Source: Fibrobacter sp.
GTDB taxonomy: Bacteria > Fibrobacterota > Fibrobacteria > Fibrobacterales > Fibrobacteraceae
NCBI GenBank assembly: GCA_012511955.1
Contig: JAAZFC010000015.1
Span: 1-57,225 of the forward strand
Length of the DNA stretch: 57,225 nucleotides
Reading direction: 5' to 3'
Shown: piece after piece, positions 1-57,225 of the stretch
Position numbering within the stretch: position 1 is the first letter of the stretch
Layout: every line of letters starts with the position of its first letter
Position numbers and translations under genes: made by a program
The notes under the pieces: generated by a model
The model's input: the letters and a program-made list of their open reading frames with translations, nothing else
What the model was told of the DNA's origin: nothing
Database searches by the model: none

Positions 1-334
1 ACCTAAGTTTTCGCTGCCCACTTTTGAGGATTGTAAATTTGCATTAAAGCAAAATACCACAATGAAAATTCAGTTAAAATATTACAATCAAAAGTAGCTG
101 TTGTTTTGAAGTGTTTTGGGAAACGGATTGCTAAAAAACTTCGGCTATTCTAAAATATCCGCAATCTCAATCCGAAACAGCAAAATTTACGGAGATTATT
201 CCTAAATGCGGTGAATAAACACTTTATAACCTTGAAAAAGAAGTGTAATTCATTATATTATTCGTAGATTAAAATTTGAATTTTTGTCCGAAACAAACTG
301 CCCGAAGAAAATATAAACAAAGGAATAATCAAGA
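1..334. other. Intergenic left edge, nothing recognised
   Basis: AT-rich sequence with many stops in the frames I checked by eye. I found no credible coding remnant, RNA gene or repeat. The last 20 bases carry an AAGGA ribosome binding site for the ion channel gene that follows. Confidence 0.5.
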
Positions 335-1138
335 ATGAGTAAGCTGTTTCTTAAAGATTCGTTTGTTTTATTATTAGTCACACTAAATGCTTTAGTTGTT
401 TTTTTTAGTGGTTTTGACTTAACAAGTTCTGTACAAAAAGTGTTGATATATGCAGATGTTTGTTTCACAGTAGCATTTGTGTATGAAGCGATAGTGAAAG
501 TCAAAACTGCTGGTTGGCGTGGATATTGGGAGCAAGGTTGGAATAAATTTGATTTTGTTCTTGTGCTAGTTTCTATTCCTTCAATATTAATAGTTTTTTT
601 ACAGTTAGATATTATAGATGCAAGTTATTTGTTAGTGCTTAGAACATTAAGGGTATTTAAAGTTTTTAGATTTTTTAGCTTCGTACCTGATGTAGAAAAA
701 CTACTAAGCAGCATTAAAAGAGGTTTAAAAGCATCAGTTTTGCTTTTGATTACTTTTGCAACATTTCTCTTCGTTATCAGCATTCTCTCAAATAATTTAT
801 TTAAAGAAGCAGAGGCTTTTAAAGATCCTGCAACTTCTTTATATACCATGATGCAGTTGATCTCAATTGAGGGGTGGTATGAAATACCATTAGCCATTCA
901 AACTGATATGCCAGGAGCGAGCGTCTTTTTAACAAGATTATACTTTGTGGTATTACTCATTGTAGGAGGTATGTTTGGAATGTCTTTTATTAACGCTGTA
1001 TTAGTTGATGCGATGGTTATGGATAATAACGATGAATTAGACAGCAAAGTAGATAAGTTAAATACTGATTTAGTAGCTGAACTAGAACAAATAAAAAAGA
1101 CTTTAGAAGAGCTAAAGCACAACAATCGTTTTAATTGA
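335..1138 (+). CDS. Voltage-gated cation channel, one-domain (S1-S6) type
   Basis: A 267-residue inner-membrane protein with the layout of bacterial voltage-gated Na+/Ca2+ channels. The first about 130 residues hold S1-S4; S4 reads LRTLRVFKVFRFF with basic residues about every third position, as in a voltage sensor. S5 follows, then a pore loop ending in TMMQLISIEGWYEIP, where the EGW occupies the place of the LESW filter in NaChBac-type channels. After S6 the last about 40 residues are acidic and heptad-like (KVDKLNTDLVAELEQIKKTLEEL), a likely tetramer-forming coiled coil. AAGGA lies about 9 bases before the ATG. The gene's end overlaps the convergent nuclease gene by 8 bases. Ion selectivity (Na+ or Ca2+) cannot be decided from the filter. 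Confidence 0.85.
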   Translation: MSKLFLKDSFVLLLVTLNALVVFFSGFDLTSSVQKVLIYADVCFTVAFVYEAIVKVKTAGWRGYWEQGWNKFDFVLVLVSIPSILIVFLQLDIIDASYLLVLRTLRVFKVFRFFSFVPDVEKLLSSIKRGLKASVLLLITFATFLFVISILSNNLFKEAEAFKDPATSLYTMMQLISIEGWYEIPLAIQTDMPGASVFLTRLYFVVLLIVGGMFGMSFINAVLVDAMVMDNNDELDSKVDKLNTDLVAELEQIKKTLEELKHNNRFN

Positions 1139-2195
1139 TTTTATCATAATTTTCTACAGTTTTTAACATGGCTTCACTAAAGTTAAATATGTCATCTAAA
1201 CTTAGAATTTCTGATTTTATCTCTTTCTTTTGGTCATCAAAAGTTGCTATGTATTTTTTAATTCCATTAAAGTATAGTCGGCATATTGGTTTTCGATTAT
1301 TGTCGTCAAGCAGTATAGCGAAATAAGATTGAGCATCACGATAAACTACTCTTTCAGATGAGATATGCTGCCTAAGAATAGTTTTTACTATCATAAAGCC
1401 TTCCAGCTCTTCTTCCGTTGTGATTATTTTATTTTTCGACTTTGGCTCAGAAGCCTTATCCTCAACTTCTTTTACTGAATCATCTTCTTTATTGAGTGCT
1501 GTTTTAAGCCTTTCAGTTATTAGATCACTTATGTGTTGTTTAATTGATTTTTTTGTGAGTTTTGTAAGCTGTTCTAAAACCTTTGCTGTTATCATACCTG
1601 GATAAACTTGTCTAGCAAAATGTCTGACAAAATCTGCGCTTGGATCTGTTAATTCTTGTTGTAATAATTGTTTAAGTTCGTTTAAGTATTTTAAATCGCT
1701 TGCGGCATTTACAATGCTATCTATGTCAAAATTCGATTTATGGAATTTCTTTAGTTCTTCAATTTGGTTGTCTTTTATCTCTGTAATATTGAATTCTAAA
1801 AAAGGTTTTTCATCCATTTTGTTAGGTTCGACTAAATCGGAATAAAAGCGATAATTAATTCCATTAGTAAGCAATCCAAATTTTGCATTTGAGACGTGAA
1901 AGTATCTTAAAAGTTGTCCGTCGTGAAGGTTTAAATTTTGTCTCCAATCCTTACATTCTACTAATATCGTTGGTTTTCCATCTTTCATAATTGCATAATC
2001 TATTTTCTCTCCTTTTTTGGTACCGATGTCAGTAATAAATTCAGGTACTACTTCTAATGGATTAAAAACATCATAACCCAAAACTTGCAAAAAAGGCATA
2101 ATAAATGCATTTTTTGTAGCTTCTTCGGTTTGAATTTGGTCTTTCAGTGTGTTGGCTCTTTCTGCAATTTGTTTCAAGTTGTTTTTAAAATCCAT
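1131..2195 (-). CDS. Stand-alone type I restriction R-subunit N-terminal (HSDR_N) nuclease domain protein
   Basis: A 354-residue protein. The N-terminal half matches the HsdR N-terminal nuclease fold: a conserved Glu-containing helix (TEEATKNAFIMPFLQVLGYD), then GEKIDYAIMKDGKPTILVECKDW, which gives the D...ExK metal-binding set of PD-(D/E)XK nucleases. The helicase/translocase part of HsdR is absent. The C-terminal part (from about residue 230) has a charged linker and a domain I do not recognise. Such single-domain proteins are widespread and usually have no HsdM/HsdS partner, and none is nearby. It could act in DNA restriction or repair, or be a relic; the intact length and motifs favour a functional gene. 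Confidence 0.7.
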   Translation of the reverse strand: MDFKNNLKQIAERANTLKDQIQTEEATKNAFIMPFLQVLGYDVFNPLEVVPEFITDIGTKKGEKIDYAIMKDGKPTILVECKDWRQNLNLHDGQLLRYFHVSNAKFGLLTNGINYRFYSDLVEPNKMDEKPFLEFNITEIKDNQIEELKKFHKSNFDIDSIVNAASDLKYLNELKQLLQQELTDPSADFVRHFARQVYPGMITAKVLEQLTKLTKKSIKQHISDLITERLKTALNKEDDSVKEVEDKASEPKSKNKIITTEEELEGFMIVKTILRQHISSERVVYRDAQSYFAILLDDNNRKPICRLYFNGIKKYIATFDDQKKEIKSEILSLDDIFNFSEAMLKTVENYDKIN

Positions 2196-2228
2196 AATTT
2201 ATCTCATTTCAGTTTATGTGTTCATTAG

Positions 2229-2408
2229 TTAACATATTTTAATATATGTTATTCTAAAACCTTAACCAAGGTTTATATTTATAATGAAGAAACAAACACG
2301 CGTCTAAAAAAGGAGGGGATGTTCAACATGTACTACAGTTTTGATAACATGGATTCTGACTATAGCATCAAGAATAACGGGTTTTCCGTGCGTTGCCTCC
2401 AAGACTAA
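2229..2408 (+). pseudogene. FISUMP-domain C-terminal remnant
   Basis: A short open stretch ends in SIKNNGFSVRCLQD followed by TAA, the typical last residues of the Fibrobacter succinogenes major paralogous (FISUMP) domain of secreted lipoproteins. The frame opens after a TAG at 2226-2228 and has no start before the ATGs at 2319 and 2328. A purine-rich AAAGGAGGGG sits at 2309-2318, so a 26-residue peptide starting at 2328 could be translated. The signal peptide and the rest of the domain are missing. Two 7-bp inverted repeats (2231-2250 and 2257-2274) lie within it. Most likely the tail of a deleted gene; a real micro-gene is a weaker alternative. Confidence 0.6.
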
Positions 2409-2418
2409 GCGTCGTTTT

Positions 2419-3387
2419 TTAACGATCTTTCATTTGTTCTGCAATCCAATTAAAAGTTTTTTCCATGCCAACTTTTAAAGGAATTGACGGAGCCCAACCG
2501 AGAACTTGTTTAATCAGAGTATTGTCAGAATTACGGCCTCGAACGCCTTGGGGAGCTGTTAAATCGTAATCGTATTCCACTTTTATACCCGCGAAATCCG
2601 CTGCCATATCATGGAGTCCTTTGATGGAAATAAGTTCATCGGAACCTAAATTAATGGGGTCAGTGAAATCTGATTCCATTAAACGATTTACTCCTATTAC
2701 GCAATCATCTATGTACATAAATGAGCGGGTTTGCAGGCCATCGCCCCACATATTTACTCGGTGATTGCCACTTTTTTGCGCTTCCAACACTTTCCGTATT
2801 GCTGCTGCAGGGGCTTTTTCTCTACCGCCTTCAAAAGTTCCCAAGGGGCCATATACATTGTGAAATCTTGCTATTCTAACATCTATGCCATGCTCTTTGC
2901 CGAGATAATAGTACAATCTTTCCGAAAATAGTTTTTCTAAACCGTATAAAAGGTCTGGTTGCGCAGGCCAAGCATCGCTTTCTTTTAATGCAGCGGAATC
3001 GGCGCTTGTTTGTTTAGTTTCGTTATATACACAGGCGCTGGAAGAGTAAAAGATTTTTTTGGGTCTATATTTAACTGCTAGTTTTGCTGTGGTGGTGTTA
3101 ATTTCAATGGATAAACCACAGTCAAATTGGTTAAGTTCACAAAAACCAATACCACCCATATTGCAAGCAAAATTGTAAACTTCGTCAAAATTGCCTTCTT
3201 TGAAAATATCATCCATGGGCTCATATTTTGAAGCGTCCTGCACAATGTTATTCGCTTCAGAATGAACTTGATACCAGTCTTTGGTGTCTTTTATATCGAC
3301 TATGGTAACATTATGATTGTTTTTGATTTTATTTTTTGCAACAAAGCCACCAATAAAACCACCGCCGCCTAATATTAAAATGTTCAT
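2419..3387 (-). CDS. GDP-mannose 3,5-epimerase-like NAD-dependent epimerase
   Basis: A 322-residue extended SDR enzyme. The N-terminus has the NAD-binding GGGGFIGG. NMGGIGF, SSSACVY, LKESDAWPAQP, YGLEK (the YxxxK pair), RFHNVYGPLGTFEGGREKAPAA, MWGDGLQTRSF and VRGRNSDN closely follow plant GDP-mannose 3,5-epimerase, including the Cys of SSSAC and the Lys of GREKAP used for double epimerisation. The family converts GDP-D-mannose to GDP-L-galactose or GDP-L-gulose. In bacteria this would feed a surface polysaccharide, but no glycosyltransferase cluster is nearby. A related nucleotide-sugar epimerase is possible; the substrate is inferred from motifs. Cytoplasmic, apparently a single-gene unit. 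Confidence 0.8.
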   Translation of the reverse strand: MNILILGGGGFIGGFVAKNKIKNNHNVTIVDIKDTKDWYQVHSEANNIVQDASKYEPMDDIFKEGNFDEVYNFACNMGGIGFCELNQFDCGLSIEINTTTAKLAVKYRPKKIFYSSSACVYNETKQTSADSAALKESDAWPAQPDLLYGLEKLFSERLYYYLGKEHGIDVRIARFHNVYGPLGTFEGGREKAPAAAIRKVLEAQKSGNHRVNMWGDGLQTRSFMYIDDCVIGVNRLMESDFTDPINLGSDELISIKGLHDMAADFAGIKVEYDYDLTAPQGVRGRNSDNTLIKQVLGWAPSIPLKVGMEKTFNWIAEQMKDR

Positions 3388-3447
3388 GATTTTTCCTTTT
3401 TATTTTGTAGCACAATTATAGCAAATGCTCAAAAATATACAAGAAAC

Positions 3448-3723
3448 TTAATCCCCCTCGATTTGCGGGGTAGGAGAGGGATCTTGCCCCAAAAGCTGGT
3501 TCCATTTGTCGAAAACGGGCTTTTCTAAGGCTTCTTCCCTAAACTCATCGGGGGTCATAATGGGAATGCCGCTTATAATAGGATAGTTGCGTTCGCAAGT
3601 GGCACAGCTAAGCATGCCTTCTAAAACCTCATCGTTATCGGTGTCCAGTGTAAAGATTTGCAGATCCAAATCGCTTTTATCAAAAGGACAGCAGAGCTTT
3701 TCTTCTATGGTTTTTAACTTCAT
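3448..3723 (-). CDS. Trm112-like zinc-ribbon protein
   Basis: A 91-residue protein of the Trm112p/UPF0434 type. It has one Cys pair near the start (LCCPFD), a second at CATC, and the typical YPIISGIPIM strand. In eukaryotes and archaea Trm112 is the activating subunit of class I SAM methyltransferases. Here it is the last gene of a four-gene operon whose first gene is such a methyltransferase. The start lies 1 base after the stop of the ThiE-like gene, with a GGAGA ribosome binding site inside that gene's end. A partnership with the methyltransferase is inference; the family assignment is fairly firm. Confidence 0.75.
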   Translation of the reverse strand: MKLKTIEEKLCCPFDKSDLDLQIFTLDTDNDEVLEGMLSCATCERNYPIISGIPIMTPDEFREEALEKPVFDKWNQLLGQDPSPTPQIEGD

Positions 3724-3724
3724 T

Positions 3725-4342
3725 TTAATCTCCTAGTTGCGCCACTAATTCGCGCACAATTTGTTGAGGATGGGGGTGATTCATCACCGCCGAAATCACG
3801 GCCACCCCGTCAAAAGGCAAGCCCCGCAGTTCGCTGAGGTTTTGCGCATTAATGCCCCCCGCCAAGTACAGCGGTTTCGGGGTCAGTTTACGACATTGCA
3901 CAATGGTTTCGGGGCGCACAATTTCACAGCTTGTCACCGTAGGCGAGGGGAAAACCGAGCAAAAAGAGTAGTAATCCACCGGAGCATCTTGCTCCACCAC
4001 GCTTAAATCATTTTCCAAGGTTAGTCCGGTAATAGCATTTCGGGGAAGTTGTGCCCAAATATCTTGCCAATTTGCGGGCAAAGCATCGAAATGCACCCCA
4101 TCCAGGGCGTATTCTTTGAGCATTTCCCATTTATTGTTGATTAATACGGGAACAGAACTATCTTCCCAAATTTGCAGCACTTTTTCCACCACCGCACCCA
4201 GCTTTTGCTCTGCTTCGGGATTATCCCAAATTTGCACCGCCGCAATAGCTTCGCCGGTGATTTGTTGCAGTTGCCGGGTCATGGTTTCCAAATTCTGAGC
4301 GGAATCCACCACCACATAAATCCCTTTATGCAGTTGCTTCAT
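3725..4342 (-). CDS. ThiE/TenI-like protein (thiamine phosphate synthase superfamily)
   Basis: A 205-residue TIM-barrel protein of the ThiE/TenI family. Recognisable blocks are DGVHFDA, DYYSFCSVFPSPT (the FGPVFPTxTK phosphate loop of ThiE), PLYLAGGINAQNL and GVAVISAVM. ThiE joins the pyrimidine and thiazole halves of thiamine; TenI is a thiazole tautomerase. The strand that normally reads VQxRxK and binds pyrimidine pyrophosphate reads VQIWDN here, so the usual Arg and Lys are missing and classic synthase activity is doubtful. Third gene of the TPP-riboswitch operon, 1 base downstream of the AIR-synthase-like gene. Family confident, exact reaction open. Confidence 0.75.
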   Translation of the reverse strand: MKQLHKGIYVVVDSAQNLETMTRQLQQITGEAIAAVQIWDNPEAEQKLGAVVEKVLQIWEDSSVPVLINNKWEMLKEYALDGVHFDALPANWQDIWAQLPRNAITGLTLENDLSVVEQDAPVDYYSFCSVFPSPTVTSCEIVRPETIVQCRKLTPKPLYLAGGINAQNLSELRGLPFDGVAVISAVMNHPHPQQIVRELVAQLGD

Positions 4343-4343
4343 A

Positions 4344-5393
4344 TTATTTTAAACCTGCTTGCATAGATTGGGCAAAAACGCCCCAGTAGGGATCTTCTTC
4401 GGCGTATTCCAAAGCTTCTTTCTGCCCATTTTGCACCACGCTTTTGGTATTTTCCGCTAAAGTTCGCCCCACCACCGCCGCACTTATCCCAGCGTCTTGC
4501 AAAAGCTTCACAATTTCCGCACTTGCGGCAGGATCGCAGGCCAAAACCAGACTTCCCGTACCCACACATCTAAAAGGATCCAGCTGAAATAGCCCACACA
4601 GCGCTTTTTGCTCATTTCCCAAAGGAATCTGGTTTTGTTGCACTAACACGCCCACGCCTCCGGCGGCGCACATTTCGTAAATCGTACCCAAAACGCCACC
4701 TTCGGTAACATCGTGTAAGGCAGAAATCTTTGCTAGCATCTCGGGCTGCTGCCGTAAAGCCTGCACTTCGGACAGCACAGAAGTTTGATAAAAACTCTGG
4801 GCTAAACTGTGCTGCACCTCAGCGCCCAAATGCTTGCGCACATGCTCGGGAAAGCTTTTGGCCAATATGGCCGAGCTTGTAAGCGCTGCGCTTTTGGTGG
4901 CAATAATATCTTGCCCCGGCTTTACTTGGGCGGTGGTCTTAGCTTGGGCTAATTCCACCTGGGCAAACATAGTTACCCCCCCAGAAATGGTGGTATTAGT
5001 CACCTGATCAAAGCCCGTATGCCCACCGGTGATAGCGATGCCCATTTCTGCACAAAATTGGTGGATATAATTCCAATATTCTTGCAAAGAATCATTGCTC
5101 ATAGAGGCAGGCAAATTAAAGACAAATTGGGCGTATTGGGGCAAAAAACCACTGGTGGCTACATCGTTGGCGGTTAGCACCACCGAAAGCCAGGCGGATT
5201 CTTTGATCCCTATGGTGGGAATCAAGCTCGTGGGGTCGCTGGCCATAACCAAAGCTTGGGTATCATTAAGCTTTACCACGGCGGTATCTACGCCAAATTG
5301 TGGCCCTTGCACCACATTGGGGTTGGCAAAACCAGCATTTTTAATCATCAAGTTTTCTAGGGAACTGCGATCTATCTTTCCTAAACGGCCCAT
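4344..5393 (-). CDS. AIR-synthase-related protein (HypE/ThiL/PurM superfamily)
   Basis: A 349-residue two-domain protein of the AIRS superfamily, whose members bind ATP and phosphorylate or activate small substrates (PurM, ThiL, HypE, SelD). The N-terminal segment GPQFGVDTAVV...VMASDPTSLIPTIG and VVLTANDVATSGFLP is closer to HypE-like members than to ThiL, whose GDDAA metal-binding motif is changed to VDTAV. TGGHTGFD and HDVTEGGVLGT are the other family landmarks. Its place between a methyltransferase and a ThiE-like gene under a TPP riboswitch suggests a kinase-like step in thiamine metabolism, but a true ThiL assignment is not supported. Its start is 3 bases after the methyltransferase stop. 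Confidence 0.7.
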   Translation of the reverse strand: MGRLGKIDRSSLENLMIKNAGFANPNVVQGPQFGVDTAVVKLNDTQALVMASDPTSLIPTIGIKESAWLSVVLTANDVATSGFLPQYAQFVFNLPASMSNDSLQEYWNYIHQFCAEMGIAITGGHTGFDQVTNTTISGGVTMFAQVELAQAKTTAQVKPGQDIIATKSAALTSSAILAKSFPEHVRKHLGAEVQHSLAQSFYQTSVLSEVQALRQQPEMLAKISALHDVTEGGVLGTIYEMCAAGGVGVLVQQNQIPLGNEQKALCGLFQLDPFRCVGTGSLVLACDPAASAEIVKLLQDAGISAAVVGRTLAENTKSVVQNGQKEALEYAEEDPYWGVFAQSMQAGLK

Positions 5394-5396
5394 GAT

Positions 5397-6128
5397 TTAC
5401 CTATCTGTAAATTGAATATACATGCCAAAAAAGTCTCCCACTGGTACATCCCATTTTTTTATGGGAAACCATTTCGGCAAACCAGTACAATGCCATTTAA
5501 GGGTGTATTTACGCCCTTGAAGTGCTTTGTCAATGATCTTGCGCAAAGTCCTTGGAGTATAAAAGGTTGCGGTGTTGTAATATTGGTTTTTACCCACGGC
5601 TTGTTGGGCGCGACGGCGAATAATTTTAGGGGTATTGCGATTCATCATTCCCATAATTATCCCATATTTAGCCACTCGGGCGGCTTCTTGTAGCACTTGC
5701 ACCGGATCTTTATAATATTCAAAAGTGGTGATAAAACCCACCGCATCATAGCTTTGATCTTTAAAAGGTAAATGATGGGAGTCTGCCATGACCAAATCAC
5801 CATCAAAACGGTACAGTGCTTGGGAAAGCATAAAAGGGGAGATATCGCCCCCGGTGGATTCTAAGCCAATATCAGGCCACCAACGGGTAAAACGGGTGGT
5901 TCCACAACCAAATTCCAAAATATCTTCCACTCTTTCGTCAGCTTTAATTAGCTGTTCTAAAACGCTTTTTTGGTCGCGTTCAGCTTCTTTGTAGGGACCT
6001 TCGTAGTAATCCTCGTAGCGATCGGTGTATTCGCGGTTAAAAAACCATTCATCTCGGCCTTGCCAAGTTACTTGTTGTTGGGATATTAAGGAGGTCTTAG
6101 ATTCAGTTAATTCTTTAGTAGTTTTCAT
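5397..6128 (-). CDS. Class I SAM-dependent methyltransferase (Methyltransf_11 type)
   Basis: A 243-residue Rossmann-fold methyltransferase. Motif I is ILEFGCGTTRFT, the acidic residue that binds SAM ribose follows at GGDIS, and motif IV reads SYDAVGFITTFEYY. The C-terminal about 70 residues are basic and probably belong to substrate recognition. First gene of the TPP-riboswitch operon; the ATG follows an AGGAAAGGGA ribosome binding site (6131-6140). The substrate is unknown. Candidates are a thiamine-related metabolite or a macromolecule, with the operon's Trm112-like protein as a possible activator. That pairing is inference. Confidence 0.8.
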   Translation of the reverse strand: MKTTKELTESKTSLISQQQVTWQGRDEWFFNREYTDRYEDYYEGPYKEAERDQKSVLEQLIKADERVEDILEFGCGTTRFTRWWPDIGLESTGGDISPFMLSQALYRFDGDLVMADSHHLPFKDQSYDAVGFITTFEYYKDPVQVLQEAARVAKYGIIMGMMNRNTPKIIRRRAQQAVGKNQYYNTATFYTPRTLRKIIDKALQGRKYTLKWHCTGLPKWFPIKKWDVPVGDFFGMYIQFTDR

Positions 6129-6130
6129 AT

Positions 6131-6160
6131 TCCCTTTCCTGGGTTGACTTCGAAAAGGAA
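6131..6160 (-). promoter_or_regulatory. Likely ribosome-binding-site sequestering hairpin of the TPP riboswitch
   Basis: Between the aptamer and the methyltransferase ATG, TTCCT (6160-6156 on the minus strand) can pair with AGGAA (6140-6136), the 5' part of the purine-rich ribosome binding site. This would hide the site when TPP is bound. Only 5 base pairs are seen, so translational control is suggested rather than shown. No U-run terminator is visible here. Confidence 0.4.
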
Positions 6161-6176
6161 CTAAACCATAAGTTTT

Positions 6177-6255
6177 AGCATCTCTTCGTTGGCATTACCC
6201 AAATCAGATTTTACGGGTTTGTTCTCAGCAATGTATGCACAAAGCACCCCGTGCT
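6177..6255 (-). ncRNA. TPP (THI-element) riboswitch
   Basis: Read on the minus strand, the segment holds the conserved THI-box pieces in order: GGGGTGC (6250-6244), GCTGAGA (6229-6223), ACCC, CTGA (6207-6204) and TAATGCC (6197-6191) followed by AACGAAGAGA. A closing P1 helix AGCA/TGCT joins 6255-6252 to 6180-6177. Order and spacing match the thiamine pyrophosphate aptamer. It lies in the leader of the methyltransferase, AIRS-like, ThiE-like and Trm112-like operon and should turn it down when TPP is plentiful. Confidence 0.93.
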
Positions 6256-6272
6256 TTTCACAAAGTTAATAA

Positions 6273-7487
6273 TTATTTCTTCCTAAAAGGTTTGGTTAAG
6301 GTTAGTTGAGTCTTTTTCAGCCAGCAACGCCCAGGACAACTGGCGCTGTTCGAAACATCGTTCCAAAACATGCAGTGTTGGCAAGGGTCAGTTATCAGCA
6401 AGCGGATTTTCTTAAAGCTACCCACGGCCAAAATAGCTATCACTAAAACTGTGCTAATTTGCAGGTATAGTCCTTCTTCCAATAGATAGCTCCACACATC
6501 TTCCCATTTGGCCATGCCCATTAATTGCGAACTCAAATGCCTAGCAGTGTGCCCGATCATTTTTACGCCTTCGCCATCTAGCATAACATAGTTCACTAAC
6601 ATTCCTCCAGCCAAAGCCATAAGTATTAACGACCCCATATAAAAGAACATGGTTTTAAGCCCCATGGATCTGCGAATCACCGAAAGTTCGCCCAAATTGG
6701 TGGCGGGACCGGCCAAAAAGTATGCAATTCCCACTCCAGGGCTGGCACCTAGCATCAACAAACGCTGCACCACGGGAATCGAAGGTACCGAACAGGTGTA
6801 AATGGGGATGGTTAATATAATCACGAAAATAATACTTAATATTCCAGCGCCCCCTAGCCAAGAAGCAATCCAATTAGGCGGCACTAACACACTAACTGCA
6901 GTGGCCAAAGTGAGCCCAAACAATAAATCTAAGCTGATTTCTGCACCTAAATCGAAGAAACCCCAGTTAAAAGCTCGTTTTATCCGTGTCCACAAAGGTT
7001 TTTTACGCTCTTCTTCTGTTAAGTCTTCATCTCGATGCTGAAATCCTTTTTGGTTTTCCCGATAAACCTTGCCTTGGGGCAAAACTTTGTTGCCTACAAA
7101 ACCTAAAATAAAAGATCCTACTAAAACTATGCCTACATAGTATGCCATAAATACTGGCCCCAACAAGCTAATTCCTAAAATAAGGGAAACTGGCGAAATA
7201 GCAGGGGACGATGTCATAAAAGAAAGCACTGTGCCTCGGGAAGCACCGCATTTAACCAGTCCTACTCCCAAAGGTATAACTCCGCATGAGCAAACAGGCA
7301 AAACCGCACCAATTCCCACCGCTTTAAGTAAAGGTCCCAAGCCCTTAGGTCCTAACCAGCGCGCTAAAAAATCCCGGGGCAAAAACTCCCGTATAAATGC
7401 GGCGATAGCATAACCCATAAGCACATAAGGTGCTGTTTCGGAAAGCGTATAAAAAAGAGTGCTGCTAAATTTTTCTAAAAGTTCCAA
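6273..7487 (-). CDS. Permease of the SO_0444/YraQ (DUF318) family, probable metal efflux
   Basis: A 404-residue inner-membrane protein with about eight hydrophobic segments. The repeated signature LPVCSCGVIPLGVGLVKCGASRG and, in the second half, PIYTCSVPSIPVVQRLLMLGASPG mark the DUF318/SO_0444 Cu/Zn efflux permeases. The Cys residues of CSCG and the Cys-rich tail (DPCQHCMFWNDV...SCPGRC) could bind metal. It lies upstream of the TPP riboswitch on the same strand, but the aptamer separates it from the operon, so a thiamine role is not implied. A divergent promoter region (7488-7564) separates it from the PEGA/FGE gene. Confidence 0.8.
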   Translation of the reverse strand: MELLEKFSSTLFYTLSETAPYVLMGYAIAAFIREFLPRDFLARWLGPKGLGPLLKAVGIGAVLPVCSCGVIPLGVGLVKCGASRGTVLSFMTSSPAISPVSLILGISLLGPVFMAYYVGIVLVGSFILGFVGNKVLPQGKVYRENQKGFQHRDEDLTEEERKKPLWTRIKRAFNWGFFDLGAEISLDLLFGLTLATAVSVLVPPNWIASWLGGAGILSIIFVIILTIPIYTCSVPSIPVVQRLLMLGASPGVGIAYFLAGPATNLGELSVIRRSMGLKTMFFYMGSLILMALAGGMLVNYVMLDGEGVKMIGHTARHLSSQLMGMAKWEDVWSYLLEEGLYLQISTVLVIAILAVGSFKKIRLLITDPCQHCMFWNDVSNSASCPGRCWLKKTQLTLTKPFRKK

Positions 7488-7506
7488 TTAATTTATCCAA
7501 TAGTTG

Positions 7507-7537
7507 TTGACAATCACTATATTAAGAATAGTATAAT
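7507..7537 (+). promoter_or_regulatory. Promoter with 19-bp spacer containing an inverted repeat
   Basis: A perfect TTGACA (7507-7512) and a perfect TATAAT (7532-7537) are separated by 19 bp. The spacer and -10 edge contain the inverted repeat ACTAT (7516-7520) and ATAGT (7528-7532). This over-long spacer with a dyad is the geometry of MerR-family promoters, but no MerR gene is in the window. It would drive the PEGA/FGE protein gene at 7565. Confidence 0.5.
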
Positions 7538-7564
7538 TATATAAGAATTATTAATGGATGCTTT

Positions 7565-9835
7565 ATGAAAAAACTGATGATACTACTCATATTCGGTATG
7601 TTTGGCATGGCAACGGCTAAAAACTATAGCATTGACTCCACAAATTATACCACCCGTAATAATTTAATTGTAAGTGAGCGTTTGGCAATTTTGCCGGAGT
7701 TTGGCAATCAGATATTTCCATCTATGCCTTCTACCATAGAACTGGGTAGTTTGTATTTGCGCAATAAAGAAGATGCTCAATCTTATTCTTGGTTTAAATC
7801 TAAGCCTCGATCCCAAGCTTATCATAAACTGCATGCTTTTCGCGATGCTACCATCGATATTAACGAGTTTGTTTATACCAAATTCTATGGATCAATCAAC
7901 GCCAAGGCTTTCCAAGATGAAGCTGAAGTATATTTCGATGAAAACTATATATACTCCAGCAGAGTTTCTACCCTTTATTATATGCGTGATGGTCGTTGGC
8001 ACGAACTTAAATCCCAAGATGCCGAATTAGGTACTTTGATTGTGGAAACATCTTTTCCATGTTCCGTCGCTATTAATGGTCGCCAAATGGGGCTAACTCC
8101 CTTGCATTTGAGCGGAGTTATGGCTGGAGTTCATGGCATAAACTTATGGGCTCCAGGTTATATTGACCTTATCACTGGCGCGGTGGTGGTGCATGCCAAA
8201 CAAACCACCAAAGTTGTGGAAATGATTCCCCTAGATTCTGTCTCTGAATATGCTCCTTTACATCAAGTTAGCATGGAAAATGTTACTCAAGCTGTTCTTT
8301 TGGAGCAATTAGAACCCTGGTGGGATCAATTAGAAAATAATAATGAACTTTATTTGCAATTTGTGGAACAAAAAAAATCTGATTTCCATGCAATTTACCC
8401 TCCAGTTTTGAAACCACCTCCTTTTATTGCTTTGGGAGATTTGGATTATAAACGCTATATAGAACGCTTTGAACAAACTCGTGCTCAAGCCCAAGAGCAG
8501 TTTTTAGAAGTTACTGTTGGCTCCAATCAGGAGCAAGCTGCGATTTGGGAGATAGCCAATGCTCGCAAAGACAGTTTGGAGGCCGATACTTTGGTGCAAA
8601 GGGTTATGCTCGATGTGTGGCGAGTGGAATCTGATATTTTGTATTTGAAATTAAGTGATCAAAAGCAGCGCATGGATTTCACTTGGAGCACTCGTATGAA
8701 TGCTGAAATTTACAGCGATTCTCTTTTAGCTTTGTTGCAAGATAGCACTGCGGAAACCTATTTGCAGGTGAAATATCAAAATAAACCAGCTATGCTAGTA
8801 GATAGCCTACAACAGCGTTATCGTAAAAATTATCGCTATTTAGATATGTTTTTAATCGTTGAAAACGAAGTTGATACCTTAGAAGGGGTGTTTTTGTTGC
8901 CTAATTATCTGTTAGCATTGCAAGAAGTTCAAGATTGGCTAGCTGCGCAAACTCCTAAGACTTTGCCTGAAGTTGTAGATACTGTGGAGCCAGAGATTGC
9001 GGTACAAGATGTTATTCCACCACCACCTGAACCAGAAGAGCCTGAAGTTCCCATTGACCCAAATTTTTGGGTGCAGCATTACCGTGGCATTGTGGTAGAA
9101 ATTCCTGGAGGTACATTCCGCTATAAGGGTAAAACAGTGCAAATGTCGCCATTTGCTTTGCATCGCACCGAAGTTAGCCAAGAGCATTTGCAGCGCATCA
9201 CCCTTAAAAATCCCGCTAAAAAATTTGTGGGCGCTAAATTACCTGCCCACAGCATAAATTGGCATGATGCCCGCGCTTTTTGCCGTGAAATAGGTGGTGA
9301 TTTACCCACGGAAGCTCAGTGGGAATACGCTGCTCGGGCTGCCTCTGAAAGTGGTTTAGAATGGGAGCAATTTAAAGGGGAAGGCATAAGCGCCGATGAT
9401 TTTGTGGTTTATGCCAATGATCCTAAAAATAAAGATTCTGGCCCCCAAGTGGTAGCTTCTAAAAGGCCCAATGCTTGGGGCTTATACGATATGACTGGGA
9501 ATGTTTCTGAGTGGACTTTAGACAAAGATTCTTGGTTCAATTTTTATGTGCAAAGCCAAGATCCCACTGGTTCTTGGATTGGAGCTGACCGAGTTTTAAA
9601 AGGCGCTTCTTGGCAAAGCTCAGCAGATAAATTGGACTTGAAAAATAAGGATTACGAAGATCCCCGTTATTGGAGTCCCAAATTAGGTTTCCGTTGCGTG
9701 TTTCCTGCGGAACAAGCTTTAAATCCCGAAAATTTCAAAAAGGAACTTTTGGCTAAAGATTCTTTGGTTATGTCCCAAGGTTTACAGCTTTTGGGAGGCA
9801 ATATTGAACAGCTTATCCAAGAAGCCAGCCAATAA
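7565..9835 (+). CDS. Secreted PEGA-domain and FGE-sulfatase-fold protein
   Basis: A 756-residue exported protein with a signal peptide in the first about 18 residues. About residues 155-220 form a PEGA domain (GTLIVETSFPCSVAINGRQM, GLTPLHL, ...HGINLWAPGY). A helical charged middle and a Pro/Glu-rich linker follow. About residues 500-720 are an FGE/SUMF1 fold: IPGGTF, HRTEVS, PAHSINWHDARAFC, LPTEAQWEYAARA, YDMTGNVSEWT, VLKGASW and a final GFRC. The paired catalytic cysteines of true formylglycine-generating enzymes are not visible, so a structural role is more likely, as in GldK/PorK of T9SS. The link to T9SS is inference. Confidence 0.8.
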   Translation: MKKLMILLIFGMFGMATAKNYSIDSTNYTTRNNLIVSERLAILPEFGNQIFPSMPSTIELGSLYLRNKEDAQSYSWFKSKPRSQAYHKLHAFRDATIDINEFVYTKFYGSINAKAFQDEAEVYFDENYIYSSRVSTLYYMRDGRWHELKSQDAELGTLIVETSFPCSVAINGRQMGLTPLHLSGVMAGVHGINLWAPGYIDLITGAVVVHAKQTTKVVEMIPLDSVSEYAPLHQVSMENVTQAVLLEQLEPWWDQLENNNELYLQFVEQKKSDFHAIYPPVLKPPPFIALGDLDYKRYIERFEQTRAQAQEQFLEVTVGSNQEQAAIWEIANARKDSLEADTLVQRVMLDVWRVESDILYLKLSDQKQRMDFTWSTRMNAEIYSDSLLALLQDSTAETYLQVKYQNKPAMLVDSLQQRYRKNYRYLDMFLIVENEVDTLEGVFLLPNYLLALQEVQDWLAAQTPKTLPEVVDTVEPEIAVQDVIPPPPEPEEPEVPIDPNFWVQHYRGIVVEIPGGTFRYKGKTVQMSPFALHRTEVSQEHLQRITLKNPAKKFVGAKLPAHSINWHDARAFCREIGGDLPTEAQWEYAARAASESGLEWEQFKGEGISADDFVVYANDPKNKDSGPQVVASKRPNAWGLYDMTGNVSEWTLDKDSWFNFYVQSQDPTGSWIGADRVLKGASWQSSADKLDLKNKDYEDPRYWSPKLGFRCVFPAEQALNPENFKKELLAKDSLVMSQGLQLLGGNIEQLIQEASQ

Positions 9836-9866
9836 TCGCTTTAAATGGATTTTTAGTCTTTATTGC

Positions 9867-9895
9867 TTTACTAGTTTAGATTTTTTTGATATATT
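9867..9895 (+). promoter_or_regulatory. Probable leuA-leader promoter
   Basis: TTTACT (9867-9872) and TATATT (9890-9895) are 17 bp apart, a plausible -35/-10 pair. Transcription would then begin near 9902, the first base of the leader peptide ATG, giving a leaderless short message. No Shine-Dalgarno sequence is visible before that ATG, which fits. Both boxes are imperfect. Confidence 0.45.
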
Positions 9896-9901
9896 TTAAA
9901 A

Positions 9902-9943
9902 ATGCTTAAAAACCGCACAATTCTACTTCTAATTCACCTGTAG
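9902..9943 (+). CDS. leuL: Leucine-rich leader peptide of the leuA attenuator
   Basis: A 13-codon reading frame, MLKNRTILLLIHL, ending in TAG. Five of the 13 residues are leucine (codons CTT, CTA, CTT, CTA, CTG), with an uninterrupted ILLLI core. It lies 159 bp upstream of the leuA start and immediately before an intrinsic terminator. This is the layout of a ribosome-mediated attenuator, in which the ribosome stalls at the leucine codons when charged tRNA-Leu is scarce. The symbol is used by analogy with enterobacterial leuL; there is no sequence homology. Confidence 0.8.
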   Translation: MLKNRTILLLIHL

Positions 9944-9944
9944 C

Positions 9945-9979
9945 GGAGTGAAGTGTTTAAGCTATTAAATGCCCGCTCC
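9945..9979 (+). promoter_or_regulatory. Antiterminator pairing of the leu attenuator
   Basis: GGAGTG (9945-9950), just after the leader stop codon, can pair with CGCTCC (9974-9979), which is most of the 5' arm of the terminator; one pair is G-U. A ribosome stalled at the leucine codons leaves 9945-9950 free, the pairing forms and the terminator is blocked. A ribosome at the stop codon covers 9945-9950 and lets the terminator form. Confidence 0.6.
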
Positions 9980-9995
9980 TTGAGTGGGCTTTTTT
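9971..9995 (+). terminator. leuA: Intrinsic terminator in the leuA leader (attenuator)
   Basis: GCCCGCTC (9971-9978) pairs with GAGTGGGC (9982-9989) around a CTT loop: eight base pairs, one of them G-U. A run of six T (9990-9995) and further T-rich sequence follow. It sits between the leader peptide and leuA, so as a plain terminator it would cut off leuA. That supports an attenuation role. Confidence 0.85.
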
Positions 9996-10078
9996 ATTTG
10001 GCACATTTAAGGTTAAAACGGCACAATTTAATTAGGAGCGCAAAGGAAAACAGCGCTATTAAAAAATAAGGATTAATT

Positions 10079-11626
10079 ATGACTTTAAAATCACCTTTCT
10101 TTTACGACATTACCTTACGCGATGGTAATCAAGCTTTGGCCAAGCCCTGGAACACCCAAGAAAAAGAACTGGTTTTTCGTCAACTCCTTAAATTGGGTGT
10201 GCAAGGGGTAGAAGTGGGCTTTGCCGGCGCTTCAGATATGGATTTTGAAGCTTGCGAACATTTAGCCCGCTTAACTGCTGAAATGGCTGAGCAAGGCGAC
10301 AAATCCGCGCAAAATGTGGTGATTTCTGGCTTGGCTCGGGCGGTAAAGTCCGATATTCAAAAAGTTTGGGATGCCATTCAATACGCTCCTAACCCCCGCA
10401 TTCATACCTTTATTTCCCTCAGTTCCTTTAATATGGAAAATGTATTGCGCATGAGCCCCGCCGAAGTTAAAAGCCGAGCCGTAGAGGCGGTGGCTTTTGC
10501 GAAAAGCTTGGTGGGGGAGCGGGGCACAGTACAGTTTTCGGCAGAGCATTTCGGCGATTGCCACGACAATATGGATTTTGTGATTGAAGTGTTGCAAGCG
10601 GTGGTAAAAGCTGGTGCGTCCGTGCTAAATTTGCCCAATACGGTGGAACGCTATCGTCCCATGCACTTTGTGAACATGGTGCGCCAAGTGGTGGAATCTG
10701 TACCGGCGAGCGTTACGGTGGCGGTGCATAACCACAACGATTTAGGCATGGCCACGGCCACCACGGTGGAAAGCTATTTTGCCGGAGCGGTGCAAATGGA
10801 AACTGCGCTTAACGGCTTGGGAGAGCGAGCCGGCAACACCAATATGTATGAGGTCGCCGTGGCTTTGCACAACTGCGATGTGCCAGTGCCCATCAATTTT
10901 GGGGAGATTTATGAGACGGCATTGTTGGTTTCCAAATGGGCAGATGTGCCTATTTACAGCAAAGCGCCTTTGATTGGTCCCGAAGCGGTGGCTCATCGCA
11001 GCGGAATCCACCAAGATGGCGCGGCGAAAACCAAGAATATGAAAAAGGGCGCCTATAGAGCCATTGATTACGCTTTAATTGGGCGCGATGACAACGATGT
11101 TATCACTTTTACCTCCCAATCGGGGAAAACCGCGGTTTATGAGATGGTAGCCAATGGCGGTTATAAAATCAGCATCGAAGAAGCCGCTGAATTGCAACCT
11201 TTGCTCAAAGAAATTTCAGAAAAAGAAGGGGAACTTTCAGAATCCCGAGTTTTGGAAATCTTTAGGCAAGAGCGCATCAATGTCAATGGCGTTTTGACTT
11301 TTACCAGCATTAAAGTGCAACCCGAAGGCAATGAATTTGTGTTTCGCTTTCGCCATAAAGGAGAAGCCCAAGAAAAGATTATCCAAGCCGAAGGCCCCAT
11401 CGAAGCTTGCTTAATGCTTATGGGAAGCTTAGGTTATGCGGTGGAATTGTTGGACTACACCCAGTCGGTGGTTCCTAAAAAAGATTCCCTGTGGGTGGGC
11501 AAAGGCTTGTCCGAGATTTCCCTGCGACGCAATGGTAAAAAGGTAGTGGGGCGCGGCGTAAGCAGCGATACCCTAGTTGCTAATATGAAAGCGGTATTTA
11601 CCGGCGTTAATTTGCTATGGTCTTAG
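10079..11626 (+). CDS. leuA: 2-isopropylmalate synthase
   Basis: A 515-residue cytoplasmic enzyme that condenses acetyl-CoA with 2-ketoisovalerate, the first committed step of leucine synthesis. DITLRDGNQAL near the N-terminus supplies the metal-binding Asp and catalytic Arg; VHNHNDLGMA supplies the two metal-binding His; NGLGERAGNTNMYE is the other family signature. About residues 370-515 form the C-terminal regulatory domain where leucine binds. Length is normal for the family. The leucine-rich attenuator just upstream independently supports leuA over citramalate or homocitrate synthase. No other leu gene lies in the window. The convergent DedA gene follows 25 bp downstream. Confidence 0.93.
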   Translation: MTLKSPFFYDITLRDGNQALAKPWNTQEKELVFRQLLKLGVQGVEVGFAGASDMDFEACEHLARLTAEMAEQGDKSAQNVVISGLARAVKSDIQKVWDAIQYAPNPRIHTFISLSSFNMENVLRMSPAEVKSRAVEAVAFAKSLVGERGTVQFSAEHFGDCHDNMDFVIEVLQAVVKAGASVLNLPNTVERYRPMHFVNMVRQVVESVPASVTVAVHNHNDLGMATATTVESYFAGAVQMETALNGLGERAGNTNMYEVAVALHNCDVPVPINFGEIYETALLVSKWADVPIYSKAPLIGPEAVAHRSGIHQDGAAKTKNMKKGAYRAIDYALIGRDDNDVITFTSQSGKTAVYEMVANGGYKISIEEAAELQPLLKEISEKEGELSESRVLEIFRQERINVNGVLTFTSIKVQPEGNEFVFRFRHKGEAQEKIIQAEGPIEACLMLMGSLGYAVELLDYTQSVVPKKDSLWVGKGLSEISLRRNGKKVVGRGVSSDTLVANMKAVFTGVNLLWS

Positions 11627-11651
11627 ATTATATTAAGATATTCAGCTTATT

Positions 11652-12284
11652 TTAGGCGTTTTCAACTGATTTGGGGGCTTTCACAGCTCTAAACACAATA
11701 TAGGCTACAAATAATGCTCCTAAAGCTGCTCCGACCATGCTCAAATGTGAGTAATATTGTTGGAGCAGTTCTTTTTGGGAATACAAAAAATAGCCCAAAA
11801 GCACTAACACAATATTCCAAATGGTGGCGCCAATAAAAGTGAAGCTTAAAAACACTTTTAAATTCATGCGTGAAAGTCCTGCTGGAATGCTTATTAATTG
11901 GCGTATGCCCGGCACTAATCTGCCCACTAGGGTAGATATTCTCCCGTTTTTAACGAAAAACTTCTCTGCTTTTTCCAAGCCTTCTCTATCCAAAAGCATG
12001 GCGTGGGCCAAGCGGGTATCTACTAAGCGGTAAAGAATAGGGCGACCCAGTTTGAGAGCCAAAAAATAGTTGATAATAGCGCCAAACATGGCACCGATGG
12101 AGGCAGAAAGCAAGACTAACCAGACATTTAACTCCCCTTGGGCAGCCTTCCAAGCCGCTGGGGGCACTATAATTTCCGAAGGAAAGGGAATAAAAGAGCT
12201 TTCTATGGTCATCAATAAGATCACAGTTCCGTAATTGATGTGCAGCATATACCAATCGGCCACTTGTTGTATAATTTCGTGCAT
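11652..12284 (-). CDS. DedA-family membrane protein
   Basis: A 210-residue inner-membrane protein. IESSFIPFPSEIIVPPAA and the VGRLVPGIRQLISIPAGLSRM segment are the two conserved DedA (SNARE-associated/VTT) motifs; the Glu, Arg and Gly-Pro residues typical of the family are present. Family members act in lipid-carrier (undecaprenyl phosphate) or phospholipid flipping and in membrane homeostasis. It is the last gene of the mraY, pyrophosphorylase, acyltransferase, dedA run, 7 bases after the acyltransferase stop. A carrier-recycling role would fit MraY in the same operon, but that is inference. Confidence 0.85.
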   Translation of the reverse strand: MHEIIQQVADWYMLHINYGTVILLMTIESSFIPFPSEIIVPPAAWKAAQGELNVWLVLLSASIGAMFGAIINYFLALKLGRPILYRLVDTRLAHAMLLDREGLEKAEKFFVKNGRISTLVGRLVPGIRQLISIPAGLSRMNLKVFLSFTFIGATIWNIVLVLLGYFLYSQKELLQQYYSHLSMVGAALGALFVAYIVFRAVKAPKSVENA

Positions 12285-12291
12285 AATCTTC

Positions 12292-13119
12292 CTACATTAA
12301 GTTCCACAAACGGGGATAATTCCAAGTCCACTGGGTGGGGTTTTCTACAATCCATTGTTTCACAGAGGCGGTGATTTCCGACACCAAATCTTGGGTATTT
12401 TGCGGATTGTTAAAAACCTTTTCAAAACTAATAATATGTTGGCCATTTTGGCGAAAAGTTCTGAATAAGACTAAACTTGCACCCATTTCTTGGGCTTTTA
12501 GAGCCAAACGCAGCCACAAATAGCTGGGATTTCCCAATAAATTAACTTCGTTGCCCCTAACATCGCGAGCTTGATCCACCATTAGCGCCAAAATTTGCGG
12601 TTTCTCAAAAAGTTTGCGTAAAATTTGCGGACTTTGGGCGGGGCTGTGGGGCTGAATTAGGGGATGAAAGCGCATTTTTTGCAACCATTGATTCATACCC
12701 GCTGGAAAGTTCATGGCTTGTACCAAATGCACGGGAACGCCGAAATTTGTGAGTGCCCGGTGCAATATTTCAAAGGCCCCACTATGTATGCTTATGGCCA
12801 CCACCGGCCGCTGCTGCGCCAATTCATTACTTAACAGCTCCGCTTGGCGCATTATCACCGGCAAAGCGCTGGGTTTATGCAAATAGCGTAGAGAATCCCA
12901 AGCGTTGTAAAATAGATCCCCATAAACTTGCTTTGCCTGGGGTTTGGGGACGAAGTTTGCCCTGTGGAGATGCTTTTTAACCCGCTTAATTTCGCTTTTA
13001 CGGAAAAAGCGAAATACCGGCCAAATAATTTCGAAAATATGTTGCTGCTTTTGGCGGGGCCACCATATTAAAATTCTGCTTAAAAGCGACAGGAATATGG
13101 TGGTTAAGCGGGACATCAT
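12292..13119 (-). CDS. LpxL/HtrB-like lysophospholipid acyltransferase
   Basis: A 275-residue membrane-associated acyltransferase. The catalytic HX4(D/E) motif is HSGAFE in VVAISIHSGAFEI. QAMNFPAGMNQWLQKMR and ALMVDQARDVRGNEVNLLG resemble the lipid A secondary acyltransferase family (LpxL/LpxM), and an N-terminal hydrophobic anchor is present. The start overlaps the pyrophosphorylase stop by 4 bases, so the genes are translationally coupled. It probably adds an acyl chain to lipid A or a related glycolipid on the cytoplasmic face. The substrate is not determined by sequence. Confidence 0.8.
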   Translation of the reverse strand: MMSRLTTIFLSLLSRILIWWPRQKQQHIFEIIWPVFRFFRKSEIKRVKKHLHRANFVPKPQAKQVYGDLFYNAWDSLRYLHKPSALPVIMRQAELLSNELAQQRPVVAISIHSGAFEILHRALTNFGVPVHLVQAMNFPAGMNQWLQKMRFHPLIQPHSPAQSPQILRKLFEKPQILALMVDQARDVRGNEVNLLGNPSYLWLRLALKAQEMGASLVLFRTFRQNGQHIISFEKVFNNPQNTQDLVSEITASVKQWIVENPTQWTWNYPRLWNLM

Positions 13120-14483
13120 CCCGAAAAGCTCAAAATGCTTTGCCCCATTGCGGCGGCAATCTTCTCAGCGTTCAGGTTTTCGCCGCCATAAGAAAGCTCC
13201 GGGGCGATTTCGTACAACAAAGCGTCGTTTATTTGTCCGCCAGCTTCCTGAAGCCATTGTCGGTGCAATTGCCCCAACAATTTCCGTGCGCTGGCTGGGG
13301 AATCATCGCCAGTGGCGTTTTTCACCGGGGCAAATTCGCTGTTACGCAAAACGCCATAAGCCAACATTTGCCCTAAAAGCGGAAAAGCATCGAATAAAAA
13401 CTGCTCGAACTTCCAAGCATTGGGCGCTTCAGGCTTTACAAATCCCTGTTGGGGATCCCAAAAATCCACCTTTTTAAAAGCATTGTGCCAGGGTAGGGGA
13501 TGAGCTTCTAATTGGCGTAAAGCCTTCATGCTAAAAGCGTGTACCGCAATATTAGCACCGTCATAAACCAATTTATCGCCCTGGGTAGCTTCGCGCATTT
13601 GTGTATCTAAATCGCTGTATTCAATCACCATGGGATTGCCATTGTGATAGGCAAAAATCCCTACTTTTTCTTGGGCATTGGCTTTGGAAACTACTTTGGA
13701 AGCACTTAAACTGTCTTCAAGGGCTAAAGCCCCCATAAAAGCTGGGTCGCACACCTTTACTAAGGCGTTATCTACGCTATTTAAAAACACATATTCCACC
13801 CCAAAACTGGAAAACCAGTCTAAGGCACCACTTTGAGCCAAAGCTCTAAAGCAACCGCCATTGCCATCGGGAACCAAGGCTAAATTGGCTGGTCCACTGC
13901 GCAAGATTTTGCCATTGACATCTAAGGCAGGAATCATGGATTGGGGGAAAAACTTAACCAAACCCGGATTTAAACCAAAAAAGTTATGATTTTCAAAGAA
14001 ATCCACCGTGGCTTGGTGATTCAAAGGGCTGGTCATTATACACCAAGGAATAGGCCGGCCATAACGCTTTTCTAGGTTTAGTAAACGCTCGGCTTGGAGC
14101 TGAAATAGCGACTTTTGGCTGGGTAAATCAATGCTGTAAATCCCTTTGGGACCATCAAAACCCAAGCGAGAACCTTGACCGCCGGCTACTAAAAAAGCCC
14201 CCACGGCTCCCTGGGCTATAAGTTCTTCACCTTTTTGCAACCATTGGGAATATTTGGGGTTTTCTAAGGCCAATTCAAAATCTAGGGGAGTGATTTCTCC
14301 TTCAGTGGATGCAGCGGTGTTTTGAGTTTGGGAAAAAAGTTCTTCTAAAAGCACTAAGTCTAGTTCAAAAAGCTCTTGTTCATAGTCATTTTTTTGGTCT
14401 AAACTGAGTCTGCAAAGGTTATCTAGTAAGTGATTTTGGTTGTGATTAAGTATGTTTTGGTGTACGCTTAGGGAATGTGGCAT
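13116..14483 (-). CDS. UDPGP-family UDP-sugar pyrophosphorylase (UAP1-like)
   Basis: A 455-residue nucleotidyltransferase of the eukaryote-type UDP-GlcNAc/UDP-Glc pyrophosphorylase family. The nucleotide-binding loop is LVAGGQGSRLGFDGPKGIY; TSPLNH, PDGNGGCFRAL, SVDNALVKVCDP, GNPMVIEYSDL and ANIAVHAFS follow in the usual order. It makes a UDP-sugar from UTP and a sugar 1-phosphate, most likely UDP-GlcNAc, a precursor for peptidoglycan and lipid A. This fits its neighbours mraY (1-base overlap at TAATG) and the acyltransferase. Bacteria normally use GlmU for this step; whether glmU is present elsewhere is unknown. Confidence 0.82.
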   Translation of the reverse strand: MPHSLSVHQNILNHNQNHLLDNLCRLSLDQKNDYEQELFELDLVLLEELFSQTQNTAASTEGEITPLDFELALENPKYSQWLQKGEELIAQGAVGAFLVAGGQGSRLGFDGPKGIYSIDLPSQKSLFQLQAERLLNLEKRYGRPIPWCIMTSPLNHQATVDFFENHNFFGLNPGLVKFFPQSMIPALDVNGKILRSGPANLALVPDGNGGCFRALAQSGALDWFSSFGVEYVFLNSVDNALVKVCDPAFMGALALEDSLSASKVVSKANAQEKVGIFAYHNGNPMVIEYSDLDTQMREATQGDKLVYDGANIAVHAFSMKALRQLEAHPLPWHNAFKKVDFWDPQQGFVKPEAPNAWKFEQFLFDAFPLLGQMLAYGVLRNSEFAPVKNATGDDSPASARKLLGQLHRQWLQEAGGQINDALLYEIAPELSYGGENLNAEKIAAAMGQSILSFSG

Positions 14484-15613
14484 TAATGACCTGTGAAAAA
14501 TATGACCAAACCAGCGATTAAAGCAAAAATCGACATTAAGTGCATGCGCCAGGCAATTTTTGAGTTTAAAAGAGGTTTAGAAGAAAATTTATCTTTCCAT
14601 TTCATTTGAAAGTGATGGTGAATGGGGGCGCATAGCAAAAGTCTTTTACCTTTAGTAATTTTAAAATAAGCAATTTGTAAAACCACAGAAAGTGCCTCGG
14701 CTATGATAACCAAACCCACAATGGGTAAAAATAGTTCTGCCCGCACCAAAATAAACATAATACCAATAGCGCCGCCAAATCCCACCGCCCCAGCATCGCC
14801 CATATAGATTTCTGCAGGAGGGGAATTGTACCACAAATAAGCCAATAAAGTACCTAAAATCGCCGAAGCAATGGGGAAAAGTTCATCCACTCCGGGCAAA
14901 AAAGGTATGTGTAAATATTCAGAGAAAATAAAGTTACCACTAAAATACGCCACTAAGCCCACAAAAACCATGCTAGTCATAATAGGTACAGAAACCAAAC
15001 TGTCTAAACCATCGGTAAAGTTGGTTCCATTGGCCGAAGCGGTGATTATAAAAGACATAAACAAAATAAAAGCCCAGTTCGGCAAATAGGGATGCCAAAC
15101 CGAAGGTTTTACAAAGGGAATGGTCAAATGCCCTTTAAGTTCGGGAATAAACTTGTAAGCAAAAACCGCCACCACCAAGCTAAACAAAAAGTACAGTAAC
15201 AAGCGCAGGGAACTAGAAATGCCATCGGTTTTATATTGATAATCTTTCAGGTTAAGTTTGCCTTGGGCCACCAAGCGTTTGTTGCGAATTTTAGCAATAT
15301 CATCAATGGCGCCCACCCCGGCATAGGCCACTAAAATAGCCAAAGTGGAGATGGTGTAGCCGTTCATTTTGGCAAAGCAGAGGGAAGTAATTAAAGTAAC
15401 GGCGATTAAAAGCAAACCACCCATAATAGGAGGAGCTTGTTTTTGATCTTTGTCGCAGTCAGAAGAAGCATCTAAGCGATTTAAAAAGCGAATATAAGCA
15501 GGCATGGTGGCCATAACTAAGATTATAGCTAGTAAAGCGGAGGCACCTGCTCTAAAAAGACGACCGTCAAATAAGTCGTTTCCAGTGATGTTGAAAAGCC
15601 ATTGTGCTAACAT
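14483..15613 (-). CDS. mraY: Phospho-N-acetylmuramoyl-pentapeptide transferase (MraY)
   Basis: A 376-residue polytopic membrane enzyme that transfers phospho-MurNAc-pentapeptide to undecaprenyl phosphate to form lipid I. MraY landmarks are APPIMGGLL, NGTNFTDGLDSL (usually TDGLDGL), YMGDAGAVGFGGAIG and the CAPIHHHFQMKW motif that distinguishes MraY from WecA. About ten membrane segments are seen. It is slightly longer than typical MraY (about 360). It sits outside a dcw cluster, as the first gene of an envelope operon. The promoter is presumably in 15614-15690, shared with the divergent lipoprotein gene. Confidence 0.88.
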   Translation of the reverse strand: MLAQWLFNITGNDLFDGRLFRAGASALLAIILVMATMPAYIRFLNRLDASSDCDKDQKQAPPIMGGLLLIAVTLITSLCFAKMNGYTISTLAILVAYAGVGAIDDIAKIRNKRLVAQGKLNLKDYQYKTDGISSSLRLLLYFLFSLVVAVFAYKFIPELKGHLTIPFVKPSVWHPYLPNWAFILFMSFIITASANGTNFTDGLDSLVSVPIMTSMVFVGLVAYFSGNFIFSEYLHIPFLPGVDELFPIASAILGTLLAYLWYNSPPAEIYMGDAGAVGFGGAIGIMFILVRAELFLPIVGLVIIAEALSVVLQIAYFKITKGKRLLLCAPIHHHFQMKWKDKFSSKPLLNSKIAWRMHLMSIFALIAGLVIFFTGH

Positions 15614-15729
15614 GAGAACTGAAAGTTAGTTAAAAATGATATTAATTTCACTTAAAACAATGAATTAAATAATTACACTTGCATAGTTAATTGTTTTCTA
15701 AACAAGAACACTTACTGAAGATGGATAAT

Positions 15730-16647
15730 ATGAAAAAAAACGAAGAAACTTTAAAATCTAGAGTAAAATGCTATGTAGCGAGCATGTTGGCTCTTATGTT
15801 GTTGGTGAACTGTGATAATAACACCACAATTTCTTGGTTGGGGCGTAGCGGTGGTACTGTTTCAATACTGAATGACTCTCTAGCTATAATTAGTGACTCC
15901 AGAATAAAACAAATTTGCTCTGGTCGAGGCAAATCTGCGGGCTGTACTAATTCTCGTCATGAATCAGGCTTACATTTAGTGAATTATCGCACTCAAAAAC
16001 CAGAATTATGGGGAGAAATTTCTAAAGACTACTTTCTAGCTATACGAAGCTCTTTTCAAGATTCATCTGTTTTGATAGTAAAAGAATCTGGTAAAAAATA
16101 TAGTTTTTGGAAAGCGGGACAAAGTCCTGGTAGTTGGAAAGATTGGAACTGGCCTTATGCCTGTGGATACCCTGGAAATTTAGGTGCGGTAATACCCTGG
16201 AAAGACGATCTACTTCTGTTTAAAAACGCCACTTGGGATTGCCCTAATGTCTTATTTGATCCAGCGAGTGGGAAAGCATCGTTGTTTGTGCTTACTGATG
16301 AAAGTGCTTGGCTGAAAGAATGCACAGATTTTAGTTACTTAAACGATAAGATATACTGTCTTCGATTAAGCTCTACCAAACACTTGGACTTGATTGTGGA
16401 CAATGAGTTTAAAGAAGTTTTGCATAGTGATTCTTGCGGTTTTAGACATAGCATATATTCGGACAAAAAAACAGTACACATGTTTGGTGAGTACTTTGAG
16501 GTAGAGATGGAATGTGCTTATGAATCCAGAATTTATAAAGTCGATGTGCAAGAAAATTCTTTTGACACTACTTTTGCCGATTTCACAATTGATGGTTCAA
16601 CTTACATCCACCACGATTACGAAGTTGATTATACCGATAAGTTTTAG
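15730..16647 (+). CDS. Predicted lipoprotein of unknown function
   Basis: About 305 residues. The open frame extends upstream to a TTG at 15691, but the ATG at 15730 (after GGA at 15723-15725) gives a normal lipoprotein signal: a basic start, the hydrophobic YVASMLALMLLV and the lipobox LVNC. An ATG at 15721 is an alternative. The mature part is rich in Trp, Tyr and Cys, with short aromatic repeats (WKAGQ, WKDWNWPYACGYPG, WKDDLLLF) that suggest a beta-propeller-like sensor or binding fold. No family is recognised. It is followed directly by a broken FISUMP lipoprotein on the other strand. Confidence 0.6.
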   Translation: MKKNEETLKSRVKCYVASMLALMLLVNCDNNTTISWLGRSGGTVSILNDSLAIISDSRIKQICSGRGKSAGCTNSRHESGLHLVNYRTQKPELWGEISKDYFLAIRSSFQDSSVLIVKESGKKYSFWKAGQSPGSWKDWNWPYACGYPGNLGAVIPWKDDLLLFKNATWDCPNVLFDPASGKASLFVLTDESAWLKECTDFSYLNDKIYCLRLSSTKHLDLIVDNEFKEVLHSDSCGFRHSIYSDKKTVHMFGEYFEVEMECAYESRIYKVDVQENSFDTTFADFTIDGSTYIHHDYEVDYTDKF

Positions 16648-16650
16648 CGC

Positions 16651-17010
16651 TTAGTCCTTAATACATCTAACTGAATACCCCTTAGCCTTGGGGGTGGTAT
16701 GAAGAAAATTCAAGTACTCATTATCGTAACTGGCTTTGAAGCGATAGGCTGCTTCACCTCTCGCTTCTTGGTCAGTCCAACATCTGGTCTGTAACCCTAT
16801 GCCTTGGAATTCACGGCGCCATAATAGACCCGCAGGCAAGCCATTAAAGCCATATAAATAGTAGCTCGCCATGCGCTATGGACAAATAAATGCCTAAAAA
16901 GGCTGAAGAAATTTCCTGCAGGGAGAGCTGCAAAACCATGAGCATCAGTTTCTTCTCCATCATCATCCCAGCAAAGCCCACAACATTGAAATAAGAATAA
17001 TTAACTTCAT
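16651..17010 (-). pseudogene. Broken FISUMP-domain lipoprotein
   Basis: A perfect GAGGAG ribosome binding site (17021-17016) and ATG (17010) begin a signal peptide, MKLIILISMLWALLG, that ends at TGA TGA where the lipobox Cys is expected. In another frame the sequence continues as DDDGEETDAHGFAALPAGNF, typical FISUMP text, and the last 73 codons (16872-16651) read YGFNGLPAG, GIGLQTRCWTDQEARGEAAY and finally AKGYSVRCIKD. The domain is therefore present but interrupted by at least one frameshift, and the GF(A/N)(A/G)LPAG block occurs twice, as if internally recombined. A decayed surface lipoprotein gene. Confidence 0.7.
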
Positions 17011-17040
17011 GGAAACTCCTCTATGATAATATAACATTTA

Positions 17041-17190
17041 GTTGGGAGATGCGGCTAGCTTCTCGGGCAGTAGTTAGTTGCACCAAGTTTATTGGTAAAC
17101 GGTCATCGAGTGGTTTCGCCAAAGTGTAGCATACTTTTTTTGGCGAAATTTTATCGAGATGGACGGGGGACCGTAGCTCGATGACTGTAC
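17041..17190. repeat. Structured intergenic element, copy 1
   Basis: The 24-bp core AGCTTCTCGGGCAGTAGTTAGTTG (17057-17080 region) recurs with three mismatches at 56771-56794. A perfect 10-bp inverted repeat (TTTCGCCAAA 17114-17123 with TTTGGCGAAA 17139-17148) follows, then ATCGAG (17153-17158) pairing with CTCGAT (17177-17182) around CCGTAGCT. Copy 2 has hairpins in the same order with different bases. I do not recognise the element; an RNA structure or a mobile repeat end are both possible. Confidence 0.5.
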
Positions 17191-17206
17191 TAACCTCACC
17201 CATCAC

Positions 17207-17235
17207 TTGAATACATGAGCAAGTATTCATATATT
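17207..17235 (+). promoter_or_regulatory. ArsR/SmtB-type operator overlapping the promoter
   Basis: TTGAAT (17207-17212) and TATATT (17230-17235) are 17 bp apart. The perfect inverted repeat TGAATAC (17208-17214) / GTATTCA (17223-17229) fills the spacer. TGAA...TTCA dyads are the usual ArsR/SmtB operators, so the downstream regulator probably represses its own operon here. The inferred transcription start, near 17242, coincides with the ATG of the regulator. Confidence 0.7.
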
Positions 17236-17241
17236 GTATCT

Positions 17242-17598
17242 ATGAGCTCAAATAAAAAGAAATATTGCTGTTCGGTAATTCATCAACCCGAAGTGGATAA
17301 TGCCTTGGAAAAAATGCCTGCGGATGCCAATATCTTGGATTTGGCGGATATGTTCAGAATAGTAGGGGACAGTACCCGCTTAAAAATCCTCTATGCTTTG
17401 CGTTGGGGCGAGCTGTGTGTTTGCGATATTAGCGCCGTGGTAAATATGAGCCAATCGGCAGTTTCCCACCAGCTTCGCGTGCTGAAACAGGGGAGAGTAG
17501 TGCGCAATCGCAGGGAAGGAAAGGTGGTTTATTACGCCTTAGACGATATGCATATTGTGGAAATTTTAGAAATGGCCATGGAACATATTTTGGAGTAA
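17242..17598 (+). CDS. CadC-like ArsR/SmtB metal-responsive repressor
   Basis: 118 residues from the ATG at 17242. An earlier in-frame ATG at 17215 lies inside the promoter/operator and is unlikely to be used. The winged-helix part reads DLADMFRIVGDSTRLKILYAL...VNMSQSAVSHQLRVLKQGRVVRNRREGKVVYYAL. ELCVCDI carries the CxC of the alpha-3 metal site, and the N-terminal YCC could supply the other thiolates, as in CadC-type Cd/Pb/Zn sensors. The P1B ATPase gene follows after 2 bases, so metal binding should release repression of the export pump. There is no clear ribosome binding site, so the message may be leaderless. Confidence 0.88.
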   Translation: MSSNKKKYCCSVIHQPEVDNALEKMPADANILDLADMFRIVGDSTRLKILYALRWGELCVCDISAVVNMSQSAVSHQLRVLKQGRVVRNRREGKVVYYALDDMHIVEILEMAMEHILE

Positions 17599-17600
17599 TT

Positions 17601-19706
17601 ATGTCGCATAAATACGAAGTTTCCAAGCTCAGTTGCGCCCATTGTGCGGTGCAAATCCAAGAGCATTTGCAGCAAAACCCCAAGTTTGGCAAGGTGGATC
17701 TTAATTTTGCCACCTTAACCTTACGCACAGACAGCGATGATATAGCAGCATTGCAAAAAGAGATGCAAAAAATCGAAGCTCAAGTGCAGTTGCGAGCCGT
17801 GCCACCAGCAAATTCCGGCCATGCCCACCATCATCACGACCACGAACATGGCGAGCTAAATCTCGCCGCCACCATCATTTCCGTGGTGCTTTTTGTGCTT
17901 TATTTGCTGTATTCCAAACAGCTACGCGAATGGAGCATAATGGGCGAATATGCCATAGCTTTGACCGCCTATTTCTTGGCGGGTTACAATGTGCTCAAAG
18001 CGGCGGCACAAAGCCTAAGACGCGGGGTGTTTTTCGATGAAAATACTCTTATGAGCATTGCCACTTTGGGAGCTTTTGCCATAGATGCCATGGCGGAAGC
18101 TATCGGAGTAATGATTTTTTACAAGATTGGCGAATTAATCCAAGACAAAGCGGTGCATCGCTCCCGAAATTCCATCAAGTCACTGTTAGAAATTCAACCG
18201 GAATTTGCCCACCTAGCCGTGGGCACCGCCACCACCCAAGTTAGCCCCGAACAAGTGGCGGTAGGGAGCGAAATCGTGGTGAAAGTGGGCGAAAAGATTC
18301 CCTTAGATGGGGTGGTAATCGCCGGAGAATCTCGGGTGGATAATTCTGCACTCACCGGAGAAAGCAAGCCTATTTCCGCAAAATTAGGCGCAGAACTCTG
18401 GGCTGGGGCCATCAATTTACAGGGCGTTTTGCGTTTGCGCACCACCAAAGCCTACGCCGACACCACCGTGGCCCGTATTTTGGATTTGGTGGAAAATGCC
18501 AGTGCCAAAAAAGCCCAAACCGACAAGTTTATCACTCGTTTTGCCCGCTATTACACCCCCATAGTATTCTTTTTGGCCCTGGGCGTGGCTCTTTTGCCAC
18601 CTTTGCTGGGAAGCCCTTTGGGCTGGCAAGCATGGATTTACCGGGCTTTGGTGCTTTTAGTCATGTCTTGCCCCTGCGCTTTGCTAATTTCTATTCCCCT
18701 GGGCTATTTTGGGGGTATTGGCGGAGCCAGTAGGCGGGGAATATTGGTAAAAGGAGCCAATGTCTTCGATGCTTTGCACAAATTAGAGGCGGTGGCCTGG
18801 GATAAAACCGGCACCCTAACCCAGGGCGTTTTCGAGGTTTTAAATATCGTTCCCCACGGAGAATTAAGCACCGCCGATCTGCTGCAAATAGCGGTGAGCG
18901 CCGAGCAGTTTTCCAATCATCCCATTGCTCAGTCCATTGTGCAAATGGGCAAAAAACAGGGTATAAATCCCGCAAACAACTGGAGTAAGTGGGGAATGGC
19001 CGCGGAAATCGCTGGTCAAGGTTTAGAAGTTCCCAGCCCAGAAGGCTTAGTTTTAGCTGGAAATGCCCAACTTATGCAGAATCACGGCGTAGAACTTCCA
19101 GACTTGGGCGCTGATGTGCAAACTGTGGTTTATTTGGCGCAAAAGGGAGAATATTTGGGATATATTAATATCGGCGACGAAATTAAATCACAAAGCTTTG
19201 CAGCTTTAGGCGAACTGCGCCGTTTGGGCGTGCAAAAAGCTTATATGCTCACGGGGGATAGCCGGGCGGCGGGACACAGCGTGGGGCAAAAATTGGGCAT
19301 AGATCAAGTTTTTGCGGAGCTTTTGCCCCCCGCGAAGCTGCAAGTGTTAGAAAGCTTGTTGGAGCAGCATGGGAATGCGGTGGCTTTTGTGGGCGACGGC
19401 ATTAATGACGCTCCTGCTTTGGCCCGAGCCAGTGTGGGAATCGCCATGGGTCAAGGCTCTGCCGCCGCCCTGGAAAGCGCCGATGTGGTGCTTATGGGCG
19501 ATGACCCAGGCAAAGTGGCCACCGCAATCCAGGTGTCCCGCCGCACCCAGCGCATAATTAAGCAAAATATTGCCCTTGCGCTGGTGGTGAAAAGCGTCTT
19601 TATCGGCTTCGGCTCTTTTGGCTTAGCGGGAATGTGGGAGGCGGTTTTTGCCGATGTGGGCACCGCTTTATTAGCAGTCCTAAACGCCACTAGAGTTTTG
19701 CGTTGA
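17601..19706 (+). CDS. P1B-type heavy-metal ATPase (Zn/Cd/Pb type)
   Basis: A 701-residue inner-membrane metal exporter. An N-terminal HMA domain with CAHC (about residue 13) is followed by a His-rich stretch, HAHHHHDHEHGE (about 73). The actuator loop has LTGES, the membrane metal site is SCPCAL (about 356), the phosphorylated Asp is in DKTGTLT (about 400), and the hinge is GDGINDAPAL (about 598). The last helix ends ADVGTALLAVLNATRVLR, the ZntA/CadA pattern with its Asp, which points to divalent Zn/Cd/Pb rather than copper. It is cotranscribed with the CadC-like repressor. Confidence 0.9.
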   Translation: MSHKYEVSKLSCAHCAVQIQEHLQQNPKFGKVDLNFATLTLRTDSDDIAALQKEMQKIEAQVQLRAVPPANSGHAHHHHDHEHGELNLAATIISVVLFVLYLLYSKQLREWSIMGEYAIALTAYFLAGYNVLKAAAQSLRRGVFFDENTLMSIATLGAFAIDAMAEAIGVMIFYKIGELIQDKAVHRSRNSIKSLLEIQPEFAHLAVGTATTQVSPEQVAVGSEIVVKVGEKIPLDGVVIAGESRVDNSALTGESKPISAKLGAELWAGAINLQGVLRLRTTKAYADTTVARILDLVENASAKKAQTDKFITRFARYYTPIVFFLALGVALLPPLLGSPLGWQAWIYRALVLLVMSCPCALLISIPLGYFGGIGGASRRGILVKGANVFDALHKLEAVAWDKTGTLTQGVFEVLNIVPHGELSTADLLQIAVSAEQFSNHPIAQSIVQMGKKQGINPANNWSKWGMAAEIAGQGLEVPSPEGLVLAGNAQLMQNHGVELPDLGADVQTVVYLAQKGEYLGYINIGDEIKSQSFAALGELRRLGVQKAYMLTGDSRAAGHSVGQKLGIDQVFAELLPPAKLQVLESLLEQHGNAVAFVGDGINDAPALARASVGIAMGQGSAAALESADVVLMGDDPGKVATAIQVSRRTQRIIKQNIALALVVKSVFIGFGSFGLAGMWEAVFADVGTALLAVLNATRVLR

Positions 19707-19708
19707 GT

Positions 19709-21487
19709 TTAGGGCTTTATTTGCAGTATTTGGCTTTGATTTACCGCTCCCGAAAGCTTTAATACATATACCCCAGTATTTAAGGGTAAATTCGCAATTA
19801 AAGCATTGCCTGTATTATGATTCTTTTTCCAAATTGGCTTGCCTAAAATGTCTGTAATTTGAATATTAACTTCGCCCGCAGAATTAGTAAAGCTTATCTG
19901 TAAAATGTTGTTTTTGAAATTAATTTGCGCCAAAGAAGCAGTTAATGTATTAATTGATGTAGGGTCTTCTATGTCATTGCTGTCTATGGGGTTATCTTCT
20001 ATGGTTTTAGCTTCGCTTAACACCCATTTTTGACAAGGATGATTGGTATGGGGCCATAGCTTTACCTGGGAATTTTCCATAGCGGCATTGGGGATTTCCC
20101 ACAAATCATCTCCTGCAGAAGTGTATATTATGCTTTGCCCATCGCTACCCAATGCGATGCGAAATTTTTGATTTATAGCACCGCTAAAGTTTGCAGTCAA
20201 ACGAAGAATATTATCGTTATCAGCCTCCACATACAATTCGGGATTGGCCGCGTTTTGTATGCTGTATTCTCCATGTCCCAAAGTGTTCAAAATCCATTGT
20301 TGGCTATGCTCCATAGAATCAAAATCATATTGCCACAAAAGTCCTTGATCTTGAACTTGGTTGTTTTGCACTCCCAAAACTTTTTGACTATTGACATTGG
20401 TTAAATTATAAGTGCCTGGGGCTACGAAATCTAAAGATATACTAGGCCAACCATCAGCTTCCCAGACAATTTTAGCTAGGCCTAAAGTGGGGCCACCTGC
20501 GCGTTGTTCCGGGTAGGGCCAGTTAGGGTCGTAATAGTGAAAACTCACATAATCCACGCCATTTTCATGGAAAAAGCCTATATGACCAGGGCCATAGTAA
20601 CGATCTTCATCTCCCAATTCATCGCGATGTTTCATTAACACCGTACCACCGCTAGGCGCACCATCTACCTTTAAATTTTTACCTTCTTTATCCACATAAG
20701 GCCCTGTGGGTTCTTTTGAACGCCCTACTACCACATAATAAGTGCTGTTTACCCCTGCGCAACAGCCACCTTTATCATAAAATAAATAGTAATAACCATC
20801 GTGATAAATACCTGCAGCGCCTTCGCCTTCGGCATAATCTCTAGCATTGGGTCCAGTCCACGAGTTTGCAATGGATTTGCCTGGCAAATTACCCGGATAA
20901 TCCTTAGGTTTTCCCGTTAAAGTATCTAACTCAGTGATAACAATTCCCTCTTGGTTAAAAGAACCGTAAATCAACCATACTCGGCCATCGTGACCGCGCA
21001 TTACCGCAGGATCTATAGCATTTAAAGCTAAGCCTGGCTGATATGACCAAATACCCATAAAACCTAAATCTTCCCATTTATATTGAGGGTTTTCTGGATC
21101 CAATGTTAGATTAGTGGTTCCACCCACAATAGAAGTCATGGTGCCCCATTCCGAAGCAGAATAATAAAGATGGTATTTACCGTTCATATAATGAATATCT
21201 GGAGCCCAAAAACCACCGTGAAAAATTTCTTGCCCTTGATCGTCCGTTGCTCCTTTTACATAATCTCCAATCCATGCAGGAAACTGGGTTTTACTATAAG
21301 GTGAGTTAGCATTGGTCCAAGTGATTAGATCGTGGGAATAAGCGGCGTGAATACCGTCGCCAGTGCCATAAATCCAATACTTATCATCCTCTTTAACAAT
21401 AGAAGATGGATCGTGGATATTAAAACGCCAATTTTGTGCTGAATTTAAAGAAAATAGCACCAGTACTGTAAAAATTATTTGTTGCAT
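19709..21487 (-). CDS. Secreted GH43 arabinanase-like enzyme with lectin-like and T9SS domains
   Basis: 592 residues. A signal peptide (about 1-18) is followed by a five-bladed GH43 domain (about 20-345): the general base Asp in NIHDPSSI, the pKa-modulating Asp in NAIDPAVM and the acid Glu in YAEGEGAAGIY. The overall pattern fits endo-alpha-1,5-arabinanase or a related arabinan enzyme. About 350-480 resembles a ricin-B/CBM13-like carbohydrate-binding domain (GTYNLTNVNSQKVLGV, QQWIL). The last about 75 residues (ITDILGKPIW...LPLNTGVYVLKL) are a type IX secretion sorting domain. It is exported for plant hemicellulose or pectin breakdown. Only 2 bases separate its end from the convergent ATPase gene. 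Confidence 0.88.
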   Translation of the reverse strand: MQQIIFTVLVLFSLNSAQNWRFNIHDPSSIVKEDDKYWIYGTGDGIHAAYSHDLITWTNANSPYSKTQFPAWIGDYVKGATDDQGQEIFHGGFWAPDIHYMNGKYHLYYSASEWGTMTSIVGGTTNLTLDPENPQYKWEDLGFMGIWSYQPGLALNAIDPAVMRGHDGRVWLIYGSFNQEGIVITELDTLTGKPKDYPGNLPGKSIANSWTGPNARDYAEGEGAAGIYHDGYYYLFYDKGGCCAGVNSTYYVVVGRSKEPTGPYVDKEGKNLKVDGAPSGGTVLMKHRDELGDEDRYYGPGHIGFFHENGVDYVSFHYYDPNWPYPEQRAGGPTLGLAKIVWEADGWPSISLDFVAPGTYNLTNVNSQKVLGVQNNQVQDQGLLWQYDFDSMEHSQQWILNTLGHGEYSIQNAANPELYVEADNDNILRLTANFSGAINQKFRIALGSDGQSIIYTSAGDDLWEIPNAAMENSQVKLWPHTNHPCQKWVLSEAKTIEDNPIDSNDIEDPTSINTLTASLAQINFKNNILQISFTNSAGEVNIQITDILGKPIWKKNHNTGNALIANLPLNTGVYVLKLSGAVNQSQILQIKP

Positions 21488-21626
21488 TATATTATGAAGT
21501 TATCTAAAGATTTATAACTTTGAAAGCCATCCCAAAAGATACTGTTGAATTCAAGGTCAACACTGATTGTTGTGCTAAATTCGTTAATTTAAATTATATT
21601 AGAAGTAATTCAAAAAGGAGAATATT

Positions 21627-22349
21627 ATGCAGAAATCAAAAAACTTCTTAGTTTTCTTGTTTTCGTTGTTAGTTTTATCATTTTTGGGTTGTCAATCTGA
21701 TGGCAACCAAGTGATGGGTAACGATTACAGCGATACACCCCCTCCCGATGTTAGCGACACTATAGTAGAAGACAAAATCACTGATACTGATGCAAATGGA
21801 GCTGATTCCATAGGAATTGTTGACACTGTAGGGCTCAAAGATAATGATACTATAATTGAGCCAAATGAAACGGACACAATCCCAAATTCACATCATCTGT
21901 ATGAGTCCATAGATCAAGCTCTGATAGAAGAAAATTTGCAAAAATGGTTAATTTCCAAACCACAGAATTATTCATTTACCATGAAATTCATTGATGATGA
22001 AGGTGAAAGTGAAGGGATGTTTTTATGTGGAGAGCAAGGATGTGAGTTAGTGGGCGGTACACTTTTTGATGAAACCTATGCTGACATTACAGATATGGAA
22101 GCCGAAATAGAAGAAGCTGTGGATGCTAACTTTTTAGGGTATTTATTACAAGCTTTTGTTATGCTTGAAGAACTTATGAAAGAGTTTGCTGAACTTGATG
22201 AATCTATCGAACTTGAAATGCTACCACTTGATTTAGAAATCAAGTATGGTTTTAATCCTGACTATGGCTTTGTTTCTTATTTTGAGTTTACAGAATTGGA
22301 CTCAGATATCCCAGTAACTGGTGAAATATACGACTTTAAGACATTATAA
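21627..22349 (+). CDS. Lipoprotein, DUF6174-like, first of three tandem paralogues
   Basis: 240 residues. The lipobox is SFLGC after a hydrophobic signal; AAAAGGAG precedes the ATG. An acidic Asp/Thr linker (about 25-85) leads to a domain with WLISKPQNYSFTMKF, two Cys (FLCGEQGCELVGG) and the ending IKYGFNPDYGFVSYFEF. The W...KP..YSF, C..G.C and Y.YGF pattern recurs in the next two genes and resembles DUF6174. Function unknown; exported and membrane-anchored. Confidence 0.7.
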   Translation: MQKSKNFLVFLFSLLVLSFLGCQSDGNQVMGNDYSDTPPPDVSDTIVEDKITDTDANGADSIGIVDTVGLKDNDTIIEPNETDTIPNSHHLYESIDQALIEENLQKWLISKPQNYSFTMKFIDDEGESEGMFLCGEQGCELVGGTLFDETYADITDMEAEIEEAVDANFLGYLLQAFVMLEELMKEFAELDESIELEMLPLDLEIKYGFNPDYGFVSYFEFTELDSDIPVTGEIYDFKTL

Positions 22350-22423
22350 TCTTAGGAATTAATTAAAACTTAGCTGAGTTTTTAAATAAAATAAAGCTAA
22401 ACACTATTTAATAGGACAATAGC

Positions 22424-23182
22424 ATGAATAAATCAAAAAAAATCATTAATTTATTAATTGCAGCAATTTTTGCTGTGGTGCTTGCCAGTTGTGGCGATTC
22501 AGGTTCCACTGGACCTAATGGCAGCTCTGACCCCAATCTACGCACTGAAGTAGATAGCAATTATATAAGAGAAAATATCGACAAATGGAAGCAAAACAAG
22601 CCAGAAAATTATTCATTCACTATAAAAGGTGAGGGCTATGTTAAGGGTTTCCCTTATGAAGATGCGGAGTATGAGGAAGAAGAGCAAAGCTTTAGTGCCA
22701 AAGTAAAGTGTGTTGCGGGGGAATGTGAAGTAACAGAAATAACAACAACGGACGAAGAAGATATAGAATACCTAGTTCCTGAATTAGAAAAATACGGGGC
22801 AGGTTTTTTATCTGAAGATGATGAATGCTTCGATTGCACAGCAGCAGAAGATCTAATTGAACAATACCGAAATTATAATCGCATATTAGAATCACTAGAG
22901 CAATATGAGTTGTTTCTAACTGATGACGAAGCACTAAAAGAATATATTGGCGAAGAATACTTTGAAAGCTTAAGCGCAGAAGATATTGCAGAAATGCGTG
23001 AGGAATTTCAAGAATCAAATAAGCGATACAAGAATTTAATTCTTAATTTTAAGTATGGCATAAATGAAGAATACGGTTTTATGTACCATAATGAAATTTA
23101 TATGAAAAATGGCAATAATGGCGAAGATTTATACTTCGAACTAAAAGAGAAAACAAAAATAACTGACTTTCAAGTGAACTAA
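22424..23182 (+). CDS. Lipoprotein, DUF6174-like, second tandem paralogue
   Basis: 252 residues. The signal MNKSKKIINLLIAAIFAVVLASC is almost the same, also at DNA level, as that of the next gene. The mature part has WKQNKPENYSFTIKG, a Cys pair (KCVAGECEV), an extra CFDC pair in an acidic insertion, and the closing FKYGINEEYGFMYHNE. It is strongly acidic (many Glu and Asp). Part of the same tandem cluster and probably the same transcript; function unknown. Confidence 0.7.
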   Translation: MNKSKKIINLLIAAIFAVVLASCGDSGSTGPNGSSDPNLRTEVDSNYIRENIDKWKQNKPENYSFTIKGEGYVKGFPYEDAEYEEEEQSFSAKVKCVAGECEVTEITTTDEEDIEYLVPELEKYGAGFLSEDDECFDCTAAEDLIEQYRNYNRILESLEQYELFLTDDEALKEYIGEEYFESLSAEDIAEMREEFQESNKRYKNLILNFKYGINEEYGFMYHNEIYMKNGNNGEDLYFELKEKTKITDFQVN

Positions 23183-23214
23183 ATATTTTTCTAATCACAG
23201 AAAAGGATAACAAC

Positions 23215-23778
23215 ATGAATAAATCAAAAAAAATCATTAATCTATTAATCGCAGCTGTTTTTACGATAGTGCTTGCTAGCTGCGGTGGCGGTGGCTCCAC
23301 TGGATCTGGAGCCGGCGGTAACACACAGCTTTACACAGAGCTAGACAAAGGGGTCATTGAAAGCTACAATGCCAAGTGGGAAGCCAACAAGCCCGAGGCT
23401 TATACTTTTTCAATAAAAATGACTGATCCTAGTGGTCCAGGTACTGCTGATGTTTCTTGCGAAGCTGGTGCATGTACTGTTACTGGTGGAGAACTTGGTG
23501 AACTTGATGCTGCCGGAGCAGTAGCCCTGGATGCCAACTTCTATAATAATATGCTTCTTGCACTTGTTATGGCTAAAGAAATGATGGATGAAATGATGGG
23601 TGCTTTTGAAGGTATGCCTGGTATGGAAGATATGGAAGGCATGGATGATATGGCCGATGCCTTTAATGCAGAATATCGCTTTAACGAAGAATATGGCTTT
23701 GCTTCTTATTTTAAAACCAAAGATGCAGATACTGGTGTAGCTATAGTTGGCGAAGTCTTAAATTTCACGCCTCAATAA
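23215..23778 (+). CDS. Lipoprotein, DUF6174-like, third tandem paralogue with Met-rich insert
   Basis: 187 residues; the lipobox is LASC. WEANKPEAYTFSIKM, the Cys pair SCEAGACTV and YRFNEEYGFASYFK repeat the pattern of the two upstream genes. About residues 122-150 are unusually rich in Met and Asp/Glu (EMMDEMMGAF, GMPGMEDMEGMDDM), which could bind soft metals or simply be a low-complexity helix. AAAGGA precedes the ATG. A strong terminator follows at 23792. Function unknown. Confidence 0.7.
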   Translation: MNKSKKIINLLIAAVFTIVLASCGGGGSTGSGAGGNTQLYTELDKGVIESYNAKWEANKPEAYTFSIKMTDPSGPGTADVSCEAGACTVTGGELGELDAAGAVALDANFYNNMLLALVMAKEMMDEMMGAFEGMPGMEDMEGMDDMADAFNAEYRFNEEYGFASYFKTKDADTGVAIVGEVLNFTPQ

Positions 23779-23791
23779 TTTTTTTTATACT

Positions 23792-23824
23792 AAAAAGCTC
23801 CACCAAAAAGGTGGAGCTTTTTTT
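23792..23824. terminator. Bidirectional intrinsic terminator
   Basis: AAAAAGCTCCACC (23792-23804), loop AAAAA, GGTGGAGCTTTTT (23810-23822) and more T. The A-run and T-run flank a perfect GC-rich 8-bp stem, so it can stop transcription from the lipoprotein cluster (plus) and from htpG (minus). Confidence 0.9.
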
Positions 23825-23837
23825 GCTCAATAGTGTT

Positions 23838-25763
23838 TTAGCTCAGCAGTTTGGTTACCGCTTGCACATACAATCCAGGATTGGGTAGGGGAGAGCCTTC
23901 GGCTAGCAAAGCTTGCCCCATAAGCACTGTGGGCCAATCGCCAAGGTCTTCTTTGGCTTTAACCTTTTCCAAGAGCTTTTTATTTATGGCGTGATTGGGG
24001 TTTATTTCCAAAATGCGCTTGGATTTGGGCATATTATTTTGCCCCATCTGGGTCATAAGTCTTTCCATGTGTGCGCTCATGGCATCTTCTTTGTTGGTGA
24101 GCACACAAGCACTGTCTTTTAGACGAGTGGTAACACGCACGGTTTCAATATCTTCGTCCAAAGCTTTTTGCAAAGCTGCGCACAGTTCTGAATACTCATT
24201 TTGACTTTCTTTTTCGCTGGCTTCTTCTTCCGCAGTCTTTTCTAAGGCAATATCACCACGACTAATATCCTTAAAGCTTTTGCCCTCGAAATCTTGCAAG
24301 CCACCCATCATAAACTCGTCAATGGGATCAGCCATATAAAGCACTTCAAAACCCTTGGCTTTAAAAGCTTCTAAATGCGGGCTAGCTTCTAAAGTGGTCA
24401 AGTTTTCCCCAGTGATATAATAGATGTCTTTTTGCTCATCGCGCATACGACTCACATAATCTTTGAGGCTGGTAAGCTTATCGGTACCCACCACCGTAGA
24501 ATTAAAGCGCAACAAGCTTTTAAGCTCGTCTAGCCATTCCCAGTTCATGTGGAAACCTTCTTTTAAAATGCTTCCCAATTCTTTCCAAAATTCAGCGTAT
24601 TCTTCGGGCTTGTCATCGGCCAAGCTTTGCAAAGATTCCAAAGTCTTTTTAGTAACATGATTTTTGATATTATTGATAATACGATTGTTTTGTAAAATCT
24701 CTCGGGATACATTCAGAGGAAGATCTTCGCTATCAATAACTCCCCGCACAAAGCGCAACCATGGGGGCAACAAGTCTTTGCAATCGTCCATGATAAACAC
24801 TCTTTTTACATAGAGCTTTAGCCCATGACTGCGATCCGAGTGGAAAATGCCAAAAGGCGCTTTAGAAGGCACATAAATTAAAGACCAATATTCATTGATT
24901 CCCTCAATGTGGGAGTGGCTATAAGTGGCCGCAGGGCTACCGCTATAATCCCCGGAAACATTGCTGTAAAACTCTTGGTATTGCTCCGCTTCAACTTCGT
25001 TGGGATTGCGACGCCACAAAGCGGGTTTTTCGTTTAAGCGCTCTGGTCCAGCAGGTACATCCACCACATCATCATCTTTTTTATCTTCTTCTGCGGATTT
25101 TTCTTCAGGTTTTTCGATGGTTTCTAAGTAAATAGGGTGGGTTACAAATTCTGAGTACTTTTGAATGATGGAACGCACTCTCCAACTGGAGGCAAACTCC
25201 TTGCTGTCATCATCATCTTTTAAATGCACCACAATGCGAGTACCGCGACCGTCTTTTTCGGTGCTACTAATGCTAAACTCACCAGTGCCTTCAGAAGTCC
25301 AAGCCCAAGCTTCGCTTTCACCAGCTTTGCGAGTGATAACTTCTACCTTAGCAGCCACCATAAATACCGAATAAAAACCCACTCCAAACTGCCCAATAAG
25401 ATTAACATCTTTCTTGGCATCTCCCGAAAGATTCTTTAAAAAATGCTTGGTTCCTGAACGGGCAATGGTTCCCAAGTTTTCCATTAAATCTTGGTGATTC
25501 ATTCCAATACCAGTATCTTCAATCACCACTTGTTTTTTGTCTTCGTCCACTTGCACATCTATGCGCAATTCGCTATTATCTTTGAGCAAATCGGGGTTGC
25601 TAATGGATTCAAAACGCACCTTGTCCAAAGCATCGGCGGCGTTGGAAATCAACTCCCGCACAAATATTTCGGGATTTGAATAAAGCGAATGAATCATTAA
25701 CTGCAAAAGTTCCCGTACTTCCGTCTGAAATTCGTGTTTTTCTACTTGTTCTTTTTTAGACAC
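23838..25763 (-). CDS. htpG: Chaperone HtpG (Hsp90)
   Basis: 641 residues from a GTG start at 25763, which has GGAGG 5 bases upstream; an in-frame TTG at 25775 overlaps that site and is unlikely. The N-terminal GHKL ATPase has ELISNAADALDK, VVIEDTGIGMN and QFGVGFYSVFM. The middle domain has GVIDSEDLPLNVSRE, and the C-terminal dimerisation domain ends in the usual way. An acidic insertion (about 215-235, EKPEEKSAEEDKKDDD) lies between the N and middle domains. A cytoplasmic ATP-driven folding helper, ending next to a shared terminator. Confidence 0.95.
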   Translation of the reverse strand: MSKKEQVEKHEFQTEVRELLQLMIHSLYSNPEIFVRELISNAADALDKVRFESISNPDLLKDNSELRIDVQVDEDKKQVVIEDTGIGMNHQDLMENLGTIARSGTKHFLKNLSGDAKKDVNLIGQFGVGFYSVFMVAAKVEVITRKAGESEAWAWTSEGTGEFSISSTEKDGRGTRIVVHLKDDDDSKEFASSWRVRSIIQKYSEFVTHPIYLETIEKPEEKSAEEDKKDDDVVDVPAGPERLNEKPALWRRNPNEVEAEQYQEFYSNVSGDYSGSPAATYSHSHIEGINEYWSLIYVPSKAPFGIFHSDRSHGLKLYVKRVFIMDDCKDLLPPWLRFVRGVIDSEDLPLNVSREILQNNRIINNIKNHVTKKTLESLQSLADDKPEEYAEFWKELGSILKEGFHMNWEWLDELKSLLRFNSTVVGTDKLTSLKDYVSRMRDEQKDIYYITGENLTTLEASPHLEAFKAKGFEVLYMADPIDEFMMGGLQDFEGKSFKDISRGDIALEKTAEEEASEKESQNEYSELCAALQKALDEDIETVRVTTRLKDSACVLTNKEDAMSAHMERLMTQMGQNNMPKSKRILEINPNHAINKKLLEKVKAKEDLGDWPTVLMGQALLAEGSPLPNPGLYVQAVTKLLS

Positions 25764-25908
25764 ATATACCTCCAAAAAAATAATTAAGGACTACAATATA
25801 CTTTTTATCGCTAATAATAATACTAAGACCCCTTTATTTGGGCAAGTCCATGCTTTTGCGCAAAATTCTATGTATATTCACTGGATTATTTTAAACTTCA
25901 GGTAAATT

Positions 25909-28632
<2,724 letters not shown>

Positions 28633-28723
28633 TTAAAGCTTGAGTAAATGTCGATTAACAAGAATTTTCATCTTTGCTATTTTTGTATCTTTATAGTGTC
28701 GTATAAAATATAAAGGTATGGAT

Positions 28724-29209
28724 ATGAGAAAAGTATTTGGATTGATATTCACCTTGTTAGTTGCTGCACCTTCTATGGCCCAGTATAATGGCATAGGTTT
28801 TGGTGGTTATTTGCAAGCTGGTAATCCCCATGAGGCAGGCGGTCTCAATATGAAGTTTTTTTTAAGTCAGCGTCATGCCATAGATGCTCAACTTAGCATT
28901 CAAATGTCGCCATTGGCAAAATCCATGGGAGCTTATGGTACATATTTATTCCATTGGTGGGATGCTCTTCCTATAAATAAGGGTGCTATTCCCCTTTATA
29001 TAGGGCCCAATTTAGGTTTTGGAGTATGGGACGGTGGATTTACTATCCGAGGTGGTGCCATTGCGGGCTTAGCTTATGCTTTACCCAAAGGAACTGCTCC
29101 TTTAGACTTTTATTTACAACTTAACCCTGCCATTGAAGTTGATTTTGTCGATAAAACTCATGCCAGTTTTAATCTTTATCTTCAATTTGGCATAAGATTT
29201 TACATATAG
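28724..29209 (+). CDS. Small outer-membrane beta-barrel protein
   Basis: 161 residues from the ATG at 28724, which has AAAGG at proper distance; an ATG at 28718 is too close to it. The signal peptide ends APSMAQ. The mature part alternates Gly/aromatic strands (IGFGGYLQAG, LYIGPNLGFGVWDGGF) and ends in FGIRFYI, a beta-barrel terminal strand. First of four cotranscribed envelope genes. Exact family not recognised (DUF3996-like at best). Confidence 0.65.
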   Translation: MRKVFGLIFTLLVAAPSMAQYNGIGFGGYLQAGNPHEAGGLNMKFFLSQRHAIDAQLSIQMSPLAKSMGAYGTYLFHWWDALPINKGAIPLYIGPNLGFGVWDGGFTIRGGAIAGLAYALPKGTAPLDFYLQLNPAIEVDFVDKTHASFNLYLQFGIRFYI

Positions 29210-29215
29210 GTTATA

Positions 29216-29641
29216 ATGTTTTTAAGATTACTTATTCTTTCGTTTTTATTACTCTCTTGCTCCATACACGATGCTGGAGTTGTAGTGGGTAAAGCTTATG
29301 ATAGCAGCAAAAAAACTGTTATAGATACTGCAAGCTCCTTTCATTTAAACGATCCCATATTTTTGCAGGTTTTTAATGGAAGCACAGCTTTTGAAACGGA
29401 CACTATTACATTAAATATTTACCGATTCCATTCGCCCGAATCTAAAAAGCTCATTAATTCACGACCTTTAGTGCCTGGAAAAAAAGCCACAGATGTGGTG
29501 ATGCGTGGCCCTGAATCCAATCCGCTAACTGCACGTAAATTGTTGCGCACAGGTCAAGCTGGTGATTACTTACTTGAAGCTACTAGCGGTGATAGAATTA
29601 TAGGTGATCAGTTAATAAATATGTATAAAGGGAAAAAATGA
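29216..29641 (+). CDS. Small lipoprotein of unknown function
   Basis: 141 residues. Hydrophobic signal with lipobox LLLSC at about residue 15. The mature part looks like a short beta-sandwich (IFLQVFNG, DTITLNIYRF). It starts 6 bases after the barrel gene and overlaps the next gene by 4 bases (ATGA), so it is translationally coupled. No family recognised. Confidence 0.65.
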   Translation: MFLRLLILSFLLLSCSIHDAGVVVGKAYDSSKKTVIDTASSFHLNDPIFLQVFNGSTAFETDTITLNIYRFHSPESKKLINSRPLVPGKKATDVVMRGPESNPLTARKLLRTGQAGDYLLEATSGDRIIGDQLINMYKGKK

Positions 29642-30543
29642 AGAAGTGCTTATTAGGGCTTTTTGTTATAATGTTATTTAGCTGTTCGCAAAGCGATGTG
29701 GCTATTAAGTACAATTTGCCCGCCCCAGTTTCCATGGAATTATACCACAACGGCTACTATTCTAGTTTTGATGGCAAAGACGAACTCGTAGGTACTATTT
29801 CTTCTAATTTTACCAAAGCAATTTATAGCCAAAGTGGTGATTTTTTATCTTATGAAAGAGAATATCTTTCTGATGCTTCCAAAGGCTATCATAAAAACTC
29901 CATGCCCTTAGAACTTAGTTGGCGCATTCCTTTTTTGTCTGTACAATCCGTGGAAGGGCAAGTTAACCGGGTGCAAAGTGTCAGAGGCTACGAAAAATTT
30001 ATCCCCGATGTGGTGGAAAAACTTCCCATTAAAAAACATTTTAAAAATCAGCTGCGCAATCAGCGCTTTCAATTGGAATTTGATAGATACGAAAAACGCC
30101 GATGGGAACTAGGACACTTAATAGGATCGAAAAAAGTCCCCACTAAAGGTGATATCACTGCTGAATTATCCAATCAAGGTCGCTTGCCTATTCCTATGCT
30201 CGAAGTAGATTCAGTAATTTCCACAGGTTTTCGCAAGCTAGATAAACGCCGTTGTTTTGTGTACAATGTGTATTATCGTGAAAGGGAGCCTTTTCCATAC
30301 TTTATGTGGGAACAACATGCTTATGGAATAGAAAATGCTGCGGCTTTACGGGAGTTTAAGCCAGATTCTGGATCCTACTACACCCATTATTCCATGGCCA
30401 TTGATCCTAAAACTGGAATTCCATGTCAAGAGCGCGAAGTTAAGCATGGAACGATTTTTGTGAGCAATGAAAAAACCAAAGAAAAAGACGAAATAAAAGT
30501 TAATATTACTTTGGAAAATCTTTATAATATAGATCAGTTATGA
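29638..30543 (+). CDS. Lipoprotein of unknown function
   Basis: 301 residues; the lipobox is MLFSC. The mature region is rich in Lys, Arg and aromatic residues, with YEKRRWELGHLIG and FVYNVYYREREPFPYFMWE. No family recognised. It overlaps both neighbours by 4 bases, so it is part of a tightly coupled envelope operon and probably contributes to one complex with them. Confidence 0.65.
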   Translation: MKKCLLGLFVIMLFSCSQSDVAIKYNLPAPVSMELYHNGYYSSFDGKDELVGTISSNFTKAIYSQSGDFLSYEREYLSDASKGYHKNSMPLELSWRIPFLSVQSVEGQVNRVQSVRGYEKFIPDVVEKLPIKKHFKNQLRNQRFQLEFDRYEKRRWELGHLIGSKKVPTKGDITAELSNQGRLPIPMLEVDSVISTGFRKLDKRRCFVYNVYYREREPFPYFMWEQHAYGIENAAALREFKPDSGSYYTHYSMAIDPKTGIPCQEREVKHGTIFVSNEKTKEKDEIKVNITLENLYNIDQL

Positions 30544-30926
30544 TTTTTTCTCTAAAATGGTGGCTGTTAATCAGCTTTTTGTTGATTTTATCTTGTGCCA
30601 GCGGTTCGGTGCAATATGTTTTAGTTCAAGATGCCCAAGACTCTTACAAACATGCAGCTAAAGAGTATCACAAGGTAGAGGATGAATATATTGTATTGCT
30701 TTTTAACTTAGAGCGCTATCCTGAAGATTCCTTTTTGGTGGAGCAAAAAAAAACTTTAATGAAGGAATTAGACCATTTGCGCAATATTATGCTCCATAGT
30801 CGTTTGGAATTTGATGAATCTGTGCAAGAGTGGGATGCGCAAATTACGGGTAATATGGTAATTAAAGGTCAGAAAGTACCTACTTTAGATACAGCATCAC
30901 TTAGACCGCTATTTACGCCCAATTAA
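30540..30926 (+). CDS. Small coiled-coil lipoprotein
   Basis: 128 residues; the signal ends in the lipobox LILSC. About 35-100 form a helical, heptad-like stretch (DAQDSYKHAAKEYHKVEDEY, ...KKTLMKELDHLRNIML), suggesting a periplasmic coiled coil. Last gene of the barrel-plus-three-lipoproteins operon; overlaps the previous gene by 4 bases. Function unknown. Confidence 0.65.
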   Translation: MIFSLKWWLLISFLLILSCASGSVQYVLVQDAQDSYKHAAKEYHKVEDEYIVLLFNLERYPEDSFLVEQKKTLMKELDHLRNIMLHSRLEFDESVQEWDAQITGNMVIKGQKVPTLDTASLRPLFTPN

Positions 30927-30939
30927 ACTTAATCTTTAT

Positions 30940-31722
30940 TTACACTCCATAACATTTGCGAGCATTGCGGCGACAGTGTTCTGCCATTTTTTCAGGGCTT
31001 AGGCCTTTGATTTTAGCTAATGCTTTAACCACTTGTTCCACCATGGCCGGGGTAGCAACTTTGCCACGAAAGGGTACTGGAGCCAAAAATGGTGCATCAG
31101 TTTCCGTTAAAATGCGATCCAACGGCAAATACTCTGCCACGGTGCGTATGTCCCCAGCGTTTTTAAAGGTAATTACTCCAGTAAACCCGAAAAAGAGATT
31201 AATATCGAGGCTTAAAAGCTTTTTAGCAAATTCTAAACTTGCGGTGTAGCAATGTACATGAATAGGGAAGGGAAAACTCTTAAATTCTTGTAAAATTTCC
31301 CAGGTATCAGCTTCGGCTTCTCTAGTATGTAACACAAAGGGCTTTTTCAGTTCTAAAGCCAATTGAAGTTGCCGCCTAAAAGCTTCTTTTTGCACTTCGG
31401 CAGGGGAGTGCATATAGTGGTAGTCCAATCCCGCTTCGCCCACTGCAATGGCTTTGGGATGTTCCAAGGCTTGGCGCATACTCGCTTCCACTTGGTCGTC
31501 ATAAATTTTAGCATCGTGGGGATGCACACCAAAAGTGCCAAAAATACGCTCATCTTGGTCTAACCATGCTAAAGTTTGAGCAAAATCGTCAGGATGGCAA
31601 GCCACTTGCAACATGGTTTCGGGGATAAAAGGCATGGTTTCCCATAATTCTTCTAGGGTTTTTAGTTTTAATCTATCAAGCACCATATCGAGGTGGCAAT
31701 GGGTATCAATTAAGTTATTCAT
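30940..31722 (-). CDS. tatD: TatD-family metal-dependent hydrolase
   Basis: 260 residues. The metal ligands of the TIM barrel are visible: DTHCHLD at the start, GEAGLDYHY, VLHTREAE, HVHCYT and TETDAPFLAPVP. TatD proteins are 3'-5' deoxyribonucleases linked to DNA repair and oxidative stress. The start overlaps the greB stop by 8 bases, so the two are cotranscribed. Confidence 0.92.
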   Translation of the reverse strand: MNNLIDTHCHLDMVLDRLKLKTLEELWETMPFIPETMLQVACHPDDFAQTLAWLDQDERIFGTFGVHPHDAKIYDDQVEASMRQALEHPKAIAVGEAGLDYHYMHSPAEVQKEAFRRQLQLALELKKPFVLHTREAEADTWEILQEFKSFPFPIHVHCYTASLEFAKKLLSLDINLFFGFTGVITFKNAGDIRTVAEYLPLDRILTETDAPFLAPVPFRGKVATPAMVEQVVKALAKIKGLSPEKMAEHCRRNARKCYGV

Positions 31723-32185
31723 AAGTAGTAATATCTGTGATGGTTAAAATGCGTTGGCCTCCGGGGGTGTTCACCGTGGCTTTGTCGCCAACTTTTTTGT
31801 TTTGCAGAGCTTTGCCAATGGGAGATTGCAAAGAAATTAATCCTTTTAATGGATCTATCTCCGCCGTACCCACAAAAGCATAGACAAATTCCTTGCCTGC
31901 AGAATCTTTCACAGTAACTTTAGATCCAAAAATTACCTCACCAGTCTCTTTGGGAGAATCTTGTATAATAGCGCCATCCAACAGTCTATCTAGCTGCCTC
32001 AGGCGCTGATCAATTTCTCGTATGCGCATGCGGCCATAAGTATAAGCGGCGTTTTCGGACCTATCGCCTTCGGCAGCGGCATCTTGCACTTGCTGGAGCA
32101 TTTGCGGGCGTTCGCGATATTTAAGTTCTTCCCATTCAGATTTAAGTTTGGCAAAGCCTTGGGGGCTAATTAAGTGCTTTTTCAT
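31715..32185 (-). CDS. greB: Transcription elongation factor GreB-like
   Basis: 156 residues. The N-terminal coiled coil carries the acidic tip and the GreB-type block GDRSENAAYTYGRMRIREID; the C-terminal FKBP-like domain has GSKVTVKD...SLQSPIGKAL. The protein rescues backtracked RNA polymerase by stimulating transcript cleavage. The choice of GreB over GreA rests on the YTYG...REID block. First gene of a greB-tatD unit, divergent from the DUF2062 gene. Confidence 0.9.
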   Translation of the reverse strand: MKKHLISPQGFAKLKSEWEELKYRERPQMLQQVQDAAAEGDRSENAAYTYGRMRIREIDQRLRQLDRLLDGAIIQDSPKETGEVIFGSKVTVKDSAGKEFVYAFVGTAEIDPLKGLISLQSPIGKALQNKKVGDKATVNTPGGQRILTITDITTYE

Positions 32186-32236
32186 AGTGAAATAATAGCA
32201 AACACAATGCGTTTTAGTTTGCTATCTTTGCAAACA

Positions 32237-32818
32237 ATGCAGACACCTGATTCCATCAGTAGTGCCCCTCCTAAAAATAGGCGTGCCAATAAAGAACCTC
32301 GTAATGTCAGGGTTCGGCGTTATATATACAATCAGCTTTTTCCTAAAAGGCAATCACCTCTAAAGGTATCTTTGGCGGTTTTTATTGGAATATTCATCGG
32401 AATATTACCCACCTGGGGTATTGCGGTACTTTTGACCATTATTATTTTAGGTTTTCTTAAACTACCTAAGCTACCTGGAGTTTTAGCATCTTTTGTAGCT
32501 ACGCCACCTACGCAATTTTTCATTTTTTACCCTATTGGTTTATGGCTAGGAAGCAAAATTTTACCCCCCCCAGATAAACCTGTACAGCTAATAGAAGAAA
32601 TTCGTTCCATGAATTTAAGCAATTTTACAGAAAAATTTGCTTGGCTCTTTGGCTCCGCTCGGGAATATTTTATTTCTTTTATAGTGGGTATGGTAATCGT
32701 TGCTATTTTAGTAGCTTTTATAGGTGCCCTACTTACATGGTTTATTATGAATGTGCGGCGTAAAAAGCTTTTAAAACAAAGAGAATTGCGTCGTTTAAAA
32801 TTAAAAACTAAATCTTGA
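32237..32818 (+). CDS. DUF2062-domain membrane protein
   Basis: 193 residues from the ATG at 32237. Earlier in-frame starts (32207 ATG, 32174 GTG) run into the greB leader and none has a clear ribosome binding site, so the start is uncertain. A basic N-terminus precedes SLAVFIGIFIGILPTWG and LASFVATPPTQFFIFYPIGLWLG, the DUF2062 signature, and a third membrane helix and basic tail follow. The function of the family is poorly known. It overlaps the following frame by a few bases. Confidence 0.8.
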   Translation: MQTPDSISSAPPKNRRANKEPRNVRVRRYIYNQLFPKRQSPLKVSLAVFIGIFIGILPTWGIAVLLTIIILGFLKLPKLPGVLASFVATPPTQFFIFYPIGLWLGSKILPPPDKPVQLIEEIRSMNLSNFTEKFAWLFGSAREYFISFIVGMVIVAILVAFIGALLTWFIMNVRRKKLLKQRELRRLKLKTKS

Positions 32819-32826
32819 GAAATATT

Positions 32827-34062
32827 ATGAAGATATATCCTTTTCGCGCTATACGCCCAGATTCCGATGAAGCTTCCCAAGTGGCTTCTTTACCCTACGA
32901 TGTTGTTAATAGAGAAGAAGCCGCCGAACTGGCCAAGGGCTTTCCTAACTCTTTTTTGCGGGTGGTGCGTTCCGAAATCGAACTTCCTGCCGAAGTCGAT
33001 GCCTATTCTGATCAAGTTTATGCCAAAGCCGTGGAAAACTTACATAAAATGCAAAAAGCTGGGGTTTTGATACAAGATGATGAACCCTACTTTTATGTAT
33101 ATAGACAAACCATGGATGGGCGAGAGCAATACGGCTTAGTTTGCTGTGTACACGCCCAAGATTATGTAGATGGCAACATCAAAAAACACGAACTTACTCG
33201 CGCAGATAAAGAGGAAGATCGTTTACGCCATGTTTTAGAAACTAATTGCAACACAGGTCCGGTGTTTTTGACCTATCAAGACTCTGGACAGTACGAAATA
33301 TTCTCCCAAGTGTGTAAGCAAGCGCCCCTTTACGACTTTGTAGCGGTAGATGGCATTGGACACACAGTTTGGCGTATGGATAGCCCAGAAATCCAAGCAA
33401 AATTATTAGAATCTTTTGCCCAAGTACCACATTCTTACATCGCCGATGGGCATCATCGCAGTGCTGCGGGAACCCGCGCCGCTCTATACCGTGCCCAAAA
33501 CAATCCCCAACACACTAGCGACGAAGAATACAATCGTTTTATGGCGATTTTGTTCCCCGCCGATCACTTAAAAATCTTTGATTACAATAGGGTGGTCCAA
33601 GATTTAAACGGTCATAGTTCCGCAGAATTTATGGAAAAATTAGGGAAGATTTTTGACATTGAAGAAATCCCCTCGGCCCAAAGTCCTGGCCAAGCTCAGC
33701 AAGTAAACCTTTATTTGGACAAAAAATGGTATGCTTGCAAATTTAAATCAGAACATTTGCAAAATTTAAGCGTAACCGACCGCTTAGATGTTTCCCTTTT
33801 GCAAAACTTAGTGTTAAAACCGCTCTTGGGCATAGACGACCCTCGCACCTCCCAGCGCATTGATTTTGTGGGTGGCATTCGCGGCTTAGATGGCTTGCAA
33901 AAACGCGTGGATAGCGGTGAAATGGCTTGTGCTTTTGCCATGCACCCCACCACTATCACAGAACTCATAGACATAGCCGATGCTGGGGAAATCATGCCTC
34001 CCAAATCCACTTGGTTTGAACCAAAATTGCGTTCAGGGTTGCTTATACATAGCTTAGATTAG
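32827..34062 (+). CDS. DUF1015-family protein
   Basis: 411 residues from the ATG at 32827; an upstream TTG in the preceding gene is unlikely. PYDVVNREEA near the start, HELTRADKEEDRLRH, NTGPVFLTYQD and YIADGHHRSAAG are the conserved DUF1015 blocks. A soluble, probably enzymatic family often found near serine or D-lactate metabolism, without a settled reaction. The next gene starts 8 bases downstream. Confidence 0.88.
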   Translation: MKIYPFRAIRPDSDEASQVASLPYDVVNREEAAELAKGFPNSFLRVVRSEIELPAEVDAYSDQVYAKAVENLHKMQKAGVLIQDDEPYFYVYRQTMDGREQYGLVCCVHAQDYVDGNIKKHELTRADKEEDRLRHVLETNCNTGPVFLTYQDSGQYEIFSQVCKQAPLYDFVAVDGIGHTVWRMDSPEIQAKLLESFAQVPHSYIADGHHRSAAGTRAALYRAQNNPQHTSDEEYNRFMAILFPADHLKIFDYNRVVQDLNGHSSAEFMEKLGKIFDIEEIPSAQSPGQAQQVNLYLDKKWYACKFKSEHLQNLSVTDRLDVSLLQNLVLKPLLGIDDPRTSQRIDFVGGIRGLDGLQKRVDSGEMACAFAMHPTTITELIDIADAGEIMPPKSTWFEPKLRSGLLIHSLD

Positions 34063-34070
34063 GAGTAATT

Positions 34071-35618
34071 ATGGGTAAACTTAGCCTAAAAATCATTTTA
34101 TTAGGGCTAATTACCCATAGCTTAAGTTTTGCCCTGATTTTATCTCAGCGTCCATTTTTGGGCTATAAAAATCTTCCTTCGGCACGCATGATGCCCCAGG
34201 GGCGTTTGCTTACATCGGTGCATGTAGCGCCCAAAAATCACTATGATTTGCGGGGAGAACTAGACAAGCAACTTCACCTTAACTTGCTCACCAACCCTTT
34301 GAGTTGGCTAGAATGGGGAGCGGTTTTTAGCCATAATTTCTATAAAGATGATATTTTAACCCATAGAGCTGGTGAATTAGGATTAAAACTGCAATTCCCG
34401 CGCATAGATGAATGGCAACCTTATCTCTCCCTGGGAATTGTGGATGTATTTGAAGAAGATCGCTGGATAGAAAACTTCTATTTTGTGGGATCATACTCCT
34501 TAGCTTGGAGATTTCTGCACTTTGGCGTAGATGTGGGTTCTATTTATACAAGAAAGAGTAATATCTTTGACGAAGATTCCCCCGCAGAAATCAGTTCCTT
34601 CGGCGCCATAGAGTTAGACATGGGTTGGGTGGAAATCTTGTTAGAAACCCAATGGTTTGGGCGCCGATCTTTTTTGTGGAACGCTTCGCTGTGGGCTAAG
34701 CCCCTAAGCCCCAAGCCGGGTATGGATCGCAATCTAATTGCTCTAGGCGCAGGGGTGGAAAAAGGCTCCCATGGTGCCAAAAAAGCTTTTTGGGGTGGGG
34801 GACAAGTGCAATTTCCCCTAGAAAAGCTTGCTAGCGCAGATTCTGCTAAGCAGGCTAAGATCAGCTTGGCTTTTTACCCAATTTTTGATCATAGTTTTCC
34901 CATAAATGCCAAAAATCAAAAAAAACAGTGGCAACTAAATTTGGGTATAGATTTAGCCACTAGTTTAAGCGCTTCGGGCTTGTATTGGGTAAACACTTTT
35001 TATCCCCTGGGGGCTAGTTCTGCAATGGTAGAAAGCTTGCCCAAGCGCCAAGCGTGGCAGCGTAGCTACCTCAACTTTGCTATGGAGCAGAGTTGGGGTA
35101 GCTCCTTTAAGTTAGCTGCGCCCCAAGTGGCTTTAGGCTTATTAGAAGCTGGGGCCGCAGGATTACAAGTACAGCAAAACTTTAGCGTTTTTAGTTGGCA
35201 CAATTTCAGTCTAAACGCAAGAGTTTTGCTAGATACCGCCGCTGAAATTTTCCGAGATTTTCATATCAGTTTGCCCTTGCATCCCACTTTACCCGGCTTT
35301 TTGCAATACAGCCAACTTCGCTGTGAAGGGGGCTATTATGCCGACCAAAACTGGCGTTTATTGGGGCAAATAGCCCAGGGAACTGCAAAGAATCATCTCG
35401 TTTTAGGTGGTGGTTATAATTTCAACGATAATCTGTGGGTATTTGAGGCGCAAATGCGCTTTGCCTGGGGTAAAACCAGCGTGGGTAATCAGAACTTCAC
35501 CGTGGGTTATGCTCCTATCTTAGAGCATCATCTCAGCGCAGAGCATTCCATCTATACAGGTATTCAAAGCATAGATGGCAATGCCAGTTGGCGACCGCAA
35601 AAACTTTGGAAAAAATAG
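34071..35618 (+). CDS. Predicted outer-membrane beta-barrel protein
   Basis: 515 residues. Signal peptide (about 1-21, ending LSFA), preceded by GGAG. The mature part has regularly alternating short strands with Trp/Tyr/Phe-rich turns (WLEWGAVFSHNFY, WRFLHFGVDVGSIY, WGGGQVQFPLE), typical of a large barrel. No family recognised. It is codirectional with the DUF1015 gene and converges on another barrel gene. Confidence 0.65.
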   Translation: MGKLSLKIILLGLITHSLSFALILSQRPFLGYKNLPSARMMPQGRLLTSVHVAPKNHYDLRGELDKQLHLNLLTNPLSWLEWGAVFSHNFYKDDILTHRAGELGLKLQFPRIDEWQPYLSLGIVDVFEEDRWIENFYFVGSYSLAWRFLHFGVDVGSIYTRKSNIFDEDSPAEISSFGAIELDMGWVEILLETQWFGRRSFLWNASLWAKPLSPKPGMDRNLIALGAGVEKGSHGAKKAFWGGGQVQFPLEKLASADSAKQAKISLAFYPIFDHSFPINAKNQKKQWQLNLGIDLATSLSASGLYWVNTFYPLGASSAMVESLPKRQAWQRSYLNFAMEQSWGSSFKLAAPQVALGLLEAGAAGLQVQQNFSVFSWHNFSLNARVLLDTAAEIFRDFHISLPLHPTLPGFLQYSQLRCEGGYYADQNWRLLGQIAQGTAKNHLVLGGGYNFNDNLWVFEAQMRFAWGKTSVGNQNFTVGYAPILEHHLSAEHSIYTGIQSIDGNASWRPQKLWKK

Positions 35619-35633
35619 TTTTTGCTCCAAGTT

Positions 35634-36866
35634 TTAAATTCCAATACTAACTTGGAAAACCCAATAGCGATTTTCTTCGGCGCCGGTATAGTAACCAGCT
35701 TCTTCGGCCCAAGTGGCAAACTCAATTTCAGCTAAACGCAAAGCCTCTAAAGCAAATCCGGCCGTGGGGTAGCCCCCTTTGAATCCTAAGCTTCCTCGAA
35801 CTTTTAAAAAGCGCAAAGCAGGCCAATTAGGAACAGCTAAAATCACTTGTTCAAATTCACCGCCGAAGTTTATATGGCTCATGAATTTATAATTGCGTTC
35901 ATTATTAAAAACATCTTCGTAGTCAAAGGCTAGGTTTACTTTGCGTGCTAAGCCCGTGTTTCTCTGTAAAAAGCGTGGCGAATAGGCAATACCAGTGGTT
36001 AAATTAGGAGTAATATTTTCTTTTCCTAATTTTTTAACAAATAAGTTGCGCAATGAAGCACCCAAACGCACTTCACGATGAATTTGATACATGGCACCAA
36101 ACTCCAAAGCGTGTCCAATGGTGGAAATCTTCGAAGCATCGCGTATAATTCTATCAGTTTCTGCCATAAGGGTATCTCTAGCATCTTCCCATTCAAGAAG
36201 GGAAACGGTTAGGTCAGAAATATATTCCCTTTTAGCCATTTTATAACCTAAACCCAAGGATAAGTTTTCACCAATTCCAAAGCCCACTGCTCCTTGAATT
36301 ACCGCATCTATATAAACCGTATCTATACCTGCTCCGGGGGTGATTATACCTGATTCAATATAGGGCGCTACACCGCCATCCACCCAAATTGCCCCTCCAA
36401 AGTGAGGTAAAGCCAATTCTGCATCGAATTTAGAAGAAATATTAATGGGTAGTTTGTCGAAAAACAACATTCTATCTAAAATATCAATGTGAGCTTCCAC
36501 TGTATCGAGCAGAGCTCTATTATCCATTTTATCCATGTCTATGCTTTTATAGACTTTTTGAATATCAGTACCAATGGAATAAGCCTCTTGAGCCTGACTC
36601 AAAGGCAGAGATACCCCAACATTTAAGCGCATATCTAGTAGTTTGCGAGCATAATACCCCATTTCGGGATTGGTCTCAAAGTTTCCCAACTTATTGATAA
36701 GATTTAGCCCCGCTGGGTTGTAATACACAGCTTCTTTATCTTCGGCCACAGCTACAAAAGCGTTACCCATGGCATAAGCTCGCAAAGATTTATGGGTAGG
36801 TCCACGACCGGCAAAAGACATCGTTGCAAATAGAATTAAAAGTGAAAATAAAATTGATCTATACAT
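35634..36866 (-). CDS. PorV/OmpP1-like outer-membrane protein
   Basis: 410 residues with a signal peptide ending MSFA. The N-terminal LRAYAMGNAFVAVAEDKEAVYYNPAGL is the conserved start of the UPF0164/PorV/FadL-like family, and the protein ends in a beta-strand (VFQVSIGI). PorV-type proteins deliver substrates in T9SS, but the family also includes other barrels. It follows the TPR lipoprotein gene by 7 bases on the same strand, so the two may work together. Confidence 0.75.
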   Translation of the reverse strand: MYRSILFSLLILFATMSFAGRGPTHKSLRAYAMGNAFVAVAEDKEAVYYNPAGLNLINKLGNFETNPEMGYYARKLLDMRLNVGVSLPLSQAQEAYSIGTDIQKVYKSIDMDKMDNRALLDTVEAHIDILDRMLFFDKLPINISSKFDAELALPHFGGAIWVDGGVAPYIESGIITPGAGIDTVYIDAVIQGAVGFGIGENLSLGLGYKMAKREYISDLTVSLLEWEDARDTLMAETDRIIRDASKISTIGHALEFGAMYQIHREVRLGASLRNLFVKKLGKENITPNLTTGIAYSPRFLQRNTGLARKVNLAFDYEDVFNNERNYKFMSHINFGGEFEQVILAVPNWPALRFLKVRGSLGFKGGYPTAGFALEALRLAEIEFATWAEEAGYYTGAEENRYWVFQVSIGI

Positions 36867-36873
36867 AAATTCC

Positions 36874-38280
36874 TCAACGATGCTTATCTAAATAAAGCTG
36901 AAAAGATAGTTCAGTGTAAAATACCCAACAGCCCCCCACGCGCCGCCGTCGTTCTTCTAGGGATATTTTACCGTCTTTATCATTAATAATATCTATGCGA
37001 GTTTGCACATCGCCGTTATTAATAGTGCTGCCGTATTCTTTAGCAGTTTTTGCAAAATGCTTTGTAAAAGGGTGCAGACGGGGTTTCGTAGGGTCAATAA
37101 TAGTGCTGGGGTCGTAGGTTTCATCGGCTTCGTCGATATTTCCATCCCCATTATTATCAATGCCATCAGCACCAAAAATAGTAGGATGCAACATAAGACG
37201 CAAATCCTCGTCTATAAAACCATCTCCGTCGTTATCTACCGAATCAAAAATTTCTTCGTCAATACAACCATCTCCGTCGTTATCCAAACCATCGCCAATT
37301 TTATAAAACAGAGCAATATCACTGAAAGCGTTTAACTGAGAATCAATGGCTGCTTTGGTTTCTTCACTAAAGAAGTTTTCTTCGTCACCTTCTTCAAGCC
37401 CTAATTGCCCACCAATAGAGCTTATTATTCCTGAAATATTCGTAGTGCCACCAGCTAATTCATCAATTTTACTATTTAAGTTTTCTGCTACCGCAGGGTT
37501 ACTTGTGGCTTCTTCCATTATAGCCTCCACATCCACACGGGGCATGCCATTGGAATCTATTTCAATATTAATACTTATATCTTTGGAATTGATATAGCCA
37601 TCGCCATTAAAATCAAAAAGTTTCAATAAAGTGTGGGCCATAGATGCTAATGCATAGTCTGCTGAAAAACGAGCGTACTTATATTTACGATCACTTAGGG
37701 GAAATTTTTGTTTTCCTTTTTTGCTATCAGGATAGGCGCCATAATGAAATTCAAAATTTTCTAAGGAAGCTCTTAGAGAATCGGCTTTTTTGGGGTCTTT
37801 GTGCAATTCGCTACGAGTGACTTTTTTGTTATGTACATCTCTGGATAGTTCCCACCATGCAGTTAATGTATCTCTTTCAATCAGGGGGTCTAAGGCTTTA
37901 ATTATAGCGCCCATGGATCTATAAATATTGTTTTGCTTATCTTTGGGTAGGTTAATAAAGGGTATAGAGTTTTTTTCGTCTTCTAGGGATGTTCTTAAAA
38001 TTTGCAAAATTAGTGCAGGTCCAGTACCCATACCGCGCATTTGCGATTTGGCCAAACCAAAATACGCCTCAGATTTAGTGCTATCTTTTTTAAGGGCTGC
38101 TTCATAGTACTTAGTGGCTTCGTCATAGGCTGACTTACGAAACATCTTTTGCCCATAAGAAATCAGCGCATCGGGTTCACCATTTATATCTTGAGCCTTA
38201 GTTCCTGGACTAAACAAGTTGCAGCCCCATAAGATAAGGAGAGCAAAAATGCTTAGATAAATAAAATGTAAATTTCTCAT
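36874..38280 (-). CDS. TPR lipoprotein with EF-hand/TSP3-like calcium repeats
   Basis: 468 residues from the ATG at 38280; a TTG at 38292 is less likely. The lipobox is ILWGC. About 40-95 contain a TPR-like repeat (ALISYGQKMF, ATKYYEAALKKD, YFGLAKSQM). A first Ca-binding loop is DFNGDGYINSKDI (about 220). About 330-385 hold three tandem DxDxDG-type loops (GLDNDGDGCIDEE, SVDNDGDGFIDED, GIDNNGDGNIDEAD). A calcium-stabilised envelope protein, probably cotranscribed with the PorV-like barrel gene. Confidence 0.75.
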   Translation of the reverse strand: MRNLHFIYLSIFALLILWGCNLFSPGTKAQDINGEPDALISYGQKMFRKSAYDEATKYYEAALKKDSTKSEAYFGLAKSQMRGMGTGPALILQILRTSLEDEKNSIPFINLPKDKQNNIYRSMGAIIKALDPLIERDTLTAWWELSRDVHNKKVTRSELHKDPKKADSLRASLENFEFHYGAYPDSKKGKQKFPLSDRKYKYARFSADYALASMAHTLLKLFDFNGDGYINSKDISINIEIDSNGMPRVDVEAIMEEATSNPAVAENLNSKIDELAGGTTNISGIISSIGGQLGLEEGDEENFFSEETKAAIDSQLNAFSDIALFYKIGDGLDNDGDGCIDEEIFDSVDNDGDGFIDEDLRLMLHPTIFGADGIDNNGDGNIDEADETYDPSTIIDPTKPRLHPFTKHFAKTAKEYGSTINNGDVQTRIDIINDKDGKISLEERRRRVGGCWVFYTELSFQLYLDKHR

Positions 38281-38350
38281 AATCCTACTCAATTAAACAT
38301 ATAATTGTAATTATATCAATCTTAACAATAAGTTCAAAGATAATTTAACA

Positions 38351-39064
38351 ATGAATTCACCTACTTTTAGTATAAAAAACTATGAAATGCGAATAAAACA
38401 CCTTTGTAGCCGTAAATTAGAGTATTTGCGCGCTTTAAATGGTGAAAAATTTGATTTAAACAAACTTTTAGATTTTACCACAAGGCTTTTTGAACTCTAC
38501 GATAAATGGCAAATAGCTATGCTAAAAAATCGAGAAGAACCCATAGCTTGCGGATCTGGTTGTGGAAGTTGCTGCTATCATTTTCCTCAATCCGTGGAGC
38601 CTTTTGAGGCCTTATTTTTGTATGTACGCCTACGGCAAAACCCCGACATGGTTAATTTTATCGCCAGATGTTGGGATAGAGTAACTTATTTTGGAAGAAT
38701 GTGGAAAGAAAATGTGCCTAAAAATCCCGATGAGGGAGATTCCTTGTTGCAAAGATATTTTATGAAGCAGCAGCCCTGTCCTTTTTTAAATAAAGATCAA
38801 TCTTGCGGGGTTTATAAATATAGACCCATGATTTGCCGTATGTATTTTAGCGATAGTGACCCTGTATATTGTGGCCCCAAACACCTTTTAAGCGATGAAA
38901 ATCGCGCCTTTCATCTATGTTTGCCCGACCATATTGAACTGGATTTAGCTGAGATTTCTCAGTTATTAGATCTTGAACTCTCCACTAGTTTTTACGAATC
39001 TATCTTAGACCTCAACGCTTTAGAAGGTGAGGGGTATTTTGACGCAGTTGAGCATATTCAATAG
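38351..39064 (+). CDS. YkgJ-family cysteine cluster protein
   Basis: 237 residues. CGSGCGSCCYHFP gives the CxxxCxxCC cluster, and CPFLNKDQSCGVYKYRPMICRMYF gives the second half, the zinc or iron chelating pattern of PF03692. Family members are small metal-binding proteins of uncertain function. The end overlaps the SprT-like gene. Confidence 0.85.
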   Translation: MNSPTFSIKNYEMRIKHLCSRKLEYLRALNGEKFDLNKLLDFTTRLFELYDKWQIAMLKNREEPIACGSGCGSCCYHFPQSVEPFEALFLYVRLRQNPDMVNFIARCWDRVTYFGRMWKENVPKNPDEGDSLLQRYFMKQQPCPFLNKDQSCGVYKYRPMICRMYFSDSDPVYCGPKHLLSDENRAFHLCLPDHIELDLAEISQLLDLELSTSFYESILDLNALEGEGYFDAVEHIQ

Positions 39065-39794
39065 CTCCAAGCCTGACTGGTTAACCCTAAAATTTTCCAA
39101 ACGGGCCAAGCGAAGTTGGCGTTTTGAATGGAAAAAAGCTTCGGGACCGTGGTCTTGGTTTAAAAAGCGAAATCAGGCTGTTTTAACCCTACCTAGCTAC
39201 TTTCAGCACCCCGAATTAAAGGATATTTTTCCTTTTTTGTATGAGTGGGCGGAAATCACCATGGAAAGGCAGACTTCCCAGCGTAAAAAGCAAAAGCGCA
39301 GCTTAGAAAAGCAAATATGGCAGTTAATAGAAGATAAAAAAAGTAATATCTCCGCAGAAATTCCCCCCGCTCGGCAGAGATTTCCCCAAATAACCCCCCA
39401 AGGATCTTTTCACAATGTACAAGAGCATTTTGACTTTGTGAACCGCAAGTATTTTGGTGGCGAATTGCAGGCGTGCATAACTTGGTCCACTCGCATCGGA
39501 GGACAATCATTTCACAGTTTGCGCACCAATGCTCGCGGTGAAAAGGTGCATCTAATAAGCATCAGTCGTGGCTACGATTTCGCCAACTGCCCGCTGGAAG
39601 CGCTCCGCGGAGTCATTTACCACGAATGTTTGCATATCGCCGTGCCACCGCATACCGTCAATGGGCGGCGCGTGGTTCATGGCAAAGAATTTCGCCGCCG
39701 GGAAAAGCTTTATGAACACTACGACTTGTGGATTAAGTGGCACGCCGAAGTTTTGCCCCGCAATGTGCGAACTTTAAAAAGAAAGGCAAAATAG
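39039..39794 (+). CDS. SprT-like zinc metalloprotease-fold protein
   Basis: About 251 residues from a TTG at 39039, which has GAGGGG just upstream. The frame also allows a GTG at 39027; there is no ATG at the start. The zinc site is in YHECLHIAVPPH (HExxH), and further His residues follow at HGKEFRRRE. HFDFVNRKYFGGEL is the typical SprT entry helix. The N-terminal third is basic and variable. It overlaps the Cys-cluster gene by 26 bases, which suggests translational coupling. Substrate unknown. Confidence 0.75.
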   Translation: MTQLSIFNSSKPDWLTLKFSKRAKRSWRFEWKKASGPWSWFKKRNQAVLTLPSYFQHPELKDIFPFLYEWAEITMERQTSQRKKQKRSLEKQIWQLIEDKKSNISAEIPPARQRFPQITPQGSFHNVQEHFDFVNRKYFGGELQACITWSTRIGGQSFHSLRTNARGEKVHLISISRGYDFANCPLEALRGVIYHECLHIAVPPHTVNGRRVVHGKEFRRREKLYEHYDLWIKWHAEVLPRNVRTLKRKAK

Positions 39795-39800
39795 CTTAGC

Positions 39801-40520
39801 TTATTTGCTAAACTCTATGATACTGCGGTAAATGGGGAGTCCTTCTTGCAAAAAGCGTTGTTCAAACAAAGTGGTGATTCCTCCGGTGGGGGAGGCGGTG
39901 TTTTTCTCTAAAATCTTGGCTCCCGGGTGTTTGGCAAAGTGTTCCAATGCTATTTCATTGTATTCCTGATGATAGGTGCCCCAATAAAACTTGCATTTTC
40001 CAGGTTTAAGCACCCGGCTAATTTCTTGTAAAAAATCGGGTCTAAGCAAGCGGTTTTTTTGATGACGCTTTTTGGGCCAAGGGTCGGGAAAGTACATGTG
40101 CGCTGCATCTATGCAGTTATCTGGTACTAAATCTCGCAATATGAAAAAAGTATCACCTCGTAATATGCGCGCGTTGCTTACTTGGTGTTTTTCTAAGCGG
40201 CGAGCGGTAAATCGGGCGCAACCATAGTCCCATTCGGTTCCTAAAACTTGAATTTCTGGATTTTGCAAAGCATAATCTTTGAGAAACCCGCCCTTACCTG
40301 AACCAATTTCTAGTTCTAAATAAGAAGGATTGTTGTCAAATAACTGCTCCATTTTAAAATCTGGTTTATGGGGCAAATTATCGGGAGAAAGCATGGGCTT
40401 TTTAGTATTAGGTGCTAAACGAGGCACAAAATGCCAGAGTAAAGGGTGCTTTAAATCCACATTTAAGTCCCTTAAAAACTCATATTTGTCTAAACCTGTG
40501 GGAATTTCGTATTTTTGCAT
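39801..40520 (-). CDS. trmB: tRNA (guanine-N7-)-methyltransferase
   Basis: 239 residues. The SAM motif is LELEIGSGKGGFL. The tRNA-binding and catalytic block is HMYFPDPWPKKRHQKNRLLRPDFLQEISRVLKPG, a very strong TrmB signature. It modifies G46 of tRNAs. A short intergenic region separates it from divergent gatB. Confidence 0.93.
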   Translation of the reverse strand: MQKYEIPTGLDKYEFLRDLNVDLKHPLLWHFVPRLAPNTKKPMLSPDNLPHKPDFKMEQLFDNNPSYLELEIGSGKGGFLKDYALQNPEIQVLGTEWDYGCARFTARRLEKHQVSNARILRGDTFFILRDLVPDNCIDAAHMYFPDPWPKKRHQKNRLLRPDFLQEISRVLKPGKCKFYWGTYHQEYNEIALEHFAKHPGAKILEKNTASPTGGITTLFEQRFLQEGLPIYRSIIEFSK

Positions 40521-40572
40521 TAGTTAAATTTAAAAAAAACCAAAATATTCACATAAAAACTAGATTTGATTT

Positions 40573-42027
40573 ATGTCAAAATATTATCCTGTAATTGGAC
40601 TAGAAGTCCACGCTCAACTGAAAACTCAAACTAAATTGTTTTGCTCCTGTAGTACCGAATTTGGTGCTACCCCTAACTCCAATGTATGCCCCGGTTGTTT
40701 AGGACTGCCTGGTTCCTTACCAGTGCCCAATAACGAGGCGGTGCGTTTGGCTATTCGCTTAGGCTTAGCTTTAAACTGTGAAATAGAATTAAATGCTCAA
40801 TGGACGCGGAAAAATTATTTTTACCCCGATATTCCCGCTGGCTATCAGACCACGCAAATTGGTGGCGATCTTGTTTTTGATCATCCCATTGCCAAAAATG
40901 GTTGGTTAGAAATTGAATTAGAAGATGGTAGCACCAAGCGCATTGGCATCACGCGCATTCACATGGAAGAAGATGCGGGCAAGTTAATCCACGATTTAAG
41001 TCCAAATAATTCGCATTTTGACGCTAATCGTTGCGGAACTCCTCTTTGTGAAATAGTTTCCGAGCCTGATATTCGCAGTCCCCAAGAAGCGGTGCTTTAT
41101 TTGCAAAAACTCAAACAGATTTTGGAATACACCGACACTTGCGATGCCAATATGGAAGAAGGCAACCTGCGTTGCGATGCTAATGTATCTATACGCCCCT
41201 CAGAAGATGCTCCTTTTGGCACCCGCAGCGAAATAAAAAACCTCAACTCTTTTAGCAACTTGGAAAAAGCCGTAGAAGCGGAAATTTCCCTGCAAGCGGT
41301 TACCATAGATAGCGGACATACCGTAGAGCAATGCACCAAGCGTTACGATGTTTCCAGCGCCAAAACCATTACCATTCGCAGTAAAGAAGACGCTCAAGAC
41401 TATCGTTATATCCCCGATCCTAACCTCGCCCGCATGAAGGTCAGTCCAGAATTAATCAAAGAAATCGGCGATGCCATGCCTGAGCTTCCCGACCAAAGAC
41501 GCGAGCGCTTCGTAGCCGACTATGAAATCACTCCCTACGACTCTATTGTGCTCACCATGGAAAAAGATGTCAGCGAATGGTTTGACCAAGCAGCCCAAGA
41601 TTGTAAAAACCCCAAATTGCTAGCCAACTGGGTAATCACAGATTTATTGCGCGAAGTCAAAGATCAAGAAGGGGGATTAGCCGAGGTGAAAATCCAGCCA
41701 AAACAATTGGCGGCCATGGTTAATTTAATAGAAGATAAAACTATCTCTGGCAAAATAGGGAAGACCGTCTTTGATGAAATGCTCAAAACCGGCGAAGATC
41801 CTGCTAAAATCATCGAAGCAAAAGGTTTAGTGCAAATTACCGATCCCGACTCCATAGAAAAAGTCGTCCGCGAGGTAATTGCTGAAAATCCCAGTCAGTT
41901 CGAAGAATTTAAAGGTGGTAAAATGGCCATAAAAGGATTTTTTGTGGGCCAAACCATGCGTAAAACCGGTGGCAAAGCTAATCCCGGCATGGTAAACCAA
42001 ATTCTCGACAAAATAGCCCAAGAGTAA
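40573..42027 (+). CDS. gatB: Asp-tRNA(Asn)/Glu-tRNA(Gln) amidotransferase subunit B
   Basis: 484 residues, full length. GLEVHAQLKTQTKLFCSC, CPGCLGLPGSLPVPN, RKNYFYPDIPAGYQTTQ and HMEEDAGKL are the conserved GatB kinase-like domain blocks; the C-terminal YqeY-like domain ends in KGFFVGQTMRKTGGKANP. It works with GatA and GatC, which are not in the window, to amidate misacylated tRNA. A small membrane protein gene follows after 3 bases. Confidence 0.96.
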   Translation: MSKYYPVIGLEVHAQLKTQTKLFCSCSTEFGATPNSNVCPGCLGLPGSLPVPNNEAVRLAIRLGLALNCEIELNAQWTRKNYFYPDIPAGYQTTQIGGDLVFDHPIAKNGWLEIELEDGSTKRIGITRIHMEEDAGKLIHDLSPNNSHFDANRCGTPLCEIVSEPDIRSPQEAVLYLQKLKQILEYTDTCDANMEEGNLRCDANVSIRPSEDAPFGTRSEIKNLNSFSNLEKAVEAEISLQAVTIDSGHTVEQCTKRYDVSSAKTITIRSKEDAQDYRYIPDPNLARMKVSPELIKEIGDAMPELPDQRRERFVADYEITPYDSIVLTMEKDVSEWFDQAAQDCKNPKLLANWVITDLLREVKDQEGGLAEVKIQPKQLAAMVNLIEDKTISGKIGKTVFDEMLKTGEDPAKIIEAKGLVQITDPDSIEKVVREVIAENPSQFEEFKGGKMAIKGFFVGQTMRKTGGKANPGMVNQILDKIAQE

Positions 42028-42030
42028 AAG

Positions 42031-42312
42031 ATGATGCTGCGCTGGCTCCTAATCATAGTTTTCTCCTTAGGAGCTGCCGAGCTCAGTTCTACAGGGATTG
42101 ATTCTCTGCAACCAGAGCCAGCAGACAGCATTAATTGGGATAGCATTCCCCTAACACCGCTCCAAGACTCTATTTACAGCGATAGCACCGCTACAAGAGC
42201 CTTTATGGAGCGCAATTATCAACACAAGCAACAAGTGGTAGTGGGGACTGTAATAATGCTTTGTGTGGCTTTGTTGATGGTGGCTATGAATAATTATAAT
42301 CCCCGCCGTTAA
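42031..42312 (+). CDS. Small exported single-pass membrane protein
   Basis: 93 residues. An N-terminal hydrophobic signal (MMLRWLLIIVFSLGAAEL), a Ser/Asp-rich middle and a C-terminal membrane helix (VVVGTVIMLCVALLMVAM) with a basic end (NNYNPRR). It follows gatB by 3 bases. No family recognised. Confidence 0.55.
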   Translation: MMLRWLLIIVFSLGAAELSSTGIDSLQPEPADSINWDSIPLTPLQDSIYSDSTATRAFMERNYQHKQQVVVGTVIMLCVALLMVAMNNYNPRR

Positions 42313-42319
42313 TTTTTTT

Positions 42320-42660
42320 CGGGCTACGCAGGCGCACTGCTTCGTTGCACTGCGGATGAAAACAACTCAAAATACTTTAAGTATGTTTCGTAGTTTTCAC
42401 CTTGTGCGCCTCGCATTGCATCCTGCTCGCTCCGAAAAACTATTCTTATAAATTTCGGGCTACGCAAGTGTACTGCTTCGTTATGCGTCGGATCAAATTC
42501 AGTCAAAATACTACAGTATTCCTCCTGAATTCTATCTAGCAAGCCTCGCATTGCATCCTGCTCGCTCCGAAAAACTATTCTTATAAATTTCGGGCTACGC
42601 AGGCGCACTACTTCGTTATGCGTCGGATCAAATTCAGTCAAAATATCTCCAAACTTCTCT
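42320..42660. repeat. Three tandem about 135-bp units with conserved arms
   Basis: CGGGCTACGC begins units at 42320, 42456 and 42591 (spacings 136 and 135). Each unit has a conserved left arm (CGGGCTACGCA...CTTCGTT...CGGAT...TCAAAATA), a variable core, and a conserved right arm (CCTCGCATTGCATCCTGC, then TCGCTCCGAAAAACTATT). Unit 3 has its right arm only at 42893-42931, after a long hairpin-rich core. On the minus strand two units read through as 45-codon repeats, but the reading breaks in the first unit, so I treat this as DNA repeats rather than a gene. Confidence 0.75.
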
Positions 42661-42764
42661 AATATGGTGTTAGTAAACCTGTATAAGCAGGTTTACAGCA
42701 AGTTTGGAAGTTTATATTGCACAAGGTAAAATTCTACCTTGACACCGAACATCCCTGTTCGGTG
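42649..42764. other. Array of hairpins with six-base loops
   Basis: GTAAACCTG-TATAAG-CAGGTTTAC (42673-42696) is nested inside CCAAACTT/AAGTTTGG (42649-42656 and 42700-42707). CAAGGTA-AAATTC-TACCTTG (42722-42741) and CACCGAAC-ATCCCT-GTTCGGTG (42743-42764) follow. Three consecutive perfect hairpins all have six-base loops. They sit in the core of repeat unit 3. Confidence 0.8.
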
Positions 42765-42890
42765 CCTTTCAGGCTCCCTTTGGGAGTCCCCCTCCGGCGT
42801 CCATGCCTCCGTGGTGACACCGAACATCCCTGTTCGGTGCCTTTCAGGCTCCCTTTGGGAGTCCCCCTCCGGCGTCCATGCCTCCGTGGT
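42741..42890. repeat. Perfect 75-bp tandem duplication
   Basis: 42741-42815 and 42816-42890 are identical. Each copy carries the CACCGAAC/GTTCGGTG hairpin and a CTCCC-TTT-GGGAG palindrome, and each is far richer in G and C than the surroundings. Perfect identity points to a recent duplication or gene conversion. The open frames across it on both strands result from the 25-codon period. Confidence 0.9.
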
Positions 42891-42976
42891 GCAAGCCTCG
42901 CATTGCATCCTGCTCGCTCCGAAAAACTATTTTACACAGGGTAAGCTATGGCTAAGACTTGCATTTAAATTTATCT

Positions 42977-43528
42977 TTATGCGCAGGCATTCAATGTTAA
43001 AGTTTTAGGACTTGGAAATTTCACAGGTAAAGCAGTTATTTTAAATGGAAGTTCCATTTGCTCCAGCTCTTCAATTTTTTTATCCAATAAATCGTGCTTT
43101 TGGCAATAATTAAAAGTAAGCTTCAAATATCTTCTTATTATCATCAAAGGGAGGAATTCTCCTCTGAATTCCATCCAGTCCATCAAATCTTTAGCGCCTT
43201 TGGAACTATTGCAACTTCTACATGCATAAATTAAGTTTTCCGCATCATCTGTACCACCAAACTTTTTGGGGAAGATATGATCTAAACTAAGGTTATCAGA
43301 TGCTCCACAATAATTACAGATAGAACCAGTTTGCAATTTTATCTTTTCGTCGTCAAATATACTTCTCATATTCATTTTGCCTGTTTTTAGCCCTTTAAAA
43401 AGTCTAGCTCGAATCATAAAGTTAAATGAAGCATATTTATCTTGCTCTCTATCTACAGCTGTATGAGCCATAGCAAGATTTGCATAGGAGTAATAAATTA
43501 ACTCAGCCACAGTTTCATATTTTTTCAT
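42977..43528 (-). CDS. HNH endonuclease
   Basis: 183 residues from the ATG at 43528; a TTG at 43561 is less likely. The HNH zinc-nuclease module is in the middle: SICNYCGA, LSLDHIFPKKFGG, NLIYACRSCNSSKG, with both CxxC pairs intact. The N-terminal about 75 residues are helical and the C-terminal part is basic and unrecognised. It is not IscB or a Cas9 relative, since there is no RuvC part. Its 3' end lies 46 bp from the repeat region 42320-42931, which it might act on or have helped spread; that is inference. Confidence 0.8.
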   Translation of the reverse strand: MKKYETVAELIYYSYANLAMAHTAVDREQDKYASFNFMIRARLFKGLKTGKMNMRSIFDDEKIKLQTGSICNYCGASDNLSLDHIFPKKFGGTDDAENLIYACRSCNSSKGAKDLMDWMEFRGEFLPLMIIRRYLKLTFNYCQKHDLLDKKIEELEQMELPFKITALPVKFPSPKTLTLNACA

Positions 43529-43644
43529 TAAATTAATATACAAACAAATAAGCAAACACAAGCCTTTATTTTATTCGCTACAATATATGCACTTTTTATA
43601 GGCTTTGAACGCTCTGCTGATTAATTAATCAATGCTTTAGCTAA

Positions 43645-44742
43645 TTACCAATCTTGCATGCAAAACAAGTTGGAAAATCCTTCGTATATTTGAACATAGG
43701 CAGTATTAGCACTAATTTTGCCCCATGCGGCTTGGGAATTATAACCTGGCACACTAATTTCAGATGTAGTTGAACCATTAGTTAATTTTCCAATATCTCG
43801 TGCTGTGGGAGCTGTTGAGGATGCGCCACAAATAATTTGGCCTCTAATTTCTGCGAAATTTAATTTATAGATGCCAGGACTTTCAAATACTTGATTTCCA
43901 CCTCCATAGGTCATGGAAAACTCCGGACATTCCGTGCCTTTGGGGCATACCACGGGGGCATTTGGATCTGCTTCTGGGTCGGGATCAGGGTCTTGGGATT
44001 CTGAGCTTGATGAAATTGGATCAGGGTCGGGCACTTGTGCTACACTGGAAGATGAAGGGATAATTGGAGCTACACTGGAAGATGAAGGCATAACTTGGGT
44101 TACACTAGACGAAGAAACTGGAAGAGCTACGCTTGAAGATGAGGGAACAACTGGAGCTACACTGGAAGATGGGGGTATAATCTGCACCACACTGGAAGAA
44201 CTTCTATTGATAATAACAAATTGTGAACTGCTTGATAAGCGAGGACCAGGGGATGAATTGCCGCCTGGAGCGCTATAATTAGCAGAAGATGTTGGGCTAG
44301 GGGAGCTAGAGCCTTGGGCAGAACTTCCAGGAGTAGGAATTATTATCATTGAGGACGAACTACTTTGTTCAGGAGTTGTATCTTCGCCTTGGGTGCCAGA
44401 ACTTGAAGACTTGTCAACATCTTCATGGGGTGGATTATCGTCAGGATCGTTATTATCAGGAATAATTACAGAGTCTAAAGTAGAGTCTGCAGGTTGAGTA
44501 CTGTCTTCAAGATCAGGTTTAGGTTCAGAATCTTGACTTGGAGGAGTGTCTCCACCATATTTTTCTATCCATTGGCTAACAATATTTGAGTCAATGGTTC
44601 TATTAAATTCACTTTCGTGTAAAAAAGCTTCATTAGTTTCGGTGAAGTCAACCACAATGCCTTGTCCACACATTAACAAAAAACTTGCTAAAAACAATAG
44701 CAATAAAAGTTGCAGTAAATGCAATTTGTTAGACTTGTGCAT
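43645..44742 (-). CDS. Serine-rich-linker lipoprotein
   Basis: 365 residues from the ATG at 44742; the TTG at 44760 is less likely. Lipobox FLLMC. The mature start (VVDFTETNEAF, SNIVSQWIEKYGGD) resembles the next gene upstream on the same strand. About 45-265 is a low-complexity linker with at least ten SSSS/SSSSS blocks separated by short hydrophobic-Pro spacers, then a PDPDPE stretch. The C-terminal about 95 residues have paired Cys and end in LFCMQDW. Typical of exported Fibrobacter proteins in which Ser linkers separate modules; ligand unknown. Confidence 0.75.
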   Translation of the reverse strand: MHKSNKLHLLQLLLLLFLASFLLMCGQGIVVDFTETNEAFLHESEFNRTIDSNIVSQWIEKYGGDTPPSQDSEPKPDLEDSTQPADSTLDSVIIPDNNDPDDNPPHEDVDKSSSSGTQGEDTTPEQSSSSSMIIIPTPGSSAQGSSSPSPTSSANYSAPGGNSSPGPRLSSSSQFVIINRSSSSVVQIIPPSSSVAPVVPSSSSVALPVSSSSVTQVMPSSSSVAPIIPSSSSVAQVPDPDPISSSSESQDPDPDPEADPNAPVVCPKGTECPEFSMTYGGGNQVFESPGIYKLNFAEIRGQIICGASSTAPTARDIGKLTNGSTTSEISVPGYNSQAAWGKISANTAYVQIYEGFSNLFCMQDW

Positions 44743-44811
44743 TTCCAATCCTTTTTCCAAACAATTAGTCCTAACTATAAAATAACTTAATATAGTCTAT
44801 TAAGCAAATAT

Positions 44812-44834
44812 AAAAAAAACCCCGCATGGCGGAG
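44812..44834 (-). terminator. Intrinsic terminator of the Pro-Asp lipoprotein gene
   Basis: On the minus strand CTCCGC, loop CAT, GCGGGG (one G-U pair) is followed by eight T (44819-44812). It lies just downstream of the lipoprotein gene that ends at 44859. Confidence 0.75.
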
Positions 44835-44858
44835 CTTTTAGAGTTTTAAAAGTTTAAT

Positions 44859-45626
44859 TTACCACCCCATCTGGCATTTGGCAGGACCATTGCTTACGGT
44901 AACAGTTCCAGTACCATTAGCTGGTACATTAGATATACTACCATAGTAGCTAGTAACTGTACCTGTAACGCCACCAATATCTATAGTAGTTGAGGTGTTT
45001 TCTTGACCATTGCAAGAAAAAGTACCAGATGTTTTGTTGTTTTGTGCCCAACTTGCAATTGCAATTGTAATGTTATGAGAACCGTCTGGGATATCAACTT
45101 GGACATTGTCGCCAACTATACTAATTCCACCCCCTGGATCTGGAATGGGATCTGGATCTGGTTCAGGGTCGGGGATAATTATCCCTTGGGAACTAGAGCT
45201 TGGTGGTGGAGGCGGCGGTGGTGGCGGAATAACCGCAGCGGATGAACTGGAAGGAGTTGGTAATGGTGGCACAAATGCCGAAGAACTTGAGGCTGGAGGG
45301 ATAGGAGGGAATGGCCCTGGATCTGGGTTAGGATCTGGATCTGGGATGGGATCAGGGCCTGGATTAGGATCTGGATCTGGGATGGGATTAGGATCTGGAT
45401 TAGGATCTGGTTCAGGATCAGGCAAATCAGGAACATGTTCATTTCCATATTTATTTACATATTCATTCACTTTGCTTGAGTCGTTTTTTACACTTTCTAC
45501 AAAATTATGATCAGCTGTAATAGCATCTAAATCTTCAGTAAGATCAAAAATCTCACCAGATCCACAAGAAAGCAAAACGCCACTAAGCGCTATGCCAGCA
45601 AAAGCTAAAATATATTTCTTATTCAT
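44859..45626 (-). CDS. Pro-Asp and serine-linker lipoprotein, paralogue of the 43.6-kb gene
   Basis: 255 residues. Lipobox LLSC; mature start FDLTEDLDAITADHNFVESV, then VNEYVNKYGNE as in its neighbour. About 70-165 is a linker of DPNPDPNP-type repeats, a run of nine Pro and three SSSS blocks; the DNA repeats in units of six bases. The C-terminal about 85 residues are a Thr/Ser-rich beta domain with two Cys, ending CQMGW, matching the C...W ending of the neighbour. Exported, probably surface-exposed; function unknown. Confidence 0.75.
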   Translation of the reverse strand: MNKKYILAFAGIALSGVLLSCGSGEIFDLTEDLDAITADHNFVESVKNDSSKVNEYVNKYGNEHVPDLPDPEPDPNPDPNPIPDPDPNPGPDPIPDPDPNPDPGPFPPIPPASSSSAFVPPLPTPSSSSAAVIPPPPPPPPPSSSSQGIIIPDPEPDPDPIPDPGGGISIVGDNVQVDIPDGSHNITIAIASWAQNNKTSGTFSCNGQENTSTTIDIGGVTGTVTSYYGSISNVPANGTGTVTVSNGPAKCQMGW

Positions 45627-45740
45627 ATTAACCTCTATTCTTACATAATTTAATTAATTTATCAAAAAAAAAATAAGATTTCTTTAGAATTGCTTCTTTA
45701 GTCGATGAAAAATTTATTTATAAAATAATTAGAGGATTTT

Positions 45741-46568
45741 ATGATTAAGATAATGATTAATGGATTGCCTGGAAATATGGGACAAATTGTAGCAGAAACA
45801 GCCCTAGAAAAAGCTTTAGCTTTAATACCATATTCTCTTACAGGTCAAGCTATTACGGAAGACGAGTTTTCTGTGAAAAATCAAAACTTTAAACTTTTAA
45901 AACCCGATACACGACAAGAAGTTATAGAGCAAATCAAAAAAGAGCATGGTAACTTTATTGCCATTGATTATACCCATCCTTCTGCGGTGAATGAAAACGC
46001 AGAGTTTTATGTGCGCAATGGCATTCCTTTTGTTATGGGAACCACTGGGGGAGACCGCGAAGCACTGATGGATTTAGTGGAAAAAGCTTCGCATTCTTGT
46101 GTGATCGCACCCAATATGGCCAAGCAAATTGTGGCTTTTCAAGCCCTTATGGAAATGTGGGCTCAAGAGTTTCCCCAAACCTTTGCAGCTTACGATTTAA
46201 GCGTGGTAGAAAGCCATCAAAAAACTAAAGCAGACACTTCAGGGACAGCCAAAGCTGTGTGTGAATCATTGCTTAAATTAGGGCCAGACCTAGAGCATGG
46301 AGAAATTCAGTTAGTGCGCACTGAAGATGCCCAGCTTAAAATGGGTGTTCCCCAAGAGCATTTAAAGGGGCATGCTTTTCATACATACGGCCTGACAAGT
46401 CCAGACAAATCAGTGCATTTTGAATTTCAACACAATGTTTGTGGTCGTAAGGTTTATGCCGAAGGCACCATAGATGCAGCCATATTTTTGCACCAACAAA
46501 TCCAAAAGAACTCAGCCAATAAATGCTTTTCCATGGTAGATGTGTTACGCGCAGGCGCTATGGATTAA
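45741..46568 (+). CDS. dapB: 4-hydroxy-tetrahydrodipicolinate reductase
   Basis: 275 residues. The Rossmann start is MINGLPGNMGQIVAE; IDYTHPSAVNEN, PFVMGTTGGDRE, APNMAKQIVAF and ESHQKTKADTSGTAKA are the DapB substrate and catalytic blocks, with the plant/cyanobacterial-like variant HQ(K)TKADTSGTAK. It makes tetrahydrodipicolinate for lysine and meso-diaminopimelate. AGAGG lies before the ATG. It converges on the Mla ATPase gene with a 2-base gap. Confidence 0.92.
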   Translation: MIKIMINGLPGNMGQIVAETALEKALALIPYSLTGQAITEDEFSVKNQNFKLLKPDTRQEVIEQIKKEHGNFIAIDYTHPSAVNENAEFYVRNGIPFVMGTTGGDREALMDLVEKASHSCVIAPNMAKQIVAFQALMEMWAQEFPQTFAAYDLSVVESHQKTKADTSGTAKAVCESLLKLGPDLEHGEIQLVRTEDAQLKMGVPQEHLKGHAFHTYGLTSPDKSVHFEFQHNVCGRKVYAEGTIDAAIFLHQQIQKNSANKCFSMVDVLRAGAMD

Positions 46569-46570
46569 GC

Positions 46571-47365
46571 TCAATCACCGTCTTCTAGGCCTGTGGGTAA
46601 TTCCCGTTGTCCGGTAATAAATTGTTGCACATAAGGGTTGGTGGAATTTTTGATTTCATCCACTGTGCCTGTTTGTATGATATGCCCGCCGTAGAGCATA
46701 GCAATGCGGTCAGCGACTTTAAAAGCAGAAGCCATATCGTGGGTTACCACCACAGAAGTTACATGCAGTTTGCGTTGCATATCTAAAATTAAATCATTGA
46801 TTACATCAGAGGTAATAGGGTCTAGGCCCGTGGTGGGTTCATCGTAAAGTATAACTTCGGGGTTGAGGGCGATGGCTCGAGCCAAGGCCACCCGTTTACG
46901 CATTCCTCCCGAAAGTTCCGAAGGCATTTTGCTTCTAAATTCTGGTTTTAAGTTGATTAACTCTAGCTTTTCAGTTACGATATTTTGAATCTGCTCTTCA
47001 GATAGATTAGGGTTATGTTCCCGCAAAGCAAAGGCGATGTTTTCACCAGTGCTCATGGAGTCAAACAAAGCCCCCATTTGAAAAACCATTCCCATGCGCT
47101 TGCGAATGGTACGAGTATCAAAAAAGTCAGGGGTAGAAATAGTGATTCCATCAATGCTTACTTCGCCACCGGTGGGTTGCAATAATCCTATCATGTGTTT
47201 GAGGATAACGGATTTACCTCCACCGGATTGCCCAATTACCACCATGGTTTCACCCCGGCGTATATCTAAATTAATATCTTGTAAAACCACCTGCTTACCA
47301 AAAACTTTGCGCAAGTGTTTGAGCTCTATCATTACATCATTGGGGTCTATTATTACATTGGGCAT
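46571..47365 (-). CDS. MlaF/MceG-type ABC transporter ATPase
   Basis: 264 residues. Walker A is GQSGGGKSVILKH, the signature is LSGGMRKRVALARA, Walker B is VILYDEPTTGLDP and the switch His is in VVTHDM. The GGGKSV and GGMRKR variants are typical of MlaF/MceG, which power lipid transport between outer and inner membranes. The permease gene lies 8 bases upstream. No MCE (MlaD) protein is adjacent. Confidence 0.9.
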   Translation of the reverse strand: MPNVIIDPNDVMIELKHLRKVFGKQVVLQDINLDIRRGETMVVIGQSGGGKSVILKHMIGLLQPTGGEVSIDGITISTPDFFDTRTIRKRMGMVFQMGALFDSMSTGENIAFALREHNPNLSEEQIQNIVTEKLELINLKPEFRSKMPSELSGGMRKRVALARAIALNPEVILYDEPTTGLDPITSDVINDLILDMQRKLHVTSVVVTHDMASAFKVADRIAMLYGGHIIQTGTVDEIKNSTNPYVQQFITGQRELPTGLEDGD

Positions 47366-47373
47366 ATTTAACC

Positions 47374-48156
47374 TTAACTAAACATTAATAAAGCAATAAA
47401 CAAATCAAAAACCAGCAGAGATACGCAAGCAGAAACTACAGTTTTCATGGTAGCTTGACCCACGCCTTTAGCACCTGCACCAGCATTTAATCCATGATAA
47501 TATCCTAAAGAAAATATAATTATACCAAAAACCACTGATTTAATTAGTCCAGAGAACAAATCCATGTTTTCAAAAAGATATTGAACTCCTGTAAAATAAG
47601 TATAAGTGGTTATATCTAAACCCACCAAACACACAATCCAACCGCCAATTATGGCTAAAAACGAAGACATAATGGTAAGGCATGGCACCATGATCAAAAA
47701 AGTTAAAAATCGGGGCATAGCCAAGTAGCGCAAGGGGTCTAAATTCAAAACTTCGTAAGCGGCTAGTTCTTCTTTTTCACGCATGGAACCAATTTCAGCG
47801 GCGAGGGCACTACCCACTCGGCCGGCTAAGACCAAAGCAGTGAGAATGGGGCCAAGTTCAATTAATACCATTTTAGCCACGGCAGTTCCAATAAATTTAT
47901 CGGGAATCAAGCCCCTAAATTGATATTCACTTTGTACAGCAGCCACCGCTCCTGTAAAGAGCGATGTTATAAACAGCAAAGGAATGGAAGAAACACCAAT
48001 ATTTACCATCTGCCTTATGGTGAGTTCAGGGTTTTTGCGGACCAAGGGCACTCTTTTGATTATTTGAATCAAAAGCCAAGCAATTTCACCTACTGCCATA
48101 ATTCCTTCGGCTATTAGGCGCGCTATATACTTAAATGGTGTGAGTAATACAGTCAT
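47374..48156 (-). CDS. MlaE-family ABC transporter permease
   Basis: 260 residues, about five membrane helices. IELGPILTALVLAGRVGSALAAEIGSMREKEELAAYEVLNLDPLRYLAMPR is the family's conserved cytoplasmic block (quoted by its key parts: ELGP, AGRVG, EIGSM, EEL.A). Partner of the ATPase encoded immediately downstream; starts 3 bases after dnaB. Confidence 0.9.
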   Translation of the reverse strand: MTVLLTPFKYIARLIAEGIMAVGEIAWLLIQIIKRVPLVRKNPELTIRQMVNIGVSSIPLLFITSLFTGAVAAVQSEYQFRGLIPDKFIGTAVAKMVLIELGPILTALVLAGRVGSALAAEIGSMREKEELAAYEVLNLDPLRYLAMPRFLTFLIMVPCLTIMSSFLAIIGGWIVCLVGLDITTYTYFTGVQYLFENMDLFSGLIKSVVFGIIIFSLGYYHGLNAGAGAKGVGQATMKTVVSACVSLLVFDLFIALLMFS

Positions 48157-48159
48157 AGG

Positions 48160-49533
48160 CTATGGGTCAAAACTACCAAAACCACCATCATCGGGGGCTT
48201 CAGCTGCGGTATAATCTCTGAAAGTAGCATATTCTCCTGCAAAAAACAGGGGAATATCTTCAATGGGGCCGTTACGGTGCTTAGCCACCACCAATTCGGC
48301 GTAATTGGGGCCGCGTTCATCGTCACGATTATATATCCATGGTCGGTGAATAAACCAAACCATATCTGCATCTTGCTCAATGGATCCCGATTCACGCAAA
48401 TCAGAAAGCATGGGACGGCCTTTGCGGCTGGGGTCTTCAGCTTTACGGGAAAGTTGCGCTAAACTAAGCACGGGTACATCTAGCTCCTTGGCCATAATTT
48501 TTAATCCCCGGGACACATTGCCAATGGCCACAGAGCGGTTTTCTGCTTTACCCACATCCATAAGTTGAAGATAATCCACTACAATTAAATCCAAACCTTG
48601 GCGCCGAGCCAAATTTCTGCATTTTGAGCGCAATTCAGTGATAGACAGGCTAGCTTGGTCATCAATATAAAGCTTAGATTTAACTATTTCATCTGAAAAC
48701 ATGGGGATTTTTTTGTACTCATGATTGGGCAGGCGACCAGTACGAAGCAAGTTCATATTAATTTCAGCACGGGAACATAAAACCCTTTGCACCAACTGTT
48801 CAGCACCCATTTCTAGACTAAAGAAAGCAACTTTTTTATTATAGACTATGGCAGCATTGGCGGCTAAAGTTAAAGCCAAAGCTGTTTTACCCATGGCGGG
48901 GCGACCCGCCAATATGATTAAATCGGATTTTTGCAAACCATTGGTCAATTTATCTAAATCTCTAAAACCCGTGGGACAACCGCTAATATCATCTTTACTG
49001 TAGCGTTCAATCATTTGCAAAACTATATCCATCACGGCGCCAATGGGCTGTAGAGAATCGCTTACTTGTTGTTGGGATATTTCAAAAATCTTTTGTTCGG
49101 CTCTTTCTATGACTTCGGTGGGGTTTGCGGAAGGGTCTAATGCTTCACGCACCACCTGCTGGCTAGTTTTAAGTAAACCCCGCAATAGTGATTTTTGTTT
49201 GATAATATCGGCATGGAAACGAGCATTGGCTGCACTAGCCACACTTTCCATAAGAGTAAAAAGATATTCTTGTCCACCAACCTTGGTTAATTCTTCTTGG
49301 GTTTGCAAATGTTCAGCGATGGTAACAGCATCGATGCCAATAGCTTCTTGGTCGAGATGCATCATGGCACGGAAAATCATCTGGTGTTTTTCCCAGTAAA
49401 AATCTTCTGCGGTTATTACTTCTAAGCATTCCGGTAGCATATCGCTATCTTGCATCAAGCCACCTAAAAGGTGTGTTTCGGCTTCCAAGGCGTGGGGGGG
49501 CTCTAAACTTGTGGGGACCATATTATTCATCAT
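48160..49533 (-). CDS. dnaB: Replicative DNA helicase DnaB
   Basis: 457 residues. The N-terminal collar domain (PHALEAETHLLGGLMQDSD) is followed by the RecA-like motor: Walker A GRPAMGKTALALT, VAFFSLEMGAEQLVQR, IVVDYLQLM and LAQLSRKAEDPSRKGRPMLSDLRESGSIEQDAD, all canonical. No intein is seen. It unwinds DNA at the fork as a hexamer. It lies between the UDG-like gene (15 bases) and the MlaE permease (3 bases). Confidence 0.96.
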   Translation of the reverse strand: MMNNMVPTSLEPPHALEAETHLLGGLMQDSDMLPECLEVITAEDFYWEKHQMIFRAMMHLDQEAIGIDAVTIAEHLQTQEELTKVGGQEYLFTLMESVASAANARFHADIIKQKSLLRGLLKTSQQVVREALDPSANPTEVIERAEQKIFEISQQQVSDSLQPIGAVMDIVLQMIERYSKDDISGCPTGFRDLDKLTNGLQKSDLIILAGRPAMGKTALALTLAANAAIVYNKKVAFFSLEMGAEQLVQRVLCSRAEINMNLLRTGRLPNHEYKKIPMFSDEIVKSKLYIDDQASLSITELRSKCRNLARRQGLDLIVVDYLQLMDVGKAENRSVAIGNVSRGLKIMAKELDVPVLSLAQLSRKAEDPSRKGRPMLSDLRESGSIEQDADMVWFIHRPWIYNRDDERGPNYAELVVAKHRNGPIEDIPLFFAGEYATFRDYTAAEAPDDGGFGSFDP

Positions 49534-49548
49534 ATAAAGTATTAAATA

Positions 49549-50286
49549 TTAAGGTATATTAAAAAAACCAGAGCGGGGAAAATGCTGCCTCCAAGTTACA
49601 TGCTTTAGCTGTGGATTTTTCAACATGGAAAGCGGATCTAGCAAAGGAATAAATTGAAGTTCATTGTTTAGTTTTTTTTCTTTTAAAATTTCACCACCAT
49701 TTTTTTCTAAACTATAGCCTCGCCCTAAAAGACCTTGCAGGGTATTTTCACCCAGTAAAATCACCATTTTAGCTTGTAAAAGATTAAGTTCTTTTATTAA
49801 TAGGCGACTATATTGTCGCAATTCTAGGGTTACCGGTGCGCGAGAAAGCGGCTTTTTAATCAAATAAGTGCGCACGCATTGGGAGTAATCGATATTCACG
49901 GCTTTAAACATATTGTGCAATAGCTTTTCGCTAGCTTCAGGAAGATATTGATCTTTATTTAGGTCTTGGGGAGCATTAAAGCTAACCACCACCAAGTCGT
50001 TATTAGAACTTAAAAATGATTTGGCAATATCTTGGCTTTTATATAATGGGTGTTCGGATAGCAGGTTGTAATAATCGTCAAGATGGGCGCAGTTTTCAAT
50101 AGCTTCCCACCTGTATATTTTTGTTAGACCCATTGGTGGAGGAAGTTTAAACTCTTTACCTTCTGGACTAGATGCTACTGAACCGCCTTGAGCTGCAGTC
50201 TGGGTAAGGCGGCGCAAGGGCGGGGCAGCAGAAGGCGTGCTAAGTGCTGAGGGTGGGGTAGCGGCGGTTGAAGGCGCATTATGCAC
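49549..50286 (-). CDS. Uracil-DNA glycosylase-superfamily protein, start uncertain
   Basis: 245 residues from a GTG at 50286, but the true gene probably starts further upstream. The same frame stays open to about 50413 and codes for a plausible helix (SKELIGYLEAQIELGG, TELYFPEAF), yet I find no ATG, GTG or TTG there. After an Ala/Pro-rich linker, VVVSFNAPQD, YLPEASEKLLHNMFKA, VRTYLIKKPLS, MVILLGENTLQGLLG and PLLDPLSMLKNP follow the order of family-4-like UDGs. The iron-sulfur cysteines and the usual GExPG motif are lost, so enzyme activity is doubtful. It lies between coaBC and dnaB. Confidence 0.6.
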   Translation of the reverse strand: MHNAPSTAATPPSALSTPSAAPPLRRLTQTAAQGGSVASSPEGKEFKLPPPMGLTKIYRWEAIENCAHLDDYYNLLSEHPLYKSQDIAKSFLSSNNDLVVVSFNAPQDLNKDQYLPEASEKLLHNMFKAVNIDYSQCVRTYLIKKPLSRAPVTLELRQYSRLLIKELNLLQAKMVILLGENTLQGLLGRGYSLEKNGGEILKEKKLNNELQFIPLLDPLSMLKNPQLKHVTWRQHFPRSGFFNIP

Positions 50287-50395
50287 TGGGGACGGGGGTG
50301 GGGAAGTGGGTTTAAGAGAAAATTCAAAAGCTTCAGGAAAATACAGCTCTGTACCACCGAGTTCTATTTGGGCTTCTAAATAGCCAATTAGTTCT

Positions 50396-51646
50396 TTAGA
50401 CTCCTGAAATCTCCTCGATTTTATTCCTTATTTGTTGGGCTAGAGATTTTTTGCTGCCTAAGGCCAAAGATGGTGCATTTTCCAGTTGGTGTTGGCTCTC
50501 TAAAATGCAAAATTCCACCGAATCTTTGCCAAAACCGCTGTCTTTTTTCACGGGGGTATTTAGCACTAAAAAGTCAGCTCCAGATTTTTGCAATTTCGCA
50601 ATGCCGTGGGCTATGGGGTCGGCGGTCTCTAAGGCAAAACCCACGATGATTTGGCCAGACCTTTTTTGCTCCACCGCTGAACGCAGAATATTAGGATTAG
50701 GAACTAGCTCTAAGTTTATATTATCTCTGGAGTTCTTAATCTTCTCTTCGTTCACAACTTTAGGTCTAAAATCGGCCACGGCAGCGCAAAAAATGAGAAT
50801 ATCGTGGGAGTCTTGCAAGTCCATAACCGCTTGGTGCATATCTCGCGCAGACTTCACGGGGTAACTTTGGGCCCCGCGGGGAACTTCTGCATCCATGGGG
50901 CCATTTACTATACTAACCTGGTAGCCGGCATCCAAAAATTCTTGGGCGATGCTCACCCCAGTAATTCCGGAAGATTTGTTGGTGATGGTTCGCACGGGGT
51001 CAATGTCTTCTTCGGTGCGCCCTACGGTGATTAATAGCTTTGCTTTGGGCTTTTTGGCTGGCGAAGAAGAAGGATCTGTTGGTGTAACAAGCTTTGCTGG
51101 GGTTAAAAGCTTTTGTACCGCAGCAATGATGGTGGGAATCTCGGGAAAGCGTCCTGCGCCCACTTCACCGCAGGCCATGCGCCCAGAATCCGGTTCAACA
51201 ATGGTGCAGCCATCGTTGCGTAATTGCTCCAAATTGCGCTGCACCGCCGAGGAGAGATACATAGCTGTATTCATGGCTGGCACAATCATTTTGGGAGCGG
51301 TGCTAGCCATATAGCACAGCGAAACGGGCTCGTCGGCTAAACCCTGGGAAATCTTACCCATGGTGTTTGCCGAAGCTGGGGCTATTATATATATATCGCC
51401 CCAGCGAGGAAAATCTATATGCTGAAAAGCTGAAGGGCTTTGATTTGCGCCCGCCGTATAAACAGGATGGTTAGAAAGGGCGGCAAAAGTAAGAGGACTG
51501 ACAAAATCTTCGGCGCTGGGAGTCATAACCACGCGCACTTCGGCCCCTGCGTCTTGCAAACGGCGCAATAATTCACAGGATTTATAGAGGGCTATGCCAC
51601 CACTAAGCCCCAATAAAATTCGCTTTGCTTTTAGCGGTTGGTTCAT
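50396..51646 (-). CDS. coaBC: Bifunctional phosphopantothenoylcysteine decarboxylase / phosphopantothenate-cysteine ligase
   Basis: 416 residues. The N-terminal flavoprotein CoaC part has GLSGGIALYKSCELLR, the active His in FQHIDFPRWGD, PASANTMGKISQGLAD, PAMNTAMY and the Cys flap NDGCTIVEPDSGRMACGEVG. The C-terminal CoaB part has ITVGRTEEDIDPVRTITN, AAVADFRP and the KIKNSRD loop. It makes 4'-phosphopantetheine for coenzyme A. It follows rpoZ, a common pairing. Confidence 0.94.
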   Translation of the reverse strand: MNQPLKAKRILLGLSGGIALYKSCELLRRLQDAGAEVRVVMTPSAEDFVSPLTFAALSNHPVYTAGANQSPSAFQHIDFPRWGDIYIIAPASANTMGKISQGLADEPVSLCYMASTAPKMIVPAMNTAMYLSSAVQRNLEQLRNDGCTIVEPDSGRMACGEVGAGRFPEIPTIIAAVQKLLTPAKLVTPTDPSSSPAKKPKAKLLITVGRTEEDIDPVRTITNKSSGITGVSIAQEFLDAGYQVSIVNGPMDAEVPRGAQSYPVKSARDMHQAVMDLQDSHDILIFCAAVADFRPKVVNEEKIKNSRDNINLELVPNPNILRSAVEQKRSGQIIVGFALETADPIAHGIAKLQKSGADFLVLNTPVKKDSGFGKDSVEFCILESQHQLENAPSLALGSKKSLAQQIRNKIEEISGV

Positions 51647-51749
51647 AATGAGAAAATAGTAATTTAAATAAAAAGAAAGCCACCAAAACAGAAATTTGAC
51701 GGCTTAAACAAAAGCTTATTTAACAATAAGTCTATGTAAACTTTATGGC

Positions 51750-52010
51750 TTAGTCTCCAAAATCACCATATTCATAAGATGCATGCACAGTGCTGTGGGA
51801 ATTTTCATCTTTAGTGTATTCAAGTTTATTGTCTTGGAACTTTTTCATAGCCAAAGAAGTGGGCTTCATGTGCAATTCAATAAACTTCATGCGATGCTGG
51901 TCATTTAAAAACCTAGCTTCGTATGACATCATTACCACCGCACGGAAGATTGAACCTTCGCAATGTTCATTTTCATAAATATCATCTAAATAAAGGCGTT
52001 GTTTTGACAT
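51750..52010 (-). CDS. rpoZ: RNA polymerase omega (Rpb6-type) subunit
   Basis: 86 residues from the ATG at 52010, with AGGA six bases upstream. The frame runs back through the tRNA, so the longer version is an artefact. SIFRAVVMMSYEARFLN and MKPTSLAMKKFQDNKLEYT match the conserved omega/Rpb6 core (the KPT.LA...).  A short acidic tail follows. Its position between a tRNA and coaBC supports the call (rpoZ-coaBC is common). Small and divergent, so confidence is moderate. Confidence 0.75.
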   Translation of the reverse strand: MSKQRLYLDDIYENEHCEGSIFRAVVMMSYEARFLNDQHRMKFIELHMKPTSLAMKKFQDNKLEYTKDENSHSTVHASYEYGDFGD

Positions 52011-52034
52011 GTAGCATCCTGTTTTTAATTTTAA

Positions 52035-52118
52035 GGAGGGAGAGGGATTCGAACCCTCGTCACATTGCTGTAAACACGCTTTCCAAGCGTGCGCCTTCAA
52101 CCACTCGGCCACCCCTCC
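52035..52118 (-). tRNA. tRNA-Ser (anticodon GGA)
   Basis: On the minus strand: acceptor stem GGAGGGG/TCCCTCC (last pair G-U), D-arm GGCCGAGTGGTTGAAGGC, anticodon stem CACGC/GCGTG with loop TTGGAAA (anticodon at 52084-52082), a long variable arm (TTACA/TGTGA) and T-arm GAGGG-TTCGAAT-CCCTC. The class II arm and the GGA anticodon both mean serine, reading UCC/UCU. CCA is not encoded, and the base after the acceptor stem is U rather than the usual G. Confidence 0.95.
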
Positions 52119-52159
52119 TTTAAGGGGTAACACAAATATAATAAGCTTTATTTATTTGT

Positions 52160-53875
52160 CTAGCTTTTTGCAAACATTTGTGCGTATTCTGCGTTGTTTT
52201 GGGCTAATTCTGCGTGTGAAGCGGTGAAAACACGCTTTTGGGAGTCCAAAAACACCACTATATCGGCTTTTGTCAAGGTAGAAACTCGGTGAGAAACCAC
52301 CAAAGCGGTGCGGTTTTCTAATAATTCTGCCACGGCGGCTTGTAATAAATGCTCAGTTTGCGAATCCACGGAAGCCACGGGTTCATCTAAAAGCAAGATT
52401 TGGGGATTGCGATAAAATGCCCGAGCGCAGGCGATAAGCTGTCTTTGGCCCCGGGAAACTTCTATGCCCTGGGCGCCGATTTGCGTGTCTATGCCTTGGG
52501 GAAGTTTGTCTAGCATTTCGCTAATGCGAGCTCGTTCCAAAGCTTGGTCAAAAAGCTCGGGGCAAAACTCCGCCCCCAATAAGATGTTTTCTTTGACGCT
52601 GCCCGCAAACAAAAAGGGATCTTGGGAAATATAAGCGGAGCAGCTTTTTAACTCAGCGGCTTCAATTTCGGCAATATTTTGCCCAAATATCTCAATTTCG
52701 CCAGTTTGGGGGGCGTAAAGTCGGCTTAAAAGATGCAAAATGGTGGATTTACCTTGCCCAGAACGCCCGGCCAAAGCGCAAAAGCTATTGGCAGGGACGC
52801 TAAAAGAAACGCTATCTAACACTGGTTGCGAGGCTTGGTAAGCAAAACTTACACCATGAAAGCGCACCGCGGGGCTATGGGGTTGCGGGTCGAGCTTATT
52901 TCTGCCGCGATATTCAACTTTTCCTGTTTCTAAAGCAACTAATACCCTGTCACCAGCCACCAATGATGTTTGCACTTGGTTGATCCTATTGCTGAGATCT
53001 CGCAAGGGGCGGGTATAAATGGAGGCCACCCACACAAAGGCCACCAAGGACCCCACGCTGATGCTGCCTTGGCTGATCCACCACAGGCCACCGGCGTAAC
53101 AGGCGATAAGGGAAAGGTCCGAAAAGCTTTGGATTAATGGGAAGAAAGCGGCGAAGGATTTGGACCAATTGATGCCTGCTTTTTGGTAGGATTTTTGCTC
53201 GGAGGCGAACTTTTCCGTTAAAAATGCTTGTTTTCCGAAAACTTGCATTAGGGGAATGGCGGGCAAAAGCTCTTGGATAAATCCGGTTAAAGACGATAAA
53301 CGCTGGCGATATTTTATTTGTTGGTGCTTTAAGCGGCGGCGAAAATACACGGTGATTAGCATCATTGCCGGAAAGAATATCATGGTGAAAATAGCTAAGC
53401 GGGGTTCTTGCCAAAACATAAATGCGATGGAAAAAGTCAGTAGCAAAGCGTTACTCACCAGTTCTAAAATGCCATCTCTAAACATCACGCCCAAGACATC
53501 CATGTCGGCACTCAAGCGGCTGATCCAGTTTCCGGTGGAATATTTGCGTACATCTAAGAGAGAAATAGAGTTAATGTGATGGATTAACTTTTTACGCAAA
53601 GTATATGTGGCATTTGCACTTATGATAACTCCAAAAAAGGTTTTGCCATATAATAATAGAGTATGTACTATCAATATGATTGCATAAATAATAGCGTAGC
53701 TTTTGAGATTAATTCCCTGGTTGAGCGCATCTAAAATATTTTTCAGCAGTAGGGGGTAGAGGAAAGGAAAGGTCTCGGTAATCACCAAAAACAGCATGGC
53801 CAAGGCAAATAAAGCATAGCTGGGTTCCGCTGCGGCGACAATCTTTTTAAAACGCTGCCAAGGGGTGTTTTTCAT
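52160..53875 (-). CDS. ABC exporter half-transporter with the canonical Walker B
   Basis: 571 residues: six membrane helices, then an ATPase domain with Walker A GRSGQGKST (about 370), Q-loop ISQDPFLF, signature VSRGQRQ (degenerate LSGGQ), Walker B LLLDEP with the catalytic Glu, and switch His VVSHR. Its start overlaps the stop of the upstream half-transporter by 4 bases. Together they form an asymmetric heterodimer like TM287/288 or BmrCD: this subunit supplies the working Glu and the weak signature. Substrate unknown (drug, lipid or peptide). Confidence 0.88.
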   Translation of the reverse strand: MKNTPWQRFKKIVAAAEPSYALFALAMLFLVITETFPFLYPLLLKNILDALNQGINLKSYAIIYAIILIVHTLLLYGKTFFGVIISANATYTLRKKLIHHINSISLLDVRKYSTGNWISRLSADMDVLGVMFRDGILELVSNALLLTFSIAFMFWQEPRLAIFTMIFFPAMMLITVYFRRRLKHQQIKYRQRLSSLTGFIQELLPAIPLMQVFGKQAFLTEKFASEQKSYQKAGINWSKSFAAFFPLIQSFSDLSLIACYAGGLWWISQGSISVGSLVAFVWVASIYTRPLRDLSNRINQVQTSLVAGDRVLVALETGKVEYRGRNKLDPQPHSPAVRFHGVSFAYQASQPVLDSVSFSVPANSFCALAGRSGQGKSTILHLLSRLYAPQTGEIEIFGQNIAEIEAAELKSCSAYISQDPFLFAGSVKENILLGAEFCPELFDQALERARISEMLDKLPQGIDTQIGAQGIEVSRGQRQLIACARAFYRNPQILLLDEPVASVDSQTEHLLQAAVAELLENRTALVVSHRVSTLTKADIVVFLDSQKRVFTASHAELAQNNAEYAQMFAKS

Positions 53876-55569
53876 AGTTCACCTCCTTTTTGCAAGCGCC
53901 AATTGGTGGCGTAGTCTCCATTGAGGGCCAAAAGCTCGGCATGGCTGCCTTGTTCTACAACTCGCCCGTGCTTCATCACCAAAATCTCATCGAAATGCTC
54001 TAAGGCTGAGTAGCGATGGCTGACAAATAGCACCGCTTGCTGGGGGTTGCGTTTTAAAATCCCATCGACTATGTTTTTTTCGTTTAGGGGATCCACCGCA
54101 CTTAAAATGTCGTCTAAAATAAGCACTCCCCGCTGGTGCAAAAGCGCCCGTGCTAGCCCCAAACGCTGCCTTTGCCCACCGGACAAACTAGTGCCACTTT
54201 CGCCGATGGTGCTATTTATACCTTGAGGCAGTTCCGCCACATCGGCTTGCATAGCCGAAGCATTCAGGGCAAAATCCAGAAGTTCCGGGTCAAAATTGCG
54301 GTCTAATTGTAGGTTTTCTTCTACACTCCAAGAAAACAACACCGCATCTTGGGGGGCAAAACTCAGCAAACGGCGATAGTCTTCAGCTACGGCAATATCT
54401 TGACCATTGATAAAAACAGAATTTGGGGGCGGATTGTGAATTCCACACAAAACTTTGAGCAAAGTGGATTTCCCGCTGCCAGTTTCTCCCACCACTCCCA
54501 GGGATTTGCCTGCAGATAGGTTAAAACTAATATCTTTTATGGCAGCTTCACCATCTTTAAAGTTATAGCTTAGGTTTTTAACCCTAAGACTTTTAAATTC
54601 ATGGAGATAGGAGTTTTCTAAAAGCCTAAATTCTTCCATTTCTTCTTGAAATTCCAGCACACGGTTTAAACTGGCCAAGCCTCTTTGCCAAGAAGCTACC
54701 ATCATGCCTAAGCCCACCAAAGGATATTGCGCCCGCACTAAATAAAGCACCGTGGCGGCAAAAGCCCCAGCACTGAGATTGCCTTGTTGAATCAACTTAG
54801 CGCCATTAAAGATGATAAAACCGATGCCGCCGCTGGAGAGCAAAGTGATGGTGGGCCAGATTAGCCCGGAAATTGCATTGACCTTCAATTGCTTTTTGCG
54901 CAAATAACGAGCGTTTTTTTGGGTGCGTTGGGAAAACCAAGCTTCGATGCCCATATTTTTGATGGTTTCTAAGCCCAAAAGCGATTCTCTTAAAGTATTA
55001 GCTAAAGTGGCACTGGCGGCTTGGGATTGTCTTTGCCCAGCATAGACGAACTTCATCATTTTAAGGCTAGCACCCGCCAAAATAACAAAGAAAATAAGGC
55101 TGTACAAAGCCAAAAGGGGAGAGAGGAGGTAGATCAAAAGCGTGGAAAAAAACAGAGTCAAGCCAGTTCTAAACAGATGTACCCAAGTGGGGCCTAGAAG
55201 CTCTTGCACTTGCTCCAAATCAAAAACCAAGCGCTGGATAATATCGCCCCCGGGTGTTTTTTGGAGGAAATCGTTCTTTTGATGAATAAGCGCCACAAAG
55301 GTATCGGTGCGCAAGTCTTTTTCAATATTTCGACTTAAATGCGCCACTGCTACTCTTTGGATGTAGCCGAGAATCCCAGCAATTATTATCAGAAAAGCCA
55401 CCAAAAATAGCTGTTTTATTATCGGTGTGATTAACTTCTCCGCACCAATGGCGTTTACCACGCTTTTTAAAAGCCAGGGGGTGGCGTGTTCTAAAAGCAC
55501 AGAAATAAAGGTAATGAGCAGCACAAAGACTACTAATTTACGGTGCTTTTTTAAGAATTGCAGAAACAT
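53872..55569 (-). CDS. ABC exporter half-transporter with the degenerate Walker B
   Basis: 565 residues: six membrane helices, then Walker A GETGSGKST (about 360), signature LSGGQRQ (canonical), and Walker B VLILDDIL in which the catalytic Glu is Asp; switch His FVSHR. First gene of a two-gene transporter operon, coupled to its partner by a 4-base overlap. The changed Glu together with the partner's changed signature places both defects in the same nucleotide site, the hallmark of heterodimeric exporters. Confidence 0.88.
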   Translation of the reverse strand: MFLQFLKKHRKLVVFVLLITFISVLLEHATPWLLKSVVNAIGAEKLITPIIKQLFLVAFLIIIAGILGYIQRVAVAHLSRNIEKDLRTDTFVALIHQKNDFLQKTPGGDIIQRLVFDLEQVQELLGPTWVHLFRTGLTLFFSTLLIYLLSPLLALYSLIFFVILAGASLKMMKFVYAGQRQSQAASATLANTLRESLLGLETIKNMGIEAWFSQRTQKNARYLRKKQLKVNAISGLIWPTITLLSSGGIGFIIFNGAKLIQQGNLSAGAFAATVLYLVRAQYPLVGLGMMVASWQRGLASLNRVLEFQEEMEEFRLLENSYLHEFKSLRVKNLSYNFKDGEAAIKDISFNLSAGKSLGVVGETGSGKSTLLKVLCGIHNPPPNSVFINGQDIAVAEDYRRLLSFAPQDAVLFSWSVEENLQLDRNFDPELLDFALNASAMQADVAELPQGINSTIGESGTSLSGGQRQRLGLARALLHQRGVLILDDILSAVDPLNEKNIVDGILKRNPQQAVLFVSHRYSALEHFDEILVMKHGRVVEQGSHAELLALNGDYATNWRLQKGGEL

Positions 55570-55609
55570 TAGGGAACTAATTTACTAAAAGCTGTTCCCT
55601 AAAGAGAAT

Positions 55610-55810
55610 TTAACTGAAAAGATAAGGATCTTCCAAGAAATCTAAGACATCGTCATGAATAACAAAAGCGATTTTTAGATTGGTGATATCTTCTGAATTG
55701 ATCGCTTTTACACGGTTGGGGCGTGAGCTTGGAACCACTTGGTAAAGTTCTCGCCATACTTTAAAAGGATTTCGCCCATCAAAATCCAAGTTTATTCCGT
55801 CAAAATCCAT
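55610..55810 (-). CDS. Small conserved-looking protein of unknown function
   Basis: 66 residues from the ATG at 55810, which has GGAGG exactly 5 bases upstream; the frame continues back to an ATG at 55870, which lacks such a site. The sequence (MDFDGINLDFDGRNPF, LYQVVPSSRPN, ITNLKIAFVIHDDVLDFLED) is acidic and soluble, without a signal peptide. No family recognised. It lies between the ABC exporter and a lipoprotein gene. Confidence 0.55.
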   Translation of the reverse strand: MDFDGINLDFDGRNPFKVWRELYQVVPSSRPNRVKAINSEDITNLKIAFVIHDDVLDFLEDPYLFS

Positions 55811-55909
55811 ATCTACCTCCGCTTTCATTATATTAATGTTATCGGCAGAAGCAAAAGAAAAAGTGAGCATTTTGCCTTAGGTTGGTATATTCCAATATGG
55901 ATTGAAGCT

Positions 55910-56581
55910 TTAGAAGTTTAAGTAATCCCGCAAGGTGCTTAAAATATTTTCCCATATTTTAGGGCCATAATCTTCCACAAATTCAGGCTTGTCAGGCAGG
56001 TTTAATTTTATCTCAGTGCGTTCTGAAAAGCGAATTATTTCCCCATCTGGACTGGTAGAAACTGCTAAATCGAGATGAAAAGTCGCTTTATCTTTTTCAA
56101 TTAAAGGAATTAGGTTCTTATCCACCGTAATTTTGGCGTTAACCCAATGGTAAGAAGTGTCTTTAGGCAAAACAGTAGGGGATGAAGGAAGACTGAAGCT
56201 TCCTATTAAAATGCTGTCCTGGAAAATTTCACCGCGAAGTTCCTTGATCCACAAACTATCGTAGCTTGAATTGGGGTTAATTATTTGCATTTTCGTATTT
56301 AAGTCAGCATTAAGACTAATGTCGCCGTTTTGTAAGGATTTCCACATAATACTCATAGCAGTGGAAACCGCTCCCAGGGGTGAAATGATCAGAGCCGGAA
56401 TTACCGGTGCAAATTCTTGCCAAGGCATTTCGTTAAAAGAAATATTGTTGAGATTAAGTTCTTCCAATTCAAACTTGCATTTCTGCAGAGTGCGCCCCAC
56501 GCTGATTTTGCGGAAAGTTGCGCAACCCATGAGCGCATAAATAGAGAGAGCTATTAGTAAATAGCGAAGAAACTTTTTCAT
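55910..56581 (-). CDS. Predicted lipoprotein of unknown function
   Basis: 223 residues from the ATG at 56581, which gives a clean signal (KKFLRYLLIALSIYALMGC, lipobox LMGC); an ATG at 56623 would add an odd N-terminal extension. The mature part has beta-rich stretches (LNADLNTKMQIINPNSSYDS, ATFHLDLAVSTS) resembling a LEA14/WHy-like fold (LN..M.I.NPN). That resemblance is weak. The long leader upstream contains the second structured element. Confidence 0.6.
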   Translation of the reverse strand: MKKFLRYLLIALSIYALMGCATFRKISVGRTLQKCKFELEELNLNNISFNEMPWQEFAPVIPALIISPLGAVSTAMSIMWKSLQNGDISLNADLNTKMQIINPNSSYDSLWIKELRGEIFQDSILIGSFSLPSSPTVLPKDTSYHWVNAKITVDKNLIPLIEKDKATFHLDLAVSTSPDGEIIRFSERTEIKLNLPDKPEFVEDYGPKIWENILSTLRDYLNF

Positions 56582-57005
<424 letters not shown>

Positions 57006-57035
57006 CCGAATTTTAAAATGTTTTCACTTTTTCGT

Positions 57036-57094
57036 AACAAAACTCCTCCTTTTGTCGTCTATAGTAGTATAGCGCGAGTTTTGTTCAAAGGAGG
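57036..57094 (+). promoter_or_regulatory. Two mutually exclusive pairings over the Rpn ribosome binding site
   Basis: Pairing A joins AACAAAACTC (57036-57045) perfectly to GAGTTTTGTT (57076-57085), with an inner hairpin CTATA-GTAG-TATAG (57059-57072). Pairing B joins CCTCCTTT (57045-57052) perfectly to AAAGGAGG (57087-57094), the ribosome binding site. The arms interleave with almost no linker (one base at 57086), so both can hardly form together: A leaves the site open, B hides it. Confidence 0.6.
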
Positions 57095-57100
57095 TTAGAT

Positions 57101-57225
57101 ATGAGCAAGAAAAAATATCCGCTTTACAATGACTGTGTATTTCATCGAGTTTTTGGGACAGAAGAGACTAAAAACAACTTGGTTTACTTGATAAATACGG
57201 TTTTTCAAGAGATTAAGAGGAAAAA
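57101..57225 (+). CDS. Rpn-family / PD-(D/E)XK nuclease transposase-like protein, partial
   Basis: The first 41 codons run off the window edge. SKKKYPLYNDCVFHRVFGTEETKNNLVYLINTVF matches the conserved start of Rpn recombination-promoting nucleases and PD-(D/E)XK family transposases (usual form NDxVFKxxFG...N...L..FLNAxL). A very strong AAAGGAGG lies 6 bases before the ATG, inside the switch-like structure. Whole proteins are about 250-300 residues; the catalytic part is outside the window. These genes are often multicopy in Fibrobacter-like genomes. Confidence 0.75.
   Translation, partial: MSKKKYPLYNDCVFHRVFGTEETKNNLVYLINTVFQEIKRK

Follow-up and report, generated by a model that had tools for sequence, protein, structure and literature searches.

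The window, a stretch of 57,225 nucleotides from Fibrobacter sp. (contig JAAZFC010000015.1), carries an operon of four genes without assigned function behind a TPP riboswitch. This operon probably provides thiamine phosphate by a route not described before. With somewhat more confidence than doubt, we interpret it as a thiamine salvage module, repressed by TPP, that produces thiamine monophosphate (TMP) without TPK or the canonical ThiC, ThiG, ThiD and ThiE enzymes. Many Bacteroidota possess ThiL and thiamine uptake, yet no known TMP-making step, and the operon is a riboswitch-tagged candidate for this gap. Marine MAGs of Flavobacteriales and Cytophagales show this gap too: ThiL and omr1 without biosynthesis were reported for them independently (PMC12236431). 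If the salvage reading is true, auxotrophy predictions for many environmental genomes would change. Literature searches found no description of the four-gene operon; subscription literature was mostly uncovered, and prior curation cannot be excluded.

Riboswitch, gene order and distribution of the operon

The only RF00059 match in the 2.68 Mb genome is the window aptamer at 6261-6164 (minus strand), which scores 66.5 bits, where the gathering threshold is 54.3, and covers the complete model (positions 1-105 of 105; E 6.7e-11); ligand binding and regulation are inferred from this match. The aptamer that the first-pass annotation had placed at 6177-6255 (minus strand) lies inside it and, scoring over the gathering threshold, withstood the covariance-model check. 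A possible expression platform (6129-6161, minus strand) appears as a hairpin in the minimum-energy fold of 6180-6115, in which UUCCUUUUCG (6161-6152) pairs with GGAAAGGGAAU (about 6138-6129), the ribosome-binding stretch immediately 5' of the methyltransferase start codon. This hairpin is only suggestive, since its energy does not exceed the range of shuffles (z -1.08).

Four genes on the minus strand follow in fixed order, encoding a class I SAM methyltransferase (MT; 5397-6128, 243 aa; Methyltransf_11, 4.3e-17), an AIRS-superfamily protein (4344-5393, 349 aa; AIRS, 1.1e-12, and AIRS_C, 3.4e-19), a ThiE/TenI-fold protein, hereafter ThiE-like (3725-4342, 205 aa; TMP-TENI, 1.3e-24), and a Trm112-like zinc ribbon (3448-3723, 91 aa; Trm112p, 6.8e-06). 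All four family names proposed in the first-pass annotation are over their Pfam cut-offs, and its gaps of 1-3 bases agree with the 3, 1 and 1 bases given by the ORF coordinates. The upstream gene (6273-7487), which encodes an ArsP_1/SO_0444-type permease, ends 11 bases ahead of the aptamer, so that no separate promoter space was seen for the operon. A promoter scan at the operon gave nothing above chance, and a terminator scan saw none right behind the Trm112 gene. As had been noted before, thiC, thiG, thiS, thiD, thiM and a transporter are missing from the four-gene operon; this absence does not extend to the whole genome, which keeps a canonical ThiL outside the operon and a thiM-thiE-thiD cluster, without riboswitch, on another contig. 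No ThiC, ThiG or TPK (TPK_catalytic domain) was found in this genome. The idea of a missing ThiL was rejected, as canonical ThiL is present.

All four genes, in the window order, were observed at 37 of 49 homologous loci (48 Bacteroidota and one Kryptoniota); the loci surveyed, 80 in all, are the best AIRS matches, and conservation was therefore measured on close relatives. In each of the 28 Bacteroidota genomes checked, by comparing riboswitch and AIRS positions, a TPP riboswitch lies directly upstream of the operon. The MT-AIRS-ThiE core stands behind two TPP riboswitches in Bipolaricaulota and, in an archaeon, adjoins a ThiR-like regulator. Association of the families with TPP riboswitches in other organisms had been set beforehand as a test of the dedicated thiamine-related pathway, which was inferred from gene spacing only, and the recurrence of the same genes and order in Bacteroidota, and of the three-gene core in Bipolaricaulota and the archaeon, supports that inference. 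The window copy nests inside Bacteroidota, suggesting that it was probably acquired horizontally. No operon homologues were found in viral contigs, and plasmid-borne AIRS genes were found only at <60% identity, with best matches from haloarchaea, one of which adjoins thiamine transport genes.

The encoded proteins

The AIRS protein scored below the NCBIfam cut-offs of thiL (56.5 versus 184.15 bits) and hypE (85.1 versus 251.6 bits), and also below that of SelD. The nearest folds to its predicted structure (pLDDT 93) are HypE and then ThiL/SelD; by sequence as well as by fold it is nearer to HypE than to ThiL, an observation that counts against the salvage module. Among the identified AIRS neighbours in other phyla there were no hyp genes and many thiamine genes, in arrangements such as CytX-AIRS-ThiD, AIRS-ThiD, AIRS-ThiE, AIRS-ThiN and TPP riboswitch-AIRS-ThiZXY. 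One relative follows ThiT (Thia_YuaJ, 155 bits) and adjoins a ThiN-domain regulator-like gene, and two genomes of the window's own family carry an AIRS-ThiN fusion downstream of a TPP riboswitch. These neighbours, which also include HMP transporters, are the grounds for proposing AIRS as the phosphorylating enzyme. In archaea, ThiT-AIRS and transporter-AIRS pairs occur without MT or ThiE-like genes. Two archaeal AIRS genomes possess ThiL and have no ThiC, ThiG, ThiD, real ThiE or over-cut-off TPK; because they lack ThiD and a real ThiE, the AIRS protein as a HET kinase is not favoured.

The ThiE-like protein scored below the NCBIfam thiE cut-off (81.5 versus 145.1 bits), and the first fold match of its predicted structure (pLDDT 93.8) was 2tps, the B. 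subtilis ThiE (TM 0.83). In the alignment it has lost the equivalents of R59, K61, D93, D112 and K159, which we take to be the diphosphate/Mg site of ThiE in B. subtilis numbering; QIWDN, INN and HFD stand at these positions, and the TxTK lysine is missing. The R59/K61 motif is kept in none of the 47 ThiE-like sequences, and the family has gained a conserved W and two conserved Cys. Judged from these alignments, TMP synthase's diphosphate site is gone from this family, a correction to the first-pass annotation.

The window MT shares 60-74% identity with its counterparts from the same operon in Bacteroidota. The Trm112-like protein passed Pfam Trm112p (26.4 versus 22 bits) and failed the NCBIfam Trm112_arch cut-off (60.9 versus 77 bits), while its profile matches the archaeal Trm112 chains 6zxw_H and 6f5z_C. 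To our knowledge, the partners of bacterial Trm112 are unknown, and a 2017 review called its function unknown (PMC5372719). The Trm112 zinc signature [C/D]Px[C/D]x(19-36)CxxC (PMC5372719) is present in the window protein and in 38 of 39 homologues. The Trm112-like protein is proposed to be the activating partner of the operon MT, with both binding and activation inferred from conserved co-location only. The operon provides bacterial Trm112 with a first candidate partner and a candidate metabolic role; a Trm112-dependent route, if true, would give this protein its first known function and partner in bacteria.

The source of TMP in operon-bearing genomes

Canonical ThiL was found in 27 of the 28 Bacteroidota operon genomes, ThiC in three, ThiG in two, strong ThiD in three and TPK in four; ThiC, ThiG, ThiD, canonical ThiE and TPK were all missing together in 21. 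ThiL needs TMP, and the best candidate for supplying it is the operon. The ThiC and ThiL counts stand without Bacteroidota background rates, and the inventory did not include the ThiK-type (aminoglycoside-phosphotransferase-like) thiamine kinase. For TPK, 207 of 392 sampled Bacteroidota carry the gene (Fisher p 6e-5 against the operon genomes), and this sample may itself include operon genomes. TPK and the module occur together in four Bacteroidota and two Kryptoniota.

Sampled operon genomes have another TPP riboswitch, which in most cases lies before a TonB receptor, at times accompanied by a PnuC-family transporter, and is read as controlling uptake. In Bipolaricaulota, the module comes after ThiXYZ importers, giving two ThiXYZ-MT-AIRS-ThiE modules, and a separate riboswitch-controlled ABC transporter looks, on inspection of its sequence alone, like the thiamine transporter ThiBPQ. 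This transporter beside the modules, together with the co-carriage of TPK and module, suggests that the substrate is probably not only thiamine. Experiments showed an Arenibacter strain to be auxotrophic for B1; its growth on thiamine has a sub-nM half-saturation (PMC12448291). Operon presence was not established for that strain itself; the operon occurs in three further Arenibacter genomes, of which the one inventoried has no TPK.

In the salvage module that we favour, an imported thiamine congener, either a breakdown product or a precursor, would be processed toward TMP by MT and the ThiE-like protein, with MT acting as a holoenzyme with Trm112 and the ThiE-like protein retaining the phosphate-binding end of the ThiE fold. 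AIRS would be the ATP-dependent enzyme that phosphorylates thiamine or a close congener to the monophosphate, ordinary ThiL would convert TMP to TPP, and TPP would turn the operon off through the riboswitch. In the window organism, the module is probably a supplement to the salvage of HMP and HET by thiM-thiE-thiD. The riboswitches, the conservation of the operon, the thiamine-gene neighbours of AIRS, the missing TMP sources in most operon-bearing Bacteroidota and the lost diphosphate site were observed directly, whereas the enzymatic steps are inference. Which congener is used, in what order the steps run and what MT and the ThiE-like protein each contribute remain unresolved. Against the module, a plain thiamine kinase would need one gene rather than four, MT and the ThiE-like protein have no assigned step, and the co-carriage of TPK and the separate Bipolaricaulota transporter count as well. 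The most far-reaching form of the proposal, a new TMP route in which a Trm112-dependent small-molecule methyltransferase, a HypE-like kinase and a protein of repurposed ThiE fold convert an unrecognised congener to TMP, is put forward only tentatively.

AIRS alone might instead be a thiamine kinase that replaces TPK, with the other three proteins in a secondary role, for example repairing or detoxifying damaged thiamine phosphates. The archaeal AIRS pairs without MT or ThiE-like, the genomes with only AIRS and ThiL and the depletion of TPK speak for this reading, which we nevertheless regard as rather unlikely, as TPK is also present in some operon genomes and the MT-AIRS-ThiE-like order is fixed in three bacterial phyla and an archaeon, suggesting one pathway. 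Greater doubt attaches to an unrecognised de novo TMP route replacing ThiC, ThiG, ThiD and ThiE. It would suit the riboswitch in all 28 genomes, the 21 without all usual enzymes and the retained ThiL, but it would have to be accomplished by just three enzymes, and the riboswitch-controlled TonB receptors, the ThiXYZ importers of Bipolaricaulota and the auxotrophy of the Arenibacter strain (PMC12448291) all argue against it. Ordinary salvage of HMP and HET, with the ThiE-like protein as a diverged TMP synthase and AIRS as a second ThiL or a HET kinase, appears similarly improbable: the predicted folds match ThiE and ThiL/HypE, and AIRS adjoins ThiD and ThiE in several phyla, whereas the R59/K61 motif is absent from every ThiE-like sequence tested, most operon genomes have no ThiD for making HMP-PP, and canonical ThiL is already there.

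Comparison with known systems

Like ThiE/TenI of B. subtilis (2TPS, 1YAD), the ThiE-like protein has a TIM-barrel fold, the phosphate-binding end (GGI, AVIS) and the Gln of QLREK, and it differs in the lost site residues, the gained W and Cys and its score below the thiE cut-off. The operon AIRS shares the superfamily fold of ThiL, HypE and SelD, and its GGHT and HDxTEGG motifs are reminiscent of HypE/SelD; unlike them, it falls under every curated cut-off and forms a separate family with thiamine-gene neighbours. The bacimethrin (bcm) operon of Clostridium also has a methyltransferase under a TPP riboswitch, while the window operon is without its thymidylate-synthase-like, glycosyltransferase and ThiD-like genes. 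In B. theta, thiamine is transported by OMthi and PnuT, which TPK (tnr3) accompanies (PMC5613172). This Bacteroides salvage system shares with the operon genomes TPP-riboswitch control, a TonB receptor, a PnuC-family transporter and the phylum Bacteroidota, whereas TPK is missing from 24 of the 28 operon genomes and the four-gene operon lies outside the described system. Finally, the operon MT and Trm112 resemble archaeal and eukaryotic Trm112-methyltransferase pairs: the zinc-ribbon signature is the same, and their profiles match two chains of one solved complex (6f5z). However, the known substrates of such holoenzymes are tRNA, rRNA and release factors, while the pair described here is encoded within a thiamine operon.

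A TPP-riboswitch thiamine operon and its distribution

Covariance-model search gave a full-length match to the TPP riboswitch family at 6261-6164 on the minus strand (66.5 bits, gathering score 54.3 bits), bearing out the canonical aptamer that the first-pass annotation had placed at 6177-6255, and no other TPP riboswitch is present in the whole 2.68 Mb genome (97% complete). Downstream of the aptamer, ORF calling yielded four ORFs with gaps of 3, 1, and 1 bases, encoding, in order, a class I SAM methyltransferase (MT, 5397-6128), an AIRS-superfamily protein (4344-5393), a ThiE/TenI-family protein (ThiE-like, 3725-4342), and a Trm112-like zinc ribbon (3448-3723), each over its Pfam cut-off, in agreement with the families and 1-3-base gaps first read. 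The aptamer lies 36 bases from the MT start codon, and a predicted hairpin, not stronger than in shuffled sequences, would mask the MT ribosome-binding site. Upstream, the gene of an ArsP_1 permease (6273-7487, minus strand; nearest SO_0444-type Cu/Zn efflux by profile match) stops 11 bases short of the aptamer, so the promoter must sit within the permease gene or farther upstream. As well, the ORF at 7565-9835 (plus strand) encodes 756 aa and carries both a PEGA and an FGE-sulfatase domain.

The AIRS survey, which took one genome per species, obtained 80 loci, and operon statistics rest on 49 of them (48 Bacteroidota and one Kryptoniota). The order MT-AIRS-ThiE-Trm112 on one strand was found in 37/49 loci, and in most of these four-gene loci neighbouring genes abut or overlap (median gaps -1, -10, and -4), while in the remaining loci the missing gene was mostly due to contig ends or ORF calling. 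Rfam scans located a TPP riboswitch just 5' of the operon in 19/19 Bacteroidota loci tested, and matching riboswitch to AIRS positions did so for 28/28 Bacteroidota genomes, so that the four families do co-occur behind TPP riboswitches elsewhere and the operon is conserved and thiamine-dedicated. In Sphingobacterium sp. T2 (L120:5268-7926), MT is split across two frames and AIRS reads through into the next stretch, reflecting either frameshifts or sequencing errors.

Outside Bacteroidota, the three-gene core MT-AIRS-ThiE is carried by Kryptoniota (no riboswitch found at the operon), by Bipolaricaulota, with two copies each arranged as riboswitch-ThiZ-ThiX-ThiY-MT-AIRS-ThiE, and by an archaeon, where it adjoins a divergent HTH-ThiN protein resembling ThiR, the archaeal thiamine regulator. 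Among 168 genomes of the window's own phylum, AIRS relatives occur only in the window genome and in two of another genus (G009 and G021), which have a TPP riboswitch, an AIRS-ThiN fusion, and then ThiE; the fusion directly follows the riboswitch at L037:9821-11404 (minus strand) and L046:3106-4683 (plus strand), both in genomes of the window's family. When MT and AIRS were concatenated for a tree, the copy from the window fell, on a long branch, within the Bacteroidota copies (SH-aLRT 97-99 for the nearest branches), which points to horizontal acquisition.

Thiamine supply in operon genomes

Across the 28 Bacteroidota operon genomes inventoried, ThiC was present in three, ThiG in two, strong ThiD in three, a canonical ThiE besides the operon's ThiE-like protein in those same three, and TPK in four, and all five were missing together from 21. 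Canonical ThiL was found in 27/28, and TPK was rarer than in sampled Bacteroidota (4/28 versus 207/392, Fisher p 6e-5). The substrate of ThiL is thiamine monophosphate (TMP); therefore, some TMP-making activity is required in carriers, most of which lack any other known TMP source. Two Mucilaginibacter operon genomes have an additional degenerate ThiE-like protein. The window genome has ThiL and, on another contig, a thiM-thiE-thiD cluster without a TPP riboswitch (L216:5823-8087), while genome search did not find ThiC, ThiG, or TPK. Published marine MAGs include ones that encode ThiL together with a thiamine receptor but no thiamine biosynthesis (PMC12236431).

The operon genomes sampled also have another TPP riboswitch, which in most cases lies 5' of a TonB receptor and sometimes of a PnuC-family transporter, and from this import of thiamine or a relative is predicted. 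An Arenibacter isolate was experimentally shown to be a B1 auxotroph growing on sub-nanomolar thiamine (PMC12448291). The operon is present in three other Arenibacter genomes, of which the one inventoried (G176) has no TPK. In Mucilaginibacter (L276:571-7780 and L277:575-7518), a weak TPP riboswitch (39 bits) precedes a TonB receptor, a PnuC-family transporter (the only gene assigned by profile), a flavin-monooxygenase-like protein, a putative phosphatase, and another ThiE-like protein, itself degenerate. Chryseobacterium (L264) shows riboswitch-PnuC-DszC/HsaA-like, and Catalimonadaceae (L270:564-5011) a TPP riboswitch, a TonB-receptor-like gene, and two NMT1/THI5-like ORFs (one tested by Pfam), seemingly without signal peptide.

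The AIRS protein and a proposed salvage route

Both profile comparison and an AlphaFold model (pLDDT 93) placed HypE nearest to AIRS, followed by SelD and ThiL, and AIRS was under every curated cut-off tested. Its relatives in Bacteria and Archaea adjoin ThiT (a thiamine-specific transporter family), CytX-type or ECF-type transporters, ThiXYZ, ThiD, ThiE, or ThiN; in Haloarcula one adjoins thiamine-transport genes, and two archaeal genomes encode AIRS alongside ThiL and lack ThiC, ThiG, ThiD, a real ThiE, and an over-cut-off TPK. In a Nitrososphaerota archaeon (L138:2985-6034), a ThiN-domain regulator-like gene is divergent from ThiT (Thia_YuaJ)-AIRS-Trm112-like. The simplest reading is that AIRS is an ATP-dependent kinase converting thiamine or a congener to TMP, an activity that is inferred.

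We infer that the operon feeds TMP to ThiL via TPK-independent salvage, in which MT-Trm112 and ThiE-like would act on an imported thiamine congener, AIRS would be the phosphorylating enzyme, and the resulting TMP would pass to ThiL; substrate and step order are beyond what sequence can settle. Were the operon a plain thiamine kinase, retention of four genes would be hard to explain, as would the TPK also present in some carriers and the separate thiamine-type ABC transporter of Bipolaricaulota, while a de novo synthesis route is at odds with the uptake genes of carriers and with the auxotrophy of the congeneric Arenibacter strain. TPK-independent salvage is preferred, and the dedicated thiamine-related pathway inferred in the first-pass annotation is supported by the conserved riboswitch operon and the lack of another known TMP source in most carriers, its biochemistry being inferred. 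In kind this is a TPP-riboswitch thiamine operon, but the papers searched contained no description of its gene set, nor of what is probably its biochemical route.

Comparison with known methyltransferase complexes and ThiE

The function and partners of bacterial Trm112 were entirely unknown according to a 2017 review (PMC5372719). The operon Trm112-like protein has the Trm112 zinc signature, and in the solved archaeal Trm112-methyltransferase complex 6f5z the MT profile matches one chain and the Trm112 profile the other, although numerous further class I enzymes are matched by the MT as well. The ThiE-like family retains Gln, Asn, and the phosphate loop and has two Cys and one Trp conserved. 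Structure comparison of the model gave the same fold as Bacillus subtilis ThiE; however, unlike in that enzyme, other residues stand in place of the Arg, Lys, and Asp that bind metal and HMP diphosphate (QIWDN for QLREK, INN for IND, and HFD for HxGQxD), which makes ordinary TMP synthase activity improbable for the ThiE-like protein.
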